Shown here piece by piece: positions 1 to 64,000 of a DNA stretch of 64,000 nt; position 1 is the first letter of the stretch, and the number at the start of each line of letters is the position of its first letter. The position numbers and the translations under genes are program-made. A model generated the notes under the pieces. The model was not told the origin of the DNA. It did not search any database and saw nothing but the letters and a program-made list of their open reading frames with translations. Origin of the DNA: Halorubrum sp. 2020YC2 (GTDB taxonomy: Archaea; Halobacteriota; Halobacteria; Halobacteriales; Haloferacaceae); the NCBI RefSeq assembly GCF_018623055.1, contig NZ_CP076019.1, positions 2,976,001 through 3,040,000 of the forward strand. Reading direction: 5' to 3'.

Positions 1-265
1 CCCGTTCGCTGACGCTCACGGGACCCCCGCGAGTCCATGTTTTTGCGCCGCGAGCAACCTCGCGAGCGGCGCAAACTGTGACGAGCGGGATTTGAACCCT
101 ACCAGTCGCGCGCACCGAGCGAAGCGAGCGAGCACGTCTGGTTCTGGTTCAAAATCCCCGCGAGTCCACTCTTTCACTCCCTTCGGTCGTTCAGTCGTTC
201 CCTCGCGTGGTCCCGTTCGCTGACGCTCACGGGACCCCCGCGAGTCCATGTTTTTGCGCCGCGAG
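1..265. repeat. 54-bp direct repeat flanking tRNA T-arm-like debris
   Basis: Bases 1-54 recur exactly at 212-265. Both copies begin CCCGTTCGCTGACGCTCACG and end GCGCCGCGAG. A shorter shared word, CCGCGAGTCCA, occurs a third time near 157. Between the copies lie two T-loop-like strings: GGGTTCAAATCCC on the minus strand (87-99) and GGTTCAAAATCCC on the plus strand (146-158). Neither sits in a complete cloverleaf. The arrangement suggests the scar of an integration or recombination event next to a tRNA gene, but no integrase or intact tRNA is visible. No convincing gene lies in 1-409. A long open frame on the minus strand here is most simply translated repeat. Confidence 0.6.
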
Positions 266-380
266 AGGCGTCTCCGTGTTCGCGCAGTTCCGCGCCCGGA
301 ATCCGGCCGAAGTCCACCGGATCGCCGGTGACGACCGGATCGCTCTCCGGCGTCGACGACCGCTGGCGGACCCAGTCCGC

Positions 381-388
381 TTATATAC
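381..388 (+). promoter_or_regulatory. TATA box of the 42-residue membrane protein gene
   Basis: TTATATAC lies 29 nt upstream of the ATG at 410. That is the spacing expected for a leaderless haloarchaeal transcript, and it supports this otherwise very short gene. Confidence 0.55.
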
Positions 389-409
389 TCCGAGTAAGTT
401 GGCTCTCGT

Positions 410-538
410 ATGGGCGTCTCCGAGATACTCGAGGGAACGAACCTCACGCACCGGCAGATGGGCGTCATCATGGTCGGGTGGATTCTGCTCGTCTCGCTTA
501 TCGCCGTCGGACTGTTGTTGTACACGTCGTCGCTGTAG
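410..538 (+). CDS. 42-residue single-pass membrane protein
   Basis: The frame encodes 42 residues starting MGVSEILEGT. A short polar N-terminus is followed by one hydrophobic helix (about residues 17-38, GVIMVGWILLVSLIAVGLLL) and a very short tail. A TATA box 29 nt upstream fits leaderless transcription. I do not recognise a named family, but the layout matches small haloarchaeal inner-membrane proteins that are often missed because of size. No binding or catalytic residues are visible and the function is unknown. Its reality rests on the promoter spacing, the clean hydrophobic segment and the stop directly after it. Confidence 0.6.
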   Translation: MGVSEILEGTNLTHRQMGVIMVGWILLVSLIAVGLLLYTSSL

Positions 539-669
539 CGTCCGGCGCGACCCGGCCGTGACACGCGGCGAGGTCCGGCGTCTTCCCGCGGATAGACGAT
601 GCGATACGTCAACCACTCGATCGGACCGTTCTCGCAACCAATCGAGCCTCGCCTCGCGGCGGCGACGCG

Positions 670-1152
670 TCAGGCGCCGTGCTCGTCGTCTCGGTCGCCG
701 TCCGCGTCGTGTTCCTCGTGGTCGCCTTCGCCGTGTTCGCCGTCTTCGATGTCATCGCGGTCGCCGTCCGCGTCGTGTTCCTCGTGGTCGCCTTCGCCGT
801 GTTCGCTGCGGTCGTCGCCGCTTTCGTCCTCGACCCGGATCGTCACCGGGCCGTCGTCCGTCCCGCTCGCTCCGCCCTCGTCCGGTTCTGTCGCCGGCTC
901 GGACCCGTCGTCGTGGTCGGTCTCGGCGGCGGCCTCCAGCTCGCTCAGCGCGTATCCGACCGCGTAGCCGGTCGAGCCGCCGAGGAGGGCGCCGATTCCC
1001 GCGCCGACGGGCCCGCCGCGAGCGCCGAGGACGGCCCCTGTGAAGCCGCCGACAGTCGCCGCGCGTTCCGCGTCGCGCCCGGCGTCGCCGGTCGGCTCGA
1101 GCGCGTTCGTCCGGTGTCGGTCCGAGTCGCCGCCGTGGTCGTGCGCGTCCAT
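670..1152 (-). CDS. Glycine-zipper protein with a duplicated acidic His/Asp-rich tail
   Basis: 160 residues. Residues about 34-70 are rich in small residues and glycine (VGGFTGAVLGARGGPVGAGI and onward), resembling glycine-zipper or YMGG-like segments that insert in or associate with membranes. The C-terminal third is extremely acidic and contains HGEGDHEEHDADGDRDD twice, encoded by a 49-bp exact duplication with a 66-bp period. The His/Asp/Glu content could bind divalent metal, but this is speculation. The gene is convergent with the small membrane gene at 410-538 and lies just downstream of the RNase R gene on the same strand. Function unknown. Confidence 0.65.
   Translation of the reverse strand: MDAHDHGGDSDRHRTNALEPTGDAGRDAERAATVGGFTGAVLGARGGPVGAGIGALLGGSTGYAVGYALSELEAAAETDHDDGSEPATEPDEGGASGTDDGPVTIRVEDESGDDRSEHGEGDHEEHDADGDRDDIEDGEHGEGDHEEHDADGDRDDEHGA
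692..806. repeat. 49-bp exact tandem duplication inside the acidic-tail gene
   Basis: Bases 692-740 and 758-806 are identical (49 bp, period 66 bp, in frame). They encode two copies of the HGEGDHEEHDADGDRDD segment. Exact identity at DNA level implies a recent duplication. Confidence 0.9.
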
Positions 1153-1190
1153 ACCATGCCTTGTGGCCGCACCGGCCTATATCTCTCGGC

Positions 1191-2492
1191 TCACGTCGTG
1201 TGCTTCGCTTCCTCGGAGTCCTCGACGACCTCGACGCCGCGGTTGTTGACCGCGTGGGGGTCGAGTCCCTCCTCCTGAAGGAACTGCTTGTAGAGCCGCT
1301 CGGCGGTCTCGCCGTCCTTCTGTTTGTCGCTGGCGTGGTCGCAGAGCTCGAGGAGGTTCTCGGGCACGTCGTTCTCGTGGACGATCCAGTGGTTGATCGT
1401 GTCGGAGAGCCGGCGGATGGGCGAGGTGAAGTGGCCGTAGATGTCGAAGTTGAGCGCGTGGTGGCCGCCGAACGGGTCATTCATGTACTTCGCGCGCGGC
1501 ATCACCTTCAGCACGGCGCGCTGGATCTTGTTGAGCTGGCGCTCGGGCGACTCTTCGAGGGCGGCGTTGACCGCCTTCCGCGGGTCGTCGCCCCACGCGT
1601 CGCCGGGGATGGAGACGCCGTCCAGCTCCTGGATCTCCTTTAAGGCCTCGTTCCACTGGTCGGGGGTCGGCTGCGGGTGGACGCGGTACATCGCCTCGAC
1701 GCCGCGGTCCCACATCAGCGTGTGCGTCACCGCCTTGTTCGCCTTCAGCATCGACTCCTCGATGATGGTGTGCGCGCGGTCGCGGCGCGGGTTTAAGACG
1801 AGCGAGCCGTCCGCCTTGCGCTGCTCGTGCATGCGGTCCGCGAGTTCGAAGGCGAGCTGATTCTCCTCGCTCAGCGGTAACTCGGGGTCTTCGAGGCGGT
1901 TCTCACACTCCGAGTAGGTGAGGCGCTCGTCGGAGTTGATCACCGACTTGTAGATGTCGATGTCCTCGAAGGAGAGCGTCTCCTCGTCGATTTCCATCTC
2001 GACCGTGTGCGCGAGGCGGTCCTCGTCGGGGACGAGCGAGCAGACGGTCTCGGCCAGCACCGGCGGGAGCATGTGGATCGTGTAGTCGGGCAGGTAGACG
2101 GTGTTGGCGCGGTCGACCGCCTCCTCCCACATCGCGGTGTCGGGGGTGACGTAGTGGGTCACGTCCGCGATGTGGACCCACAGCCGGTAGGCCCCCTCCT
2201 CGCGTTTGATCGAGATGGCGTCGTCGAAGTCCTGCGCGTCGACCGGGTCGGTGGTCCACGTCGTGAGGTCGCGGAGGTCCTCGCGCTCGTCGATCTCGGC
2301 TTCGATCTCGTCGTAGACGCCCTCCGTCCGCGCCTCCGCCTCGCGGAGGACCTCGCTCGGGAACTCGTCGCGGATCTCGAACTCCTCGAACAGCTCCTCG
2401 CGCTTCTCCGCGAGTCGGTCCGCGAGCGCCGGCGTGATCGTCACGGGGCCCTGGTCCTCGGCGGACCCGGGCTTCGGCTCGTCGTCTGACAT
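1191..2492 (-). CDS. rnr: RNase R / RNase II-family 3'-5' exoribonuclease, compact archaeal form
   Basis: 433 residues. The RNB catalytic core starts near residue 75. Its metal-binding aspartate cluster appears as TDPVDAQDFDDAI (about residues 81-93), matching the DxxxxDxDD motif of the family. Further RNB motifs are HIADVTHYV, the YLPDYTIHMLPPVL block and the FTSPIRRLSD motif near the C-terminus. The protein is much shorter than bacterial RNase R (about 700-800 residues) and lacks recognisable cold-shock and S1 RNA-binding domains, as is usual for haloarchaeal members. Expected role: processive degradation of RNA in the cytoplasm, important because haloarchaea lack an exosome. The start MSDDEPKPG is acidic and typical. 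Confidence 0.92.
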   Translation of the reverse strand: MSDDEPKPGSAEDQGPVTITPALADRLAEKREELFEEFEIRDEFPSEVLREAEARTEGVYDEIEAEIDEREDLRDLTTWTTDPVDAQDFDDAISIKREEGAYRLWVHIADVTHYVTPDTAMWEEAVDRANTVYLPDYTIHMLPPVLAETVCSLVPDEDRLAHTVEMEIDEETLSFEDIDIYKSVINSDERLTYSECENRLEDPELPLSEENQLAFELADRMHEQRKADGSLVLNPRRDRAHTIIEESMLKANKAVTHTLMWDRGVEAMYRVHPQPTPDQWNEALKEIQELDGVSIPGDAWGDDPRKAVNAALEESPERQLNKIQRAVLKVMPRAKYMNDPFGGHHALNFDIYGHFTSPIRRLSDTINHWIVHENDVPENLLELCDHASDKQKDGETAERLYKQFLQEEGLDPHAVNNRGVEVVEDSEEAKHTT

Positions 2493-2601
2493 ACCTCCAC
2501 CAACGCGGGTCCGTTAGAAAGGCCTGTCGGGCGGCGGGAAACGACCCCTCGACCCCCGGCCGAACGCCCGTCGGGCCGGCGGGCGCCGCCACCCCGCGGC
2601 C

Positions 2602-3540
2602 TCAGACGAGCGCCGCCACCGCGGGCGACAGCGCCAGTCCAGCGGCCGCGAGCGCGACCGTACCGAGGACGAGCGGAACCGCCGACGCGCCCACCAGACG
2701 CAGCGCGGTCCGTCGCGCGCCCGCGTCCGAGACGACGAACGGCGACCCGTCCGCGATCCGCGATTTCACCTCCCCGACGGGCGCGTCCGGGAACGCCTCG
2801 CTGTCCCCGACAACCGTCACCTCGTCGCCCGGGCGGAGCGTCCGCTGGACGTACCGGCGTCGCGGGTCGTCGCCGATCGTGAGCGGCCCGACCTCGTAGC
2901 CGGTCTCCGCGGCGTCGACCTCGTCGACCGCGTCGATGAACCCGCGGACGCGCTCCGGCGGCTCCTCGCCGGCGTCAAGCTTGATCTTCGCGTCGACGTC
3001 GAGCGAGAACGCCGCCGCCGCGGGGTCGACCCGGACGCCGGTCCCGCCGTCCTCGACGCGGAAGGGGACTCCGGCCTCCCCGCCGTCGATCGCGACCCAC
3101 GACTGCCCCTTCCCCTGGCTGCGGAGTTCGGAGACGTCGTAGTCGAGGCAGAGACACGGGTCGCCGCCGAACGGCGACGGAAGCGTTTCGCGGTCGATCG
3201 CCGCCGCCCGGCCGGTGACCCGAATCCGACGCTCCGCGCCGTCGAGACCGGCGGGATCGGTCGCGGTCGTCCGGAGGACCCGGAGCGCGTCGATGGTCCC
3301 GCTCGCGCCGTACCCGAGGAACGCGAGGCCGACGATCAGGGCGGCGGCGCCGATCGCGGTCGGGACGGGGTCGACCGTACCGATCGCGGCGAGAGATGAG
3401 TCGACGGCGCCGATCGCGGCGAAAGCGGAGTCGAAGGCGGCGAAAGCGGAGTCGAAAGCAGCGGGAGCGGGGTCGAAAGCGGAGAGGACGGGATCGGAAG
3501 CGGGGGCTACCGAGCGGAGGGCGGTCATGCGTACGGTCAC
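2602..3540 (-). CDS. GIDE-domain-like membrane protein with a repetitive N-terminus
   Basis: 312 residues. After an N-terminal low-complexity stretch (repeats of SAFAAFD and AIG type, residues about 19-60) comes a membrane segment (about 62-80). A soluble middle part (about 100-265) has the signatures TGRAAAIDRETLPSPFGGDP, CLCLDYDVSEL and GVPFRVEDG, which resemble the GIDE/MUL1-type domain shared by eukaryotic membrane E3 ligases and many archaeal membrane proteins of unknown function. A second hydrophobic segment is C-terminal. No RING finger is present, so ligase activity is not implied. The true start could be further in, since the repeated N-terminus may be poorly conserved. It lies in tandem behind a zinc-ribbon gene at 3565-4029. 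Confidence 0.7.
   Translation of the reverse strand: MTVRMTALRSVAPASDPVLSAFDPAPAAFDSAFAAFDSAFAAIGAVDSSLAAIGTVDPVPTAIGAAALIVGLAFLGYGASGTIDALRVLRTTATDPAGLDGAERRIRVTGRAAAIDRETLPSPFGGDPCLCLDYDVSELRSQGKGQSWVAIDGGEAGVPFRVEDGGTGVRVDPAAAAFSLDVDAKIKLDAGEEPPERVRGFIDAVDEVDAAETGYEVGPLTIGDDPRRRYVQRTLRPGDEVTVVGDSEAFPDAPVGEVKSRIADGSPFVVSDAGARRTALRLVGASAVPLVLGTVALAAAGLALSPAVAALV
3418..3456. repeat. 21-bp-period tandem repeat in the N-terminus of the GIDE-like gene
   Basis: GGCGAAAGCGGAGTCGAA occurs at 3418-3435 and 3439-3456, with degenerate continuations to about 3490. On the minus strand it encodes repeated FDSAFAA-type units, which accounts for the unusual alanine/phenylalanine-rich N-terminus. Confidence 0.8.
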
Positions 3541-3564
3541 GGTACCGAGCCGCGACGGGTAGAA

Positions 3565-4029
3565 TTATCGGTCGCGATCGAAGCGGTCGCGGTCGGTGTG
3601 GCTACCGTCGGAGCGGTCGCGGTCGGTGCGGCCGCCATCGGAGCGGTCGCGGTCGGACCGTCCGTACTCCGAGCGATCCCGGGCGTCGGTTCCCCGCTCC
3701 TCGCCGCCGGTCCGCCCCTCGCCGCCGGTCCGCCCCTCGCCGTCCGTCCGATCGTCGTCTCCCGTCACGGCGTCGACGTAGCGGCCGAGGAACTCCTCAG
3801 TGGACAGTTCGCCCGACTCGATCGAGCAGATCAGCGATTCGAGACCGTCGCGGGGCTGGTGTGATATCTCGTCGTCACAGTCGGCACAGAGGTACTCGAA
3901 CTCCTTGTCGCGCCGGTTCCAGCGGTCGCCCTCCTTGTCGTACTCGCGCGCGTCCTCCCGCAACACAGAGTCCCCGCACGCGATACAGACCACCGTCCGC
4001 CGGTCCCGGCCTCCGCGCGAGCCCCACAT
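3565..4029 (-). CDS. Zinc-ribbon protein with a repetitive charged tail
   Basis: 154 residues. Residues about 14-50 carry two Cys pairs, CIACGDS and CADC, spaced as in a zinc ribbon, with the segment REYDKEGDRWNRRDKEFEYL between them. This pattern is familiar from small haloarchaeal zinc-finger proteins of unknown function. A helical stretch (HQPRDGLESLICSIESGELS) follows. The last 60 residues are tandem repeats of GEGRTGGE and DRSDGGRTDR type, encoded by 18-bp and 30-bp DNA repeats, and are unlikely to be folded. The gene lies upstream of the GIDE-like gene on the same strand, 24 bp away. Nucleic-acid or protein binding is possible but not shown. Confidence 0.7.
   Translation of the reverse strand: MWGSRGGRDRRTVVCIACGDSVLREDAREYDKEGDRWNRRDKEFEYLCADCDDEISHQPRDGLESLICSIESGELSTEEFLGRYVDAVTGDDDRTDGEGRTGGEGRTGGEERGTDARDRSEYGRSDRDRSDGGRTDRDRSDGSHTDRDRFDRDR
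3590..3755. repeat. 30-bp and 18-bp tandem repeats coding the zinc-ribbon tail
   Basis: A 30-bp unit containing CGGTCGGTG and TCGGAGCGGTCG recurs about three times from 3590 to 3680. An 18-bp unit containing CCGCCGGTCCGCCCCTCG recurs from about 3708 to 3750. Both stay in frame, so length changes would not disrupt the gene. Confidence 0.65.
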
Positions 4030-4195
4030 ACCCGTTCTCTCGATCTCTCCCCACTTAGCGTTTGGTGCGCGCCGGACGCGTAGCCGACGCGCGTCGGACG
4101 GGGTTTCCGACTGTGCGGCCTCGGACCGACGCGATCCCGGACTGACGCGGCCTCGGACCGATCGCGGACGCGACTCTCGTCGACCGACGTACAGA

Positions 4196-4203
4196 CATAT
4201 TAC
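4196..4203 (+). promoter_or_regulatory. TATA box of the antiporter regulatory-subunit gene
   Basis: CATATTAC lies about 29 nt before the ATG at 4225, giving a leaderless transcript for the antiporter pair. Confidence 0.5.
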
Positions 4204-4224
4204 GGTGGGCGGGCTGATGCCCGT

Positions 4225-4707
4225 ATGACGATCACCGAGTCCGACCTCCCGGGGGTCGGGAAGAAGTTCGAGATCGAGTTAGGCGGCGGCGAGGAGATGG
4301 TCGTCGTCATCCACAACACCGGGAAACGCGAGGTGTTCCGGCGGAGCGACCCGGACGCCGACTCCGAGAAGGCGTTCGAGTTCTCGGACGACCTCGCGCG
4401 GACGATCGGCTCGATCATCGAGGGGGCGTACTTCCAGCCGGTCGAACCGGACACCCAAGAGACGACGCTGCCGGGCGGGATCCTCTTGGAGTGGTACGAG
4501 CTTCCCCCGGGGTCGCCGCTCGTCGGCGAGACGCTGGCGAGCGCCGACATCGGCAACCGGACCGGACTCGCCGTCGTCGCGATCCAGCGCGGCGACGAGG
4601 TGCTCGACAGCCCCGACGCCGAGACCACCCTCCGCGAGGGCGACACCCTGATCGGGGTCGGCACGCCCGAGGACTGCGCGGCGTTCGAGGAGATCCTCAC
4701 CGAATGA
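4225..4707 (+). CDS. Cation:proton antiporter regulatory subunit (TrkA-C domain, KhtT-like)
   Basis: 160 residues. The N-terminal half (LPGVGKKFEIEL, MVVVIHNTGKREVFRR) is the small beta-domain seen in KhtT-type regulators. The C-terminal half is a TrkA-C/RCK-C domain with GSPLVGETLASADIGNRTGL and LREGDTLIGVGTPED, a fold that binds nucleotides or other ligands and gates transporters. The CPA2 antiporter it presumably controls starts 82 bp downstream. By analogy with KhtTU, the pair would export K+ (or Na+) in exchange for protons at the cytoplasmic membrane. The regulator is probably a peripheral cytoplasmic subunit. It has its own TATA box. Confidence 0.88.
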   Translation: MTITESDLPGVGKKFEIELGGGEEMVVVIHNTGKREVFRRSDPDADSEKAFEFSDDLARTIGSIIEGAYFQPVEPDTQETTLPGGILLEWYELPPGSPLVGETLASADIGNRTGLAVVAIQRGDEVLDSPDAETTLREGDTLIGVGTPEDCAAFEEILTE

Positions 4708-4790
4708 CCGGTCGGCACGGCGCGGCGAGTGCCGGAGCCGCGGTCGCCCCGGGCACCACCGTCGTCGGCCCTCCCGGCGGTGACCGGTAG
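4704..4790 (+). other. Possible 28-residue coupling ORF between the two antiporter genes
   Basis: An ATG overlaps the stop of the upstream gene (ATGA at 4704). The short frame runs to a TAG at 4788-4790, whose last base is the first base of the GTG start of the antiporter gene. It would encode a glycine/alanine-rich 28-residue peptide beginning MTGRHGAASAG. It may be a translated bridge that couples the two genes, or simply chance. No function can be assigned. Confidence 0.2.
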
Positions 4791-6025
4791 TGGCGCTGCT
4801 CGACGTCGGCGTCATGTTCGTCGCGGTCGCGGTCGCCGGCGCGGTCGCGAACCGCCTCGGCCAGTCCGTGATCCCCGCGTACATCCTCGTCGGGATGCTG
4901 CTCGGGGAGTTCGTCCTCGGTCGACTCGCGTTCCCGACCGTCGGGACCGTCTACGTCCCCGAGACGGAGTTCATCTCCCTCGGCGCGGAGCTGGGGATCG
5001 TCTTCCTCCTCTTCTTTTTGGGACTTGAGTTCAACCTCGACCGCCTCTTCGCCCGCTGGCGCCCGATCGGGATCGCCGGCACGATCGATCTGGCGAACTT
5101 CGGGGTCGGCCTCGTCCTCGGCCGGCTCGTCTTCGGCGCGTTCCTCCCGGCGTTCCTGATCGCGGGGATCGTCTACATCTCCTCGTCGGCGGTGATCACG
5201 AAGTCGCTCATCGACCTCGGCTGGATCGCCAACGACGAGGCGGAGCCGATGCTCGGCACGCTGGTGTACGAAGACCTCTTCATCGCCGTCTACCTCTCGG
5301 TCGCGTCCGCCTTGGTCCTCGGCGGCGGCGACGTCGGCGCGGCCGCGACCGACGTGGGTATCGCGCTCGGATTCATCCTCGGGCTGCTCGCGGTGGTGCG
5401 GTTCGGGACCCCGGTCTTCGACCGGATCGTCGCGACCGACAACCGGGAGTTCGTGGCGCTGCGCGCCGTGGCCGCGGTCGCCTTCGTCGCCGGCGCGGCG
5501 CTCGCGCTCGGCGTCAGCGAGGCGGTCGCGGCCTTCTTCGTCGGCATGGCGTTCGCCCCGACCGAGCAGGCGCACACGATCGAGACGGTCCTAGAGCCGG
5601 TCCGGGACCTGTTCGCCGCGGTGTTCTTCTTCTGGATCGGACTCGTCACGGACCCCGCGCTGTTCGCGGACGTCGCGGCGCTCGTCGCGCTCGCCGTCGT
5701 CGTGACCACGCCGACGAAGGTCGTCACCGGCTACCTCGCGGGGCGCGCGTTCGACCTCGACGCCCGCCGGTCGACGCGGGTCGGTCTCGGGATGACCACC
5801 CGCGGCGAGTTCTCGCTGATCATCGCCACGGTCGCGGTCACCGGCGCGAACGCGGGGACGTTCGACCCGGCCTTGGCGGGGACGATCAACGCGTTCGCGG
5901 TCGGCTACGTCCTCGTGATGGCGGTGCTGGGCACGACGCTGATGGGCTACTCCGCGCCGTTCGAGGCGGTCGCGACCTCGTGGCTGGACCGCGACGGATC
6001 GGCTGAGGGCGGGATGGGTGGATAG
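4790..6025 (+). CDS. CPA2-family cation:proton antiporter (KhtU/KefB-like)
   Basis: 411 residues, about 12 membrane helices and no cytoplasmic RCK domain. Characteristic CPA2 segments are GQSVIPAYILVGMLLGE, IVFLLFFLGLEFNLDRL, SSSAVITKSLIDLG (crossover region) and GLGMTTRGEFSLIIATVAV. A GTG start at 4790 is used because the frame is closed by a stop at 4781-4783; an ATG at 4814 is an alternative. Partner of the TrkA-C regulator just upstream. Likely exchanges K+ or Na+ for H+ across the cytoplasmic membrane, important for ion balance in a salt-in halophile. Ion specificity cannot be told from sequence. Confidence 0.9.
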   Translation: MALLDVGVMFVAVAVAGAVANRLGQSVIPAYILVGMLLGEFVLGRLAFPTVGTVYVPETEFISLGAELGIVFLLFFLGLEFNLDRLFARWRPIGIAGTIDLANFGVGLVLGRLVFGAFLPAFLIAGIVYISSSAVITKSLIDLGWIANDEAEPMLGTLVYEDLFIAVYLSVASALVLGGGDVGAAATDVGIALGFILGLLAVVRFGTPVFDRIVATDNREFVALRAVAAVAFVAGAALALGVSEAVAAFFVGMAFAPTEQAHTIETVLEPVRDLFAAVFFFWIGLVTDPALFADVAALVALAVVVTTPTKVVTGYLAGRAFDLDARRSTRVGLGMTTRGEFSLIIATVAVTGANAGTFDPALAGTINAFAVGYVLVMAVLGTTLMGYSAPFEAVATSWLDRDGSAEGGMGG

Positions 6026-6065
6026 GATTTCGGCGCAGGGATCGGCTTCGACTCTCTGTTCGTTC

Positions 6066-6468
6066 ATTTATAAGTAATCGTCAACGGATCGACGACGAAC
6101 CACTCCAAAGCCCCAGTCGCGAGGACAGCGCACGCTCGCTGTCGCCCGAAAATCGGAGATTTTCGGGATGACGAGAGAGCTTCGCTCTCTCGAACCACGC
6201 TCCTCGTCGCTCGTTTCACTCGCTCCTGCGGTGCTTACGTCGTCATCAGAACGCAAAGCGTTCTGATTGGCTCACGAGAGCTTCGCTCTCGTGAACGCCT
6301 GCGCTGTCCTCGCGACTGCCCCTTTGAGTCCCGCCCCGCACAGCACCTCACGCCTCCCCAGCCTCGTCAGCCGCCTCCGCTTCGCTCCGGCGACTGGCTC
6401 CCTCGCGCGTGCTGGTTCGCGGCCTACCGGCCGCTCGCAGGCACGCGCCGACCGCCGATTTATAAGTA
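6066..6468 (+). repeat. Structured intergenic element, copy 1 (with extra hairpins)
   Basis: This fills most of the 494-base space between two convergent genes. TATA-like TTTATAA at 6067 is followed after 38 nt by CCAAAGCCCCAG (6105). A perfect 19-bp stem comes next: 6114-6132 CAGTCGCGAGGACAGCGCA pairs with 6300-6318. Then CCCCTTTGAG (6319-6328), CCTCACGCCTCCCCAGCCTCG, and a terminal hairpin with arms GCGCGTGC (6405-6412) and GCACGCGC (6441-6448) plus inner arms GCGGCC and GGCCGC. ATTTATAAGTA stands at both ends (6066-6076 and 6458-6468). The loop of the long stem carries four additional perfect hairpins. No protein gene is credible here. Confidence 0.85.
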
Positions 6469-6519
6469 GTTCTCGTCGCCTCGGCGGATGGTTATAAAAA
6501 GAATCGTCGCGCTCGACGC

Positions 6520-6822
6520 TTACTCGGTCGCGACCGGGCCGCGGCCGACGATGTCTTCGACCTCTTGGACGAAATCGCTCCGGCTCTCGAAGAGGGGCAC
6601 CTCGCTGTCCGCGAGCACGTCGTCGAGGACGCGGGGGCCGTCGGGCGTCCGGAGTTCGGCGTCGCCCTCCTGCTCGCGAACGTCGCTGCGCGTCGCGGGC
6701 CAGGTGAGCCGCGACGCGACGCGGGCGACCGGCTCGCCGGCCACGTCCGGTCCCTCACCGAGTTCGACGGCCGGCCCCGCCTCGGCCTCCTCGCCCTCCT
6801 CGTCCGCATCGGTGTCGCTCAT
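6520..6822 (-). CDS. Small haloarchaeal DUF5789-type protein
   Basis: 100 residues. The body RVASRLTWPATRSDVREQEGDAELRTPDGPRVLDDVLADSE (given here in parts: RVASRLTWPATRS, GDAELRTPDGP, VLDDVL) matches the pattern I associate with DUF5789, a haloarchaea-only family of unknown function. The ATG at 6822 gives the usual acidic MSDTDADEE start. An upstream in-frame ATG at 6954 would add 44 Arg/Ser/Gly-rich residues unlike haloarchaeal proteins. However, a TATA-like run with a palindrome sits about 25 nt before that upstream ATG, so the longer form is not excluded. Confidence 0.75.
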   Translation of the reverse strand: MSDTDADEEGEEAEAGPAVELGEGPDVAGEPVARVASRLTWPATRSDVREQEGDAELRTPDGPRVLDDVLADSEVPLFESRSDFVQEVEDIVGRGPVATE

Positions 6823-6965
6823 GTCTCGCGGTTCCGCTCGGGCGACACTAATGGTTTCGATGCCGCTCGGCCGCTCGCCGAGCCCCGCGTCCCCCGACGA
6901 CGCCCGGCGCCCCCCGGACGCCCACGCGCCCTCGGTCCGACTCCGCGAACACACCCAAAATAATT

Positions 6966-6985
6966 CGGTAATACCGTTATATTAT
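6966..6985 (-). promoter_or_regulatory. Palindrome beside an AT-rich TATA-like run
   Basis: CGGTAATACCG (6966-6976) is a perfect inverted repeat. It directly abuts TTATATTAT (6977-6985), read on the minus strand as ATAATATAA. In a GC-rich space this looks like a promoter with an operator. It would drive the DUF5789 gene with a leader of about 130 nt, or the longer protein form without a leader. The rest of 6823-7119 shows nothing else. Confidence 0.4.
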
Positions 6986-7119
6986 GCGGCCGTAATTTCC
7001 GGTTGGGGGCGCAGGCACACGACTCCCGTACTCGCGCGTCGGTCGTCGACGCACCGGTCTCCGCGTTTCTCCGTCGCACCCTTCGCTCGACTCGACCGCG
7101 AGCCGCCGGTCTCGGCGCG

Positions 7120-8280
7120 TCACTCCCACCCGCGGTCGGTGCGGTTCAGCCGCTCACAGCCGTCCTCGGTGACGACGACGAGGTCCTCGATCCGACAGCC
7201 GAAGCGCCCTTCCAAGTAGACTCCCGGCTCGACGGAGCAGACCATCCCCGGCTCCAGCGGGCGGTCGTTGCCGGCGACGAGGTACGGCTCCTCGTGGACC
7301 TCCAGCCCCACGCCGTGGCCCGTCCGGTGGACGAACGCGTCGCCGTACCCCGCCGCCTCGATCACCTCGCGGGCGGCGCGGTCGACGGCTGACGCCGGGA
7401 CGCCGGGTCCGACCGCCTCGACCCCGGCCGCCTGCGCCTCCCGTACGACCTCGTGGACCTCCGCGTACGCCTCGGTCGGTTCCCCGTCGAAGACGAGCGT
7501 CCGCGTCTGGTCGGAGGGGTAGCCGTCGACGCGCGTCCCGAAGTCGAGGACGACCGGCTCGCCCGCCCGGATCTCGCGGTCGCCGTGGCCGTGATGGGGT
7601 TTCGCGCCGTTCTCGCCCGCCGCGACGACCGTCTCGAAGCTGACCCCGCGACCCCCCCGCTCGGCCAGCCGGTCCGCGACCCAGTCGGCAAGCGCGGCCT
7701 CGGTCATGCCGACGGCGTCGCCGCCCAGTTCGCGGAGGTCCCCGACGACGGCGTCCGCGACCTCGCCGGCTTCGCGCAGCGCCGCCAACTCGCTCTCGTC
7801 TTTCCGCACCCGGAGGTCCGCGAGCGCCTCGCTCGCCAGCCCCCACGTCGCGTCGGGCGCCGCCGCGCGGAGGTCCTGCGTGAACGTCGCCCACATCGCG
7901 TCGTCGACGAGGAGCCGCCCCGCGTCGAGCCCCCTGTCCGCGAGCAGGTCGCGCGTCGCCGCGACCGGGTCGTCGCCGTCGCTCCACGTCCGGACCTCCG
8001 CGACGGTCGTCGCCTCCCGCACCTGCGTCTCGTACAGCGCGGGCACGAGCAGGGCCGGCTCCGACTCTGCGGCGCTCGCGGCCGGCACGACGAGGAAGAA
8101 GTGTCGCTCGCCCGGCTCCTCCGCGAAGCCGGTGAGGTACTGGAGGTTCCGGCTCGGGAACGCCACCAGCCCCGCCGCGCCGACCGCGTCCAGCCGGTTC
8201 GCGGCCCGTTCGCGTCGTCGCTCGTGCGGTCGCGTCGACCCGCTCTCCGCCGACCCGCCCGCGTGTGCGTCGTCGGTCAC
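7120..8280 (-). CDS. M24-family metallopeptidase (Xaa-Pro aminopeptidase/prolidase-like)
   Basis: 386 residues. An N-terminal creatinase-type domain (about 25-155) precedes the pita-bread catalytic domain. All five expected metal ligands are present: D246 (LDFGTR), D257 (GYPSDQT), H322 (RTGHGVG), E351 (SVEPGVY) and E365 (RIEDLVV). H229/H230 in KPHHGHG is the usual substrate-site histidine. It should be a cytoplasmic dinuclear-metal enzyme that cleaves peptides with proline in the second position. A TATA box about 20-28 nt upstream (8299-8308) fits the start at 8280. Exact specificity (aminopeptidase or dipeptidase) cannot be decided. Confidence 0.9.
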   Translation of the reverse strand: MTDDAHAGGSAESGSTRPHERRRERAANRLDAVGAAGLVAFPSRNLQYLTGFAEEPGERHFFLVVPAASAAESEPALLVPALYETQVREATTVAEVRTWSDGDDPVAATRDLLADRGLDAGRLLVDDAMWATFTQDLRAAAPDATWGLASEALADLRVRKDESELAALREAGEVADAVVGDLRELGGDAVGMTEAALADWVADRLAERGGRGVSFETVVAAGENGAKPHHGHGDREIRAGEPVVLDFGTRVDGYPSDQTRTLVFDGEPTEAYAEVHEVVREAQAAGVEAVGPGVPASAVDRAAREVIEAAGYGDAFVHRTGHGVGLEVHEEPYLVAGNDRPLEPGMVCSVEPGVYLEGRFGCRIEDLVVVTEDGCERLNRTDRGWE

Positions 8281-8298
8281 GGGCCGGGGTTCGGTCTC

Positions 8299-8308
8299 GG
8301 TATATAAG
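8299..8308 (-). promoter_or_regulatory. TATA box of the M24 peptidase gene
   Basis: On the minus strand the bases read ACTTATATAC, about 20-28 nt upstream of the ATG at 8280. Confidence 0.5.
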
Positions 8309-8373
8309 TAGGATGGCGTTGAGGGGACCGCAAGCGACGCATAACTAGGGGCGATCGGACGCTATCCGGTACC

Positions 8374-8550
8374 ATGTCGACCGAGAACGCCGCGACGTTC
8401 GACTGTCCCGAGTGCGACGTGACCGCCCCCTCGACGTCGGTGCCGTACGACTCGCTCGGCTACGTCGTCTGCCCGGTGTGCGGGTACGCGGCCACGCCGG
8501 AGGCCGAGGGAACGGCGAGCGCGGACCGCTCGCCCAGCGCGGGCGACTGA
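8374..8550 (+). CDS. 58-residue CPxCG-type zinc-finger protein
   Basis: The frame encodes MSTENAATFDCPECDVTAPS followed by a second knuckle, VVCPVCGYAAT. Two Cys pairs (C11/C14 and C33/C36) in CPxC context make a zinc ribbon. Such very small zinc-finger proteins are common in haloarchaea, where several affect stress response or motility, but none of that can be read here. The tail is short and polar. An AT-rich ATAACTA about 33 nt upstream may be its TATA element. It lies divergent from the M24 peptidase gene. Confidence 0.75.
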   Translation: MSTENAATFDCPECDVTAPSTSVPYDSLGYVVCPVCGYAATPEAEGTASADRSPSAGD

Positions 8551-8652
8551 ACCCGGCGGACCCTCAACTGAGCCCGGCCGACCCCGTTCGCTCGCGGGGC
8601 GCCGCGCCCCCGGAACCGCACCGCTTTAGCCGCGGGGCCCGTCCGGCGGGAC

Positions 8653-8883
8653 ATGAGCTGGTCGCTAGAGCGCGACGACGGTACGGTCACCGAGTGGGAG
8701 CGATCTGACGGGTACGCGACGGTCAGGCTCCGCGAGCGCGCGGCCGGCGGCTTCGTCGTCCGCCTCGACGTGATGGAGCAGGCGACCGACGAGTCGGCCT
8801 ACGAGCGGGTACGCTTCGACGACCGCGAGGCCGCCGAGGACCGGGCGGCCGAGTGGCGCGACGCTCGGGAGACCGACGAGTAG
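8653..8883 (+). CDS. Conserved haloarchaeal 76-residue protein
   Basis: Starts MSWSLERDDG and continues with GYATVRLRERAAGGFVVRLD and VRFDDREAAEDRAAEWRDA. The pattern suggests a short beta-sheet followed by one helix. I recognise it as a haloarchaeal family of unknown function but would not assign a number with certainty. No catalytic residues stand out. It lies about 100 bp after the small zinc-finger gene and converges on a VOC-family gene. Confidence 0.7.
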   Translation: MSWSLERDDGTVTEWERSDGYATVRLRERAAGGFVVRLDVMEQATDESAYERVRFDDREAAEDRAAEWRDARETDE

Positions 8884-8919
8884 CGCGACGTTGGGGACCC
8901 CGACGAGTAGCCGGACGCG

Positions 8920-9273
8920 CTACTCGATGTCGACGCCGTCGCCTACGAAGACCTGACACTCGACGGTCCGGCCCTCGGGATCCCGAGCGAAGCACTGGTA
9001 GATGTCGTACGTCTCGTTCTCTCGCGGTTCCGTCACGACCGCCTCCCCGAGCCGCTCGGCGGCGGCGTCGACCTCCTCGCGGTCCGGGTAGACGAAGGTC
9101 AGTATCCCGCAGTCGTCGGCCGCCTCGCGCTCGCAGAACCCGAACAGGAAGCCGTCGAACTCCAATATCGTGCAGTCGGGTTGTTCGAGTCGCACCGTCG
9201 CGTTCAGCCGCTCGCGGTAGAACTCGACGACCGCGTCGCGCCGCTCCGTCGCGTGGAAGACGATTCCGGTCAC
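8920..9273 (-). CDS. VOC-superfamily (glyoxalase/bleomycin-resistance-like) protein
   Basis: 117 residues forming one vicinal-oxygen-chelate module. It starts MTGIVFHATERRDAVVEFYR, where the DAVVEFYRERL helix is typical, and ends with the characteristic DPEGRTVECQVF strand. A single module of this size usually acts as a dimer. Metal-binding residues are plausible (H7, E near the C-terminus) but the substrate is unknown. It lies 63 bp downstream of tiaS on the same strand. Confidence 0.75.
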   Translation of the reverse strand: MTGIVFHATERRDAVVEFYRERLNATVRLEQPDCTILEFDGFLFGFCEREAADDCGILTFVYPDREEVDAAAERLGEAVVTEPRENETYDIYQCFARDPEGRTVECQVFVGDGVDIE

Positions 9274-9336
9274 GTCGGTCCGCTCGCGCGGCGACCACTT
9301 TACCGCTCCGGGTGGCCCTCTCCGCTCCGGCTAGAC

Positions 9337-10746
9337 TCACCGCTCCGGGTGCGTCGGCGCGTCGAACCCGCCGCGGACGAGGGGCTTCGCGACGTGGCGA
9401 CGCGCGCTCGGCGGCACCTCGTACCACCCCGCCTCGAGGTCGCGCTCGATCGGTTCCTCGATCTTCCCCGGCGCGCTCGTCCCGCAGTCGCGACACCGGT
9501 ATCCCTGATCCCTCCCCGCAGAGGACATCGAGCGGCCGCACTCGGGACAGGCCGGCACCGCGGGTGCGGTCCGGACGAGGTCGCGGACGGCGAACTTCTC
9601 CAGTTTCAGGGTGCTTTCGGGCCCGTCCGCGTCGTCCCGCACCTCGTGTTCGCCGCAGAGCGTGACGCGGTCGCCCGGTCGGAGCGCCCGGACGCGGTCC
9701 CGAAACCGACCCGTGGGCGCGAACGCGACGGCGCGGAGGCGGTCGGCGTCGGATTCCTCGCCCGAACCCGCCTCGCCCGAACCCGCCCCGACCGCGCCGC
9801 GGTCGCCCGCGACCTCGACGTGGACGTGACCCCCCCGCTTCGTCTCCGTCGCGCTCGCAACCACCCCGACGACGCGGTAGCCGGCGCCGTCGCGGAGGTC
9901 CCCGATCCGCCCGGGCGCGAGGTGGGCGTCGGTGCCCTGGTTCGTCAGGAACGTCGCGGCGCGGTCGACGCGCTCGCCGTCGACGGCGGCCGCGACCGCC
10001 CGACACGCGTCCGCGTCGTCGCCCCGGATCCCGTAGAGGATCGGGCCGGGAGCGTTGGGGACGCAGACGGCCGCGCCGGTCTCGCGGTCGACGGTGTCCC
10101 AGACCGTCGGGTACCCCTCCTCTGCGGCGGCGAAAACGCTCTCGACGCCGACCTCGCGGGGCGTCCCGCACCGGTCGAGTTCGCGGTAGGCGATCCGCTC
10201 GAAGGTCCAGTCGTCGAACGCGGCCGTCGCGCCGACCGCCGCGAGCGCGCCGATCCGCCCGCGTCCCGCCACCGCCTCGGTCGCGTCTGCCCCGCCCGCC
10301 GGGCCGACGGCGGCGTGTCGGAACCCGTGTTCGTCGGCCAACCCGACCGCCTCCGCGACGGAGAGCCGCTCCCGGAGCGCGCGCCGCGCGAACGCGGCGA
10401 CCGCCTCCGGGATCGGGGACCCGGTCGCGTCGAACGGGTCGCCGGCGGCGTCGAGACCGGCGACGACGACGCCCGGCGAGGTCCGCGGGTCCGACGCGGC
10501 GGCGAACTCTTCGACCGCCTCGACGGCGACCGCCTCGGCCCCTCCCGCGTCGACGCCGGAGACGTGGAGCGCGACCGCGGCGTTCCCCCGCGTCTTGTGT
10601 TTCACCGCCGGATTCAGGCGGACGAGCAGCCGCCGCCGAACCCGGCCGCCGGCGTCCGCGAGGCGCTCCGCGATCCGCGTCGCCACGTACGTCGTGCACA
10701 TCCCGCGCTCGCGGGAGTCGGTGTCGTCGACGGCGACGATCGGCAT
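9337..10746 (-). CDS. tiaS: tRNA(Ile2) 2-agmatinylcytidine synthetase TiaS
   Basis: 469 residues. The start [20 protein letters not shown] is the conserved TiaS N-terminus; an upstream extension of the same frame is repetitive and Arg-rich and was rejected. TiaS uses ATP and agmatine to modify C34 of tRNA-Ile(CAU), so that it reads AUA instead of AUG. Visible landmarks are [19 protein letters not shown], an OB-fold region with [14 protein letters not shown], and a C-terminal zinc ribbon, CPECGRSM and CRDCG. The family is essential in archaea that use agmatidine. Short tandem repeats lie just upstream. Confidence 0.93.
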
Positions 10747-10791
10747 GCGACGCGGTTCGCGGCGGCGGGTCAAGCCCCTTTCGGGGGCGAC

Positions 10792-10864
10792 CGGGTCGCC
10801 CCCGCCTCGGATCGACCTGCCACGGGTCGCCCCCGCCTCGGATCGACCCGCCTCGGATCGACCC
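10792..10864. repeat. Short tandem repeat upstream of tiaS
   Basis: A 26-bp unit beginning CGGGTCGCCCCCGCCTCGG occurs at 10792-10817 and exactly again at 10823-10848. A partial CCGCCTCGGATCGACC follows to 10864. It lies between divergent genes and may affect promoter spacing. Confidence 0.8.
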
Positions 10865-10976
10865 CGCCTCCAATCAACGCGATTCGACGCCGGTCGAGTA
10901 TTTAACCGTTTCCCGCTCCGAACGGCGAAAATCGCAGGCGGGCGGCAGTTTCGTCGGGAAACGGACGACACAACGC

Positions 10977-10985
10977 ATATATACG
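10977..10985 (+). promoter_or_regulatory. TATA box of the HTH regulator gene
   Basis: CATATATAC ends about 20 nt before the ATG at 11006, consistent with a leaderless transcript. Confidence 0.6.
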
Positions 10986-11005
10986 CCGAGACGCTTGTTC
11001 CGGCT

Positions 11006-11977
11006 ATGTCCCGGACTGCGCTCATCGAGAACGTCACCGCGATGCTGGAGGACGCGGGCTTCCTCGTCAGCGACCGGTGTGCGGTCCGGCCCAAGAGCTT
11101 CGACGTGGCGGCCCGGCGCGACGAGGACCTCCTCCTGTTAAAGATCCTCGGCAACGTCGACGCGCTCGACGCAGAGACCGGCGCGGAGATGCGCCGGCTC
11201 GGGGAGTACCTCCGAGGGACGCCGATGGTGATCGGGGTCCGCACCCGCGACGAGGAGCTGAAACCCGGCGTCGTCTACTTCAGACACGGCGTGCCGGTGA
11301 TCAACCCGGACACCGCCTACGACCTGTTCGTCGAGGGGATGCCCCCGCTCATCTACGCCGCCCCCGGCGGGCTGTACGTCAGCCTCGACGGCGACCTGCT
11401 GGCCGACGAGCGCGAGGAGCGCGGCTGGTCGCTCGGCCGGCTCGCGAACGAGCTGGGCGTCTCTCGCCGCACCGTCTCGAAGTACGAGGACGGGATGAAC
11501 GCCTCCATCGAGGTGGCGATCCAGCTGGAGGAGCTGTTCGACCAGCCGTTCTCCAGCCCGGTCGACGTGCTCGACGGCGCGGACGACGTCCGCGACTCGG
11601 ACCCGACGCCGTCGGCCCCGGAGGCCGACCCCGACGACGAGCACGTCCTCCACGTGCTCACGAGCGCCGGCTTCACCGTCCACCCGACCGCCCGCGCCCC
11701 GTTCAAGGCCGTCTCGGAGGACGAGGACAGCCCGGCGAGCCGCGTGCTCACCGGCCACTCGGCGTTCACCGCCGCGGCCGAGAAGCGCGCCCGGATCATG
11801 TCTTCCATCGGCGAAGTGGCGCAGACCCGCTCGGTGTACTTCACCGAGGAGGACGAGAAGCGCGAGTCCGTCGACGGCACCGCCCTCGTCTCCTGTGAGG
11901 AGCTCGCCGCGGTCACCGACCCCGAGGAGATCCGCGAGCTGATCCGCGACCGCGCCCGCGCCCCCTCGGAGGCCTGA
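11006..11977 (+). CDS. Archaeal transcriptional regulator with a central HTH (COG1395-like)
   Basis: 323 residues. The N-terminal domain (about 1-130; [38 protein letters not shown]) resembles nuclease-like or restriction-fold sensor domains. A Cro/C1-type helix-turn-helix follows at about 140-170, with [20 protein letters not shown]. The C-terminal domain (about 205-310) contains [20 protein letters not shown]. This is the layout of a conserved archaeal putative regulator found in many euryarchaea with unknown targets. The ATG at 11006 is chosen because a TATA box precedes it at leaderless distance. Confidence 0.85.
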
Positions 11978-12047
11978 CCGCGCCGCCGCGGTCCGACGGG
12001 TTCGCGCGTCCGTTCTTTCATGAAAAACGCCTCCCCGTTAGCCGGTC

Positions 12048-13775
12048 TCAGCGACCGAGCAGTCGGCTGAAGAACCCGCCGTCCTCGTCGTCGTCCTCGT
12101 CCGACGACTCCTCGCCGGCCCGGCTCTCGCCGTCCGCCCCCTCTTCGGCGTCCTCCTCCGCCAGTACGGTGTTCATCGTTCCGGTGTCGTCGTCGCGGAA
12201 CGGGATGCTGCCGGCCAGTTCCTCGTCGACGTCCTCCGTGGCCCCGCTCGAATCGGCCGGCTCTCGGCCCGTCGGCTCCGCCTCCTCGTCGCGCTCGGCG
12301 GCCGCCTCGCGCGCCGTCTCGTCCGCGCCGGGGATCGCGTCCCCCTCGTCATCGGCCGGGTCGTCGTCGTCGCGGTCGACACCCTCCTCGCCGGAATCGG
12401 TACCCTCCTCCTCGGTCTCGGTATCGTCCTCCTCGGTCTCGGTATCGTCCTCCTCGGTCTCGGTATCGCCATCGTCGACCTCGATACCGTCCTCGTCGCC
12501 GGGGTCGACACCTTCCCCGTCGACCTCGCTACCGACACCGTCGACCGTACCCTCGTCGCGGTCGACCCCGGTATCGTCGTCGACTTCGGTATCGTCGTCG
12601 CCGGTGACGATGCCGTCGGCGTCGCCGCCGGCGTCCGTCGCTTTCTCGCCGGCCTCGTCCTCGCTCGCGACGATGATGTCGTCGCCGTCGCCCGGCTCCG
12701 CGACCCCGGTCGGGTCGGGGTCCGCGACGATGATGTCCTCGTCTCCGTCGGTCCCGCCGCCGTCCGACTCGTCGTCCTCGGCGGTTCCCTCCTCGTCGTC
12801 GCGTTCGACGACCGCCTCCTCTCCGCCCGCCTCCGAGCGGTCGCCGCCGGCCGCGTCGCCCGCAGCCGTTCCCGGCCCGTCGTCGACGATCACCGCGTCG
12901 TCGTCGGCCGTCTCCGGTTCGCTCTCCTCGTCGTCTTCGCCGTCGCCCCCGTCACCGCCGCTCTCGCGGCCGTCCCCGCTCTCCTCGTCGTCGCCCCCGC
13001 CTTCGGCCTCGGTTTCGACTCCGCGCGCTCCGGCGCCGCCGGCCGCGTCGGCCGCGGGTTCGTCGAGTCCCGCGCCGTCGACGTCGGCGCCGGTCAGCGC
13101 CCGGGCGAGGTCGCGGTACGCCCGCGTCGCCGGCGCGTCGGGCGCGACGGCCAGCAGGGGACGGTTCGCTGCCGCTGCCCGCGCCACGGCCCCGTCGTCC
13201 GGGATCCGCCCGAGGACCGTGGCGTCGAGCAGGGCCGTGACGACCTCGTCGGTGTCGTCCGTCACGCGGGTGATCGCGGCGCCGGCGACCGTGCCGCCGA
13301 GCCGCTCGGTCAGCTGTCGCGTCTTCTCGGTGTCGCCGAGGGCGCTCCGCTCCGGGGTCGAGACGAGCAGCGTCTCGTCGGCTATCGCGAGCGGGAGCGT
13401 GGAGTCGTGCGACAGCCCCGCCCCCGCGTCGACGAACACGTAGTCGGCGCCGTCGAACGCCCCGACGACTCGGCGGAGCTCCGACGGGTCCGCGGCCGCG
13501 TACGCGTCGAGGTCGGTCGCCCCCGGAACGACCCGGAGCCCGGCCGGTCCCTCGCGGACCGCCGCCGCCGGCTCCGCCGCGCCGGCGAGGACGTCGTGGA
13601 GGGTGGTCTCGCCGGGCGTCACCCCGACGGCGCCCGCGAGGTTCGCCATCCCGAGGTCGGCGTCGATCGCGACGACGTCGGCGCCCGAATCCGCCAGAAT
13701 CGTCGCCAGCGCGGCGGTCGTGGTGGTCTTCCCGACGCCACCCTTCGCCGACGCGATCGCATACACCGTTGCCAT
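12048..13775 (-). CDS. MinD/ParA-like ATPase with a 340-residue acidic disordered tail
   Basis: 575 residues. Residues 1-232 form a deviant-Walker ATPase: KGGVGKTTTT (K11 and K16), the switch region DADLGMANL, VFVDAGAGLS, and the LLVSTPERSALGDTEKT block typical of MinD-like positioning ATPases. Residues about 233-560 are almost only Asp, Glu, Gly, Ser and Thr, and include tandem DTETEED units from a 21-bp DNA repeat at about 12411-12470. The last residues, GGFFSRLLGR, form a short amphipathic helix that could target membrane, as in MinD. Haloarchaeal MinD paralogs position archaella, chemosensory arrays or other structures; which cargo applies here is unknown. Confidence 0.85.
   Translation of the reverse strand: MATVYAIASAKGGVGKTTTTAALATILADSGADVVAIDADLGMANLAGAVGVTPGETTLHDVLAGAAEPAAAVREGPAGLRVVPGATDLDAYAAADPSELRRVVGAFDGADYVFVDAGAGLSHDSTLPLAIADETLLVSTPERSALGDTEKTRQLTERLGGTVAGAAITRVTDDTDEVVTALLDATVLGRIPDDGAVARAAAANRPLLAVAPDAPATRAYRDLARALTGADVDGAGLDEPAADAAGGAGARGVETEAEGGGDDEESGDGRESGGDGGDGEDDEESEPETADDDAVIVDDGPGTAAGDAAGGDRSEAGGEEAVVERDDEEGTAEDDESDGGGTDGDEDIIVADPDPTGVAEPGDGDDIIVASEDEAGEKATDAGGDADGIVTGDDDTEVDDDTGVDRDEGTVDGVGSEVDGEGVDPGDEDGIEVDDGDTETEEDDTETEEDDTETEEEGTDSGEEGVDRDDDDPADDEGDAIPGADETAREAAAERDEEAEPTGREPADSSGATEDVDEELAGSIPFRDDDTGTMNTVLAEEDAEEGADGESRAGEESSDEDDDEDGGFFSRLLGR
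12411..12470. repeat. 21-bp tandem repeat in the acidic tail of the MinD-like gene
   Basis: CTCGGTCTCGGTATCGTCCTC recurs about three times in frame, encoding TETEEDD units on the minus strand. Not CRISPR: there are no unique spacers. Confidence 0.75.
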
Positions 13776-13902
13776 ACGGTGTGGGTCCGGCGACTGCTAC
13801 TTAAATGTAGGCGGCGACGCCCGGAGCCGGCCGACGCGCAGGCCGAGTTCCGCCGGAATCCCCCGGGAATCGCCGCCGAACCCCCGCGGGCTTTCGCAAA
13901 CA

Positions 13903-13910
13903 CCTTATAC
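13903..13910 (+). promoter_or_regulatory. Promoter of the A-type ATP synthase operon
   Basis: CCTTATAC lies about 35 nt before the ATG of atpH at 13942. No other TATA-like box is nearer. Confidence 0.5.
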
Positions 13911-13941
13911 GTCGCTTCTAGAGTTTCAGGCGATTAGTAGC

Positions 13942-14298
13942 ATGGCGAGACCAGAGGTGCTCAACTCGATCAAGCAGGCCGAACGGGAGGCGGACGAGAT
14001 CATCGCGGAGGCGGAGTCGGACGCCGAGGAGCGCCTCGCGGAGGCTCGGGAGCGCGCGGACAAGATCCGCGCGGAGGCCGAAGAGGAGGCGGAGTCCGAG
14101 GCCCAAGAGCGGCTCGAAACGGCCCGCGCGGAGATCGAGGAGCGGCGCGAGGAGATCCTCGAATCGGGGCGTTCCGACCGCGACGAGCTCGAACGCGAGG
14201 CCCGCGACCGTGTGGAATCGGCCGTCGACTACGCCGTCGAGCAGTTCGAGGCGGCGGTTCACGACCAGGCCGAGGAGGCGGTGGATGCTCAGGCCTGA
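13942..14298 (+). CDS. atpH: A-type ATP synthase peripheral-stalk subunit H
   Basis: 118 residues, almost entirely a charged coiled coil (EREADEIIAEAESDAEERLA and onward) with heptad or right-handed hendecad spacing. AhaH pairs with subunit E to form the peripheral stalk that holds the catalytic head against the membrane a subunit. First gene of the operon. The ATG at 13942 gives a start MARPEVLNSIKQAE that matches the family, whereas the longer open frame upstream does not. Its end overlaps the start of atpI by 14 bp, suggesting coupled translation. Confidence 0.9.
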   Translation: MARPEVLNSIKQAEREADEIIAEAESDAEERLAEARERADKIRAEAEEEAESEAQERLETARAEIEERREEILESGRSDRDELEREARDRVESAVDYAVEQFEAAVHDQAEEAVDAQA

Positions 14299-16516
14299 GC
14301 AGATGAGCCGGGTGTCGGTGACGGGCTCGAAGCGCGTCATCGACGACGTCATCGAGGCGGCGTACGCCCACCACTCCCTGCACGTCACCGACTACGACGA
14401 GCGATACGAGGGGTTCGAGCCGGGGACCTCGCTCGACGGCGCCGAAACCGTCAACGAGCGGCTCGTGACGGTCCGGTCGCTCGAGAGCATCCTCGACGTC
14501 AGCGAGGACGACGCCGAGGTCGCCCGGTCGCTGGACGACGACGAGCTCGTTTCCGAGCTTGAGCGCGTCCGCGAGCGGGTCAACGAGCTCAACGACCAGC
14601 GCGACGAGCTTCAGGACGCCATCCGCGACCGGCAGGAGGAGATCGACCGGATGGAGCCGTTCGCGGAGCTCGGGATCGACCTGGAGTACCTGCGCGGCTA
14701 CGACTCGGTCGAGGTCGTCGTCGGCGAGGCCAAGCCCGCCGCCGTCGAGGCGGCGCTCGGAGACGCCGACTCGATCGACGCCTTCGACGTCTTCGTCGGG
14801 GGCGACGTGGTCGCCATCGTCGCGCGGCCGACCGACTCGCACGCGGAGGGAGTCGTTCAGGACGCGCTCGTCGGCGTCGACATCGCGCTGCTCGACGTGC
14901 CGGAGGCGGACGCGAGCCCCGACGAGTACGTCGCGGAGCTGGAAGCCGAGCAGGCCGACCTCCGCGACGAACTCGCCGGGATCGAGACCGAGCTGGAGTC
15001 GGTGAAAGAGGAGGCGGCCGGCTTCCTGCTTCGCGCCGAGGAACAGCTCACCATCGAGGCCGAGAAGAAGGAGGCGCCGCTCTCCTTTGCGACGACCGAG
15101 AACGCCTTCGTCGCGGAAGGGTGGGTGCCGACCGAGACCTACCCCGACTTCGAGGCGGCGGTCGTCGACGCGGTGGGCGACCGCGTCGAGGTCGAAGAGC
15201 ACGAACGCGCCTCGTTCACTCCCGACGGCGACCACCACGCCGAGCCGGTCGACGAGGGAGGCGCGGGCGGCGCCCCCACGCCGAGCGTCACCGACGACGC
15301 CGAGGACGCGACCGCCGAGCGCGAGGCGGCCACCGACGGCGGCCACGCGGGGCACGGCACCGACGACCCGCCGGTCGTCCAGAGCAACGGTAGCGCGGCC
15401 GGCCCCTTCGAACTGCTCGTTCAGGCGTTCGGCCGACCGAAGTACTCCGAGTTCGACCCGACGCTCCTCGTCTTCCTCACGTTCCCGGCGATGTTCGGGT
15501 TCATGATCGGCGACGTGGGGTACGGCGTGCTGTACGCCGCCATCGGGGTCTTCATGTACACCAAGTTCGACGGCGCGTTCCGCGAGCTGGGTTCGGTCGC
15601 GATGTGGGCCGGCGGCTTCACGATACTGTTCGGCATCTACTACGGCATCGACCTGTTCGGCTACCACGCCTACCAGCTGCTCGGGATCCACTGGCCGGTC
15701 GAGGGGAAGGGCCTCTCGCCCGCCGACCTCGACTGGGGGCTGTCGTTCCTCGTCGTGAGCGTCGTGTTCGGGATCGTCCACCTCAACGTCGGCCACGTGC
15801 TCTCGTTCGTGAGCACGCTCCAGCAGCACGACGTGAAACACGCCGTCTACGAGGCCGGCTCGTGGCTGCTGATCCTCAACGGCGCGTGGATCTGGATCTT
15901 CAGTCAGGTGTTCCCCAACGCGAAGCCCGACTTCCTGTTCGAGGCGGTCTCGGTGCTGACGTTCGGCGCCGTCTCGTTCAGCGGGTTCCCGGTCGCGGTC
16001 GGCTGGGCCGGCGCGGTCGCCGCGCTGCTCGGGCTCGTCCTGCTCGGGATCGGTGAGCCGCCGGAGCTCGCGGAGTTCCTCTCGCCCGTCGTCAACGTCA
16101 TCTCGTACGCTCGGCTGATGGCCGTCCTGCTCGCGAAGGGCGGGATGGCGCTGGCGGTCAACCTGCTCGCGTTCGGCGCGTACATCGACGACGGCGGCGA
16201 CGGGAGCTTCCACTTCATCTTCAGCGCCGACTACCTCGACAAGGTGCAAAACACCGCGGACTACGAGCTCGTCTTCGCGGGGATCACTACGGCGTTCGAC
16301 CCGGCCTCGATCGGCGCGGTCGGCGTCGTCGCGCTCGTGGGCGGCATCGTCGTGGCCGTCGTCGGCCACATCGTCGTCCTGCTGCTCGGCGTCACGTCCG
16401 CCGGCATTCAGGCGGTCCGCCTCGAGTACGTGGAGTTCTTCGGGAACTTCTACGAGGGCGGCGGTCGGGCGTACCTGCCGTTCGGCCGCGACCGGAAGTA
16501 CACTCGCGACGACTGA
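14285..16516 (+). CDS. atpI: A-type ATP synthase membrane subunit a/I
   Basis: 743 residues. The N-terminal half is cytoplasmic with coiled coils (LERVRERVNELNDQRDEL and the 220-260 region). An acidic Gly/Ala-rich linker (about 315-385) follows, then seven to eight membrane helices from about residue 400. R610 in VISYARLMAV is the essential arginine facing the c-ring glutamate. The start MLRPEQMSRVSVTG overlaps atpH; a second ATG at 14303 would avoid the overlap. The insert at the linker is longer than in methanogen homologs, as usual for halophiles. Confidence 0.93.
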   Translation: MLRPEQMSRVSVTGSKRVIDDVIEAAYAHHSLHVTDYDERYEGFEPGTSLDGAETVNERLVTVRSLESILDVSEDDAEVARSLDDDELVSELERVRERVNELNDQRDELQDAIRDRQEEIDRMEPFAELGIDLEYLRGYDSVEVVVGEAKPAAVEAALGDADSIDAFDVFVGGDVVAIVARPTDSHAEGVVQDALVGVDIALLDVPEADASPDEYVAELEAEQADLRDELAGIETELESVKEEAAGFLLRAEEQLTIEAEKKEAPLSFATTENAFVAEGWVPTETYPDFEAAVVDAVGDRVEVEEHERASFTPDGDHHAEPVDEGGAGGAPTPSVTDDAEDATAEREAATDGGHAGHGTDDPPVVQSNGSAAGPFELLVQAFGRPKYSEFDPTLLVFLTFPAMFGFMIGDVGYGVLYAAIGVFMYTKFDGAFRELGSVAMWAGGFTILFGIYYGIDLFGYHAYQLLGIHWPVEGKGLSPADLDWGLSFLVVSVVFGIVHLNVGHVLSFVSTLQQHDVKHAVYEAGSWLLILNGAWIWIFSQVFPNAKPDFLFEAVSVLTFGAVSFSGFPVAVGWAGAVAALLGLVLLGIGEPPELAEFLSPVVNVISYARLMAVLLAKGGMALAVNLLAFGAYIDDGGDGSFHFIFSADYLDKVQNTADYELVFAGITTAFDPASIGAVGVVALVGGIVVAVVGHIVVLLLGVTSAGIQAVRLEYVEFFGNFYEGGGRAYLPFGRDRKYTRDD

Positions 16517-16652
16517 CGACCCGCCGTCGGTCGCCGCTCGGTCTCGCCGCTTCGCGTGCGGTCGAACCCGGCAATCACGTCGGGTTTTGACGCGGATAGC
16601 GCCCGCTTTCCCCGCCGTTCTCCCGGAATTCCGTTCGGTCGTTTTGGGAAGC

Positions 16653-16658
16653 TTTATG
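16653..16658 (+). promoter_or_regulatory. Possible internal promoter before atpK
   Basis: TTTATG within GGAAGCTTTATGACTCC stands about 60 nt before the atpK ATG in the only large gap of the operon (198 bases). An extra promoter would help make the c subunit, which is needed in many copies. The rest of the gap shows nothing else. Confidence 0.4.
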
Positions 16659-16714
16659 ACTCCTGTAGGGGCAAATACCAACCGTTCGGAGACGAGCAAC
16701 AGCAACTACTACCA

Positions 16715-16969
16715 ATGTTTGAAGCTACCAACGAACTCGGGAACCTCGTACTGTCGACCGGTGGAACGCTGACTGACCCCAACGCCGCGGCGGCGCTCGC
16801 CGTCGGGCTCGCGGCGCTGGGCGCAGGCTACGCGGAGCGCGGTATCGGGTCGGCCGCGGTCGGCGCGATGGCCGAGGACGACGACCTCTTCGTCAACGGG
16901 CTCATCCTGACGGTCCTTCCCGAGACGATCGTCATCCTCGCGCTCGTCGTCGTCTTCATCGTCGGGTAA
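16715..16969 (+). CDS. atpK: A-type ATP synthase rotor subunit c/K
   Basis: 84 residues, two hydrophobic helices joined by a polar loop (MAEDDDLFVNG). E70 in the second helix (TVLPETIVIL) is the ion-carrying carboxylate. This is the small 8-kDa form, not the duplicated type found in some methanogens. The ring rotates against subunit a to drive ATP synthesis, or runs in reverse as a pump. A run of T (GTTTTTC, about 16979-16985) follows before atpE and may partly terminate transcription. Confidence 0.93.
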   Translation: MFEATNELGNLVLSTGGTLTDPNAAAALAVGLAALGAGYAERGIGSAAVGAMAEDDDLFVNGLILTVLPETIVILALVVVFIVG

Positions 16970-16990
16970 CTCTCCAGCGTTTTTCAACCA

Positions 16991-17566
16991 ATGAGTTTGG
17001 AAACCGTCGTTGAGGACGTTCGAGACGAAGCCCGCGCGCGTGCGGAGGAGATCCGCGAACAGGCCGAGGCCGAGGCGGACGAGATCGTCGCCGACGCGGA
17101 GGCCGACGCGGAGCGCATCCGCGAGGAGCGGCTCGCTGAAGCCGAGAGCCAGATCGACCAGGAGCGCGAACAGACGCTCTCGTCGGCGAAGCTCGAGGCC
17201 AAACAGGAGCGGCTCGGCGCTCGCCGCGACGTCTTAGAGGACGTCCGCGACGACGTCGAGGCGGCGATAGCGGCCCTCGACGGCGACGACCGCCGCGAGC
17301 TCACCGAGGCGCTACTCGACGCGAGCCTCGCGGAGTTCGACGACGAGGACGTCGCCGTCTACACCCGTGCCGAGGACATCGAGCTGCTCGAAGCGCTCGT
17401 CGCGGACCGCAACGCCGAAGTCGACGGCGAGGTCGACTGCCTCGGCGGCGTCGTCGCGGAGAGCGACACCTCCCGCGTTCGCGTGAACAACACGTTCGAC
17501 TCGGTCCTGGAGTCCGTCTGGGACGACGAGTTGAAAAACATCTCGCAGCGGCTGTTCGACCAATGA
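16991..17566 (+). CDS. atpE: A-type ATP synthase peripheral-stalk subunit E
   Basis: 191 residues. The N-terminal half is a charged helix (EIREQAEAEADEIVADAEAD and onward) that pairs with subunit H. The C-terminal domain (about 100-191) contains AEDIELLEALVADRNAEVDG and CLGGVVAESDTSRVRVNNTF, the family hallmark contacting the A/B head. Stop and next start overlap as ATGA at 17563, indicating coupled translation with atpC. Confidence 0.92.
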   Translation: MSLETVVEDVRDEARARAEEIREQAEAEADEIVADAEADAERIREERLAEAESQIDQEREQTLSSAKLEAKQERLGARRDVLEDVRDDVEAAIAALDGDDRRELTEALLDASLAEFDDEDVAVYTRAEDIELLEALVADRNAEVDGEVDCLGGVVAESDTSRVRVNNTFDSVLESVWDDELKNISQRLFDQ

Positions 17567-18609
17567 GCGCCGCCGGCAGCCCGAACCCGGAGTACGTCGT
17601 CGCGCGGGTTCGCGCCCGCCGCGGTAACCTCTTCGGGGACGAGGAGTACCGTAAGCTCACCCGGATGGGACCGGCGGAGATCGCCCGGTTCATGGAGGAG
17701 TCGAGCTACGGCGAGGAGATCAACGCCTTGGGGAGCCGCCACGGCGGCGTGGACCTGATCGAGTACGCGTTGAACCGGAACCTCGCGGAGCAGTTCGACG
17801 CGATCCTCGACTGGAGCGAGGGGTCGCTGTACGACCTGATCGCCCGGTACCTCCGGAAGTTCGACGCGTGGAACGTGAAGACGGTCATCCGCGGCGTCTA
17901 CACCGACGCGGAGCAGTCGGCCGTCGAGGTCGACCTGATCCGCGCCGGCGAGTTCGACGACCGCCGGATCCGCCGCCTGCTGGAGGCGGACTCGATCGAC
18001 GGCGTGATCGAGGTCCTTGAGGACACGATCTACGGGGACCCGCTGCGCGAGGCGTACGCCGAGTACGAGGAGACGGGCGTGCTGGTGCCGCTGGAGAACG
18101 CGGTCGACCGCGCGTTCTACGAGCGGCTCCTCTCCGGGCTGGGCGGCGACGAGCCGACCCGGCAGTACGAGGCGTTCCTCGTGGCGGAGGTCGACTTCCG
18201 GAACGCGACGAACGCGCTCCGGCTCGCCCGCTCGGGCGCTGACATCGACCCCGCCGCGTACTTCATCGAGGGCGGCGACCTGTTCACCCGGTCGTCGCTC
18301 GCGCGGCTGGCGCAGAACCTCGACGAGTTGGTCGAGTACATCGGAGACAGCCAGTACGGCGACGAGCTCGGACCGGCGCTGCGCGAGCTCGAGGAGGCGG
18401 ACAGCCTCATCGCGTTCGAACACGCGATCGACGGCGCGCTGTTGGCCTACGGCGACCGGCTCGGCACGATCCACCCCGTGTCGGTCACCCCGGTGATCTC
18501 GTACATCCTCGCGAAGGAGCGCGAGACGGAGAACATCCGGGCGATCGCCCGCGGGAAGGAGGCCGGCCTCTCGCCCGACGAGATCGAATCGGAGCTGGTG
18601 ATAACATGA
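17563..18609 (+). CDS. atpC: A-type ATP synthase central-stalk subunit C
   Basis: 348 residues, the V-type subunit d homolog. The start MSAAGSPNPEYVVARVRARR leads into LTRMGPAEIARFMEESSYG, a typical helical repeat. The protein is a funnel-shaped bundle sitting on the c ring and socketing the central stalk (D and F). Overlaps atpE by 4 bp at its start and atpF by 4 bp at its end. Length is normal for the family. Confidence 0.92.
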   Translation: MSAAGSPNPEYVVARVRARRGNLFGDEEYRKLTRMGPAEIARFMEESSYGEEINALGSRHGGVDLIEYALNRNLAEQFDAILDWSEGSLYDLIARYLRKFDAWNVKTVIRGVYTDAEQSAVEVDLIRAGEFDDRRIRRLLEADSIDGVIEVLEDTIYGDPLREAYAEYEETGVLVPLENAVDRAFYERLLSGLGGDEPTRQYEAFLVAEVDFRNATNALRLARSGADIDPAAYFIEGGDLFTRSSLARLAQNLDELVEYIGDSQYGDELGPALRELEEADSLIAFEHAIDGALLAYGDRLGTIHPVSVTPVISYILAKERETENIRAIARGKEAGLSPDEIESELVIT

Positions 18610-18935
18610 GCCAGGAGATAGCGGTCGTCGGCAGCCCGGAGTTCACGACCGGATTCCGCCTCGCCGGCGTTCGGGCGTTCGAGAACGTGCCGGACGACGA
18701 GAAAGACGAGAAGCTCGACGACGCCGTCGAGCGGACGCTCGACGACGAGGGCGTCGGCATCATCGTGATGTACGACGACGACCTCGACCACCTTTCGCGG
18801 GGGACCCGCGAGGCGGTCGAGGGGAGCATCGAGCCGGTTCTCGTGACGCTGGGCGGCTCCGGTGCCGGCAGCGGCGGGCTGCGCGACCAGATCAAACGCG
18901 CCATCGGCATCGACCTGATGGAGGAAGACGACTAA
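18606..18935 (+). CDS. atpF: A-type ATP synthase central-stalk subunit F
   Basis: 109 residues with a CheY-like alpha/beta fold: [35 protein letters not shown], and the C-terminal helix [14 protein letters not shown]. It binds subunit D in the rotor and modulates coupling. ATGA overlap with atpC, and only 1 bp before atpA. Confidence 0.92.
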
Positions 18936-18936
18936 T

Positions 18937-20700
18937 ATGAGCAAAGCAGACACAACCGACGCCGAGACAGACAACGGCGTCATTCAGAGCGTGAGCGGTC
19001 CGGTCGTGACCGCCCGCGATCTCAACGCCCGCATGAACGACGTCGTCTACGTCGGCGACGAAGGGCTCATGGGCGAAGTGATCGAGATCGAGGGCGACCT
19101 CACGACCGTTCAGGTGTACGAGGAGACCTCCGGCGTCGGCCCCGGCGAACCCGTCGAGAACACGGGCGAGCCGCTGTCGGTCGACCTCGGCCCGGGGATG
19201 CTGGACGCCATCTACGACGGCGTTCAGCGTCCCCTGGACGTGCTGGAGGGCAAGATGGGCAGTCCGTACCTCGACCGCGGGGTCGACGCGCCCGGTATCG
19301 ACCTCGAAGAGGAGTGGGAGTTCGAGCCGGCGGTCGAGGCGGGCGACGTCGTCGAGCCCGGCGACATCGTCGGCGTCGTCGAGGAGACGGTCACCATCGA
19401 CCACAAGGTCATGGTGCCGCCGGACTACGAGGGCGGCGAGGTCGTCGCCGCCGAGGCCGGCAGCTTCGACGTCACGGAGACGGTCGTCGAACTCGACAAC
19501 GGCGAGGAGGTCTCGATGCACCAGGAGTGGCCGGTGCGCGAGGCCCGCCCCGCCAACGACAAGAAGACGCCGCGGACGCCGCTGGTGTCCGGGCAGCGCA
19601 TCCTCGACGGCCTGTTCCCCATCGCGAAGGGGGGGACGGCCGCGATCCCCGGGCCGTTCGGCTCCGGGAAGACGGTCACCCAGCACCAGCTCGCGAAGTA
19701 CGCCGACGCGGACATCATCGTCTACGTCGGCTGCGGCGAGCGCGGCAACGAGATGACCGAGGTCATCGAGGACTTCCCCGAGCTTGAGGACCCGGCCAAC
19801 GGCAACCCGCTGATGGCCCGCACCTCGCTCATCGCGAACACCTCGAACATGCCCGTCGCGGCGCGCGAGTCCTGTATCTACACGGGGATCACGATCGCCG
19901 AGTACTACCGCGACATGGGGTACGACGTGGCGCTGATGGCCGACTCCACCTCGCGGTGGGCGGAGGCGATGCGCGAGATCTCCTCCCGGCTAGAGGAGAT
20001 GCCCGGCGAGGAGGGGTACCCCGCGTACCTCGCCGCGCGTCTGGCGCAGTTCTACGAGCGCGCCGGCTACTTCGAGAACATCAACGGGACCGAGGGTTCG
20101 GTCTCCGCGATCGGCGCGGTGTCGCCGCCCGGCGGCGACTTCTCCGAGCCGGTCACCCAGAACACGCTGCGGATCGTGAAGACGTTCTGGGCGCTCGACG
20201 CGGACCTGGCGGAGCGCCGCCACTTCCCGTCGATCAACTGGAACGAGTCCTACTCGCTGTACAAAGATCAGCTCGACCCCTGGTTCGAGGACGAAGTGGC
20301 CGACGACTGGGCCGAGCGGCGCCAGTGGGCGGTCGACGTGCTCGACGAGGAGACGGAGCTGCAGGAGATCGTCCAGCTCGTCGGGAAGGACGCCCTGCCC
20401 GACGACCAGCAGCTCACCTTAGAGGTCGCGCGCTACCTGCGCGAGGCGTACCTCCAGCAGAACGCGTTCCATCCGGTCGACACGTTCTGTCCGCCGGAGA
20501 AGACGTACCTCATGCTGACGACGATCCAGAAGTTCAACGACGAGGCGTTCGACGCGCTCGACGCCGGCGTCCCGGTCGAGGAGATCGTCGACATCGAGTC
20601 GGCCCCGCGGATTAACCGTATCGGCGTCCAAGAGGACTACGAGGAGTACGTCGAGGATCTCAAAGCGGAGATCACCGAGGAGCTCCGGAGCCTCTACTGA
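18937..20700 (+). CDS. atpA: A-type ATP synthase catalytic subunit A
   Basis: 587 residues. The Walker A motif is GPFGSGKT (residues 239-246), and the catalytic glutamate lies in GCGERGNEM near 268. The long non-homologous insertion typical of A/V-type catalytic subunits lies before the P-loop (about 110-200). No intein interrupts the P-loop region, although inteins are known in some archaeal atpA genes. Six A/B subunits form the head that makes ATP from ADP and phosphate at the inner face of the membrane. Confidence 0.96.
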
Positions 20701-20702
20701 CC

Positions 20703-22124
20703 ATGAAAGAGTATCAAACCATCACCGAGATCAGCGGTCCCCTCGTGTACGCCGAGGTCGACGAGGCGATCGGTTACGACGAGATCGTCGAGATCGAGAC
20801 GGCACAGGGCGAGACGCTGCGCGGGCAGGTGCTCGAATCCTCGGAGGACGTGGTCGCGATCCAGGTCTTCGAGGGCACCTCAGGCATCGACAGAGACGCG
20901 TCCGTCCGCTTCCTGGGCGAGACGATGAAGATGCCCGTCACCGAGGACCTCCTCGGGCGGGTACTGGACGGCTCCGGCCGCCCGATCGACGACGGCCCGG
21001 AGATCGTTCCCGAGGAGCGGCAGGACATCGTCGGCGCGGCGATCAACCCGTACTCCCGGGAGTACCCCGAGGAGTTCATCGAGACGGGCGTCTCCGCCAT
21101 CGACGGGATGAACACCCTGGTGCGCGGGCAGAAGCTCCCGATCTTCTCCAGCTCCGGCCAGCCGCACAGCGAGCTCGCGATGCAGATCGCGCGGCAGGCC
21201 AGCGTGCCCGAAGAGGAGGAGGGCGACGACGAGGACGGCTCCGAGTTCGCCGTCATCTTCGGCGCGATGGGGATCACCCAAGAGGAGGCCAACGAGTTCA
21301 TGGAGGACTTCGAGCGCACCGGTGCCCTAGAGCGCTCCGTGGTCTTCATGAACCTCGCGGACGACCCCGCCGTCGAGCGGACGGTCACGCCGCGGATGGT
21401 CCTGACGACCGCCGAGTACCTCGCCTTCGAGAAGGACTACCACGTCCTCGTCATCCTGACGGACATGACCAACTACTGCGAGGCGCTCCGCGAGATCGGG
21501 GCGGCCCGCGAGGAGGTGCCCGGCCGCCGCGGGTACCCCGGGTACATGTACACCGACCTGGCGCAGCTGTACGAGCGCGCGGGCCGGATCAAGGGCCGCG
21601 ACGGCTCGGTCACGCAGATCCCGATCCTCACGATGCCGGGCGACGACGACACCCACCCGATCCCGGACCTGACCGGGTACATCACGGAGGGGCAGATCTA
21701 CGTCGACCCCGACCTCAACAGCCAGGGCCTGCAGCCGCCGATCAACGTCCTCCCCAGCCTGTCGCGGCTGATGGACGACGGGATCGGCGAGGGGCTCACT
21801 CGCGAGGACCACGCCGACGTGAAAGACCAGATGTTCGCGGCGTACGCGGAGGGCGAGGACCTCCGCGACCTCGTGAACATCGTCGGTCGCGAGGCGCTGT
21901 CGGAGCTCGACAACAAGTACCTCGACTTCGCGGACGCGTTCGAGTCGGAGTTCATCGATCAGGGCTTCGAGACGAACCGCGACATCGAGGAGACGCTCTC
22001 GATCGGCTGGGACCTCCTCTCGATGCTGCCGAAGGACGCCCTCAACCGGATCGACGAGGAGTTCATCGAAGAGCACTACCGCGAGGACGACGCCGAGCGC
22101 GAAGTCGTCGAAGCGGCCGACTGA
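20703..22124 (+). CDS. atpB: A-type ATP synthase regulatory subunit B
   Basis: 473 residues. Homologous to subunit A but without a P-loop: the corresponding segment reads [20 protein letters not shown]. It contributes the arginine side of the catalytic interface and alternates with A in the head. Starts 2 bp after atpA stops. Followed by a T-rich stretch that may end the operon transcript. An acidic insert, [12 protein letters not shown] (about 173-184), fits halophilic adaptation. Confidence 0.95.
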
Positions 22125-22127
22125 GTC

Positions 22128-22150
22128 GGCGTTTTCTTCCACTTTTCGCC
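22128..22150 (+). terminator. T-rich terminator of the ATP synthase operon
   Basis: GTTTTCTTCCACTTTT follows the atpB stop within about 20 nt. Archaeal termination typically uses such T runs. It lies between convergent genes. Confidence 0.45.
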
Positions 22151-22175
22151 CGCTCTCAGCGGCCGCGCCGGCGGC

Positions 22176-23333
22176 TTACTCCTCGCGGTCGACCAGATCG
22201 ATCACGTTCTCGCGGCCGATCCGAAGCTTCTCCACCTCGCCCTCGTCAGCCATCCCCGAGAGCACGCGGGACGCCTTCGATTTCGACCACCCGAGCTCGT
22301 CGACGATCGCCGACTGCTTCATCCGGCCCTCCCGCTCGCGCAGGAGACGCCGAACGCGGTCCTCGTCGGTGAGGAGGTCCGGGTCCGCTGCGGCTCCGCC
22401 GACCGTGTCGTCGCCGCCGGCGGCAGCGGCAGCGCATTCGACGCTTTCGCCGTCCGCCGTCGGGTCACCCGTGTCGTCTCCGCCCGGCCTTCCCGGCGCG
22501 CCTCCGGCGGCGGCCGTTCGGTCCGACAACACGCGTCCGGTCCGGATCGCGTACGCCGCGCCGGCGAGCGCGGCGAGTAGGACACCGGCGAGTACAAGCA
22601 CACCGACCGGGAGGCCGCCCTCGCTGACCCCGGTTCCGGAGCCGTCGTCGCCGTCGACCGGCGAACCGCCGTCGCCCGTCGTCGGTACGGCGCGGACGCT
22701 CGGTCGACCGTCGTCGAAGTCCTCGCGGCCGCGCCACTCGACCGTCCCGTCGCTCGTGTCGTCCGGCTCCGGATCGACCGACTCGACCGCGTACCCGTCA
22801 GGTGCCGAGACGGCCAGCGCGTCGTCCCGGTCGATAAAGAACCCCCCGGCGAAGACGTCCCCCATGACGACGGCGTCGCCGTCGACCGCGGCGAAGCCGG
22901 TCCACGTGAACCGGAAGCTGACGACCCCCCAGCGGCGCGGGACCTCCTGTATCCCGGTCTCGGCCTCGAACGCCAGCGCGCGCATATCGCGGTCCGACGA
23001 GTCGTTCGCGGCCGCGACGACGCCGGACATCCTGTCGGCAAACGGGTCGAGGTATCGGCTGGTGTTCGACCTGAAATCCCCCTGAAACCGTTCGTACTCC
23101 GCGACGGCGGAGTCGTTTTCGAGCCGGGTCCGGAGGGTTATCTCCCACGTCGCCGAGCCGTTCGCGGCCAGATCGATCCGCGTGATCGTGTTGTCCGGGG
23201 CGGGCTGGTCGTCGGTCTGCGGGACCCCGACAGACTGCGCGTCCGCCGGAGCGGCGACCGCGACCGCCGCCAGACAGCAGGCGGCGACGAGGAGGGTCGC
23301 GATCGACACCGTCGCCCGATCGCGTCGACTCAT
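22176..23333 (-). CDS. Membrane-anchored winged-helix regulator with an extracellular sensor domain
   Basis: 385 residues. A signal peptide (about 1-33; SIATLLVAACCLAAVAVAA) is followed by an ectodomain (about 45-200; ITRIDLAANGSATWEITLRT, VVSFRFTWTGFAAVDGD, SAPDGYAVESV). A membrane helix (about 245-267) leads to an acidic linker and a C-terminal winged helix (about 320-385; MKQSAIVDELGWSKSKASRV, VEKLRIGRENVIDLV). The type resembles haloarchaeal DUF7345/DUF7343 proteins. The ectodomain is related to the product of 25597-26325, so sensor and target may share a ligand. It probably senses something outside and binds DNA from the membrane. A TTTAAT box at about 23359-23365 (minus strand) supports the start. 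Confidence 0.78.
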   Translation of the reverse strand: MSRRDRATVSIATLLVAACCLAAVAVAAPADAQSVGVPQTDDQPAPDNTITRIDLAANGSATWEITLRTRLENDSAVAEYERFQGDFRSNTSRYLDPFADRMSGVVAAANDSSDRDMRALAFEAETGIQEVPRRWGVVSFRFTWTGFAAVDGDAVVMGDVFAGGFFIDRDDALAVSAPDGYAVESVDPEPDDTSDGTVEWRGREDFDDGRPSVRAVPTTGDGGSPVDGDDGSGTGVSEGGLPVGVLVLAGVLLAALAGAAYAIRTGRVLSDRTAAAGGAPGRPGGDDTGDPTADGESVECAAAAAGGDDTVGGAAADPDLLTDEDRVRRLLREREGRMKQSAIVDELGWSKSKASRVLSGMADEGEVEKLRIGRENVIDLVDREE

Positions 23334-23358
23334 TGGCGTACGGTTTCCAGCCGGTCGA

Positions 23359-23365
23359 ATTAAAC
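23359..23365 (-). promoter_or_regulatory. TATA-like box of the membrane-anchored regulator
   Basis: The minus strand reads GGGTTTAATTCG about 30 nt before the ATG at 23333. Confidence 0.45.
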
Positions 23366-23477
23366 CCACAGATAGTCTCGCGGTGGGGCCGGGAAATCCG
23401 GCGCAAATCGGTGCAACGGTCGGGTACCAAGGCGAAACGCGGCGAAACGGTCCGCAACCGACCGCCACGGTCTGGCC

Positions 23478-23485
23478 GATATATG
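23478..23485 (+). promoter_or_regulatory. TATA box of the PepSY surface-protein gene
   Basis: GATATATG lies about 30 nt before the ATG at 23513. It rules against an ATG at 23483 inside the box itself. Confidence 0.55.
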
Positions 23486-23512
23486 TGGGTAGCGCTCGTC
23501 GGCGTATCCGTA

Positions 23513-25600
23513 ATGTACGGCACACGACTCCTGACGGTTCTCTTGGCGCTGGGGCTCGTTCTGGGCTCTATCCCGGGCGGCGCGCTCGGAGTGGCCGGCG
23601 CCGCCGAGGCGGACGTCGGCGCGTCCGACGCGGCGACCGAGCGCCTTGACCCCTCGACCGTCTCGGCACAGACGGACGGGAACGCGACGGACGACGAAAA
23701 CACGACGAGCGATGGAACCGCGACGGACGGTGACGGCTCGAACGCGACGGCCGACGCCGCGAACGGCGGCGACGGCGCGTCGCGGGCGACGGTCGGACAG
23801 CAGCTCGCGACGGTCATCGCCGTCACCGACGACGAGGTGTCGGGCGACGTGGCGGCGTCGTCGCTCGACGGGGCGCTCGAGGACGCGAACGAGTCCGAGC
23901 GCGCGGCCCTCCTCGCGGAGCGGTCCGCGACGCTCCGCGAGCGCGCCGACGAGATAGTCACCGACCAGCGCGAGGCCCGCGTCGCCTACGAGGACGGCGA
24001 GATAACCCGCGGCGAGTTCGCCCAGCGGCTCGCGGTCCTCGCCGGACAGGCCCGGACCGTCGACCGCGGCTTCGAGCGGGTCGCTGACGGCGCCGGCGAC
24101 ACCTCCGGGATCGAGCTCCGCGCGGCGGGCTACGACCGGGGCGCGAACGCGGACGCCAGAGAGCGACTCACTCGCGTGACGGGAACCGGGGCGAGCGCGC
24201 TGCTCGCGCAGTACACCGGCGAGCGCGACGGCGAGTTCTCGCTGGAGGTCGACGGCGGCGTCTCCATCGAGGTCGAGAGCGACGACGGCGAGCGGTCGCG
24301 CGAGATCGAGCGCGACCAGCCCGGCGACGGGAGCTTCAACGTGACCCAAAGCGAGGCGCTCACCGCGGCCACCGCACAGCTGTCGACCGACGCCGACGGC
24401 GAGTGGACGCTCCGGTCCGCCGACCGCGACGAGGACGGTTACTACGAGTTCGAGTTCACCTTCTTCGGCCCGGAGACCACCGGCGAGGCCGAGGTGAGCG
24501 TCGACGGACAGACCGGCGAGGTGTTCGAGTTCGAGGAGCAGACGGAACCGCGCGAGGCGGACGACGATGACGACGCCGACGAGGTCCCCCTCTCGGTCTC
24601 GGTCGCCAACGGAACGGCCGACCCGGGCGCGACGGTGACGCTCCGCGTGACCGCCGCCGGCGAGCCCGTCGAGGGCGCGACGGTCGAACTGAACGATCGG
24701 GACGCCGGGACGACCGACGCCGACGGGCGGGTCACGGTGACGCTGCCCGACGACGACGGGGTCGACATCGAGGTCGAGGACGGCGACCGCGAAGGCGAAC
24801 TGGAGCTCGCGCTCCGCTCCGACGCCGAAGACGACCGCGACGACGACCTCGGTGACCGCCTCTCCGTGGACGGCTCCGTCGAGAACGGGACCGTCGACGT
24901 CTCGGTGACCTACGACGGCGAGGGCGTCGAGGGCGTCTCCGTCTCCGTCGACGGCGAGTCCGTCGGGACGACCGACGCGGACGGGACACTCTCGTTCGAC
25001 GCGCCCGCCGACGCCGACGAGTTCGAGGTCGCGCTCGTGAAGGGCGCGTTCGAGGCCGATCTCGAGTTCGAGGTCCGTGCGGACGGCACGCTCGCGGCCG
25101 GCGACATCGACGTCGACGAGCGCGACGCGGACCATGAAGGCGAGGATGTAGAGGACGAACGAGAGGACGCGGAGGACGAGGGCGAGGACGCGGAGGACGA
25201 GGGCGGGGACGCGGACGACCTCTCCGTCGCCGTCGTCTCCGGTGACCCCGCTCCCGGTGCGACCGTGACGGTCGAAGTGACCGGCGCCGACGGTGAGTCC
25301 GTCGAGGGCGCGACCGTCGAGGTCGACGGCGAGTCCGCCGGAACGACCGACGCGGACGGACGGATCGCGGTGACGCTCCCGGCCGACGGCGACGAGGCCG
25401 AGATCGAGACCGAAGACGGTGACCGCGAGGGCGAACTCGAGATCGAGTTCGACGCGGACGACGCTGATGGTGCCGAGGAGGGAGACGCCGACGTCGACGA
25501 CGAGAGCGACGACGAGGACGACGAGGAGGATGCGGAAGAGGCGGAGGACGACGACGAGGACGAGGAAGACGACGATGACGACGCGGAGGACGACGAGTGA
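23513..25600 (+). CDS. Secreted PepSY and Ig-like repeat surface protein
   Basis: 695 residues. A signal peptide (about 1-30; MYGTRLLTVLLALGLVLGSI) is followed by a Thr/Asn/Asp-rich stretch with N-glycosylation sequons, then a helical domain (about 95-235). A PepSY-like domain (about 280-345) shows SEALTAATAQL, DGYYEFEF and GEAEVSVDGQTGEVFEFE. Three carboxypeptidase-regulatory/Ig-like beta modules follow, with PGATVTLRV, VEGATVEL and AGTTDADGRVTVTLP. The final 40 residues are nearly all Asp and Glu. It should be exported and remain at the cell surface. The stop overlaps the next GTG start by 4 bp. Confidence 0.75.
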   Translation: MYGTRLLTVLLALGLVLGSIPGGALGVAGAAEADVGASDAATERLDPSTVSAQTDGNATDDENTTSDGTATDGDGSNATADAANGGDGASRATVGQQLATVIAVTDDEVSGDVAASSLDGALEDANESERAALLAERSATLRERADEIVTDQREARVAYEDGEITRGEFAQRLAVLAGQARTVDRGFERVADGAGDTSGIELRAAGYDRGANADARERLTRVTGTGASALLAQYTGERDGEFSLEVDGGVSIEVESDDGERSREIERDQPGDGSFNVTQSEALTAATAQLSTDADGEWTLRSADRDEDGYYEFEFTFFGPETTGEAEVSVDGQTGEVFEFEEQTEPREADDDDDADEVPLSVSVANGTADPGATVTLRVTAAGEPVEGATVELNDRDAGTTDADGRVTVTLPDDDGVDIEVEDGDREGELELALRSDAEDDRDDDLGDRLSVDGSVENGTVDVSVTYDGEGVEGVSVSVDGESVGTTDADGTLSFDAPADADEFEVALVKGAFEADLEFEVRADGTLAAGDIDVDERDADHEGEDVEDEREDAEDEGEDAEDEGGDADDLSVAVVSGDPAPGATVTVEVTGADGESVEGATVEVDGESAGTTDADGRIAVTLPADGDEAEIETEDGDREGELEIEFDADDADGAEEGDADVDDESDDEDDEEDAEEAEDDDEDEEDDDDDAEDDE

Positions 25601-26325
25601 TTCGTTCCCGCGGTCGAGTCGTCGCCCTCGCCGCCGCCGTCGCGTCGGTCGCGGTGATCGGCGCGTTCCTCGCGCCGAGTGCCGCGGCGCTCGACGGGCC
25701 GGGAACGGAGCCGGCGGTCGAGGAGGGGTCGTCGTTCGTCGTCGCGCTCGACGCCGACGGCGACGCGACGGTCACGCTCGTGTTGACGTACGATCTCGCG
25801 GACGCCGCCGACGAGGCGGCGTTCGAGGGGCTTCGCGATCGCCCGGAGAACGTCACGGCCCGGTTCGGTGACCGGCTGACGCGGATCGCAGACCGGACCG
25901 CGACCGAGACGGACCGTGAGATGGGCGTCTCCGACGTGGGGACCGAGTTCGAGTCGACGAGCGGGACCGGTGTCGTCCGGATCTCTGCGACTTGGACGAA
26001 TCTCGCCGCGGTCGACGGGGACCGACTGGTCGTGAGCGAGCCGTTCGAGAGCGCGTTCCGGCCGGACCGCCCGTTCGTGCTCGTCGCGCCCGACGGCTAC
26101 GCGCTCGCCGACGCCACGGTCGAGGCGGACGCGACGACCCCGGCATCCGGAACCGGCGCCGCGAGCGCCGAGTGGCGTCCCGGCACGGATCTGGCGGGCT
26201 TTTCGGTTACGCTCGCGCCTGCGGAGGGCGGCGTCACCGACGGCTCGCTGCCGACGCCGCTGGCTCCGACGCTGGCGCTCCTCGCCGCCGGCCTGCTCGG
26301 CTACGCCGGCTGGCGACGAGCGTAG
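25597..26325 (+). CDS. Surface protein with an ectodomain paralogous to the nearby regulator
   Basis: 242 residues from a GTG start that overlaps the previous stop (GTGA). A signal peptide (about 1-33) precedes an ectodomain with [35 protein letters not shown] and [15 protein letters not shown]. It ends with a hydrophobic helix ([20 protein letters not shown]) and a WRRA tail, like a C-terminal anchor. The ectodomain lines up with that of the regulator at 22176-23333, including matched TWT..AAVDGD and APDGYA motifs. Translational coupling suggests it works with the PepSY protein. Confidence 0.72.
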
Positions 26326-26639
26326 TCGGAGCGAGCGAAACGAGTCTCGCGGGGCGAACCACTCGCGCGACGAATATCGCGATCCGCGCGACGGATCGCC
26401 ACGGGTCCCACCGGGTCGCGTCCCCGCCGCCGCCCCCGCCGGACCCGAGCGGGAGTCGCCGCTCCGAACCCGCCGTCGGAAGCGACCGTCCGCAGCAGCC
26501 AGAGGCACACGATCCTTTCGGAACTTTTCAGCCATCTTCGACGGCAGCCGGATTCCACGCCGTACAGGCGCCGTTCCCCTCCGCCAACACGTCACGACTG
26601 AAAAGAATTAACCGCCTCGGAGCGGAACCTTCCCCCAAG
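26326..26639. other. 314-base leader region before atpD
   Basis: No credible gene. A weak AT-rich GAATTAA at about 26605-26611 lies 30 nt before the atpD ATG and is probably its own promoter, since the gene is cut off from the main operon. Nothing else was seen. Confidence 0.4.
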
Positions 26640-27344
26640 ATGGCCAAGGACGTCAAACCGACGCGCAAGAACCTGATGGCGATAGAGGACCGCATCGAAC
26701 TCTCCGAGCGCGGTCACGACACGCTCGAACAGAAGCGCGACGGGCTCATCATGGAGTTCATGGACATCCTCGACCAGGCGCAGGACGTCCGGTCCGAGGT
26801 CTCCGAGAACTACGAGACGGCCCAGCGGAAGATCGACATGGCCCGCGCGATGGAGGGCGACGTCGCCGTCCGCGGCGCGGCCGCGGCGCTGAAAGAGCAC
26901 CCCGAGATCACGACCCAGTCGAAGAACATCATGGGCGTCGTGGTCCCGCAGATCGAGTCCTCGAAGGTGCAAAAGAGCCTCGACGAGCGCGGGTACGGCC
27001 TGCTCGGCTCCTCGGCACGGATCGACGAGGCGGCCGACGCCTACGAGGAGCTGTTAGAGAAGATCATCCTCGCCGCCGAGGTCGAGACGGCGATGAAGAA
27101 GATGCTCACGGAGATCGAGACCACGAAGCGCCGCGTGAACGCCTTGGAGTTCACGCTGCTCCCGACGCTGTACGAGAATCAGGAGTACATCGAACAGAAG
27201 CTCGAAGAGCAGGAGCGCGAGGAGATCTTCCGCATGAAGAAGATCAAGGCCAAAAAAGAAGAAGAGGAAGCCGCCGAGGAGGCCGAGGAGGCGGCCGCGG
27301 AGGTCGCGGCCGCGGAGACCGAGGAGCCGGAGCCCGCCGACTGA
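26640..27344 (+). CDS. atpD: A-type ATP synthase central-stalk subunit D
   Basis: 234 residues, mainly two long helices that form the rotor shaft: [20 protein letters not shown] at the N-terminus and [20 protein letters not shown] near the C-terminus, both diagnostic. The middle [20 protein letters not shown] is the globular tip. A Glu/Ala-rich tail ([20 protein letters not shown]) extends it beyond the usual length. It belongs to the atpHIKECFAB complex but is encoded about 4.5 kb downstream, separated by one convergent and two same-strand genes. Confidence 0.93.
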
Positions 27345-27485
27345 GGTATCGCCGCGCGTCGGCCGCGTCCGCTCTCTCGCTACGGATCCTCTGGACTGTC
27401 GTCGTCGTTTCTGTGCTCGTCGTTCGTTCTCACCGCGCCCCGGAGACGGTCGCGTTTAAGTTCCGAGCGCCGCCTATCTCCGAGC

Positions 27486-27875
27486 GTGTCCTGTCCACAC
27501 TGCGAGGCCGACGCGGTCGCGTTCGCCGCCCCGCCCGCGCTCCGCGAGCACGCCCCGGCCGACGCGGCCGCGATCTGTACCCGGTGTCTGCGCGTCGTTC
27601 CGGCCGCCGAGGCTGGGTTCGAGGGCGACGCCCCCGCCGACCCGGACCTGTCGGCGGTCGACCCCGCGTTCCCCTCCGGCGAGGCGGGCGTCGCGCTGGC
27701 GCTCTGCTGTGGCAAACTGGAGTCGTTCGCGCTGAACCGAGCGTCGATCGAGGCGCTGGTCCGCCACGCGGAAGAGGCGGGCGCGGACGCGTTCGCGTTT
27801 TTTGATCGGCTCGACGCGCCCGACGCCGCGTTCGACTTGGACCGACGGCGGGCGGCGCTCCACGACGCTATTTAG
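27486..27875 (+). CDS. Small haloarchaeal Cys-pair protein (DUF6276-like)
   Basis: 129 residues from a GTG start at 27486. The N-terminus has zinc-ribbon pairs, MSCPHCEADA and ICTRCLRV, separated by FAAPPALREHAPADAA. The C-terminal half is helical (CCGKLESFALNRASIEALVR, AFAFFDRLDAPD). It resembles a haloarchaea-specific family of unknown function (DUF6276 from memory). No active site can be named. Lies after atpD and before the second copy of the structured repeat. Confidence 0.72.
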   Translation: MSCPHCEADAVAFAAPPALREHAPADAAAICTRCLRVVPAAEAGFEGDAPADPDLSAVDPAFPSGEAGVALALCCGKLESFALNRASIEALVRHAEEAGADAFAFFDRLDAPDAAFDLDRRRAALHDAI

Positions 27876-27925
27876 GACCGTTACGACTGATCGCTTTCGT
27901 CGAACGGTGACGTTGACGGTGATCG

Positions 27926-28231
27926 TTTATAAATCGCTGCTACCCGGTCGACAGACGACACCTCCAAAGCCCCAGCCGCGAGGACGGCGCACGCTCGTTG
28001 CGCTCCTCGCTCGTTCGCTCCGCTCACTCGCTGCGGTGCTTACGTCGTCTGCGCCGTCCTCGTGGCTGCCCCTTTGAGTCCCGCCCCGCTCCGCACAGCA
28101 CCGCAGCCTCACGCCTCCCCAGCCTCGTCGGCCGGCCTCCGCTTCGCTCCGGCCGCCCGACTCCCTCGCGCGTGCTCCTCGCGCCCGGCGGGCGCTCGGA
28201 GGCACGCGCCACCGCATCGTTCTTTATAAGC
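27926..28231 (+). repeat. Structured intergenic element, copy 2
   Basis: This occupies the 441-base space 27876-28316 between convergent genes. TTTATAA at 27926 precedes CCAAAGCCCCAG (27964) by 38 nt. The long stem is CAGCCGCGAGGACGGCGCA (27973-27991) with 28050-28068, paired throughout with one G-T wobble. CCCCTTTGAG and CCTCACGCCTCCCCAGCCTCG follow. The terminal hairpin has arms GCGCGTGC (28168-28175) and GCACGCGC (28202-28209), with TCC/GGA and GCGCCC/GGGCGC inside. TTTATAA recurs at 28223. This is the simplest copy and the best reference for the family. No gene is credible in the gap. Confidence 0.85.
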
Positions 28232-28316
28232 AACTGACGCCACCCCTCACAGCCATTTAAAAACGTCTCACTTACCCCTGTCTCCGTGCTGACCGGGATC
28301 CGGCTCGGTCGTTCCG

Positions 28317-28670
28317 TCAGAGGTCGACGCCGTCCGGGTCGTTCCACTCGTCGTCCGCGTCCTCGTCGTCCTCCGCCTCCGTCCCCGCCGGGCCGAGCCG
28401 CTTTTCTCCCTGTCGGGACTCGTGAACCGCGAAGCCGCCGGTGCGGCCGTCGTCGCCGCCGGCGTACGGGTCGGTCTCTGGGTCGTAGTCGACTTCGTCG
28501 CGCTCGAAGACGTACGCGAGGAAGCCGAACAGCGGGACGGCAAAGGAGATGAGCGCCCACTTGCGCGGGTTCATGCCGTACTTGGGCGCGTCGACGTACG
28601 CGTAGGCGGCGAAGCCGACGAGCCACGCGAGCGGGACGCCGACGAGGATGACGGCGACGAGCGGCTGCAT
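28317..28670 (-). CDS. Two-helix membrane protein with an acidic tail
   Basis: 117 residues. Two membrane helices (about 3-25 VAVILVGVPLAWLVGFAAYA and 37-57 KWALISFAVPLFGFLAYVFE) with the segment DAPKYGMNPRKW between them. A 60-residue acidic cytoplasmic tail (DDEDADDEWNDPDG) follows. A recurrent haloarchaeal architecture without known function. It is convergent with the repeat-containing gap and lies downstream of the SpoIIM-family gene. Confidence 0.7.
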   Translation of the reverse strand: MQPLVAVILVGVPLAWLVGFAAYAYVDAPKYGMNPRKWALISFAVPLFGFLAYVFERDEVDYDPETDPYAGGDDGRTGGFAVHESRQGEKRLGPAGTEAEDDEDADDEWNDPDGVDL

Positions 28671-28727
28671 ACCGTCGCTTCGGGTGCGTAGTAATAAGGC
28701 TGCGGGCGGAGGCCGCTCGGGCGCGGC

Positions 28728-30233
28728 CTAGAGGAACGGCTCCCAGTAGTACGGGCTGACGAACCCCTCGATGACGGCGGCGACGGCGAGTAAGATCCCG
28801 AGTCCGACGGTCACCCAGAAGGCGGTCTCTAAGGCGTCCGCGAAGCGCTCGCGGCTCGCGCGGCCGCGGAACGTCCGCCACGAGACGACGCCGAGGTGGA
28901 CGCCGAGTGCGCCCGAGACGACGAGCGCGGGGATCTCGAATATCCCGTGCGGGACCACGAACGCGACGAGGGCGAGGAGGTTCTCCTCCAAGGCGGCGGT
29001 GGCGCCGAGCGCGACGCCGTTGAACGCGAGCGACGAGAGCGCCGGGAGGCCGAGTCCGACCCCGGAGAAGGCGGTCGCGATCGCGACTCCCCAGTTGTTG
29101 CCGAAGTACGTCAGCGCCGCCACGGGCGGGATCTGTCCGGCGATCCGTCCCTCGATCGAGGTCGGGACCGCCCCGACGAACGGCTCGACGGCCAGCCAGC
29201 CGACCGCGCCGAACCCGACCGCGGTCGCGAGCGCGAGCGCGTGGTGCGCCGGCGTCGACCGCACGAACCCGCCCAGTTCGCGCCAGCCGCGGCGGAGCCC
29301 GCCGACAAACTGGGCCCTGAGACCCACCTCGGGCGGCGAGACGGGGTCGACCGTCCCGCGGTAGGCGCCGTAGAGGACGGTCTTCAGCAGGTCGAGCGCG
29401 GGCGCGACGACGACCGCGCTGGCGAGCGCGACGACGGCGCCGCCGCCGAGGAACGCCACCGCGGAGGCGACGGACGCGACGCCGACCAGCGCGCCGATCG
29501 CGACCACGAGGTAGGCGGCGGCGTCGACGGGGTTCGACCGCACGAAGCCGCCCGCGCCCTCGACGGCCGCGACCACGCCGGCGTCGTCGACGACGACGGC
29601 GACCGGCGCGAACGCGAAGAGGATCCGGACGAGCACGAGGGCGACGAACCCAGCGAGCAGGGCGCCGACCGCGACGGCGGCGCCGAGGAACGGGTTCGCG
29701 AGGAACGCCGCGCCGACCGCGACCGACCCGAGCGCGACGACGCCGATCCAGAGGAGGAGTTCCGCGACGTACAGGCCGAGGAACGTGACCCAGCGGGAGC
29801 GGGCGCCGGCGATCCCCCCGACGAGCCCCCGCTCGTCGCGGAGGCCGGCGACGACCGCCGAGAGCTGTCCGGCCGAGACGACGGCGTACGTGAGGACCGC
29901 GAGGACGACGGTCACGAGCACGCCGGCGCTGAAGAGGGTCCCGACGGTCGGCGTGAGCAGCGGCTCGAACGCGGGCGCTAACCCCTCGGCCCACGCCTGG
30001 AGCGCCTCCGGGTCCTGCGTCTCCGGCGGCGGCTCGACGCCGCCGAGCGCGTCGCGGGCGGCCGCGAGCCGTCCGGTAACTTCGAGATGGATGTAGATTC
30101 CCGCCAGCGCGGCGAACACGCCGAGACGGGAGATAACCGGCACCGCGGTGCCGAGGAGGTAGAAGGGGAGGAGGTCGGCGGGGCGCCGACGGAGGGTCGC
30201 TGTCGTTGCCGTAACGGCGGCGGAGAGGTCCAT
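28728..30233 (-). CDS. Multi-pass SpoIIM-family membrane protein
   Basis: 501 residues, about ten membrane helices. The N-terminal two thirds resemble haloarchaeal DUF7847-like membrane proteins (RRRPADLLPFYLLGTAVPVI, GGFVRSNPVDAAAYLVV). The C-terminal third matches the SpoIIM/DUF95 family: ALTYFGNNWGVAIATAFSG, NGVALGATAAL and VAFVVPHGIFEIPALVVSGA. SpoIIM relatives outside spore formers often act in membrane remodelling or cell-envelope processes; the role here is unknown. The fusion of the two parts is itself notable. Confidence 0.78.
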   Translation of the reverse strand: MDLSAAVTATTATLRRRPADLLPFYLLGTAVPVISRLGVFAALAGIYIHLEVTGRLAAARDALGGVEPPPETQDPEALQAWAEGLAPAFEPLLTPTVGTLFSAGVLVTVVLAVLTYAVVSAGQLSAVVAGLRDERGLVGGIAGARSRWVTFLGLYVAELLLWIGVVALGSVAVGAAFLANPFLGAAVAVGALLAGFVALVLVRILFAFAPVAVVVDDAGVVAAVEGAGGFVRSNPVDAAAYLVVAIGALVGVASVASAVAFLGGGAVVALASAVVVAPALDLLKTVLYGAYRGTVDPVSPPEVGLRAQFVGGLRRGWRELGGFVRSTPAHHALALATAVGFGAVGWLAVEPFVGAVPTSIEGRIAGQIPPVAALTYFGNNWGVAIATAFSGVGLGLPALSSLAFNGVALGATAALEENLLALVAFVVPHGIFEIPALVVSGALGVHLGVVSWRTFRGRASRERFADALETAFWVTVGLGILLAVAAVIEGFVSPYYWEPFL

Positions 30234-30305
30234 GGGGTCGGTTCGGTCGTCCGATACTTAAAAACGGGAGTCCGAGCCGATCCCCGACGCGGACGGGAGT
30301 CGGGG

Positions 30306-33221
30306 CTAATCCCAGAACGACTGCGTGCGCGCGTACTCGCGCTCCTGTCGGAGCACGTCCCGGTAGAACTCGTCTTCGTCCTCGCGGAGCTTGTTGATGA
30401 TCCGCGCGGCGTTGTGCGGCCCGACGCCGCGGGCGGCCAGGGCGATCACCGCCCGCTTGCCGTGCGTCTGGACGAGGCTCGCGGCGCGGTGGGCGCGCTC
30501 GGTGCGGCGCTCCTGCTCGTCGTCCTTCTCGCTCGCGCGCACCGCCGCGACCGTCTCGTCGTCCCACGGGTTGAGCGCCGCGACCCGGGTGGACCCGCAC
30601 TCGGGACACTCGGGCTGGTCGCGGACGCGACGGACCTTCGTCGTGTGTCTCCAGTCCGCGCAGTGGAGACAAAAGAGGATCACCCGGTCGTCCTGAATCC
30701 GCTCTCTGACCGTCTCGATCACGTCGGCGTCGGCGTTGTCGGGCACGAGGAACTCCGTGCCGGCGGAGCGCCCGGCGGTGCCGAGCGGGGTGCGCTCCCG
30801 GGCGATCGCGAGGCCGAGGGAGCCGTCTTGGATCCCAGCGAGCAGGTCGGCCGTCTCCCGGACCGCGAGGTCGGCGTGGAACACCTCGCGGAGCGCCTCG
30901 TCGTAGACGGGCGTGTCTTCGAGGGCGGCGAGCAGGCGGTCGCCGCCGAACCGCCCGCGACCCTCTTTGTACCGCTTGACGGCGCCGAACTTCGCGGCGA
31001 CCTGCGCGAGCGTGAACTTCAGCGCGTCCGACTTCTTGACGGCGAGTTCGAGGTACGCCTCAAGGCGGTCGGGGTCGGTCGTCTCCAGTACCTCGCGGAA
31101 GGTCCCCGGGTCGACATCGTGGGGCACCTCGAACTCGATCCGGTACGGGTCGACGTCCATCCCGACCGACGAGCCGGCGCGCTGGCCGACGAGCGCCGCG
31201 AGCAGGCGCGCGAGCGTCTCGTTGACCTCGTGGCCGAAGGCGGCGTTGACCGCGACGGTCCGCGCGCTCCCCTCGATCGCGATCCGCTCGTCCGTGGGAA
31301 CGGGGTGGCCGGCCTCGACGTGGTCGACGACCGACTTCAGCGCGGCGGCGACCGTCTCCTCGTCGGTCGGGTACCGATCCGCGAGGTCGGCGGCGACCGC
31401 CTCGGGGGTGGAGCCGGCCTCCAAGGCGGCCGCGGCCTCGCCGCGTATTCGGCCGACCTCCTCCGCGACGGGCTTCGGGACGGGGATCTCCTGACCGACC
31501 CACGACGGTACCTCGCCGGTCGGGTCGGGGATCGGCGTCACGTTCACCCGCTCCTCCTCCTCGTCGACCTCGGTGATCCGCCACATCTCGCCGCGCTGGA
31601 CGAACGTCTCGCCCGGCCCGGCGAAGTTGACGACGAACTGCTCGTCTAAGGTCCCGATACCCCGCCGCGAGGACATGTCGTACACCTCGTAGGTGGACTC
31701 GTCGGGGATCATCGAGAGGTTCGCGTAGAAGTACTGCCACGTCCCCCCCGATTTCTCTACGGTGTCCGTCTCCTCGTCGAGCCACAGCAGGCGGTTGCCG
31801 TCCAGCTCGCGGACGACCTCCTGGAACCGCGGCTCCGAGAGGTCCCTGAACGGGTAGGCGTTCGTGACGGTCTCGTACGCCTCGCGGGCGTGGACCCCCC
31901 CCTCGTCCATCACGAGGCCGACGATCTGGTTCGCGACCGTGTCGAGGCTCCCGTGGTGGATGTTCGCCGGCTCGACGAGCTCCTCGCCCGCGCGGCGCGC
32001 GATGGCCATCGCTTCGAGCGTGTCGTCGCCGCCCTGCGTCACGACGGTCCCCTCGGAGACGAGGTCGCGGCGGTGGCCCGCGCGCCCGACGCGCTGCAGC
32101 AGGCGGGCGACCTCGCGGGGGCTGCCGTACTGGACGACGTGGTCGACGCGGCCCACGTCGATCCCCAGCTCCATCGAGGAGGTACAGACGAGGCCGTCCA
32201 GATCGCCCGACTTGAACCGGTCTTCCACGTCGACCCGGACCTCCTTCGAGAGCGAGCCGTGGTGGAGCTCTATCTCGGTGGGGTCGTCGGTTCCCCCCTC
32301 ACGCTCTTTCTCAGCGAGCGTCTTGAACCGCGACCCGAGCGCCTCCGCGGTCTGGCGCGTGTTGACGAAGATCAGCGTCGACTCGTGGTCCGCGACGATT
32401 CCGCGGATCGTCCGGACGTGGCTCGCGGTCGTCTCGTCTACCGCGAGCTCGCCCGCGAGCGTCGCGTCGCGGTCGGTTATCTCGGGGTCGAGGACGCGCA
32501 CGTCGGTCCGCGTCCCGGCGGCGACCTCCACTGTCTCGAAGCCGCGGTCGCCGGGGCGGTCCGGGTCGCGTTTCCCGGTCCCGACGAGGAAGCGCCCGAC
32601 CTCCTCCGGGTCGCCGACCGTCGCGGAGAGCCCGACGCGCTGGAACGGGCCGGCGACGCGGCGGAGCCGCTCCATGCCGACCGTGAGCTGGGCGCCCCGC
32701 TTGGCCGAGGCGAGTTCGTGGACCTCGTCGATCACGACGTGCGCGACGTCCTCCAGGGCGACCCGCATCTTCGAGCCGGTCAAGACTGCTTGGAGGCTCT
32801 CCGGCGTCGTGATCAGCACGTCCGGGGGGTCGTCGGCCTGCTTCGACCGCTCGTACTGGGTGGTGTCGCCGTGGCGCACCGCGACCTCGACGTCGAGGCG
32901 GTCGCCCCACCACTCCAGCCGGTCCATCATGTCGCGGTTGAGCGCGCGCAGCGGAGTGATGTAGAGGGCGGAGATACCGTCGCGGGGCTGGTCGCCGGGC
33001 GAATCCCGGGCCTCGACGATCGCGTCGAAGACGGGGAGCATCGCGGTCTCCGTCTTCCCGGTGCCCGTCGGGGCCAAGACGAGGGCGTTCCGCCCGGCCG
33101 CGAGCGGCGGGATCGCCTCGCGTTGGGGCTCCGTCGGCGTGGCAAAGCCCCGGTCCGAGAGCGCCTCGCGGACCTCGCTCCCGAGGTGCGCGAACGCGCC
33201 CATCCCCGACTGTTCCGCCAT
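30306..33221 (-). CDS. lhr: Lhr-type superfamily 2 DNA/RNA helicase
   Basis: 971 residues. Walker A is APTGTGKT (50-57), motif II is DEVH (165-168), motif III is SATVGDP, and RecA2 motifs include FVNTRQTAEAL and QRVGRAGHR. After the helicase core come winged-helix and Lhr-core domains, then a C-terminal zinc ribbon (CLHCADW and CPECGSTRV) and a short helical tail. Lhr enzymes translocate 3' to 5' and act in DNA repair or RNA metabolism. Single-gene unit; the start MAEQSGMGAFAHLG lies at the edge of an AT-containing intergenic space. Confidence 0.92.
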   Translation of the reverse strand: MAEQSGMGAFAHLGSEVREALSDRGFATPTEPQREAIPPLAAGRNALVLAPTGTGKTETAMLPVFDAIVEARDSPGDQPRDGISALYITPLRALNRDMMDRLEWWGDRLDVEVAVRHGDTTQYERSKQADDPPDVLITTPESLQAVLTGSKMRVALEDVAHVVIDEVHELASAKRGAQLTVGMERLRRVAGPFQRVGLSATVGDPEEVGRFLVGTGKRDPDRPGDRGFETVEVAAGTRTDVRVLDPEITDRDATLAGELAVDETTASHVRTIRGIVADHESTLIFVNTRQTAEALGSRFKTLAEKEREGGTDDPTEIELHHGSLSKEVRVDVEDRFKSGDLDGLVCTSSMELGIDVGRVDHVVQYGSPREVARLLQRVGRAGHRRDLVSEGTVVTQGGDDTLEAMAIARRAGEELVEPANIHHGSLDTVANQIVGLVMDEGGVHAREAYETVTNAYPFRDLSEPRFQEVVRELDGNRLLWLDEETDTVEKSGGTWQYFYANLSMIPDESTYEVYDMSSRRGIGTLDEQFVVNFAGPGETFVQRGEMWRITEVDEEEERVNVTPIPDPTGEVPSWVGQEIPVPKPVAEEVGRIRGEAAAALEAGSTPEAVAADLADRYPTDEETVAAALKSVVDHVEAGHPVPTDERIAIEGSARTVAVNAAFGHEVNETLARLLAALVGQRAGSSVGMDVDPYRIEFEVPHDVDPGTFREVLETTDPDRLEAYLELAVKKSDALKFTLAQVAAKFGAVKRYKEGRGRFGGDRLLAALEDTPVYDEALREVFHADLAVRETADLLAGIQDGSLGLAIARERTPLGTAGRSAGTEFLVPDNADADVIETVRERIQDDRVILFCLHCADWRHTTKVRRVRDQPECPECGSTRVAALNPWDDETVAAVRASEKDDEQERRTERAHRAASLVQTHGKRAVIALAARGVGPHNAARIINKLREDEDEFYRDVLRQEREYARTQSFWD

Positions 33222-33324
33222 TATGTAATCGTTGGACGTTGGGCGCTCGGGCGATTAAGCCCGTCGCTGTGCGAGGTCGGCTGTAAGACGGTTCCGGTTG
33301 TTTTGGAAAACACACCGGGCGGAA

Positions 33325-33332
33325 AAATATTT
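33325..33332 (+). promoter_or_regulatory. TATA box of the small membrane protein gene
   Basis: AAATATTT lies about 29 nt before the ATG at 33358. Confidence 0.5.
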
Positions 33333-33357
33333 CAACCGCGGCCGATCAACCCCGCGT

Positions 33358-33738
33358 ATGCCCTCCCCGTTCCGCGCGTTCGAGACGTGGTTCGCGCTGC
33401 TGTTGACCGTCGGCACCCTCGCGCGGATCGCCGCCGGTGCGGCGTCGTCCCTCCCGAGGTCCGCCGAGGTGCTGGCCGGTCCGCTCCTCGCGCTCTGCGT
33501 CGCGGTCGCGCTCCTCCGGCGGGATCCGGACCTGAACGTCGGGCGGCTCTGGCGGGTCGGATTCACCGCGTACGCCGTCGGTATCGCCCTCGCAGTCCCC
33601 GGGATCCTCGGCGGCTGGTTGGCCGCGTACGAACGGTACGTGTTCCCCGTCGCCGTCGGGGTCGCGCTCCTCGCGGAACCGGTGTACGAGTCCGACCTGG
33701 GAACCGGGGACGCGATACCGTTCTCCGACCGAGGCTGA
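33358..33738 (+). CDS. Four-helix membrane protein of unknown function
   Basis: 126 residues with about four hydrophobic segments: WFALLLTVGTLARIAAGAA, EVLAGPLLALCVAVALLRR, GFTAYAVGIALAVPGILGGW and FPVAVGVALLAEPVY. No family recognised. The ATG at 33358 follows a TATA box at leaderless distance, so the gene is likely real. Divergent from lhr and convergent with a histidine-kinase gene. Confidence 0.65.
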   Translation: MPSPFRAFETWFALLLTVGTLARIAAGAASSLPRSAEVLAGPLLALCVAVALLRRDPDLNVGRLWRVGFTAYAVGIALAVPGILGGWLAAYERYVFPVAVGVALLAEPVYESDLGTGDAIPFSDRG

Positions 33739-33830
33739 CGGGAGCGGCAGCGGCGCGGCCGAACCGTCGGGCCGGTCTGGCGCCGTCGGCGGACGCCTCC
33801 GAAGCCCGGACACGATCCCAAGCGCTCCGC

Positions 33831-36800
33831 TCAGTTGGCGACCGGCAGTTCGACGACGAACACGCTGCCCGTCGGTTCGTTGTCCTCGACCCAGACGTCG
33901 CCGCCGTACCTGTCGACGAGCGTCTTGACGAGGTACAGCCCGACGCCGGTCCCGCCGCTCTCGAGGCCCTTCTCGCCCTCTTGGAAGATGTCCTCCTTGT
34001 GGTCGTCCGCGATGCCGGGGCCGTTGTCGGCGATCCGCACGCGGACGGTGTCGGCCGAGACCCGCGTCGACACCGCTATCTCGGCCACGTCCTTGTCGTT
34101 GTGGACGACCGCGTTCGTCAGCAGGTTCCGGAACACCGCCTCCAGCAGTTCGTCGGCCAACACCGTCACGTCCGGGATGGGTCCGTCCACGGCCACCGTC
34201 GCCCGGTCCTGATCCGAACGGATCTGCGCTATCTGCGCGTTGAGTTCGGCCCGGAGGTTCATCGGTGACCGGTCGGCTCCCACCTGTAGCAACACCTCGG
34301 TGACGTCTCTGGCCGTCTCAGTAATCTCCATCGCCTGCCTCGCCGCCTCGATGACCGTCCGGGCGTACGTCTGGCTCTGATCGTCGACGAGCGCGTCCGC
34401 GAGCAGGTCGGTGTACGACTCGACGACCATCAGCTGGTTCCGGATGTCGTGGCGCACGACCTGGTTGAGCAGCGTGAGGTTGTCGCGCTGCTCCTCGAGC
34501 GTCCGCTCGTACCGCTTGAGGTCGGTGACGTCGCGGGCGTATCCCAACACCGCGTCCTCGCCGGTCTCCGGGATCTCGTACGGGATCTTCGTCGTCTGGA
34601 GGACGCGCGTCTCCCCGTCGGCGGTCGTCAGGGTCTCCTCACCGATCGCCTTCGGTTCGCCGGACTCGATCACCTCCAGATCGTCCTGTCGGAACGCCGC
34701 GGAGTCGTCGGCGTCCGGGATGATATCGCCTTCGGACCTCCCCTCGACCTCCTCCGGCGTCAGCCCGTACGCCGACGCGGTCGCCTCGTTCGCCAGGAGG
34801 TACTCGCCCTCGCGGTTCTTCACGAACACCAGGTCCGGCACGAGGTCGATGATCTTCCGGAGCTCCTCGCGCGTCGCCTCGAGGGCCATCTCGTACTCCT
34901 TCCGCGACGTGACCTCGGAGAACACGCCCACCAGCCGCCGCGAGCCGTCCTCGGACTCGACGAGTTCGGCGCGCACCTCGCCCCACAGCTGTTCGCCGTC
35001 GGCGGTCCGGATCCGGTACTCCGTCTTGAGCGGCTCGTCGGTCGACTTCGCCCGCTCGATCGCCCGCTCTAACGTCTGGAGGTCGTCCGGGTGGACGTAC
35101 TCGGCGAACGCCTCGTACGTCCCCTCGAACGTTCCCGGTTCGAGCCCGAACAGCCGCTCCATCGACTCGGTCCAGATCACCTCGTCGGTCCTCAGGTCCC
35201 ACTCCCAGACGCCGGTCCTCGTGGCGTCGAGCGCGACCGTCAGGCGCTGTTTCGTCTCCTCGAGCGCCCGCTCCCGCTCCTTCCGATCGGTGACGTCCTG
35301 AAACAGCCCCAACACGCCGACTATCTCACCGGTCTCATCGTACTGCGGGTCACCGACGGTCCTGACCCATCGAGTCCCGCCGGACGCCGTGAGGATCCGC
35401 AGTTCGAGGTCGTACGACTCGCCCGTCTCCGTCAGCCGGCCGAACGCCTGCTCGACGGTGTCGCGGTCGTCCGGGTGGTAGAAGTCCAACGCGTCCTCCA
35501 GATCGATCGGCTCGTCGGTCGGCACCTCGTGGATCCGGTACACCTCGTCGCTCCACGTCACCGACTCGTCGACCAGGTCCACCTCCCACCAGCCGATCGA
35601 CGCGCTCTGTTGCGTCCGCTCGATGAGCCGTCGCGTCCGTATCAGCTCCTTCTCCCGCCGCTTCTGCTCGTCGACGTCGAGGTGAATCCCGACCGCTCGG
35701 ACCGGCTCGCCGTCCTCGTCGCGCTCCACGACCTTCCCGACGGTGCGGATCCACTTCCACTCGCCCGCCGCGGTGCGCATCCGATGCTCCGCGTCGTAGT
35801 ACTCCGTCTCGCCGGCCATATGCTCCGACAGGGCGGCCTCGGCCGACTCCACGTCGTCGGGGTGGACGCGCCGCTCCCACGCGTCGAGGTGCGGTTCGAT
35901 CCCGTCGAGCGAGCGGCCCAGCATCGCCGCCCACTGGTCGTTGAACTCGACCTCGTCCGTGGTCATGTCCCAGTCCCAGACGCCGAGTTGCGCCCCCTCG
36001 ACCGCGAGTTCGAGCCGGTCTTTGAGCTGTTCGAGCGCCCGCTCCCGCTCCCGCTGCTCGGTGATGTCCGTCGAGACGCCGCACACTCCGCGGATCGTCC
36101 CCTCCTCGTCGTACACGGGAGACTTCCGCGTCAGCCGAACGGTCTCTCCGTCGGGCGTCGGGATCGTCTCTTCGATCTCGATCCGTTCGCCGTCCTCGAC
36201 GACCCGGCGGTCGTCCAACCGGGCCTGCGCCGCGACGGCCTCCGGGAAGAGCTCCTCGTCGGTCATGTCGACCGGGTCCTCGTCCACGTCGAACACGTCG
36301 CGGCACGCCTGGTTCATCAGGAGGTACCGCCCGTCGGTGTCCTTCAGGAACACCGCCGCGGACATCGTCTCCAACACGGTCTGGAACCGGCGGTGCGTGC
36401 GGCGGAGCTCCCGTTCCCGGCGCTTCCGCTCCGTGGCGTCGCGGGCGACGCCGACGATCCGCGTCACCGTTCCGTCGTCGACGACCGGGGTAAGCTTCGT
36501 CTGCCAGTCGGTCGTCCCCCCCGGGAACTCGAGCTGCTCCTCGTACTCGATCGTCGTCCCCCGCTCGACGCAGAGCCGATAGTTCGTCTCGACCGCGGCC
36601 CCCTGTTGCTCTCCGAGGAGCTCTCGCGGCGTCTTCCCGAACATCGCGTCCTCGGTCAGCCCGGTCTGTCGCTGGTGTGCGGTGTTGTTCTGCCTGAACG
36701 TGAACTCGTACTCGCCGTCCGTCCGCGCCACGTCAACGAGAAAGATCGCGTCGTCAGCCTCCTGAAACATCGCCTCGTAAACGCTTGTCACCTCGCCGCC

Positions 36801-36848
36801 GTCAGATCCGAACCGATCGGCACCGTTCGTAGATGAACCTCCTCCCAT
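33831..36848 (-). CDS. Soluble histidine kinase with six PAS domains
   Basis: 1005 residues without a membrane segment. Six consecutive PAS/PAC modules occupy about 20-780, each ending in a DxT/E-KxRE type connector (VGVARDATERKRRE, GVSTDITEQRERE, LFQDVTDRKERE and others). A HisKA-like helix follows with the phospho-acceptor in VVRHDIRNQL near 800, then an ATPase domain with FRNLLTNAVVHN, ADNGPGIADDHK and GTGVGLYLVKTLV. It presumably senses redox, small molecules or light through bound cofactors and phosphorylates a response regulator; none is encoded nearby, making it an orphan. Partner unknown. Confidence 0.9.
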   Translation of the reverse strand: MGGGSSTNGADRFGSDGGEVTSVYEAMFQEADDAIFLVDVARTDGEYEFTFRQNNTAHQRQTGLTEDAMFGKTPRELLGEQQGAAVETNYRLCVERGTTIEYEEQLEFPGGTTDWQTKLTPVVDDGTVTRIVGVARDATERKRRERELRRTHRRFQTVLETMSAAVFLKDTDGRYLLMNQACRDVFDVDEDPVDMTDEELFPEAVAAQARLDDRRVVEDGERIEIEETIPTPDGETVRLTRKSPVYDEEGTIRGVCGVSTDITEQRERERALEQLKDRLELAVEGAQLGVWDWDMTTDEVEFNDQWAAMLGRSLDGIEPHLDAWERRVHPDDVESAEAALSEHMAGETEYYDAEHRMRTAAGEWKWIRTVGKVVERDEDGEPVRAVGIHLDVDEQKRREKELIRTRRLIERTQQSASIGWWEVDLVDESVTWSDEVYRIHEVPTDEPIDLEDALDFYHPDDRDTVEQAFGRLTETGESYDLELRILTASGGTRWVRTVGDPQYDETGEIVGVLGLFQDVTDRKERERALEETKQRLTVALDATRTGVWEWDLRTDEVIWTESMERLFGLEPGTFEGTYEAFAEYVHPDDLQTLERAIERAKSTDEPLKTEYRIRTADGEQLWGEVRAELVESEDGSRRLVGVFSEVTSRKEYEMALEATREELRKIIDLVPDLVFVKNREGEYLLANEATASAYGLTPEEVEGRSEGDIIPDADDSAAFRQDDLEVIESGEPKAIGEETLTTADGETRVLQTTKIPYEIPETGEDAVLGYARDVTDLKRYERTLEEQRDNLTLLNQVVRHDIRNQLMVVESYTDLLADALVDDQSQTYARTVIEAARQAMEITETARDVTEVLLQVGADRSPMNLRAELNAQIAQIRSDQDRATVAVDGPIPDVTVLADELLEAVFRNLLTNAVVHNDKDVAEIAVSTRVSADTVRVRIADNGPGIADDHKEDIFQEGEKGLESGGTGVGLYLVKTLVDRYGGDVWVEDNEPTGSVFVVELPVAN

Positions 36849-36959
36849 AATCTCGCTGCTTTTTCCTTACGTTACTGAGAGTAATAATAGTGCGGATGTC
36901 AACGCGGGGAACGGGCCGCCCGTCGACCCCGCTCGCGGCCCCTCACGGCGCCGCGCCCG

Positions 36960-38393
36960 CTACGTCACGCCGCCGTCGCCCGTCGCGTACGCCTCGTGTG
37001 CGCCCGATTCGAGGATCGCCTCGGTCACGTCGACGACTTCCAGCACGTCGGCAAAGGAGGTGTAGGGGGCCGCCGGACAGACGCGCACCACGTTCGGCGG
37101 GCGGAAGTCGACGACGACGCCCCGGTCCCTGAGCGCCTCGCTCAGTCGCTCGGCCTCGGGGTGTTCGAGGGCGACGTGACCGCCCCGGCCGGCGTGTTCG
37201 CGGGGCGTGCCGACCGACACCTCGGGGAGCCGGTCGTCGACGAGGGCGATGAGGAAGTCGGTCAAGGCGAGCGACTTCTCGCGTAAGCGCTCGATCCCGG
37301 CCTCCCGGAGTAGTTCGACGGAGCCTTCGAGCGGCGCGGCCGCGAGCAGCGGCGGGGTGCCGATCTGCCACGCGCCCGCCGAGTCGGCGGGGGTGAACGC
37401 GGCGTTCATCTCGAACTGCGTCGCCTTCTCGTGGCCCCACCACCCCGCGAGGGCGGGGGTGAGCCCGTGGTGGCGCCCCGCGACGAACAGCGCGCCGATC
37501 GAGCCGGGGCCGGCGTTGAGGTACTTGTACGTACACCACACCGCGAAGTCGACGCCCGCCGCGTCGAACTCGTGCGGGACGGCGCCCGCGGAGTGGGCCG
37601 CGTCGAAGCCGGCGTACGCGCCCGCTTCGTGGGCGGCCGCGGCGATCCGCTCCACGTCGAACAGCTGGCCGGAGCGGTACAGCGCGGTCGGCATGAAGAC
37701 GACCCCGATATCCTCGTGCGCCGCCAGCGCGGCCTCGACGTCTCGCGGGTCGATCGTCCGGCCGTCGCGGCTCGGAACGACTCGGAGCTTCTCGTCGGGG
37801 TCGATCCCGCGCTGGCGCAGTTGCGCCCGGATCGCGTAGTGGTCGGAGGGGAAGTCGAGTTCGTTGACGAGGACCGCGGGGTCCGCGTCGGGGTCGCCGT
37901 CCGGCGCCCACTCCCCGTCGGCGGCCTCGAACTCCTCGCGGTCCGGGCCGTTCCCGGCCAGCAGCTCGTCGAGGAAGGTGCCGACGAGCGTGTGGATGTT
38001 CACCGTGATCGAGTTGCCGACGACCACCTCCTCGGGGGCCGCGCCCACGAGCGGCGCGAGCGCGTCGCCCAGCCGCTCCCCGACCTCGAACCACGGCGGG
38101 TCGGCGTCGGTCCACCCCGCGATGAGCAGGTCGCGCCACTCGTCGACGACGCGGTCGAGGCTCGCGAGGGCCGCGTCGCTCGCGGGCCCGAGCGAGTTGC
38201 CGTCCATGTACAGTAGGTCGTCCGGCACGCGGTACCGGTCCGCGAACCCGGAGAGCGGGTCGTCCTCGTCGAGCCGGGCAGCGAGGCGGGCGGGATCGGC
38301 GTCAGCGTCGCCGGCCGCTCCCCCGCCGTCGCCCTCCCAACCGAGCCCCTCGCCCGCGAGCGCGTCCCGCGCGGGAGCGTACGGATCGTCCAT
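36960..38393 (-). CDS. kynU: Kynureninase
   Basis: 477 residues, a fold-type I PLP enzyme that splits kynurenine into anthranilate and alanine. The Schiff-base lysine is K290 in WCTYKYLNAGPG, and D264 (AGFDAAHSAG) contacts the cofactor pyridine. The N-terminal MDGNSLGP motif and the C-terminal RPPNVVRVCPAAPYTSFADV are also diagnostic. It is longer than bacterial KynU because of acidic inserts (residues 20-35 and 160-172). No other kynurenine-pathway gene is adjacent, so it may serve tryptophan breakdown or anthranilate supply. Confidence 0.92.
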   Translation of the reverse strand: MDDPYAPARDALAGEGLGWEGDGGGAAGDADADPARLAARLDEDDPLSGFADRYRVPDDLLYMDGNSLGPASDAALASLDRVVDEWRDLLIAGWTDADPPWFEVGERLGDALAPLVGAAPEEVVVGNSITVNIHTLVGTFLDELLAGNGPDREEFEAADGEWAPDGDPDADPAVLVNELDFPSDHYAIRAQLRQRGIDPDEKLRVVPSRDGRTIDPRDVEAALAAHEDIGVVFMPTALYRSGQLFDVERIAAAAHEAGAYAGFDAAHSAGAVPHEFDAAGVDFAVWCTYKYLNAGPGSIGALFVAGRHHGLTPALAGWWGHEKATQFEMNAAFTPADSAGAWQIGTPPLLAAAPLEGSVELLREAGIERLREKSLALTDFLIALVDDRLPEVSVGTPREHAGRGGHVALEHPEAERLSEALRDRGVVVDFRPPNVVRVCPAAPYTSFADVLEVVDVTEAILESGAHEAYATGDGGVT

Positions 38394-38463
38394 ACACGAG
38401 GGCGCCGCGCCGGCGACTAAGCGTTTCCGGGGTCGGGCGGGAGTTTAAAAATCCGACCGAGCG

Positions 38464-41196
38464 CTACTCGACGATGTCGATCGCGGGGCGTCCCGGCTCG
38501 GCCTTGGCGACCACGCTCTCGTCGGCGTCCGCGGCGCGCTCGACGCGGACCGGCGCGTCGAACTCCCGCTCGATCAGCCACGCGGCCGCGCGCAGCGCGT
38601 CGTACTCGGCGTCGCCGCCGAGCGTCTCCCGTAACGCCTCGCGGTTCGCCTGAAGGTCCTGCCCGTACGAGGCGGCGGCGTCCCCCCGCTCGCGGATGTG
38701 GCTCTCGCCCATCAGCTCCGAGATCAGGTTGTCGGCGTCGCTGTCGATAGCGATCGACAGGGCGTCGTACTTCCAGTCGGGCGCGACGACCACGTCGATC
38801 CGCTCGGGGTCGTCGATGCCGGCGACGTCGACGATGTCGCGCACGTCCTCGCGGGTGTTAGTCACCAGCCGGCGCCGCTTCTCGACGGTGTCGCGGTCGA
38901 CGCTCGCGGTCGGCCACTCGGCCTCCGCGACGAACCTGTCCCGCCCGAGCGTCTCCCATAGCTCCTCCGCGAGGTGGGGCGCGACCGGCGCGAGCAGGCG
39001 GACCGCGACGCCGACGCCGCGCTCGAAGACGGCGGGGTGCGGGTCGGCGTACTCGCGGTAGCTCCGGAGGGTGCGGACGAGATCCTGCGCCTCGCGGAGC
39101 GCGACGTTGAACGTGAGGTCGTCGTACTCCGCGCCCGCGATGGCGACCGCGGCGTCGGTCTCGTCGGCCACGTAGTCGTCGATCTCATCGCGGTCGGCGG
39201 CCCCGGCGTCGCCGTCCCCGGCGAGCGCCACCTCGCCCGCGGCGAACGCCTCGACGAGGTCGCTGAGGCGGGTTAAAAAGCGGTGGGTGGACCTGACGCC
39301 CTCCTCAGACCAGTCGAAGTCGCGCTCGGGCTGGGCGGCCTCCATCATGAACAGCCGCGCGGTGTCGGCGCCGTACTCGTCGACGATCCGCTGCGGCGAG
39401 ACGACGTTCCCCACCGATTTGGACATCTTCTCGCCCTCCAGTTGGACCATCCCCTGCGCCAGCAGGTTCGTGAACGGCTCGCGGTGTTCTAACTCCTCCT
39501 CATCGGCCAACACCTTCGTGAAAAAGCGCGAGTACAGCAGGTGCATCACGGCGTGTTCGATGCCGCCCACGTACTGGTCGACCGGCATCCAGTCGTTCGC
39601 GCGGTCGAGGTCGAAGGGGGCGTCCTCGAGGTCCGGCGAGACGTACCGCAGGAAGTACCACGAGGAGTCGACGAACGTGTCCATCGTGTCCGTCTCGCGG
39701 GTCGCGGGCCCGCCGCACTCCGGGCAGGTCGTCGCCTGCCACTCGTCGGCGGCGTCCAGCGGGTTCCCGGTCGTGTTGATGAACTCGGGCAGCTCGACGG
39801 GCAGGTCCTCGTCGGGCACCGGCACCGCGCCGCAGTCGTCGCAGTTCACGATCGGAATCGGCGTCCCCCAGTAGCGCTGCCGGGAGATGCCCCAGTCGCG
39901 CAGGCGGTACTGGGTCGCCTCGCTCGCGCCGTCGACGTCGGCCGTAATCTTCTCCCGGGCGGTCTCGCTGTCGAGCCCGCTGTACTCGCCGGAGTCGATC
40001 ACGACGCCGTCCTCGGTGAACGCTTCCTCCTCCACGTCGGGGGCGTCGGGGACCGTCTCCCCGTCCCAGTCGTCGGGTTCCGGCGCGATGACCGGGCGGA
40101 TCTCGACGTCCTTCTTCGTCGCGAACGCGTGGTCGCGCTCGTCGTGGGCGGGCACCGCCATCAGCGCGCCCGTCCCCACGTCCGAGAGGACGAAGTCCGC
40201 GACGTAGACGGGGATCTCCTCGCCCGTGACGGGGTTCGTGGCCGTGAGGCCGGTTTCCACGCCGTTCGGCTCGTCGCCGTCGGGGTCGGCCTCCTCCTCG
40301 ACGAAGCGGCGGACGTCGGCGTCCTCCGCGGCCAGCTCCTCCGCTATCGGGTGGTCGGGCGCGATCGCGAAGAACGTCGCGCCGTGGATCGTGTCGACGC
40401 GGGTCGTGAAGGCGGTAACTGCGCCGTACTCCCGCGGCTCGGTCCCCTCGCCGCCTCCGTTCGAGGCGCTCCGCGCCTCGCCGACCTCGAAGTCGACCTC
40501 GCTCCCGTACTGCCGACCGATCCAGTTGCGCTGCATCTGGCGGACGGAGTCCGGCCACCCCTCCAGGTCGTCGATGGCCTCCAGCAGCTCGTCGGCGTAC
40601 TCGGTTATCTTCAGGAACCACTGGTCCAGCTCGCGGGTCTCGACGGGCGTGTCACAGCGCCAGCACAGCTCGTCGTCGCCCTCGACCTGCTCGTCGGCCA
40701 AGACGGTCTCACAGGAGGGACACCAGTTCACCTCGGCGTCGCGGCGCTCCACGAGGCCGGCCTCGTGGAAGCGGCGGAACAGCCACTGGTTCCACCGGTA
40801 GTAGTCGGGCGTGCAGGTGGTGACCTCGCGGTCCCAGTCGTAGCCGAACCCCATCGACTTCATCTGCCCGCGCATCGTGTCGATGCAGTCGAAGGTCCAG
40901 TCGCGGGGGTTGGTATCCCGCTCCTTCGCGGCGTTCTCGGCGGGCAGGCCGAACGCGTCCCACCCCATCGGGTGGAGCACGTCGTCGCCGCGCATCCGGC
41001 GGTAGCGGGCGTACGCGTCCGTGATCGTGTAGTTGCGGACGTGGCCCATGTGGAGCTTCCCGGACGGGTACGGGTACATCCCGAGGACGTACGTCGGGTC
41101 CGCGGCGTCGTCCGGGACGTGGTAGACGTCGGCGTCGTCCCACGCCTCCTGCCAGCGTTCCTCGACCGTCGCGTGGTCGTATCCCTCCTGAGACAT
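38464..41196 (-). CDS. leuS: Leucyl-tRNA synthetase
   Basis: 910 residues, class I synthetase. The HIGH-type motif is HMGH (49-52, in PSGKLHMGHVRN) and the KMSKS motif is at 590-594. A CP1 editing domain (about 215-420) has GTGALMAVPAHDERDH. Zinc-binding pairs CPSC/CWRC and CDDC/CPEC flank it. It charges tRNA-Leu and hydrolyses mischarged products. ATG 41196 is preferred over 41241 because the minus-strand TATA AGTTATAC (41229-41236) lies about 33 nt upstream, giving a short or absent leader. It is of bacterial-like LeuS size with the large acidic surface of halophiles. Confidence 0.96.
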   Translation of the reverse strand: MSQEGYDHATVEERWQEAWDDADVYHVPDDAADPTYVLGMYPYPSGKLHMGHVRNYTITDAYARYRRMRGDDVLHPMGWDAFGLPAENAAKERDTNPRDWTFDCIDTMRGQMKSMGFGYDWDREVTTCTPDYYRWNQWLFRRFHEAGLVERRDAEVNWCPSCETVLADEQVEGDDELCWRCDTPVETRELDQWFLKITEYADELLEAIDDLEGWPDSVRQMQRNWIGRQYGSEVDFEVGEARSASNGGGEGTEPREYGAVTAFTTRVDTIHGATFFAIAPDHPIAEELAAEDADVRRFVEEEADPDGDEPNGVETGLTATNPVTGEEIPVYVADFVLSDVGTGALMAVPAHDERDHAFATKKDVEIRPVIAPEPDDWDGETVPDAPDVEEEAFTEDGVVIDSGEYSGLDSETAREKITADVDGASEATQYRLRDWGISRQRYWGTPIPIVNCDDCGAVPVPDEDLPVELPEFINTTGNPLDAADEWQATTCPECGGPATRETDTMDTFVDSSWYFLRYVSPDLEDAPFDLDRANDWMPVDQYVGGIEHAVMHLLYSRFFTKVLADEEELEHREPFTNLLAQGMVQLEGEKMSKSVGNVVSPQRIVDEYGADTARLFMMEAAQPERDFDWSEEGVRSTHRFLTRLSDLVEAFAAGEVALAGDGDAGAADRDEIDDYVADETDAAVAIAGAEYDDLTFNVALREAQDLVRTLRSYREYADPHPAVFERGVGVAVRLLAPVAPHLAEELWETLGRDRFVAEAEWPTASVDRDTVEKRRRLVTNTREDVRDIVDVAGIDDPERIDVVVAPDWKYDALSIAIDSDADNLISELMGESHIRERGDAAASYGQDLQANREALRETLGGDAEYDALRAAAWLIEREFDAPVRVERAADADESVVAKAEPGRPAIDIVE

Positions 41197-41228
41197 CTGT
41201 TTATATGCTCGTGGTCGGCTCGGCGTCG

Positions 41229-41236
41229 TATAACTT
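41229..41236 (-). promoter_or_regulatory. TATA box deciding the leuS start
   Basis: AGTTATAC on the minus strand is about 33 nt upstream of the ATG at 41196 and overlaps the codons after a more distant in-frame ATG, which would therefore not be transcribed. Confidence 0.5.
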
Positions 41237-41317
41237 TCCATCCGTTGGTGAGCGGTGACACGCGGCCTCCCGGGAGAGAGCGCGGTGACGCCGCCGCCGA
41301 CACCCCGGTCGGGGCCC

Positions 41318-43630
41318 CTAGAGCTTCCCGGAGTCCCGCGCCTGTTCAACGCGCTTCGTCGCCTGCTCGACCCGCTTTCCGGTCGCGTTCGCGAGCCCGG
41401 GCGGGAGTCCCTCTCGGGCGGCCGCCAGCCGCTCTTCGATCCGGGCGATCCGGTCGAGCACGTTCGCCAGCTGCCGGTCCGTCCCCTCGGCGTCGCCCTC
41501 GCGGGCGCGCTCCTCGGCCCGCCTCGCCTGGTCGACCGCGGCCGCGAGGGCCCGCTCCAGCCCGTTGACGGCGTTCGACGGGCCGCCGGAGCCGCCTCCC
41601 TCGCCCCCGCTCTCGTCGTCCGAGCCGTCGTCGCCGTCGTCATCGTCGTCGCTCTCCGCCGCCGCGGCCGCGACAGCGGCGCGGGTCTCCTCGGCCACGT
41701 CCGCGACGTAGCCGGCGAGGGGGGCCGCTCCGGTCTCGGGCCGCTCGATCCGGATCGGGCCGTTTCCGGGCGCCTCGTCCCCGTCGCCCCCGCCCTCGCC
41801 GTCGTCCCCGTCGTCCGAGTCGTCGCCTCCCGACCCCAGCGGGTCCGGGTTGACGCGGTACGCGCCCACCTCGTCGTCGGCGTCGCGGACCTCGGTCGTG
41901 TACGCGCCGCCGGCGTGGACGTAGGCGGCGTCGCTCCCGTCGATCGCGGAGTCGTAGATCCGGCCGGCGAAGTCGTCCTCGATCGCGGTCCGGGTCAGAT
42001 CGACGTCGCTCTCCGCGTCCGACAGCTCGATCTTCCGCGCGTTCTCGCGGGCGACGAGCGGAATCTCGCCGTCGACGCCGGCAGTCGTCACCGAGTCGTC
42101 GGACGAGACGGTCAGCTCCTCGCTGTGGGGCGCGCGCCCGGCGCCGTTGACCGTGAAGCGGTGGTCGCCCTCGGGGACGCCGTTCGCGACCGCGACCCCG
42201 CCGGCGAACGTCGGGAGCGCCTCCGGGTCGCTCTCGATCAGGACGAACGACTCGACGCCCGCCTCGGTCGTCGTCAGCCCCTCGCCGTCGGGCGCCTCGT
42301 CGGTCTCGGTCGCCCGCGTCACGCGGGCGACGACGGAATCGAGCGCGCCGGCCGCGCCGTCCCCGAACGACTCCTCGGCGGCGATGGCGTCGTACCGGGC
42401 CGCGAGCTCCGACCGGTGGTTCCCGGCCGTGACGTCGAGCGCGGGGTTCCCGTACCGGGGCTGCTCCCACGGGACGCCGGTGGTCGTGATGTGGCCCGCG
42501 ACGGCGTCCTCGACCGCCTGCGGGACCGCGAACTCGTAGCTGAGCTGCGGGCCGGTGAACGCCGAGATGTCCTCGAGTTCGGCGCTCTCGACGAGGCCGT
42601 ACTCGACGACCGACTCGGCCGCCTCCGCCGCGAGCGCGGCGTCGTCGCCGTCGTCGGGGCGCTCGGCGTGTCGGAAGGCGAGCCCCGTCTCCCGGAGCGG
42701 GAGGTCGGTCGGCGGCGAGCGCAGCGCGTCGAGCGAGCGGATCGTCAGGGCGCCGTCGACGAGCGACGCCTCGCTGACGGCGGGGAGGTCGGGGTGGTCG
42801 TAGATCGGCTCGCCCTCGTACTCGGGGACGACGAAGGGGAGCCGCGCCCCTTCGTCGCGAGGGAGCCCGTACGCGATCGGGACACCGAGGAGGTCCTCGA
42901 CGGTGTCTATCGTCGTGTTCGTGATGTCCGCGAGGAGGCCCTCCTCCCCGACGCGACGGAACCCGTCCGGGACCTCGTTCACCGAGAGCGTGCTGGAGTG
43001 CGAGCCGAGTTCGGGGAGGATTCGCGGGACCACGTCCGGGTCCGGGTCGAGGAACTCGTTGTTGGGGACGCTCCGGGAGTGCGAGCTGGCGACGTACAGC
43101 TGCGGCTCGCCCGTGTCGAGGTCGACGAACACGTGGAGCACCTCCCAGTCGTGCCAATGGAAGTTCGCGGTGAACTGGTCGAACGCGGAGTAGAGCCAGA
43201 ACTGGACGACCGCGAGCGGGGAGTCCTCGTACCGCATCCCGTTGTAGAACACTGTCGGGTCCGGCGGCTCGCCCGCCTCGTCGTACCGCTCGTGGTAGCC
43301 GTCGAACGCCGCGAACCCGTCGACGACCGTCTCGCCGTCCTCCTCGGCCGTGTACGGCCGCGGGTCGGTCGGGAACCACGGCTCCGCGGCGTCGAAGTAC
43401 AGCGTCGGCGCGAACCGCGCCGCCAGCTCGTCGAGCCGGTCCGCGTCGAGGCCGGTCGTCGCGGCGTCGTCCGGTCCCGAGCCGCCGCAGCCGGCGACCG
43501 CGGCGCTCCCGGCGCCCGCGAGCGCGCCGAGCACCGTCCGTCGGTCGATCCGGTCTCCCAGCGGTCCGTCGCTCGTGGCGGCCGGATCGGTCCCCCTCGC
43601 GTCCCTCCCGGCGTCGGCGTCCCGATTCAT
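41318..43630 (-). CDS. Large Tat-exported lipoprotein with an NLP-like HDWE core
   Basis: 770 residues. The N-terminus carries a twin-arginine signal (DRRTVLGALAGAG, RR at 30-31) and a lipobox ending in C48 (AAVAGCGG), so it should be exported folded and lipid-anchored outside. Residues 65-190 include QFWLYSAFDQFTANFHWHDW, with HDWE at 161-164 and LYVASSHSR (180-187). This pattern resembles the core of necrosis- and ethylene-inducing-like (NLP/NPP1) proteins. The remainder is a helical region, Ig-like modules (DHRFTVNGAGRAPHSEEL) and a C-terminal coiled coil (QVARRAEERAREGDAEG type). Start MNRDADAGRD chosen because it places the signal correctly. Function unknown. Confidence 0.75.
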   Translation of the reverse strand: MNRDADAGRDARGTDPAATSDGPLGDRIDRRTVLGALAGAGSAAVAGCGGSGPDDAATTGLDADRLDELAARFAPTLYFDAAEPWFPTDPRPYTAEEDGETVVDGFAAFDGYHERYDEAGEPPDPTVFYNGMRYEDSPLAVVQFWLYSAFDQFTANFHWHDWEVLHVFVDLDTGEPQLYVASSHSRSVPNNEFLDPDPDVVPRILPELGSHSSTLSVNEVPDGFRRVGEEGLLADITNTTIDTVEDLLGVPIAYGLPRDEGARLPFVVPEYEGEPIYDHPDLPAVSEASLVDGALTIRSLDALRSPPTDLPLRETGLAFRHAERPDDGDDAALAAEAAESVVEYGLVESAELEDISAFTGPQLSYEFAVPQAVEDAVAGHITTTGVPWEQPRYGNPALDVTAGNHRSELAARYDAIAAEESFGDGAAGALDSVVARVTRATETDEAPDGEGLTTTEAGVESFVLIESDPEALPTFAGGVAVANGVPEGDHRFTVNGAGRAPHSEELTVSSDDSVTTAGVDGEIPLVARENARKIELSDAESDVDLTRTAIEDDFAGRIYDSAIDGSDAAYVHAGGAYTTEVRDADDEVGAYRVNPDPLGSGGDDSDDGDDGEGGGDGDEAPGNGPIRIERPETGAAPLAGYVADVAEETRAAVAAAAAESDDDDDGDDGSDDESGGEGGGSGGPSNAVNGLERALAAAVDQARRAEERAREGDAEGTDRQLANVLDRIARIEERLAAAREGLPPGLANATGKRVEQATKRVEQARDSGKL

Positions 43631-43795
43631 CCTCTCGGGCGACGAGACCCGAACGAATAACGCTTCTGCCGCCCCACGGGACGACACTCTCACTCGTCTG
43701 TCACGTCCCCTGAGGGCCGCGAGAGGGGTCCGCCGCGACCGCGCCGACCCCGCCGCGGGAGAAGGTATTTGCGGCCGGCCGCCCGACGCCGGGGC

Positions 43796-44191
43796 ATGGA
43801 CGGGAAGAAGGCCCTCTACTACGCGGCGATCGCGATCGCGGTGCTGATCGGGATCAGCGTCGTGCTGTCGGTGATATCCGCGATCATCGGGCTCGCCACC
43901 GCGGTGGTCTCCGGAATCGTCACGCTCGCCGTCCTCCTCGGGATCGGCTACGTCGCGCTCAAGACCGGAGCGTGGTTCTTCGGAAGCGACGACGACGCGT
44001 CGCTCGACTCGCTCGACTCGATCGGTTCGGGGTCGACCTCGGTCGACACCGGCAGCAGCCGGCAGGACCGCCTCCGACAGCAGTACGTCGAGGGACAGAT
44101 CAGCGAGGCGGAGTTCGAGCGCCGGATCGGCGAGGAGTTGGAGACCGAGGAGGTCGATGACATCGACCGCGAACTCGAACGGGAACGCTGA
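43796..44191 (+). CDS. Two-helix membrane protein with a SHOCT domain
   Basis: 131 residues. Two hydrophobic segments (about 6-30 and 33-55), then a Ser/Asp linker and a C-terminal SHOCT motif (RLRQQYVEGQISEAEFERRI). SHOCT (short C-terminal) domains are oligomerisation motifs, common in haloarchaeal membrane proteins. Divergent from the large lipoprotein. Function unknown. Confidence 0.78.
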   Translation: MDGKKALYYAAIAIAVLIGISVVLSVISAIIGLATAVVSGIVTLAVLLGIGYVALKTGAWFFGSDDDASLDSLDSIGSGSTSVDTGSSRQDRLRQQYVEGQISEAEFERRIGEELETEEVDDIDRELERER

Positions 44192-44195
44192 GGAA

Positions 44196-44552
44196 CTAAA
44201 AGCGGTCTCGGAGCTCCTCGCGCAGGTCGTCGACCTCGAGGTCCTTCATCGCGAGCAGGACGAGCAGGTGGTAGACGAGGTCCGCGCTCTCCGCGGTCAG
44301 CTCCTCGCGGTCGTCGTCCTTCGCCGCGAGGATGGCCTCGGTCGTCTCCTCGCCTATCTTCTCTAAGACGGCGTTCTCGCCCTTCTCGTGGGTGAAGAGG
44401 GAGGCGGTGTACGACCCCTCGGGAAGCTCCTCCTTCCGCGACTCGATGGTGGCGAACAGCTCGTCGAGGACGGCCCCGGACGGCACGTCCGGGTCCTCGC
44501 CGGGTTCGGGGTCGACCGCCGCCCCGCCGTCGCCCTCGGTCGGCTCGCTCAC
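44196..44552 (-). CDS. hisE: Phosphoribosyl-ATP pyrophosphatase
   Basis: 118 residues of the all-alpha MazG-like family. Diagnostic segments are SYTASLFTHEKGENAVLEKI, GEETTEAILAAK and ELTAESADLVYHLLVLLA, whose Glu/Asp residues bind Mg2+. It removes pyrophosphate from phosphoribosyl-ATP in step two of histidine synthesis. The start overlaps the stop of pdxT by 4 bp. The acidic N-terminal 40 residues are a halophile addition. hisH is about 7 kb away, so the pathway genes are dispersed. Confidence 0.92.
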   Translation of the reverse strand: MSEPTEGDGGAAVDPEPGEDPDVPSGAVLDELFATIESRKEELPEGSYTASLFTHEKGENAVLEKIGEETTEAILAAKDDDREELTAESADLVYHLLVLLAMKDLEVDDLREELRDRF

Positions 44553-45142
44553 GCGACCACCTCCCGCTCGGGGAAGAAGGCGAGGTCGTGGATCCGCGGG
44601 TCGTCGGTGAGTTCGGGGTGGAACGCGGTGGCGACGACCGGGCCGTCGCGAACCGCCACGGGGCGCCCGTCGACCGTCGCGAGCGTTTCGACGCCGTCGC
44701 CGGCGTCGTCGATGGCGGGCGCGCGGATGAACACGGCGTGGAACGGGTCGTCGAGTCCGTCGACCGGGATCGCCGCCTCGAAGGAGTCCTTCTGCCGGCC
44801 GAACGCGTTGCGGTCGACGGAGACGTCGACCAGCCCTAGCGGCTCCACCCGGTCGTCTTTCGCGTCGTTCGAGCAGACGATGAGCCCGGCGCAGGTCGCG
44901 AGGACGGGCTTCCCGCTCGCGACGTGGTCCTCGATCTCGGCGGCGATCCCCTCGCGGTGGATCAGCCGCGAGATGGTCGTCGACTCTCCGCCCGGCATGA
45001 GGAGGACGTCGCAGTCGGGGACGATCCCCGCCTCTCGGATCTCGACGACCTCCGCGGACTCGTCGTGGGCGGCCGCGGCGTTGCGGACGGCGGCCGCGTG
45101 CTCGGCCACGTCGCCCTGAACGGCGATGACGCCTGCTTTCAT
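44549..45142 (-). CDS. pdxT: Pyridoxal 5'-phosphate synthase glutaminase subunit
   Basis: 197 residues, class I glutaminase. The catalytic cysteine is C84 (LATCAGLIV), and the His/Glu pair is in TAFHPEL near residue 180. PGGESTT (50-56) forms the oxyanion region. It supplies ammonia to PdxS for vitamin B6 cofactor synthesis; pdxS is not in this window. First gene of a pair with hisE (4-bp overlap). Confidence 0.93.
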   Translation of the reverse strand: MKAGVIAVQGDVAEHAAAVRNAAAAHDESAEVVEIREAGIVPDCDVLLMPGGESTTISRLIHREGIAAEIEDHVASGKPVLATCAGLIVCSNDAKDDRVEPLGLVDVSVDRNAFGRQKDSFEAAIPVDGLDDPFHAVFIRAPAIDDAGDGVETLATVDGRPVAVRDGPVVATAFHPELTDDPRIHDLAFFPEREVVA

Positions 45143-45236
45143 ACGGATCTGTGGGGCGGGCGCGTGGAAAAAGGGCGCGCTACGCGGTCGGTCGCTCCTC
45201 GGTCCCGCCGTCGCGAAACGGGGCGACGCGGGGAGC

Positions 45237-45398
45237 CTACGCGACGGTCAGCGAGAGGATCTGGACGAACACGCCGAAGAGGACGCAGAACGCGACGACC
45301 GTCTTGGGGTCTATCGCGATGGCGTTCCGGTCCTCGTTCTCGAAGTAGCGGACCAGTCCCGCGCTGGACATCAGCCCGCCGGAGTTGGAACCACTCAT
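45237..45398 (-). CDS. Protein translocase subunit Sec61 beta
   Basis: 53 residues, start [20 protein letters not shown] at 45398. The family pattern is complete: a disordered Gly/Ser N-terminus, the segment [21 protein letters not shown], and one C-terminal membrane helix ([20 protein letters not shown]). It binds SecY and SecE in the membrane channel. An upstream extension of the frame is Arg-rich and not conserved-looking. Lies between pdxT and the divergent thioredoxin gene. Confidence 0.9.
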
Positions 45399-45551
45399 AC
45401 CCGTTTCTGGACCGCGCCGCGTTCTAAACGTTTCGTTCGCCGCTCGCGGCGGCGTGACCGCCTTCGACGCGCCGTCGGCGGGTCGCGTTGACCGCGCGCG
45501 CACACGAGTGGGAAACCCTTATGCGCGGGCCGGCGATAGTTGACGCCGACT

Positions 45552-45821
45552 ATGACCGTTCGACTGCTGGATTTCCACGCCGAGTGGTGCGGCCCGTGTA
45601 AGACCCAAGACCCTATCCTAGAGGAGATTCAGGAGGACCTCGGCGACGCGTTCGAGCTCCAGAAGGTCGACGTCGACGAGGAGCAGGACGTGGCGAACCA
45701 GTACCAGGTCCGCTCGCTCCCGACGCTCATCGTCGAGAACGACGACGGCGTCGTCGACCGCTTCGTCGGCGTCACGCAGCGCGAGGACATCGAGGCCGCC
45801 CTCTCCGAAGCGGGCGCCTAA
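45552..45821 (+). CDS. trxA: Thioredoxin
   Basis: 89 residues with the redox motif W-CGPC (C13 and C16) in DFHAEWCGPCKTQDPIL. The cis-proline is in VRSLPTLIVEN. A short single-domain thioredoxin lacking the first strand and helix of bacterial TrxA, as common in haloarchaea. Reduces protein disulphides in the cytoplasm; the thioredoxin-reductase-like gene at 60294 may reduce it, though pairing cannot be proven. Confidence 0.92.
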   Translation: MTVRLLDFHAEWCGPCKTQDPILEEIQEDLGDAFELQKVDVDEEQDVANQYQVRSLPTLIVENDDGVVDRFVGVTQREDIEAALSEAGA

Positions 45822-45962
45822 CCCCGGTTCTCACTCGCCCTCGGATTTCTCCGCGGCCGGCGCTTCCGCCTCCCGTCCCGCGTCGACGGACGGCGCGGAA
45901 ACGCGCACCCGGCCGCCGCGGCGTCTCGCAACCTTTTACAGCACCGCACGCCCAGTAGCTGT

Positions 45963-46112
45963 ATGGCCAAATTCGACGCCGCCGAACGCCGCATGCTCGA
46001 CCGACAGATCTGTATGCGCTGTAACGCCCGCAACGCCTCCGAGGCCGAGCGCTGCCGCAAGTGCGGCTACACCAACCTCCGCCCGAAGGCGACCGAGCGC
46101 CGCGCCGCGTAA
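45963..46112 (+). CDS. rpl40e: Large ribosomal subunit protein L40e
   Basis: 49 residues, [20 protein letters not shown] and onward. Four cysteines (C17, C20, C31, C34) in CMRCNARN and CRKCGYT make the zinc ribbon typical of archaeal L40e. The archaeal form lacks the fused ubiquitin of eukaryotes. Basic C-terminus [11 protein letters not shown]. The gene lies shortly after the thioredoxin gene. Confidence 0.95.
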
Positions 46113-46179
46113 TCCGGGCGATTCCGGGCCGATTTCGGCCCTTCTCCCGCACGTTCCCGTTCGACGGCCAGCCGCGCGC

Positions 46180-46284
46180 GGGCCTCGCGCCTCCCCAGCC
46201 TCGGCGGGCGTCCCGGCGCGGGCGGAGCCGCGCCGGGCCGCCGCCTCCCTCGCGGACCCCTCGCGGCCGTTTAAAAACGGCCGC
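46180..46284. repeat. Probable remnant of the structured element, plus a perfect palindrome
   Basis: CGCGCCTCCCCAGCCTCGG is close to the conserved CCTCACGCCTCCCCAGCCTCG of the repeat family. It is followed by a 10-bp stem, CCCGGCGCGG with CCGCGCCGGG. A perfect hairpin at 46263-46284 has arms GCGGCCGTTT and AAACGGCCGC around AA. The left half with TATA and CCAAAG is missing. The palindrome may also serve as a terminator after L40e. No other gene in 46113-46347. Confidence 0.45.
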
Positions 46285-46347
46285 TCGGGGGCGCGCCGAT
46301 GTGGGCGGTCGGTCTCGTCGTCGCTCGCTTTTAAATATAGACCCCGC

Positions 46348-46989
46348 TCACTCGTCGGGATACTTCGGCTCGCGGCGCTCGGCGCGCTCCGTCGCGCGCT
46401 CGATCACCTCACGGACGGTGTCCGGGCCGTCGGCGGCGCGGTAGGCGTCGCCGTGACCGGGGAACATGGCTTCCGTGGTGTCGGGCATGCGGTCGAGAAT
46501 CTCGTGAAGGCTCTCGATCAGGCGCTCGCGCGACTGGCCGTCCATGTCGGTGCGACCGAACGAGCCGTCGTCGAAGGCGCCGTCGTTGTAGACGACCACG
46601 TCGCCCGAGTAGAGTCGCTCCTCGCCGACGAGCGAGACGTGGTCGTCGGCGTGACCCGGCGTGTAGACGACGTCGCAGGGTTCGTTGCCGACGAGCATCT
46701 CGTCGCCGTCTTCGAGCGCGACGTCGCGGTGCGGGTGGTCGGCGTACGCGAACACCCGCGGGTCGAAGCGGTCGACCACGGCGTCTAGCTCCTCGACGTG
46801 GTCGTAGTGCTGGTGGGTCACCACGACCCGGTCGAGTCCGTCGGCGCCGGCGTCGTCGAGCGCGTCGGCTATCACGTCGTCGACGCCGGGCATCGTTCCC
46901 GCGTCGACGAGCGTCGTCGCGTCCCCGACGACGAGGTACGCGTTGCAGGTGAACTCCTCCGCGTCCGCGGTGACGGCGATTGGCTCCAT
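46348..46989 (-). CDS. MBL-fold metallo-hydrolase
   Basis: 213 residues. The metal-binding HxHxDH motif is THQHYDH (H59, H61, D63, H64), with further ligands in TPGHADDH, YSGD and FPGHGDAY. A compact glyoxalase-II-like member of the metallo-beta-lactamase superfamily with two metal ions. Likely hydrolyses a thioester or other small ester in the cytoplasm; the substrate is unknown. Preceded by an acidic-free start MEPIAVTADAEEFTCNAY, which is usual for the fold. Confidence 0.88.
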   Translation of the reverse strand: MEPIAVTADAEEFTCNAYLVVGDATTLVDAGTMPGVDDVIADALDDAGADGLDRVVVTHQHYDHVEELDAVVDRFDPRVFAYADHPHRDVALEDGDEMLVGNEPCDVVYTPGHADDHVSLVGEERLYSGDVVVYNDGAFDDGSFGRTDMDGQSRERLIESLHEILDRMPDTTEAMFPGHGDAYRAADGPDTVREVIERATERAERREPKYPDE

Positions 46990-47123
46990 GGCCGTACTCG
47001 CTCGCGGAGCGACAAAAGCCTACAGTCGGGCCCCGCGGCCGGTCCCGTCACCGGTTCCGGCCGCGCTCGGGTCCGCCGGCGGCCGTGGATTTATGAGTCA
47101 TCCCCTGTTAATCACACACACAA

Positions 47124-47306
47124 ATGGGCTTCGGCAGCTACGATGAGTCCGAACAGGAGAATCAGGACCTGGACGCGGACTTCGACGACGACGACGGCGT
47201 CCGGGCTGCTCAGGAGACCCATCAGGGGTCCGTCGACTACGAGCCCGGCGCCTCGAACGACGAGCTTCTCGACCGGCTCCAAGAGATCAAGTCCGAGGAC
47301 GCGTGA
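47124..47306 (+). CDS. Small acidic haloarchaeal protein (DUF5786-like)
   Basis: 60 residues, MGFGSYDESEQENQDLDADF and onward to NDELLDRLQEIKSEDA. The N-terminal MGFGSYDESEQ and the C-terminal LLDRL helix fit a widespread haloarchaeal family of unknown function. The next gene begins with GTG directly after its stop (no gap), indicating a shared transcript and coupled translation. Confidence 0.8.
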   Translation: MGFGSYDESEQENQDLDADFDDDDGVRAAQETHQGSVDYEPGASNDELLDRLQEIKSEDA

Positions 47307-47873
47307 GTGACCGCGCCGAGCCGCACGCTCGGCGTCGCCTTCTCTGACGACCGCGACGCGAGCCGCGCGGCCGGCGTCGTTGTCCGCGCCGACGGGACGC
47401 CCGACGGCTTCGCGTTCGCGCGGTGCACCGTCGGCGGCACGGACGCGACCGACGCGGTCGTCGACTGCTGGCGCGCGCTCGACCGCGAGGACGTCCGCCA
47501 CGTCGCCTGCGCGGGCGTCGCGCCGGCGTGGTTCAACCTCCTCGACCTCCACCGACTCCGCGAGGCGCTCGACCGCCCCGTCTACGCCGTGAGCTACGAG
47601 GCGAGCCCCGGGCTCGAACCGGCGCTCCGCGAGGCGTTCGACGGCGACGCGCTCCACGACCGCCTCGCGACGTACCGGTCGCTCCCGCCCCGTGTCCCGG
47701 TCGACTCTCCGGAGTCCGGCGATCCCCGCTTCGTCCGCGCCGTCGGGGTCGACCCCGAGCGCGCCGCCGCGGCCGTCACGGGGCTCACCCGCGACGGCTT
47801 CCGGCGCTGCGAGCCGCTCCGGATCGCCGCCCTCGCGGCGAGCGCGCACCGCGAGGCGGCGGCGGGCGAGTGA
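47307..47873 (+). CDS. DUF99 (UPF0215) protein, endonuclease dU-type family
   Basis: 188 residues from a GTG start immediately after the upstream stop. The start TLGVAFSDDR and the block ACAGVAPAWFNLLDLHRLRE with RPVYAVSYEA are family hallmarks. DUF99 proteins have been described as related to endonuclease V-like enzymes acting on deoxyuridine or deaminated bases. It lies just before a uracil-DNA glycosylase gene, which fits a repair role, but activity cannot be read here. Confidence 0.82.
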   Translation: MTAPSRTLGVAFSDDRDASRAAGVVVRADGTPDGFAFARCTVGGTDATDAVVDCWRALDREDVRHVACAGVAPAWFNLLDLHRLREALDRPVYAVSYEASPGLEPALREAFDGDALHDRLATYRSLPPRVPVDSPESGDPRFVRAVGVDPERAAAAVTGLTRDGFRRCEPLRIAALAASAHREAAAGE

Positions 47874-47922
47874 GCTTCGGATCGACCGACGCACCTTAGA
47901 CGACCGCGCTCGGATCCCGCGT

Positions 47923-48555
47923 ATGAGCGAACACGGCGGCGACGGCGCCGGTCTCGACGAGGAGCTCCGCCTGTCTGCCTGCGAGCGGTGTCCCGCGCTG
48001 GTCGAGTCGCGGAGCCGGATCGTCGACGGCGTCGGCCCGACGGACGCCGACCTGCTGTTCGTCGGTGAGGGTCCCGGCGCCACCGAGGACGAGGAGGGCG
48101 AGCCGTTCGTGGGGCGGTCCGGCGACGTGCTCGACGACGCGCTGCGCGACGCCGGGCTCGCCCGGGCAGACGTGCGGATCACGAACTGCGTGCGCTGCCG
48201 GCCGCCCGACAACCGCGACCCGACGACCGAGGAGCTGGCGAACTGCCGCGGCCACCTCGAAGCGGAGATCGACCGGCTCGACCCCGAGCTGCTGGTGACG
48301 CTCGGGAAGGTGCCGAGCGAACACCTCCTCGACCGGTCGGTTGCGATCACCGCGGAGTCGGGCGACGTGGTCGACGCGCGCCTCGCCGGCGAGTCGCGGC
48401 GGGTGCTCTTATCCGTCCACCCGGCGGCGACGCTGTACGACCGCAGCCAGCGCGACGGCTTCTTCGAGACGATAGCCCGGGCCGCCGAGCTGAGCGGCGT
48501 CGGGGACCGGGCGGGAGACGACGCCGACGGTCAGTCGCGGCTGGGTGAGTTCTGA
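47923..48555 (+). CDS. udg: Family 4/5-type uracil-DNA glycosylase with Fe-S cluster
   Basis: 210 residues. Four cysteines positioned for a [4Fe-4S] cluster: C20 and C23 (LSACERCP), C92 and C108. The active-site motif is GEGPGATEDEEGEPFVGRSG (48-67), and SVHPAA (near 164) is the second motif. It removes uracil from DNA made by cytosine deamination. The C-terminal 25 residues are acidic and probably disordered. ATG at 47923 gives a normal N-terminus. Neighbour of a DUF99 gene. Confidence 0.92.
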   Translation: MSEHGGDGAGLDEELRLSACERCPALVESRSRIVDGVGPTDADLLFVGEGPGATEDEEGEPFVGRSGDVLDDALRDAGLARADVRITNCVRCRPPDNRDPTTEELANCRGHLEAEIDRLDPELLVTLGKVPSEHLLDRSVAITAESGDVVDARLAGESRRVLLSVHPAATLYDRSQRDGFFETIARAAELSGVGDRAGDDADGQSRLGEF

Positions 48556-48598
48556 TCCGTCGGTCGGCGCCCGCCCGACTGAGACGGTCGTCCACGAT

Positions 48599-48620
48599 CT
48601 ATATAGAAAACATAGAAAAC
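48599..48620 (+). promoter_or_regulatory. phnD promoter with a 9-bp tandem repeat
   Basis: TCTATATAG gives a TATA box about 50 nt upstream of phnD. ATAGAAAAC is repeated back to back at 48603-48611 and 48612-48620, overlapping the box. This would suit a repressor or activator that controls the transporter according to phosphorus supply; the regulator is unknown. Confidence 0.55.
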
Positions 48621-48651
48621 GATTAGTCACCCGAGCGGAAGTGTAGTCTGT

Positions 48652-49659
48652 ATGTCCGACAACAGGTGGTCGGCGAACCGGCGAACGTTTGTCAAAACAG
48701 CGGGCGCGGCCGGCGCGATCGGTCTCGCGGGATGTTCCGGTAACGGCGGCACGTCGGGCGAGACCGACGGGACCCCGACGGCCCAGTTCATCCTGAACCC
48801 CGCAGAGGCGGACGTCGAGATCGAACAGCAGTACCAGCCGATGTTCGAGTACCTCGAGTCCGAGGTCGAAGTCGAGATCGAGGCCGACCGCGCGGAGAGC
48901 TACACCGCGACGCTCCAGTCGATGCGGAACGACCAGGGCGAGATCGCTGACATCTCCCCGTCGGCCGTCATCGCCGGCGAGGACGTGATCGACGTGGTCG
49001 GCATCCGAATCGCGTACGGCGCGGCGCAGTACTTCTCGACTATCACGACGACGCCCGACAGCGGAATCGAGTCGCTCTCCGACCTCGAAGGGGAGCTCAT
49101 CTACATGGGGGACATCCTCTCGGTGTCCGGGACGCTCGTCCCGCTCACCGTCCTTCAGGACGCCGGTCTCGACGTCGGCAGCGCGCCCGACGGCGACGCG
49201 AACGACTTCAACGCGGAGTACTCGGACCACACCACCGCGCGCGAACAGATGGTCGAGCGCGACGACGTGATGGCGGCGACGACCGGCGCGTTCTCCTCCG
49301 CTCCCTACGTCCCGCAGGCGCAGTTCGAGGAGATGTCGCAGGACTTCGTCGACATCTCCGCCGAGTACGAGGGCGCCGGCGACGAGATCGAGTCGTCCGG
49401 CACCGAGCTCCAGCTGCTCTCCGTCTCCGACCCGCTCCCGCGGGCTCCGCTCGCGACCCGGTCCAGCTGGGACAGCCCCGTCAAGTCCGAGCTCGAGGAG
49501 GCCATCCTGAACGTGTCCGAGGACGACCTCAGTCACGGCGACGACTACGACGGGGAGCCGCTCTGGTTCACCGGCGTTCAGGAGGGAAGCATCGACGACT
49601 ACGACCCGATCGCGACGGTGCTCGACGAGCTCGGTCTCGAGTTCGAAGACCTTTCGTAA
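48652..49659 (+). CDS. phnD: Phosphonate/phosphite/phosphate ABC transporter binding lipoprotein
   Basis: 335 residues. A Tat signal (NRRTFVKTAGAAGAIG, RR at 10-11) ends in a lipobox with C28 (LAGCSG), so it is exported folded and anchored to lipid. The body is a type-II periplasmic-binding fold of the PhnD family: QPMFEYLESEVEVEIEADRA, ADISPSAVIAGEDV and STITTTPDSGIESLSDLEG. It captures phosphonate, phosphite or phosphate outside the cell and feeds PhnE. No C-P lyase genes are nearby, so the substrate may be phosphate or phosphite. Confidence 0.9.
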   Translation: MSDNRWSANRRTFVKTAGAAGAIGLAGCSGNGGTSGETDGTPTAQFILNPAEADVEIEQQYQPMFEYLESEVEVEIEADRAESYTATLQSMRNDQGEIADISPSAVIAGEDVIDVVGIRIAYGAAQYFSTITTTPDSGIESLSDLEGELIYMGDILSVSGTLVPLTVLQDAGLDVGSAPDGDANDFNAEYSDHTTAREQMVERDDVMAATTGAFSSAPYVPQAQFEEMSQDFVDISAEYEGAGDEIESSGTELQLLSVSDPLPRAPLATRSSWDSPVKSELEEAILNVSEDDLSHGDDYDGEPLWFTGVQEGSIDDYDPIATVLDELGLEFEDLS

Positions 49660-49687
49660 CCACCCTCTCAACCTTCTCCCATAGCTA

Positions 49688-50533
49688 ATGAGTCGCATCA
49701 CAGTTGACGGGGTGACGAAGCGGTTCGGTGAGACCGTCGCGCTCGACGACGTCTCCTTCGAGGTTCCGCAGGGCGAGTTCGTCATCGTTCTCGGCGTCTC
49801 CGGGTCCGGAAAGTCGACGCTGCTTCGGTGTATGAACGCGCTCGCAACCCCCACCGAGGGCGAGATCAGAGTGGGGGACGACCCCGTCACGAGTCCCCGT
49901 GACGACATCGCGATGATCTTCCAACAGCACAACATCATCGACCAGATGACCGCGTACTCCAACGCGCTCACCGGGTCGCTCAACCGGAACTCGTTCCTCG
50001 ACTCGCTGCTCCAGCTACAGGACGAGGGGGACAAGCTGCAGGCGCTGGAGGCGCTCGAAACCGTTGGCCTGCTCGACGAGGCCCAACAGAGCGCGAAGCG
50101 CATGTCAGGGGGCCAACAACAGCGGGTCGGCATCGCTCGGGCGCTGGTACAGGACCCGACGATCCTGCTGGCCGACGAGCCGGTCGCCAGCCTCGACCCG
50201 GGCTCCTCACAGCAGGTGATGGGGTACCTTCGCACCGCCGCGCGCAAGCGCGACTTGACGGCCGTCATCAGCCTCCACCAGGTGAACCTCGCCCGGAAGT
50301 TCGGCGAGCGCTTCATCGGCCTCCGCGACGGGAAGAAGGTGTTCGACGGCTACCGCGACGAGTTCGACATGGACACTATCGACGAGATCTACGGGGACAT
50401 CGACACGGAGGGAATGTTCGCGCCCGACGAGGACCGCGACATCGACGACGAGAGCGAGTCGGCCGCCGAGGGCGGCTCCGGTGACGACGCCTCGTCGAAG
50501 CGCGGCGTCTCCAGCGGGGGGATGGGCCAGTGA
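49688..50533 (+). CDS. phnC: Phosphonate-type ABC transporter ATPase
   Basis: 281 residues. Walker A GVSGSGKST (about residues 37-45), Q-loop FQQHNIIDQM, signature MSGGQQQRVGIARAL, Walker B ILLADEPVASLDP and the switch histidine in SLHQVN. Energises uptake through PhnE. An acidic tail after residue 240 is a halophile extension. The stop overlaps the GTG start of phnE by 4 bp. Confidence 0.93.
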   Translation: MSRITVDGVTKRFGETVALDDVSFEVPQGEFVIVLGVSGSGKSTLLRCMNALATPTEGEIRVGDDPVTSPRDDIAMIFQQHNIIDQMTAYSNALTGSLNRNSFLDSLLQLQDEGDKLQALEALETVGLLDEAQQSAKRMSGGQQQRVGIARALVQDPTILLADEPVASLDPGSSQQVMGYLRTAARKRDLTAVISLHQVNLARKFGERFIGLRDGKKVFDGYRDEFDMDTIDEIYGDIDTEGMFAPDEDRDIDDESESAAEGGSGDDASSKRGVSSGGMGQ

Positions 50534-51498
50534 GCTACGACGACGCCGTCCGCGACCGCTACGAGGCGATCGTGCTCGCCCGCCGCGTCAAGGCCCTCGT
50601 GATGGGCGTGGGGCTGATCGTCCTCGCGGCGGTGTTCTACTACGCGCTCACGTCCGTCGGCTTCTTCGAGGCGAACATCCCGGACTACCTCCCGAACTTC
50701 CTCGACGCGCTCCGCGACTTCTTCCCGTTCCTCGCGTCGTCGTTCCCGTTCATCGACCCGAGCGGCTTCGTCGCCTACTGGTCGTTCATCCAGGAACGGA
50801 ACCTCATCTGGGGCGGGTTCGGCGGCGAGACGCCGCTCCTCGGTGAGGCCGGCATCACGCTCGCGATGGGGTTCGCCGGCACGGTCATGGGGTTCCCGCT
50901 CGCGCTGCTGTTCGGGATCCTCGGCTCCGGCCGCGTCACCCCGTTCCCCTTCAACTTCATCTTCCGCGGACTGATGTCCTCCATCCGCGCCATCCCGGCG
51001 CTGGTGTGGGGGCTCATCTACATCCCGCTCGGCGGGATCGGTCCCGTCACCGCGACGCTCGCGATCGCGACCGACACCGTGGGCAACCTCGGGCGGCTGT
51101 TCACCGACGAACTCGAGGAGATCGAGGACGGCCCGATCGAGGCGATGGAGACGACCGGCGCGAACAAGCCGCAGACGATCACCTTCGGGATGCTCTCGCA
51201 GGTGACGACGCCTTTTATCGCGTGGACGCTGTACATCTTCGAGATCAACGTCCGGATCGCCGTCTCGCTCGGCATCATCGGCGGCGGCGGGCTCGGACAG
51301 GTGCTCTCCGTCCAGCAGGGGCTGTTCGCGTTCACCAACATGATGGCGACGATCCTCGTCATCCTCGTGTTGATCATCTCGGTGGAGATATTCTCACAGC
51401 GGATCCGCTCGACGCTCCGCGAGGGCGACGAGGCGCAGGGGATCGTGGCGCTGCTCATGGGCTTCCCGCAGCGGATGGCCGAGGCGGCGCTGAAGTGA
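50530..51498 (+). CDS. phnE: Phosphonate-type ABC transporter permease
   Basis: 322 residues from a GTG that overlaps the phnC stop. Six to seven membrane helices. The EAA loop contacting PhnC is EAMETTGANKPQTITFGMLS. The C-terminal segment IGGGGLGQVLSVQQGLFAF is typical of PhnE. Third gene of the uptake operon; works as a homodimer in the membrane. Confidence 0.93.
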   Translation: MSYDDAVRDRYEAIVLARRVKALVMGVGLIVLAAVFYYALTSVGFFEANIPDYLPNFLDALRDFFPFLASSFPFIDPSGFVAYWSFIQERNLIWGGFGGETPLLGEAGITLAMGFAGTVMGFPLALLFGILGSGRVTPFPFNFIFRGLMSSIRAIPALVWGLIYIPLGGIGPVTATLAIATDTVGNLGRLFTDELEEIEDGPIEAMETTGANKPQTITFGMLSQVTTPFIAWTLYIFEINVRIAVSLGIIGGGGLGQVLSVQQGLFAFTNMMATILVILVLIISVEIFSQRIRSTLREGDEAQGIVALLMGFPQRMAEAALK

Positions 51499-51588
51499 GG
51501 TGAGCGGGGTCGGTCCGCCCGCTCTCCGCCCGCGCGGCTCGGCTGTCGCAAGGGAAACCGACTTTTTCGTCCCCCTCCGAGAGGAGGT

Positions 51589-52248
51589 ATGAGCACCTTC
51601 GAACCGCCCGCGGAGACGCTGGCGGACGTCGTCGTCGTCGACTACGGGCTCGGGAACCTCCGGTCCGCGACCCGCGGCTTGGAGCGGGCGGGCGCGGCCG
51701 TCGAGATCACCGACGACCCGGAAGCGTTCGCGGCCGCCGACGGCGTCGTCCTCCCGGGCGTCGGCGCGTTCCGCGAGGGGATGGAGAACGCCGGCCCGCT
51801 GCGCGAGGCGCTGACCGACCACGCCGAGGCCGGCCGGCCCCTCTTCGGGATCTGTCTCGGGATGCAGATGCTCCTGACGACGAGCGAGGAGGCCGACCAC
51901 GAAGGCGAAGGCGAGGTGACGGGGCTCGATCTGGTGCCCGGGACCAACGTCCGGTTCGAGGTGGACCGCAAGGTGCCCCACATGGGATGGAACGAGCTCG
52001 AAATCGCGCGCGACCACCCGATCGTCGATGGCGTCGACGGCGAGTACGCCTACTTCGTCCACTCCTACTACGCCGAGCCGGACGACCCGGACGCGGTCGT
52101 CGCGGCCGCGGACTACGGCGTCGACTTCCCGGCGGTCGTCGCCAACGAGGCCGGCAACGTGTTCGGGACGCAGTTCCACCCCGAGAAGAGCGGCGAGACG
52201 GGGCTGCGGATTCTGCGGAACTTCGTCGAGTACTGCGCGGAGCGGTAG
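51589..52248 (+). CDS. hisH: Imidazole glycerol phosphate synthase glutaminase subunit
   Basis: 219 residues. Catalytic C89 in FGICLGMQML, with the His/Glu pair in TQFHPEKS. Starts with VVVVDYGLGNLRSATRGLER after a 10-residue acidic leader. It makes ammonia for HisF in step five of histidine synthesis; hisF is not in this window. It lies 90 bp after phnE and is probably transcribed separately. Length is normal. Confidence 0.94.
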   Translation: MSTFEPPAETLADVVVVDYGLGNLRSATRGLERAGAAVEITDDPEAFAAADGVVLPGVGAFREGMENAGPLREALTDHAEAGRPLFGICLGMQMLLTTSEEADHEGEGEVTGLDLVPGTNVRFEVDRKVPHMGWNELEIARDHPIVDGVDGEYAYFVHSYYAEPDDPDAVVAAADYGVDFPAVVANEAGNVFGTQFHPEKSGETGLRILRNFVEYCAER

Positions 52249-52262
52249 GCCGCGGGGTCTCT

Positions 52263-53276
52263 TTATAACTCGTCGTACGGGCCGGGCTTGGCCGCGGTCA
52301 GCCGGTCGACCTGCTCGTCCGAGAGGTCGATCGTCGCGGCCGCGAGGTTCTCGCGGAGCTGGTCGACGGTGCGGGCGCCGACGATGGGCGCGGTGACGCC
52401 GTCGCGGTGCGCGAGCCACGCGAGCGCGGTCTGCGCCGGGGAGGCGCCGACCTCGTCGGCCACGGCGTCCAACTCGTCGTGGACGTCGAAGTTTGCCTCG
52501 GTGAGGTACGCCTCCTGGAACCGGCTGGACTCGGCGGCCTTCGAGTCGTCCGGCAGGTCAGCGTCGCGGTCGTACTTCCCAGTCAAAAAGCCCTGCCCGA
52601 GCGGGCTCCACGGGGAGACGGCGAGGTTGCGCTGGCGCGCGAACTCCAAGTAATCTCCCTCGACCTCGCGGTCGACGAGGTTGTAGCGCGGCTGGAGCAC
52701 CGTGAACGGCTCCCAGCCCTCGCTGCGCGCAATCTCGTTGGCCCGGGCGACCTTCCAGGCGTTCGGGCGGAGCGTGGAGGCGCCGAGGTAGTGGACCTTC
52801 CCGGACTCGACGAGCCCGTTCAGCGTCTTCATCAGCTCGCGGGCGGGCGTCTCGTCGTCCCAGCGGTGGATGTAGAGGACGTCGATGTAGTCGGTGTCGA
52901 GCCGGTCTAAGAGGGCGTCGACGCGGTGGCGGACGTTCTTGCGGTTCGTGCCCCGGCTGTTCGGGTCGCCGTCGCGGATCTGCCAGTACACCTTCGAGGC
53001 GACCGTGTAGCGCTCGCGGTCGCGCTCGGCCAGCCAGTCCCCGATCCAGCGCTCGCAGTCGCCGCCGCCGTACACGTCGGCGGTGTCGATGTAGCGCCCG
53101 CCGGCGGTCTCGTAGGCGTCGAGCAGCTCGTGGGCCCGCTCCTCGTCGATCTCCACGTTCCCCGCCTCGGTCACGCGGCCGAAGCGCCACGTGCCGAACT
53201 GGAGTTCGCTCGTCCGCAGGCCGGTCCGGCCGAGCGGCACGGTTCCCAGATCGATCTCGTCGAGTTCAGGCGTCAT
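52263..53276 (-). CDS. Aldo/keto reductase
   Basis: 337 residues, TIM-barrel NADPH-dependent oxidoreductase. The catalytic tetrad is visible as D64, Y69, K95 and H137 (GRYIDTADVYGGG, VASKVYW, DVLYIHRWD). SPWSPLGQGFLTGKYD and the C-terminal TAPIVGARTVDQLRENLAA are the cofactor-binding segments. Substrate unknown; the closest general type is the AKR11/AKR13-like group. Convergent with hisH, 14 bp apart. Confidence 0.92.
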   Translation of the reverse strand: MTPELDEIDLGTVPLGRTGLRTSELQFGTWRFGRVTEAGNVEIDEERAHELLDAYETAGGRYIDTADVYGGGDCERWIGDWLAERDRERYTVASKVYWQIRDGDPNSRGTNRKNVRHRVDALLDRLDTDYIDVLYIHRWDDETPARELMKTLNGLVESGKVHYLGASTLRPNAWKVARANEIARSEGWEPFTVLQPRYNLVDREVEGDYLEFARQRNLAVSPWSPLGQGFLTGKYDRDADLPDDSKAAESSRFQEAYLTEANFDVHDELDAVADEVGASPAQTALAWLAHRDGVTAPIVGARTVDQLRENLAAATIDLSDEQVDRLTAAKPGPYDEL

Positions 53277-53356
53277 CGACGAACGCTACTCGCGGTCGAC
53301 GCAAAAAGCCTCAGCAACCGGATGCGGTGTGGGAACGCGTCTCTCTCTCCGGGCGA

Positions 53357-53500
53357 CTACTCGCACGCAACGGCGAAGTGCTCCTCCGCCGCGGCCGCGG
53401 TGCACACCGGACACCCGGCGTCGAGTATCGTCTCCCGCATCGCGTCGTTGACCTCGATGGTCTGTTCGCAGTCCGGACAAGTGAAATGAACGGTGGTCAA
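53357..53500 (-). CDS. Small zinc-ribbon protein
   Basis: With a TTG start at 53500 the protein is 47 residues: a short start, then TVHFTCPDCEQTIEVN, an NDAMRETILDAGCPVC segment and a short tail. Two CPxC pairs make a zinc ribbon seen in a haloarchaeal family (DUF7560-like, from memory). An ATG at 53542 would give 61 residues. However, a minus-strand TATA-like CATTTATGTTC at about 53540-53550 implies that transcription starts near 53520, after that ATG. Function unknown. Confidence 0.6.
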   Translation of the reverse strand: MTTVHFTCPDCEQTIEVNDAMRETILDAGCPVCTAAAAEEHFAVACE

Positions 53501-53605
53501 CGGCTTGGCCTCTCGTTTCTGCGGCACGCGGGCTGTGAACATAAATGGACGGTTCCGGGGCGTCGTCGTCCGCCGCGGTCCCGCGGCCGGCGGAGCGCCG
53601 CCCGG

Positions 53606-54361
53606 TCACTCCGTCCGCGGCACCGCGTACGCGCCGACGGCGAGGAACCCGGCGGCGAGCGCGGTCAACACGGCGAGGTCGGCGGCCCACGCGCCGCCCT
53701 CGAAGGTGATCGCTCGGGTCCCGCGAGCGAAGTACGTCAGCGGCGAGGCGGCGACCGCGGGCAGGAACCACTCGGGCAAAAGCGACGGCGTGACGAACGT
53801 CTCGGAGAGGAAGAGGAGGGGGAGCGCGACCGTGTTGCTCGCGGCGATCACCCCGTCCTGCGAGTCCGCGAGCGCGCCGAGGATCGCCCCGAGCCCGCAG
53901 AACAGCCCGACCGCGACCGCGACGAAGACGGGGAGGGCGGCCAGCGCGGGCGAGACGACGAGCGTCGCGTCGGTCACCGCGAGGACGAGACCGAGGATGA
54001 GCAGGCTCGCGGCCCCGATGATACCGACGTTGACGAGCGTGTGCGCGAGCAGCCACTCGGCGCGGGAGAGCGGCGTGGTCGCCAGCTTCTCGAACCGCCC
54101 GCCGTCGCGGTGGCGCGCTATCTCGGAGCCGACCCGCGAGAGGGGCGTGAAGAGGACGACGACCGCGAGGTAGCCGGGGATGTAGTAGCCCGCCGGCTCC
54201 GCGAAGAGGCCGCCGCCGGTCGGCTGGGTCCGCACCAGCGCGCCGAAGATGACGACGAGGATGACCGGGAAGAAGAACGTGAAGAACACCGCCGTCCGGC
54301 GCCGGGTGAACGAGCGCGCCGCCGCGACCGCCTCCGTCCGGATCCGGCCGAGGCGGCTCAT
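53606..54361 (-). CDS. ABC-2-type transporter permease
   Basis: 251 residues, six membrane helices. The N-terminal segment FTRRRTAVFFTFFFPVILVV and the motifs SRVGSEIARHRDGGRFEKLA and TPLSRAEWLLAH are typical of ABC-2 permeases. Its start overlaps the stop of the ATPase gene by 4 bp, and the two form an exporter of unknown cargo (drug, lipid or polysaccharide type). The ATG at 54361 is chosen for this overlap. Confidence 0.88.
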   Translation of the reverse strand: MSRLGRIRTEAVAAARSFTRRRTAVFFTFFFPVILVVIFGALVRTQPTGGGLFAEPAGYYIPGYLAVVVLFTPLSRVGSEIARHRDGGRFEKLATTPLSRAEWLLAHTLVNVGIIGAASLLILGLVLAVTDATLVVSPALAALPVFVAVAVGLFCGLGAILGALADSQDGVIAASNTVALPLLFLSETFVTPSLLPEWFLPAVAASPLTYFARGTRAITFEGGAWAADLAVLTALAAGFLAVGAYAVPRTE

Positions 54362-55422
54362 CGCTCGCCCTCCGCATCGGCTCTCTCGGCGCTCTCGGTC
54401 AGCGCTCCCCCGTCTCCCCGGCGCGCGTACTCCTCGCCGGTGAGCCGCAGGTACACGTCTTCCAGCGACGGCTCCGACCACGAGAGCGAGTCGAACGCGA
54501 CCCCGGCGCCGTCGAGCGCGTCGACCGCGGCGCCGATGGACTCGGGCCGCACGCCGCGCACCCGAAGCCCCTCCTCGGTCGCCTCGACGGTCGGATCGGT
54601 CCCGAGGCGGTCGCGGACGCCGGCCGCGACGGCCTCGACGACCCCGTCGGTCGCCGGCGCGGCGGTCGTGGCGTCGAGTCGCGGGTCGCCGCCGTGCTCC
54701 GCGACGAGCCGGTCCGGCGCCCCGCTCGCGATCACTCGGCCGTCGCGCAGCAGCGCGGCCCGGTCCGCGAGCCGCTCGACCTCGTCCATCGCGTGGCTCG
54801 TGAGGAAGACCGTCGTCCCCCCGGCCGCGAGCCGCTCGATCAGCCGGTGGATCGCCCGCCGGCCGGCGGGGTCGATCCCGGTCGTCGGCTCGTCGAGGAA
54901 CAGCAGGTCGGGGTCGTTGACGACGGCGGTCGCGACGCAGGTCCGGCGCTTCTGGCCGCCCGAGAGCGTCTCGTACCAGGCATCCGCGTCGTCGGCCATT
55001 CCCACGTCTTCGAGGACCGCCTCGGTGTCGCGGGCCGCGTCGTACAGCCCGCCGTAGTAGTCGACCAGTTCGCGGGCCGTGAGCCGCGCGGGCGGGTCGA
55101 ACGACTGCGGGAGCAGCCCGATCCGGGCGGGGTCGACGTCCCGCGGCCGCTCCCCGAAGACGCGCAGGTCGCCCTCGGCCTCGGTGGTCCCCGTCAGCGC
55201 GCGCACCAGCGTCGTCTTCCCGGCGCCGTTCGGGCCGATCAGCCCGAACACCTCGCCGGCCGCGACGTCGAGGTCGACCCCGTCGAGCGCGTCGACGTCG
55301 CCGTACGACTTCCGAACGCCCTCACCGCCGACAACGGGGTCGGCCGCGGGGCCGGCGGAGGGATCCGCCGCGGCGGCTCCCCCGGCCGCGTCGACCGCGG
55401 CGTCGGTCGCTGTCTCGTCCAT
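54358..55422 (-). CDS. ABC-2-type transporter ATPase
   Basis: 354 residues. Walker A GPNGAGKTTL, Q-loop LLPQSFDPP, signature LSGGQKRR, Walker B LLFLDEPTTGIDP and switch H (LTSHAMDE). The first 45 residues are low-complexity, Ala/Gly-rich and acidic. A C-terminal domain (about 250-330) of the NatA type follows. Couples ATP hydrolysis to export by the permease encoded next. It is transcribed away from the folate gene, with a structured repeat between. Confidence 0.9.
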   Translation of the reverse strand: MDETATDAAVDAAGGAAAADPSAGPAADPVVGGEGVRKSYGDVDALDGVDLDVAAGEVFGLIGPNGAGKTTLVRALTGTTEAEGDLRVFGERPRDVDPARIGLLPQSFDPPARLTARELVDYYGGLYDAARDTEAVLEDVGMADDADAWYETLSGGQKRRTCVATAVVNDPDLLFLDEPTTGIDPAGRRAIHRLIERLAAGGTTVFLTSHAMDEVERLADRAALLRDGRVIASGAPDRLVAEHGGDPRLDATTAAPATDGVVEAVAAGVRDRLGTDPTVEATEEGLRVRGVRPESIGAAVDALDGAGVAFDSLSWSEPSLEDVYLRLTGEEYARRGDGGALTESAERADAEGER

Positions 55423-55493
55423 GGCCCGACTGCGGCCGCGGTGCGCGTAAGGGTTGCTCTTCGGCGGCGACACGGCCCGATCAATCAACTTCG

Positions 55494-55763
55494 GCGCGTG
55501 CCGACGAGCGCCCGCAGGGCGCGAGTCGCACGCGCGAGGGACGCCGCGAGCGGAGCGAGCGGCGAGGCTGGGGAGGCGTGAGGTGCGGGGCGGTGCCGTG
55601 CGGGGTGGGACTCAAAGGGGCAGTCGCGAGGCGGGCGCAGGCGACACAAGCACCGCAACGAGTGAGCACAGCGAACGAGTGAGGAGCGCAGCGAGCGTGC
55701 GCCCGCCTCGCAGCTGGGGCTTTGGAGATGTTCGCCGCTGGTCCACAGTCAGCCGTTTTTAAG
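55494..55763 (-). repeat. Structured intergenic element, copy 3 (inverted)
   Basis: This lies in the 518-base space 55423-55940. Read on the minus strand: TATA-like CTTAAAA starts at 55763 and CCAAAG at 55725 (38 nt). The long stem is CAGCTGCGAGGCGGGCGCA (55716-55698) with 55639-55621, paired apart from one mismatch and one wobble. The terminal hairpin (55535-55494) has arms GCGCGTGC/GCACGCGC, GAC/GTC and GCGCCC/GGGCGC. No TTTATAA stands at the far end. The remaining 55764-55940 is the leader of the folate gene, with one 7-bp hairpin (55799-55820) and no clear TATA. Confidence 0.85.
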
Positions 55764-55940
55764 CGGGTGATTGGGACTTCGGCCGTCGTCGTGGTTCCGA
55801 GACCGACCTAGTCCGGTCTCGCGCTCAGAGCGCCGACGATTGCGCTCTCGACACCGACCGAGTCTCACCCGCTCTCCGCGCGATCGCCTCCCCCGTCCCG
55901 GTCCGTTACCCCTAAGCGACGCGCTCCCGATTCACGGCGT

Positions 55941-58538
55941 ATGTACTACCACGAGGCGGCGGCGTTCCTCTTCGACCTCCGCCGCTTCTCGGTCAAGCCC
56001 GGTACGGAGCGGGTGGAGGCGCTGTTAGCGCACCTCGGGGACCCCCAAGAAGACGTTCCGTTCGTCCAGATCGCCGGGTCGAACGGGAAGGGAAGCGCGG
56101 CGCGGATGACGGAGTCGGTCCTGCGGGAGGCGGGGCTGTCGGTGGGGCTGTACACCTCGCCGCACCTCTCCGCGCTCGCGGAGCGCGTCCGCGTCGACGG
56201 CCGGGAGATGACCGAGGCCGCGGTCGCGGCGTTCGTCGAGGAGGTGCGCCCGTGGCTGGTCGACCGGGCGGCCGCGGGCGAGCCGCTCACCTTCTTCGAG
56301 GTCGTGACGGCGATGGCGGTCCGAGAGTTCGCGCGCCGCGACGTCGACGTGGCGGTCTTGGAGGTCGGGCTCGGCGGCGAGTACGACGCGACGAGCGCGG
56401 TCGACCCCGTCGCGACCGCCGTGACGAACGTCTCCTTAGAACACACCGCGGTCCTCGGGGACACGATAGGCGAAATCGCCCGCACGAAGGCCCGGATCGC
56501 CCGCTCCGACGCGCCCTTCGTGACCGCCTGCGAGGGCGAGGCGCTAGACGTCGTCCGCGAGGTGGCGGGCGAGGCCGGCGCGCCGGTGACCCGCGTGACC
56601 GGCGAGGGGGACGCGGACGAGCGGAGCTCCGCCGACGCCGATGAGTCCGCCGACGCCGATCCCGCCGACCCGCCCGCCTTCGCGGCGACCTACGGGGGCC
56701 GCGTCAGCGCCACCGACGCCGAGGTCTCGCTCGCCGGCGAGCGCGAGGGGACCTACCGGATCCCCCTCGTCGGCCGCCACCAGGCGACGAACGCGGCGGT
56801 CGCCGTCGCGCTCGCGGACCGGACGGCGGCCGCGCTGGGGACCGACCTCCCCGACCGCGCCCTGCGCGACGGCCTCGCGCGGGCGACGTGGCCGGGGCGG
56901 TTCGAGGTGGTCGACACGGCGCCGCTGACCGTCCTCGACGGCGCGCACAACCCCGCGGCCGCCCGCACGCTCGCGGCGACGCTCGACGAGTACGACTACG
57001 GCGACCTCCACCTCGTCTACGCCGCGATGCACGACAAGGACCACGCGGAGACGGCGGCGGCGCTCCCCGACGCGGCGACGGCGATCACCTGCCGTCCCGC
57101 GATCGACCGTGCGGAGGACCCGCACGTGCTCGCGGCCGCGCTGCGCGCCGCGGGCGTCGACCGCGTGACGGCCGGCGACGACGTGTCGGACGCGCTCGCG
57201 ACCGCGGTCGAGGCCGCGGACGAGGACGACTGCGTGTTGCTCGTCGGCTCGCTGTTCGCGGTCGCGGAGGCGCGCGCGGCGCACACCCGAACGGTCCGCG
57301 AGCGGTCGGTCCGCGGCGCCGACGACGCGGCCCACGCGCTCGACACCGCCGGAGTCCCGCCGACGGGCGTCGCGGCCAACCGTGACGGCGTCGACCACCG
57401 CGTCCTCACGCTCCGGCTGCGCGGCGACCGCGCCGAGCGCGTCGCGAGCGAGGCCCGGGCGGTCGGCGGCGACGCGGCGCTCGGCGGGCTCGGCGCGGAC
57501 GAGGACCGCGGCGCCGGCGGCGAGCGGGTGCCCGTCACCGTCGCGGGGACGGTCGCGGAGCTCCGAGCGCTCGTCGACCGGCTCGACGCGGCCGATCGCG
57601 GCGGACTCGGCGGGGTGGCGAGCGACCTCGCCGGAGCAATCGGGATCGGCGGGGCGGGCGAGGGCGACGCGGGCGACGACCCCGACTTCCCGTGGACCGA
57701 CCGCACCGCCGTGATGGGCGTGCTCAACGTCACGCCGGACTCGTTCCACGACGGCGGGCGCCACGCGGCCCTCGACGACGCGGTCGCGGGCGTCGAGCGG
57801 ATGGTCGAGGCGGGGGTCGACATCGTCGACGTCGGCGGGGAGTCGACCCGCCCGGGCGCCGAGCCGGTTCCGGTCGACGAGGAGATAGACCGGGTCGTCC
57901 CCACTATCGAGGCGATCCAGTCGGTACCGGCGGTCGGCTCCGGCGACGTGCTGGTCTCGGTCGACACGCGGAAGCCGGCGGTCGCCGAGGCGGCGCTCGA
58001 CGCGGGCGCGGACATCATCAACGACGTGACGGGGCTGGAGGACCCCGAGATGCGGTCGGTCGTCGCGGACGCGGACTGTCCGGTGATCGTGATGCACAGC
58101 CTCGACGCGCCGGTCGACCCGGACGCCGACCCCGAGTACGACGACGTGGTGAGCGAGGTCGTCGACGCCTTACGCGAGCGACTCGCGCTGGCGGACACGG
58201 CCGACATCGACCGCGACCGCGTCATCGTCGACCCCGGGATCGGGTTCGGCAAGTCGCCGGCGGAGGACTTCGAACTGCTCGCGCGCTGCGGGGAGTTCGC
58301 GGCGCTCGGCTGCCCGGTCCTCGTCGGCCACTCGCACAAGTCGCTGTACGGCGCCGTCGGGCGCGACGCGGACGACCGCGAGCACGCGACGGTCGCGGGC
58401 ACCGCGCTCGCCGCCGACCGCGGCGCCGACATCGTCCGGGTCCACGACGTCGCGGAGAACCGCGCGGCGGTCGACGTCGCCGCCGCGGCGAACGGGTCGC
58501 TCCGCGAGGCGGACGACGTCGCGGAGAGGTCGGAGTGA
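55941..58538 (+). CDS. folCP: Fused folylpolyglutamate/dihydrofolate synthase and dihydropteroate synthase
   Basis: 865 residues. The FolC half (about 1-430) has the P-loop-like GSNGKGSAARM, SPHLSALAERVRVDG, VGLGGEYDATSAVDP and the C-terminal VLDGAHNPAAART. A middle segment (about 440-585) contains VDHRVLTLRLRGDRAERV and an Ala/Gly linker. The FolP half (about 590-850) has VMGVLNVTPDSFHDGG, DVGGESTRPGAEPV, VSVDTRKPAVAEAAL and VGHSHKSLYGA. It catalyses successive steps of folate synthesis. Such fusions are known in haloarchaea. Starts at an ATG 40 nt before the SNGKG-type core. Confidence 0.94.
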   Translation: MYYHEAAAFLFDLRRFSVKPGTERVEALLAHLGDPQEDVPFVQIAGSNGKGSAARMTESVLREAGLSVGLYTSPHLSALAERVRVDGREMTEAAVAAFVEEVRPWLVDRAAAGEPLTFFEVVTAMAVREFARRDVDVAVLEVGLGGEYDATSAVDPVATAVTNVSLEHTAVLGDTIGEIARTKARIARSDAPFVTACEGEALDVVREVAGEAGAPVTRVTGEGDADERSSADADESADADPADPPAFAATYGGRVSATDAEVSLAGEREGTYRIPLVGRHQATNAAVAVALADRTAAALGTDLPDRALRDGLARATWPGRFEVVDTAPLTVLDGAHNPAAARTLAATLDEYDYGDLHLVYAAMHDKDHAETAAALPDAATAITCRPAIDRAEDPHVLAAALRAAGVDRVTAGDDVSDALATAVEAADEDDCVLLVGSLFAVAEARAAHTRTVRERSVRGADDAAHALDTAGVPPTGVAANRDGVDHRVLTLRLRGDRAERVASEARAVGGDAALGGLGADEDRGAGGERVPVTVAGTVAELRALVDRLDAADRGGLGGVASDLAGAIGIGGAGEGDAGDDPDFPWTDRTAVMGVLNVTPDSFHDGGRHAALDDAVAGVERMVEAGVDIVDVGGESTRPGAEPVPVDEEIDRVVPTIEAIQSVPAVGSGDVLVSVDTRKPAVAEAALDAGADIINDVTGLEDPEMRSVVADADCPVIVMHSLDAPVDPDADPEYDDVVSEVVDALRERLALADTADIDRDRVIVDPGIGFGKSPAEDFELLARCGEFAALGCPVLVGHSHKSLYGAVGRDADDREHATVAGTALAADRGADIVRVHDVAENRAAVDVAAAANGSLREADDVAERSE

Positions 58539-58611
58539 CGCGGTCGGAATCCGCCCGTCGAGTCGAGGGCGCCGACGGCAGCGTTTTGCCTCGCGACCCC
58601 GTCGCGTGCGT

Positions 58612-60156
58612 ATGACCCGGCGCCTGCTGCTCGGCTGTAGCGCGGTCGGGAACGCCCTCGCCGAGCGCACCCGCGAGGAGCGCGGCGACCTGGTGGCGAT
58701 CACCGACGACACGGGCTGGGCGTCGACGCTGCGCGACCGCAACGTCGCCACCGTCGAGTCCGACCCGACCGACGCCGAGGCGTATCCCGACTCGGCGGCG
58801 ATCGTGTTGGTCGCGAGCGACGACGCCGCCCGTAACGTCGCCGCCGCGCACGCGGCCCGGACCCGTTACCCGGAGGCGATGATCGTCGCGTACCTCGGGA
58901 CGGCGCCGACCGACGAGCAACGGACGGCGATCGCGGCGGTCGCTGACCGCGTGGTCGACCCCGTCGAGGCCGTCACCGACCGCGTCTGCGAGGCGATCGG
59001 TCTCGACGGCGACGCGGCTGACGGCGCTGGTGCGGTCGACGCGGGCGGCGCGGGCGGCGCCGACGAGCCGAGCGGCGCCGCCCCGAATCCCGCTGGCGAC
59101 CGCTCGCAGACCCCGGACGACGAGCGGCCGGCCCGGCTGCTCGCGACGCTCCGGGCGCTCTCGGGACCGCTGCTGGTCGTCGCGCACGACAACCCCGACC
59201 CGGACGCCATCGCGAGCGCGCTCGGGCTGGCGCGGATCGCGGACTCGATCGGCGTCGACGCCGACGCCTGTTACGGCGGGGAGATCGCCCATCAGGAGAA
59301 CCGGGCGATGGTGAACCTCCTCGACATCGGCCTCCGGTCGTTCGACGAGATCGACCTCGACGAGTACGGCGGCGTCGCCTTGGTCGACCACTCCCGCGCG
59401 GGGATCAACGACAGCCTCCCCGAGGGCCACCCGGTCGACGTCGTGATCGACCACCACCCGCCACGGGGACCGGTCGCGGGGTCGTTCGTCGACATCCGCC
59501 CCGCGATCGGCGCGACGAGCACGCTCATCGCGGAGTACCTCTCGCGGTTCGGGATCGTGCCGGACCGGGACCTCGCCACGGCGCTTCTGTACGGGATCCG
59601 GATCGACACGAAGGACTTCACGCGGGCGACCGCGACCGACGACTTCGAGGCGGCCGCCGCGCTGCTCGCGCACGCCGACGAGTCGACGCTCGAACGCGTC
59701 GAGAGCCCGAGCGTGAGTTCCGAGACGCTGCGGGTCCTCGCGGCCGCCATCGAGAACCGCGACGTCCGCGGGTCGGTGGCGGCCTCCTGCGTCGGGGAGA
59801 TATCCGACCGCGACGCGCTCGCGCAGGCGGCCGACCGGCTCCTCGATCTGGACGGCGTGACGGTGACGTTCGTCTACGGCTACATGGAGGGGGTGATCTA
59901 CGGCTCCGCCCGCGCCCGCGGCGCCGACCTCGACGCCGGCGAACTGCTCCGCGACGCGCTCGACCCGGTGGGGTCGGCCGGCGGCCACGCGTCGATGGCC
60001 GGCGCGCAGGTCCCGCTCGGCATCCTGAGCGAGGTCTCCGAGGCGGAGTCGCTCCCGGACGTCGTCGAGGCGTTCGTCGCCGGGCGGTTCTTCGAGGCGC
60101 TCGACGACGCGCCCGCCCAGCCCGTCGGGCTTCCCCCGGAGTTCCCGACGGACTGA
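58612..60156 (+). CDS. DHH-family phosphoesterase with a TrkA-N-like N-terminus
   Basis: 514 residues. The N-terminal part (1-130; TRRLLLGCSAVGNALAERTR, ITDDTGWASTLRDRNVATVE) looks like a Rossmann/TrkA-N domain. After an Ala/Gly linker comes the DHH domain: LLVVAHDNPDPDAIASALGL, VALVDHSRAG and VVIDHHPPRG. A DHHA1 domain follows with VTFVYGYMEGVIYGSARARG and GGHASMAGAQVPLG. DHH enzymes cleave cyclic dinucleotides, nanoRNA or PAP-like substrates. The RCK-like head suggests ligand control, perhaps by nucleotide. The ATG at 58612 is preferred over a GTG two codons earlier. Confidence 0.85.
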   Translation: MTRRLLLGCSAVGNALAERTREERGDLVAITDDTGWASTLRDRNVATVESDPTDAEAYPDSAAIVLVASDDAARNVAAAHAARTRYPEAMIVAYLGTAPTDEQRTAIAAVADRVVDPVEAVTDRVCEAIGLDGDAADGAGAVDAGGAGGADEPSGAAPNPAGDRSQTPDDERPARLLATLRALSGPLLVVAHDNPDPDAIASALGLARIADSIGVDADACYGGEIAHQENRAMVNLLDIGLRSFDEIDLDEYGGVALVDHSRAGINDSLPEGHPVDVVIDHHPPRGPVAGSFVDIRPAIGATSTLIAEYLSRFGIVPDRDLATALLYGIRIDTKDFTRATATDDFEAAAALLAHADESTLERVESPSVSSETLRVLAAAIENRDVRGSVAASCVGEISDRDALAQAADRLLDLDGVTVTFVYGYMEGVIYGSARARGADLDAGELLRDALDPVGSAGGHASMAGAQVPLGILSEVSEAESLPDVVEAFVAGRFFEALDDAPAQPVGLPPEFPTD

Positions 60157-60293
60157 GCGGGTTCGAGCCGACCGGGACGAGGCCGGGTCGCGGCCGCGAG
60201 CGCGTCGGGCGCGGGGCGGTGAACGAGGCCGGTCGTGCGGCCGCCGCGCCAACGGTCGCAACGTACATACGGCGCGCCGGCGAACGCTTTCAC

Positions 60294-61364
60294 ATGACCG
60301 ACGACGTCGTCGACCACCGTCGACTGATCATCGCCGGCACCGGCATCTCGGGCCTCTCCGCGGCCATCTACGCCGCGCGCTCGAACAACGACCCCCTCCT
60401 CGTCGAGGGCGACGAGCCGGGCGGCCAGCTCACGCTGACGAGCGAGGTGGAGAACTACCCCGGCTTCCCCGAGGGGATCTCCGGCCCGAGCCTGATCAAC
60501 GACATGAAAGAGCAGGCGACGAAGTTCGGCGCCGAGACCCGCAACGGCGTCATCGAGGGCGTCTCGAAGGAGCCGGCGGGCCACTTCCGCGTCGAGCTCT
60601 CCGACGGCGACGCCTACACCGCCGACGCCGTCATCGCCGCGTCGGGCGCGAGCGCCCGCACCCTCGGCGTCCCCGGCGAGGACGACCTGATGGGGTACGG
60701 GCTCTCGACGTGTGCGACCTGCGACGGGGCGTTCTTCCGCGACGAGGACATGCTCGTCGTCGGCGGCGGCGACGCCGCGATGGAGGAGGCGAACTTCCTG
60801 ACGAAGTTCGCGGACACCGTCTACGTCGCCCACCGCCGCGAGGAGTTCCGCGCCGAGGACGTGTGGATCGAGCGCACGATGGACGCCGTCGAGGAGGGCG
60901 ACATCGAACTCCTCCTCAACACCGAGCTCACCGAGATCCACGGCTCCCGCGACGACGGCATCGACCGCGTGACGCTCGTCGAACACCCGGACGGCCACCC
61001 GAAGGAGAAGCTGGACGACCCGGCGACCGCGGACGAGGTCGACGAGTACGAGTTCGACGTGGGCGCCGTCTTCTACGCCATCGGCCACACGCCGAACACC
61101 GACTTCTTAGAGGGAACGGGGATCGAGACCGACGAGGACGGCTATCTGATCTGCGAGGGCGGCCGCGGCGCGAACCAGACCGCCACCGGCGTCGAGGGCC
61201 TCTTCGGCGCGGGCGACGTGGTCGACTTCCACTACCAGCAGGCCGCCACCGCGAGCGGCATGGGCGTGAAGGCCGCGCTCGACGCCGACGAGTACCTCTC
61301 CGAGCGCGAGCGCGCCGGCGAGCTTTATCAAGGCGAGGTCGACGCCGCGGCCGCGGACGACTAA
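60294..61364 (+). CDS. trxB: Thioredoxin-disulphide reductase (TrxB-type) flavoprotein
   Basis: 356 residues. FAD motif GTGISGLSAAI (15-25), redox-active C140/C143 in STCATCDGAFF, second nucleotide motif VGGGDAAMEEANFL, and VEGLFGAGDVVD for FAD binding. About 30-40 residues longer than bacterial TrxB through acidic insertions (DDPATADEVDEYEFD). It reduces thioredoxin using NADPH or another donor; a thioredoxin gene lies 15 kb upstream. An ACGTACATAC about 28 nt before the ATG may be its promoter. Confidence 0.93.
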   Translation: MTDDVVDHRRLIIAGTGISGLSAAIYAARSNNDPLLVEGDEPGGQLTLTSEVENYPGFPEGISGPSLINDMKEQATKFGAETRNGVIEGVSKEPAGHFRVELSDGDAYTADAVIAASGASARTLGVPGEDDLMGYGLSTCATCDGAFFRDEDMLVVGGGDAAMEEANFLTKFADTVYVAHRREEFRAEDVWIERTMDAVEEGDIELLLNTELTEIHGSRDDGIDRVTLVEHPDGHPKEKLDDPATADEVDEYEFDVGAVFYAIGHTPNTDFLEGTGIETDEDGYLICEGGRGANQTATGVEGLFGAGDVVDFHYQQAATASGMGVKAALDADEYLSERERAGELYQGEVDAAAADD

Positions 61365-61453
61365 CAATCGCGGAGTCCTGCGGTTTCTTCTAACGTAGCG
61401 TTCGGTCCAGCTCTCGGAGCGTGAGGACTGATTGACCGCGGGCCGAGCGTTTA

Positions 61454-61732
61454 CTTATAATTACTCGGGTGTGAATCGCGGGAAAACGCTTCCAAAGCCC
61501 CAGCCACTCGCTTATAAACAGCTGATGGCGGTTCGACGGTGTACACCTCTAAAGCCCCCGCCTCGCGACTGCCCCTTTGAGTCCCGCCCCGCACGGCGAC
61601 CGCACCTCACGCCTCCCAGCCTCGTCGGCCTCCCTCCGCTTCGCTCCGGTCGGCCGACCCCAGCGAGAATCGAAGATTCTCTGGCAGCCGGCGGCAGAGC
61701 CGCCGGCGACGCCACCGCAGTTTTATTTATAA
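61454..61732 (+). repeat. Structured intergenic element, copy 4 (composite, truncated)
   Basis: This fills most of the 383-base space 61365-61747 between convergent genes. It has two left ends: CTTATAA at 61454 with CCAAAGCCCCAGCC at 61492, and CTTATAA at 61511 with CTAAAG at 61549, each spaced 38 nt. The second joins directly to the right half (CGCCTCGCGACTGCCCCTTTG), so the left stem arm and loop are deleted. CCTCACGCCTCCC-AGCCTCG and a GTCGGCC/GGCCGAC stem follow. The usual terminal hairpin is replaced by two others: 61665-61681 (7-bp stem) and 61687-61707 (9-bp stem, arms GCCGGCGGC/GCCGCCGGC). TTTATAA stands at 61726. No gene here. Confidence 0.8.
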
Positions 61733-61747
61733 ATGGTCGCTGCTCGA

Positions 61748-62959
61748 CTACGACAGAATCTCGACCTCGTACCCCTCGGCTTCGAGCGCGTCGACGATGT
61801 CGGCGGCGTGTTCGGCGTCGTCGGTCTCCAGTTCTAATTCGAGTTCGGCGGCGTTGACAGCCACGTCCCGCGAGGTGCGGTCGTGGTGGACCGCGTACAC
61901 GTTCGCGCCGGTGCGCGCGACGATGCTGGAGACGCGCTCCAGTTCGCCGGGACGGTCCTTCAGGTCGATCGTGATCTTGAGGTACCGGCCCATCTGGACC
62001 AGCCCGCGCCGGACCACGGTGCCGAGGCGGTTGAGGTCGATGTTACCGCCACAGAGTGCGGCGACTATCGTCTCCCCGTCGTCGTACTCGAACGCCTCCG
62101 AGAGGACGGCCGCGAGCGCGACCGCCCCGGCGCCCTCGACGAGCGTCTTCGCGCGCTCCAAGAGCAGCGTGAGGGCGAGGGCGATCTCGCGGTCGTCGAC
62201 GGTGACGACCTCGTCGACGTACTCTGCCATGACCGCGAGCGTCCGTTCGCCCACCGACCGCGTCGCGATCCCGTCGGCGATCGTGTCGACGCCGTCGATC
62301 TCCGTGACCTCGCCGGCTTCGAGCGACCTCGCGGCCGAGGCGGCCCCCTCCGCCTGAACGCCGACGACGCGGGCGTCCGGGAGCTGCTCTTTGACCGCGA
62401 CCGCGACGCCCGAGATCAGCCCGCCGCCACCGATCGGGACGACCACCGTGTCGAGTTCGGGACAGTCGTCGACGATTTCGAGGCCGAGCGTCCCCTGCCC
62501 GGCCATCACGACCGGGTCGTCGAACGCGTGGACGTAGGTCCGGTCCTCCTCGCGCTCCAGCCGGTGCGCGTACGCCTGCGACTCGTCGTAGTCGACGCCC
62601 TCCAGCCGGACGCTCGCGCCGTACCCGCGGGTGGCCTTCACCTTCGAGACGGGCGCGAACTTCGGCATCACGACGGTGGCGTCGACGCCCGCGCGGCTGG
62701 CCGCAAGCGCCACGCCCTGCGCGTGGTTGCCCGCGCTCGCGGTGACGACGCCCGCCTCTCGCTCCGCGTCCGAGAGCGTCTGGATCCGGTTCATCGCGCC
62801 GCGGATCTTGAACGCGCCGGTCCGTTGGAAGTTCTCTAACTTGAGGTGGAGGTCGGCGCCGCTCATCTCCGAGAAGGAGCGCGACCGCTCCAGCGGCGTG
62901 TGTCGGGCGACGCCCGAGACCCGCTCGCGCGCCTCGCGGATGTCGGCAAGACTGAGCAT
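61748..62959 (-). CDS. ilvA: Threonine ammonia-lyase with ACT domain
   Basis: 403 residues. PLP lysine K51 in RTGAFKIRGAMN, substrate loop SAGNHAQG, phosphate-binding GGGGLISG. A C-terminal ACT domain (about 325-403; DRPGELERVSSIVARTGANV) is the usual site of feedback control by isoleucine or valine. It deaminates threonine to 2-oxobutanoate, the first step to isoleucine. It could also be a catabolic form; the single ACT domain does not decide. The adjacent 62960-63213 space holds no clear gene. Confidence 0.92.
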   Translation of the reverse strand: MLSLADIREARERVSGVARHTPLERSRSFSEMSGADLHLKLENFQRTGAFKIRGAMNRIQTLSDAEREAGVVTASAGNHAQGVALAASRAGVDATVVMPKFAPVSKVKATRGYGASVRLEGVDYDESQAYAHRLEREEDRTYVHAFDDPVVMAGQGTLGLEIVDDCPELDTVVVPIGGGGLISGVAVAVKEQLPDARVVGVQAEGAASAARSLEAGEVTEIDGVDTIADGIATRSVGERTLAVMAEYVDEVVTVDDREIALALTLLLERAKTLVEGAGAVALAAVLSEAFEYDDGETIVAALCGGNIDLNRLGTVVRRGLVQMGRYLKITIDLKDRPGELERVSSIVARTGANVYAVHHDRTSRDVAVNAAELELELETDDAEHAADIVDALEAEGYEVEILS

Positions 62960-63213
62960 GCCACCCCGTCGACTCGCCGCCCGCTAATCGGTTCCGGTCA
63001 GTGCCGGCCGCCCGACGCGGCCGAGCGGGCGCCGGGGCGGGGGTCGACCGCGCCGCTGCGCTCGCTCGGATCGACGTGCGGGCGGCTCGCGGTTCGTGAA
63101 AGGGGGAATGCACGCGTGTGACGTGCGAGTAAAGTGAGGCGGCGGGAATACAAAAAGGTGGGGCTACCAGAGTGAAAGTGTAACCGCACGACTGCGGCGC
63201 CGTCATCCGCCCG

Positions 63214-63621
63214 TCAGACGGGATCTCGGGGGGTCAACCGAACCCGCACGTCGCGCTCGTCGAGGACCGATCGCACCCGCCCGCCGAACGGGCCGGTCCC
63301 CGGCCACGTCGCGTCCGCGTCGAGCCGGTCGGGGTCGCCCACGTACACCGCGGCGGCGTCCGGGTGGTCGGCCGGCGCGTCGAGCGGCACGGTCTCGCGG
63401 ACGTACAGCCCGCCGTCGACGTCCTCGTACGCGTCGAGCGCGCCGATCTCCTCCGTCCGGAGGAGCCGCCCCGCCGTCTCGCCGCCCGGCGCGAGCGTCG
63501 GGTACCGCCCTTCCACCAGCCGGAGGCCGTCGAGCGTCGCGGGGCCGACGAAGACGAACGAGTCGAGGACCTCGGCCACTCGGTCCGGCTCGGTCAGCGT
63601 CCCGTACACGAAGACGTCCAT
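63214..63621 (-). CDS. Gamma-glutamylcyclotransferase-like protein
   Basis: 135 residues. Starts MDVFVYGTLTEPDRVAEVLD, where VYGTL is the substrate-binding loop of the GGCT fold. The catalytic acid is probably a glutamate in the LDAYEDVDGGLYVRETV block (EDVD/E). Family members remove gamma-glutamyl groups or are of unknown role (AIG2/BtrG types). In a haloarchaeon, gamma-glutamylcysteine is a plausible substrate, but this is inference. The start is fixed by the VYGTL motif near the N-terminus. Confidence 0.85.
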   Translation of the reverse strand: MDVFVYGTLTEPDRVAEVLDSFVFVGPATLDGLRLVEGRYPTLAPGGETAGRLLRTEEIGALDAYEDVDGGLYVRETVPLDAPADHPDAAAVYVGDPDRLDADATWPGTGPFGGRVRSVLDERDVRVRLTPRDPV

Positions 63622-63722
63622 GGGCTGCGTGGGTCGCTCGCGGGCTTCAACGTTCGGGCGATCCCGGCCCGACGCGGTCGACTCCCCCGCGACGCCGAGT
63701 GCCGGCGACGCCGACCGGCTCC

Positions 63723-63732
63723 GATATATCAA
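63723..63732 (+). promoter_or_regulatory. TATA box of the MATE transporter gene
   Basis: GATATATCAA lies about 33 nt before the ATG at 63761. Confidence 0.5.
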
Positions 63733-63760
63733 TACCGCGGGGGCTCGTCGAACGCGACGC

Positions 63761-64000
63761 ATGGACTTCCCGCGGCTGCGGCGCGTCTGGGAGCGCGTGT
63801 TCTCGCTCGCGTGGCCCGTCATGGCCGAGCAGACGTTCCGCACCGCGATGCGGACGACCGACATCCTCGTCACCGCGCTGTTCTCGCCGGCCGCGGTCGT
63901 CGCGATCGGACTCGCGGACCTGTACGCCCGGTTCCCGCTGCGGATCGGGCTGGGGCTGGGCGGCGGCGCCATCGCGCTCTCCTCGCAGGACACGGGCGCG
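63761..64000 (+). CDS. MATE-family efflux transporter (cut off by the window end)
   Basis: The first 80 residues are present, starting MDFPRLRRVWERVFSLAWPV. The segment LAWPVMAEQTFRTAMRTTDI followed by VTALFSPAAVVAIGLADL is the first MATE helix pair. These proteins export drugs or metabolites using a sodium or proton gradient. The rest of the gene lies beyond the window. Confidence 0.82.
   Translation, partial: MDFPRLRRVWERVFSLAWPVMAEQTFRTAMRTTDILVTALFSPAAVVAIGLADLYARFPLRIGLGLGGGAIALSSQDTGA

Follow-up and report, generated by a model that had tools for sequence, protein, structure and literature searches.

Dispersed non-coding repeats of haloarchaeal chromosomes with a conserved, strand-specific fold

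Introduction

Bacterial REP/REPIN repeats, with REP units of 20-50 nt, are paired with RAYT (Y1) transposases. Among the haloarchaea, the PATEs of Haloquadratum are too short to encode a transposase and show no terminal inverted repeats or target duplications. They carry palindromes near their ends and frequent small palindromic inserts and are tied to the ends of IS605-type transposons (PMC3119063). The class I intergenic repeats of halovirus HF2, which are found in Halorubrum viruses, are 56-58 bp long, contain a TATA box and have been shown to be promoters (PMC8707807). Pneumococcal BOX elements are modular intergenic repeats with a variable number of one short module.

Here, we analyzed a window of 64,000 nt, i.e. 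the whole stretch of DNA under study, from the 3.06 Mb chromosome of a Halorubrum strain. It contains four copies of a repeat that we assign to a family of structured, non-coding, dispersed repeats found throughout the haloarchaea and extended in Halorubrum to about 260 nt. The element resembles REP/REPIN repeats in its many intergenic, palindromic chromosomal copies with a strand-specific fold, in being non-autonomous and vertically maintained, and in the inverted doublets with linkers of 25-32 nt that occur in other families, not in the Halorubrum form. It differs from them in size (a core of 119 nt and a body of about 260 nt versus the much shorter REP unit), in its apical tandem-G•A domain and extended 260-nt form in Halorubrum, and in having no consistent resident Y1 transposase. 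Because a resident Y1 transposase is not consistently present, the unit size does not agree and, with regard to PATEs, no link of domain I to IS605 ends was found, we propose that the element works like these systems without claiming it as a member. With PATEs it shares its haloarchaeal host range, a length too short for a transposase gene, near-terminal palindromes and palindromic inserts; it differs from PATEs in that no domain I turned up in the loci searched around Y1 genes and in the conservation of its fold between families. The likeness to BOX elements lies in a modular, intergenic organization with a variable number of a short module, whereas organism and sequence are unrelated and the module of our element holds a TATA-like box plus the first ~20 nt of the element. 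The HF2 class I repeats differ in being viral and in lacking a structured body behind them, and the body of the element is unmatched in phage records.

Results

Organization of the element in the window

The features of the element and its copies are collected in Table 1. The ends of the element body were set from alignments of 43 and 109 copies and are not base-exact. A preliminary description, made from the sequence alone, had placed the repeat at 27973-28209; this span held in part, as it misses the first ~15 nt, the last bases and the flanking arrays.

Table 1. Features of the repeat and its copies in the 64,000-nt window
Feature	Position	Folded strand	Evidence or remark
Whole element body (copy 2)	27958..28217	-	minus strand is the folded strand
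Domain I (stem I and apical domain)	27965..28082	-	119-nt core common to haloarchaeal families; model R1 123.3 bits, E 6e-24; supported by covariation
Apical hairpin with tandem G•A steps and GNA triloop	28000..28039	-	pairs covary
G-rich conserved linker (GGGGAGG, GGGACTCAAAGGGG)	28066..28126	-	column conservation
Hairpin II, variable in sequence and length	28127..28161	-	pairs 171-203 and 173-201 covary
Hairpin III (terminal hairpin of the preliminary description)	28168..28209	-	covarying pairs 216-247, 219-243 to 221-241, 225-237 to 228-234
Second full copy (copy 3)	55486..55731	+	R1 120.2 bits at 55607-55724
Copy with palindromic inserts in domain I (copy 1)	6094..6455	-	R1 55.3 bits at 6106-6332
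Decayed fourth copy	61490..61720 (approximate)	-	R1 35.1 bits at 61493-61585
TATA-like box TTTATAAAT, upstream on the plus strand		27926..27934		within a repeating 51-66 bp unit, of which this copy has one
TTTATAA box beyond hairpin III	28223..28229		recurrent motif

When folded as RNA, the minus strand of copy 2 reached -140.3 kcal/mol and reproduced the structure supported by covariation, with a GCGAAGC tip on hairpin II. In the G-rich linker, columns 155-169 and 120-128 are mostly 94-100% conserved, with invariant columns in alignment A1. The minus-strand G-tracts GGGG, GGG, GGGG and GGGG of the linker and of the internal loop of stem I are strictly conserved; it is conceivable, on the grounds of conservation only, that they form a G-quadruplex. 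In copy 1, palindromic inserts occupy 6140-6300 in the apical domain and the pairing of stem I is preserved. In the decayed copy, stem I and hairpin III are mostly gone. One short palindromic insert (AGCGAGAATCGAAGATTCTCTGGCAGCCGGCG...CGCCGGCGAC) was seen at the identical place inside three different copies of the element (61660-61710 of the window, near 353-568 in the copy at locus L017 and near 1834-1881 in that at locus L044). We take it to be another palindromic repeat of smaller size, which either inserts into the element or moves along with it.

Covariation supports a conserved fold

The preliminary description had also inferred selection for folding from paired differences between the stems of copies 1 to 3. 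Every quoted difference is present: GGACAGCGC/GCGCTGTCC in the long stem and GCGGCC/GGCCGC in the hairpin of copy 1; GGACGGCGC/GCGCCGTCC, TCC/GGA and GCGCCC/GGGCGC in copy 2; and GGCGGGCGC/GCGCCCGCC, GAC/GTC and GCGCCC/GGGCGC in copy 3, read from 55731 to 55486 on the minus strand. By themselves, three copies are merely suggestive, and we therefore aligned and tested 109 copies from the source genome and other Halorubrum genomes. The alignment was made by sequence only, without use of structure. Covariation was measured by a G-test with average-product correction against a null of 60 alignments that were simulated along the tree of the copies themselves, with column composition and the number of changes retained; this null is our own approximation of R-scape.

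In this test 68 column pairs were significant at E<=0.05, and the 12 strongest were all predicted base pairs. Predicted pairs accounted for 27 of the 68, where 41 predicted pairs vary on both sides; by our reading of the list, the remaining significant pairs sit within the same helices as neighbors or alternative registers. Across families, 19 of the 29 significant pairs of the 119-nt core were predicted pairs. With the structure of the core fixed, 94.7% of cells were paired compared to 73.5% in shuffles and 32-45% with slid partners, and 339 cells were changed on both sides compared to 101 in shuffles. None of 500 shuffles attained any of these measures. The fixed structure came from the same alignment, which biases the percentage paired upward. 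Between species, same-site copies had 113 changed pairs that were fully compensated and 72 that were not.

The claim of selection for folding thus held and is strongly supported, with significant covariation present once many copies are aligned. We conclude that the minus strand is selected for a specific fold, composed of a long stem I, a tandem-G•A apical hairpin, a G-rich linker and hairpins II and III, and that the fold of the core is maintained across haloarchaeal families that share little stem sequence.

The minus strand carries the fold

The folding strand had to be corrected: it is the minus strand and not the printed plus strand. On the minus strand, GA lies opposite GA at two sites within stems in 99 and 106 of the 109 copies, an internal loop of GGG opposite GGG is 99-100% conserved, and a GNA triloop is present in 86 of 100 copies. 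Both C(GNA)G loops and tandem sheared G•A pairs are stable motifs, the latter when set in C-GA-G, whereas the complementary T•C tandems are not. The minus strand of the core has 114 G•T cells versus 61 A•C cells, and in hairpin III of this strand G•T is also clearly above A•C. Folding energy was lower on the minus than on the plus strand in all 20 copies compared. With RNA parameters, the covarying apical pairs had a mean probability of 0.76 on the minus versus 0.23 on the plus strand; the corresponding values with DNA parameters, which perhaps under-credit G•A tandems, were 0.10 and 0.04. We assign the fold to the minus strand because of the G•A tandems, the GNA triloops, the excess of G•T over A•C and the lower folding energy. 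A plus-strand fold was rejected, as it is weaker and lacks the covarying apical structure. The folding energetics favor RNA and the positions of the promoter-like boxes do not, so that RNA and single-stranded DNA, both put forward in the preliminary description, remain compatible with the data.

Copy number and taxonomic range

Allowing one mismatch at most, the core motif GRCTGCCCCTTTGAGTCCCR occurs 133 times on the source chromosome versus none for the reversed pattern, so that there are at least 133 copies on 3.06 Mb. The 5' motif, which is also tandemly repeated, occurs 230 times versus three for the reversed pattern. A search of the source genome yielded at least 40 full or nearly full places with 79-100% identity.

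The element was matched in all 34 Halorubrum genomes sampled, with 6 to 162 core motifs per genome in the eleven that were counted. One Halorubrum genome of two contigs (G020) holds only ~6-10 copies as opposed to up to 162 core motifs elsewhere, and offers a natural low-copy case for finding the drivers of copy number. R1, a covariance model of domain I, had matches in 84 of the 116 Halobacteriales genomes, spread over 33 of 45 genera (E<=1e-4); outside the Halobacteriales, 66 genomes of the phylum were sampled without any match (E<=1e-3). The extended form with G-rich linker and hairpins occurs in Halorubrum and some relatives. In many other families domain I is solitary or forms inverted doublets, typically 25-32 nt apart.

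Copies are almost wholly restricted to the main chromosome. For six Halorubrum genomes in which secondary replicons account for 3 to 26% of the sequence, all listed matches fell on the largest contig. One of them, G029, which we take to be H. lacusprofundi, a genetically tractable carrier of the element, has contigs of 2,735,295, 525,943 and 431,338 bases; its secondary replicons C1 (525,943) and C3 (431,338) had no listed matches despite making up about a quarter of the genome. The element body had no match in phage records, the core motif was absent from the viral contigs searched, and partial matches were found in three plasmids only. On these grounds an origin from viruses or plasmids was rejected.

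Genomic placement and turnover

Copies are intergenic, and a site that is occupied in one species may be empty in another. None of 153 copies overlapped a called gene, the gene calls being from our own simple codon model. Convergent gene pairs hold 51 of 111 elements compared to 103 of 563 element-free gaps (OR 3.8, p 4e-9), and in tandem gaps the two orientations occurred 40 and 33 times, i.e. without clear preference. No constant partner gene was found beside the copies; given the diversity of neighbors, the idea of such a gene was rejected.

Species differ in whether the element is present in a gap flanked on one side by a DUF6276-like gene, the neighbor of an ATP synthase D-like gene, and on the other by a convergent gene for a membrane protein (genes named from our reading of the translations). 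Where the element is present this gap measures 441-691 bp, where a remnant is left 229 bp, and where the element is missing 1-103 bp; the pattern needs 6-7 changes on a weakly resolved gene tree. Same-site copies between species have a mean identity of 82% and copies within the source genome a median of 79%. Therefore either copies are rapidly exchanged for others or their sequences evolve fast under the constraint of pairing.

Flanking units and TATA-like boxes

Many copies are preceded on the plus strand by one to six tandem units of 51, 54, 57, 63 or 66 bp, each with a TATA-like box (or a TAC-containing variant) and, ~35 bp later, the element start. TTATAAA stands at a fixed position ~37 bp before CCAAAG in many copies. 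On the other side, a TTTATAA motif lies 10-18 bp past the element in many of 103 copies, often ~12 bp beyond hairpin III. If the upstream boxes act as promoters, they would initiate a plus-strand RNA near the edge of the element, antisense to the folded strand, which argues against a simple minus-strand RNA gene. The idea that the flanking boxes are a target-site duplication was rejected, since the left and right boxes of one copy differ by eye.

The unit lengths are all multiples of three, as are 59 of 61 spacings (examples are L010 1858-2142, L019 1866-2088 and L025 1430-1582). We have no explanation for this, and a small number of independent events could account for it. No open frame is common to all 23 distinct tandem units, the best being shared by 15, and coding was rejected.

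Search for a transposase and for known families

Of 33 Halorubrum genomes with the element, 7 lack a Y1 transposase (PF01797), among them G016, G019 and G027 with 68-100 core motifs. Domain I, as modeled by R1, was not found in 12 loci around the best Y1 genes; hairpins II and III and TnpB-only loci were outside this search. With no domain I in these 12 loci and Y1 missing from element-rich genomes, a Y1/IS605 origin was rejected as far as domain I is concerned. Inspection by eye of the flanks of 43 copies, whose exact ends are not fixed, revealed no terminal inverted repeats or target duplication. The terminal inverted repeats of MITEs were likewise not visible in the aligned ends, and no systematic comparison with all insertion sequences stands behind this statement. 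Rfam gave no match in the window at gathering score and, at E up to 10, only a chance match of 10.4 bits over the element; a known RNA family was thus rejected. A search of the open-access literature, core motif included, found no description of the element.

Discussion

We favor the view that the element is a REP/REPIN-like, non-autonomous mobile repeat whose single-strand fold is read by an unidentified factor, a reading that we regard as just as likely to fail as to hold; both mobility and factor are inferred. The single-stranded fold, as replication-exposed DNA or as RNA, would be the recognition signal, a factor supplied in trans would recognize it and copy or insert the element into intergenic sites, and the fold would be kept because only foldable copies spread. 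Covariation, strand-specific features, copy number and presence/absence turnover support this view, as do the absence of gene overlap, the lack of a constant neighbor, the finding that same-site copies between species are barely closer than paralogs, and the inverted doublets. Against it stands that no between-strain insertion, target duplication or partner enzyme was found, conspecific strains not having been compared, and that Y1 transposases do not fit as the factor. Furthermore, secondary replicons are without the element and phages and plasmids nearly so, which is unusual for a freely mobile element.

Alternatively, the copies could be non-coding RNAs of the minus strand used by the host, or RNA domains in the 3' regions of transcripts, with the fold being kept because the RNA binds protein or protects or ends transcripts. 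In the absence of expression data this remains a possibility. It is favored by the prediction of the covarying apical pairs with RNA and not DNA parameters, by the tolerance of G•U-type pairs above A•C on the minus strand, by the strong enrichment between convergent genes and by the restriction to the chromosome. However, copies in tandem gaps have no orientation preference relative to their neighbors, the upstream promoter-like boxes point along the plus strand, the box on the opposite side is so near that a minus-strand transcript would not include an intact hairpin III, and the element is frequently absent at orthologous sites. A double-stranded or cruciform DNA site between genes, which organizes the chromosome or insulates transcription by blocking read-through between convergent genes or by marking the main chromosome, would agree with the convergent-gene enrichment and with the confinement to the largest contig in six genomes. 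We consider it unlikely: such a site should be strand-neutral, yet the G•T versus A•C bias, the G•A tandems and the folding are not, over half of the copies lie outside convergent gaps, and in many species the genes converge with a tight gap that lacks the element.

Finally, there could be no selection for folding at all if the arms were kept alike by template-switch palindrome correction or by gene conversion between copies. Template-switch correction is known for quasi-palindromes, and same-site copies between species are barely closer than paralogs, so that inter-copy conversion is plausible. However, palindrome correction should erase mismatches, yet GA/GA and GGG/GGG are ~90-100% fixed next to variable pairs; mismatches and loop residues stay fixed and the pairs beside them run through C-G, G-C and T-A. 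The core fold is moreover retained across families with little common stem sequence. Because internal stem mismatches stay fixed while neighboring pairs change freely, we regard this explanation as very improbable.

A bolder reading, which we offer as a possibility only, is that the element represents a large structured RNA of a new archaeal class, transcribed from the minus strand and forming a tandem-G•A rod. Its conserved G-tracts could conceivably meet in a quadruplex in the potassium-rich haloarchaeal cytoplasm, again judged from conservation only. In this reading a ribonucleoprotein would both serve the host and seed the chromosomal copies of itself, and families would differ in having solitary, doublet or extended forms.

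If our interpretation is right, most of the haloarchaeal genera tested harbor a structured element that has apparently gone undescribed, and its copies (133 x 260 nt) take up roughly 1% of the source Halorubrum chromosome. The covariance model provides an annotation handle on intergenic sequence that is currently blank, and as the carrier that we take to be H. lacusprofundi is genetically tractable, the question of RNA versus single-stranded DNA is testable. The element would be the archaeal equivalent of REP elements, only with a much larger fold, and an overlooked class of folded elements seems to exist.
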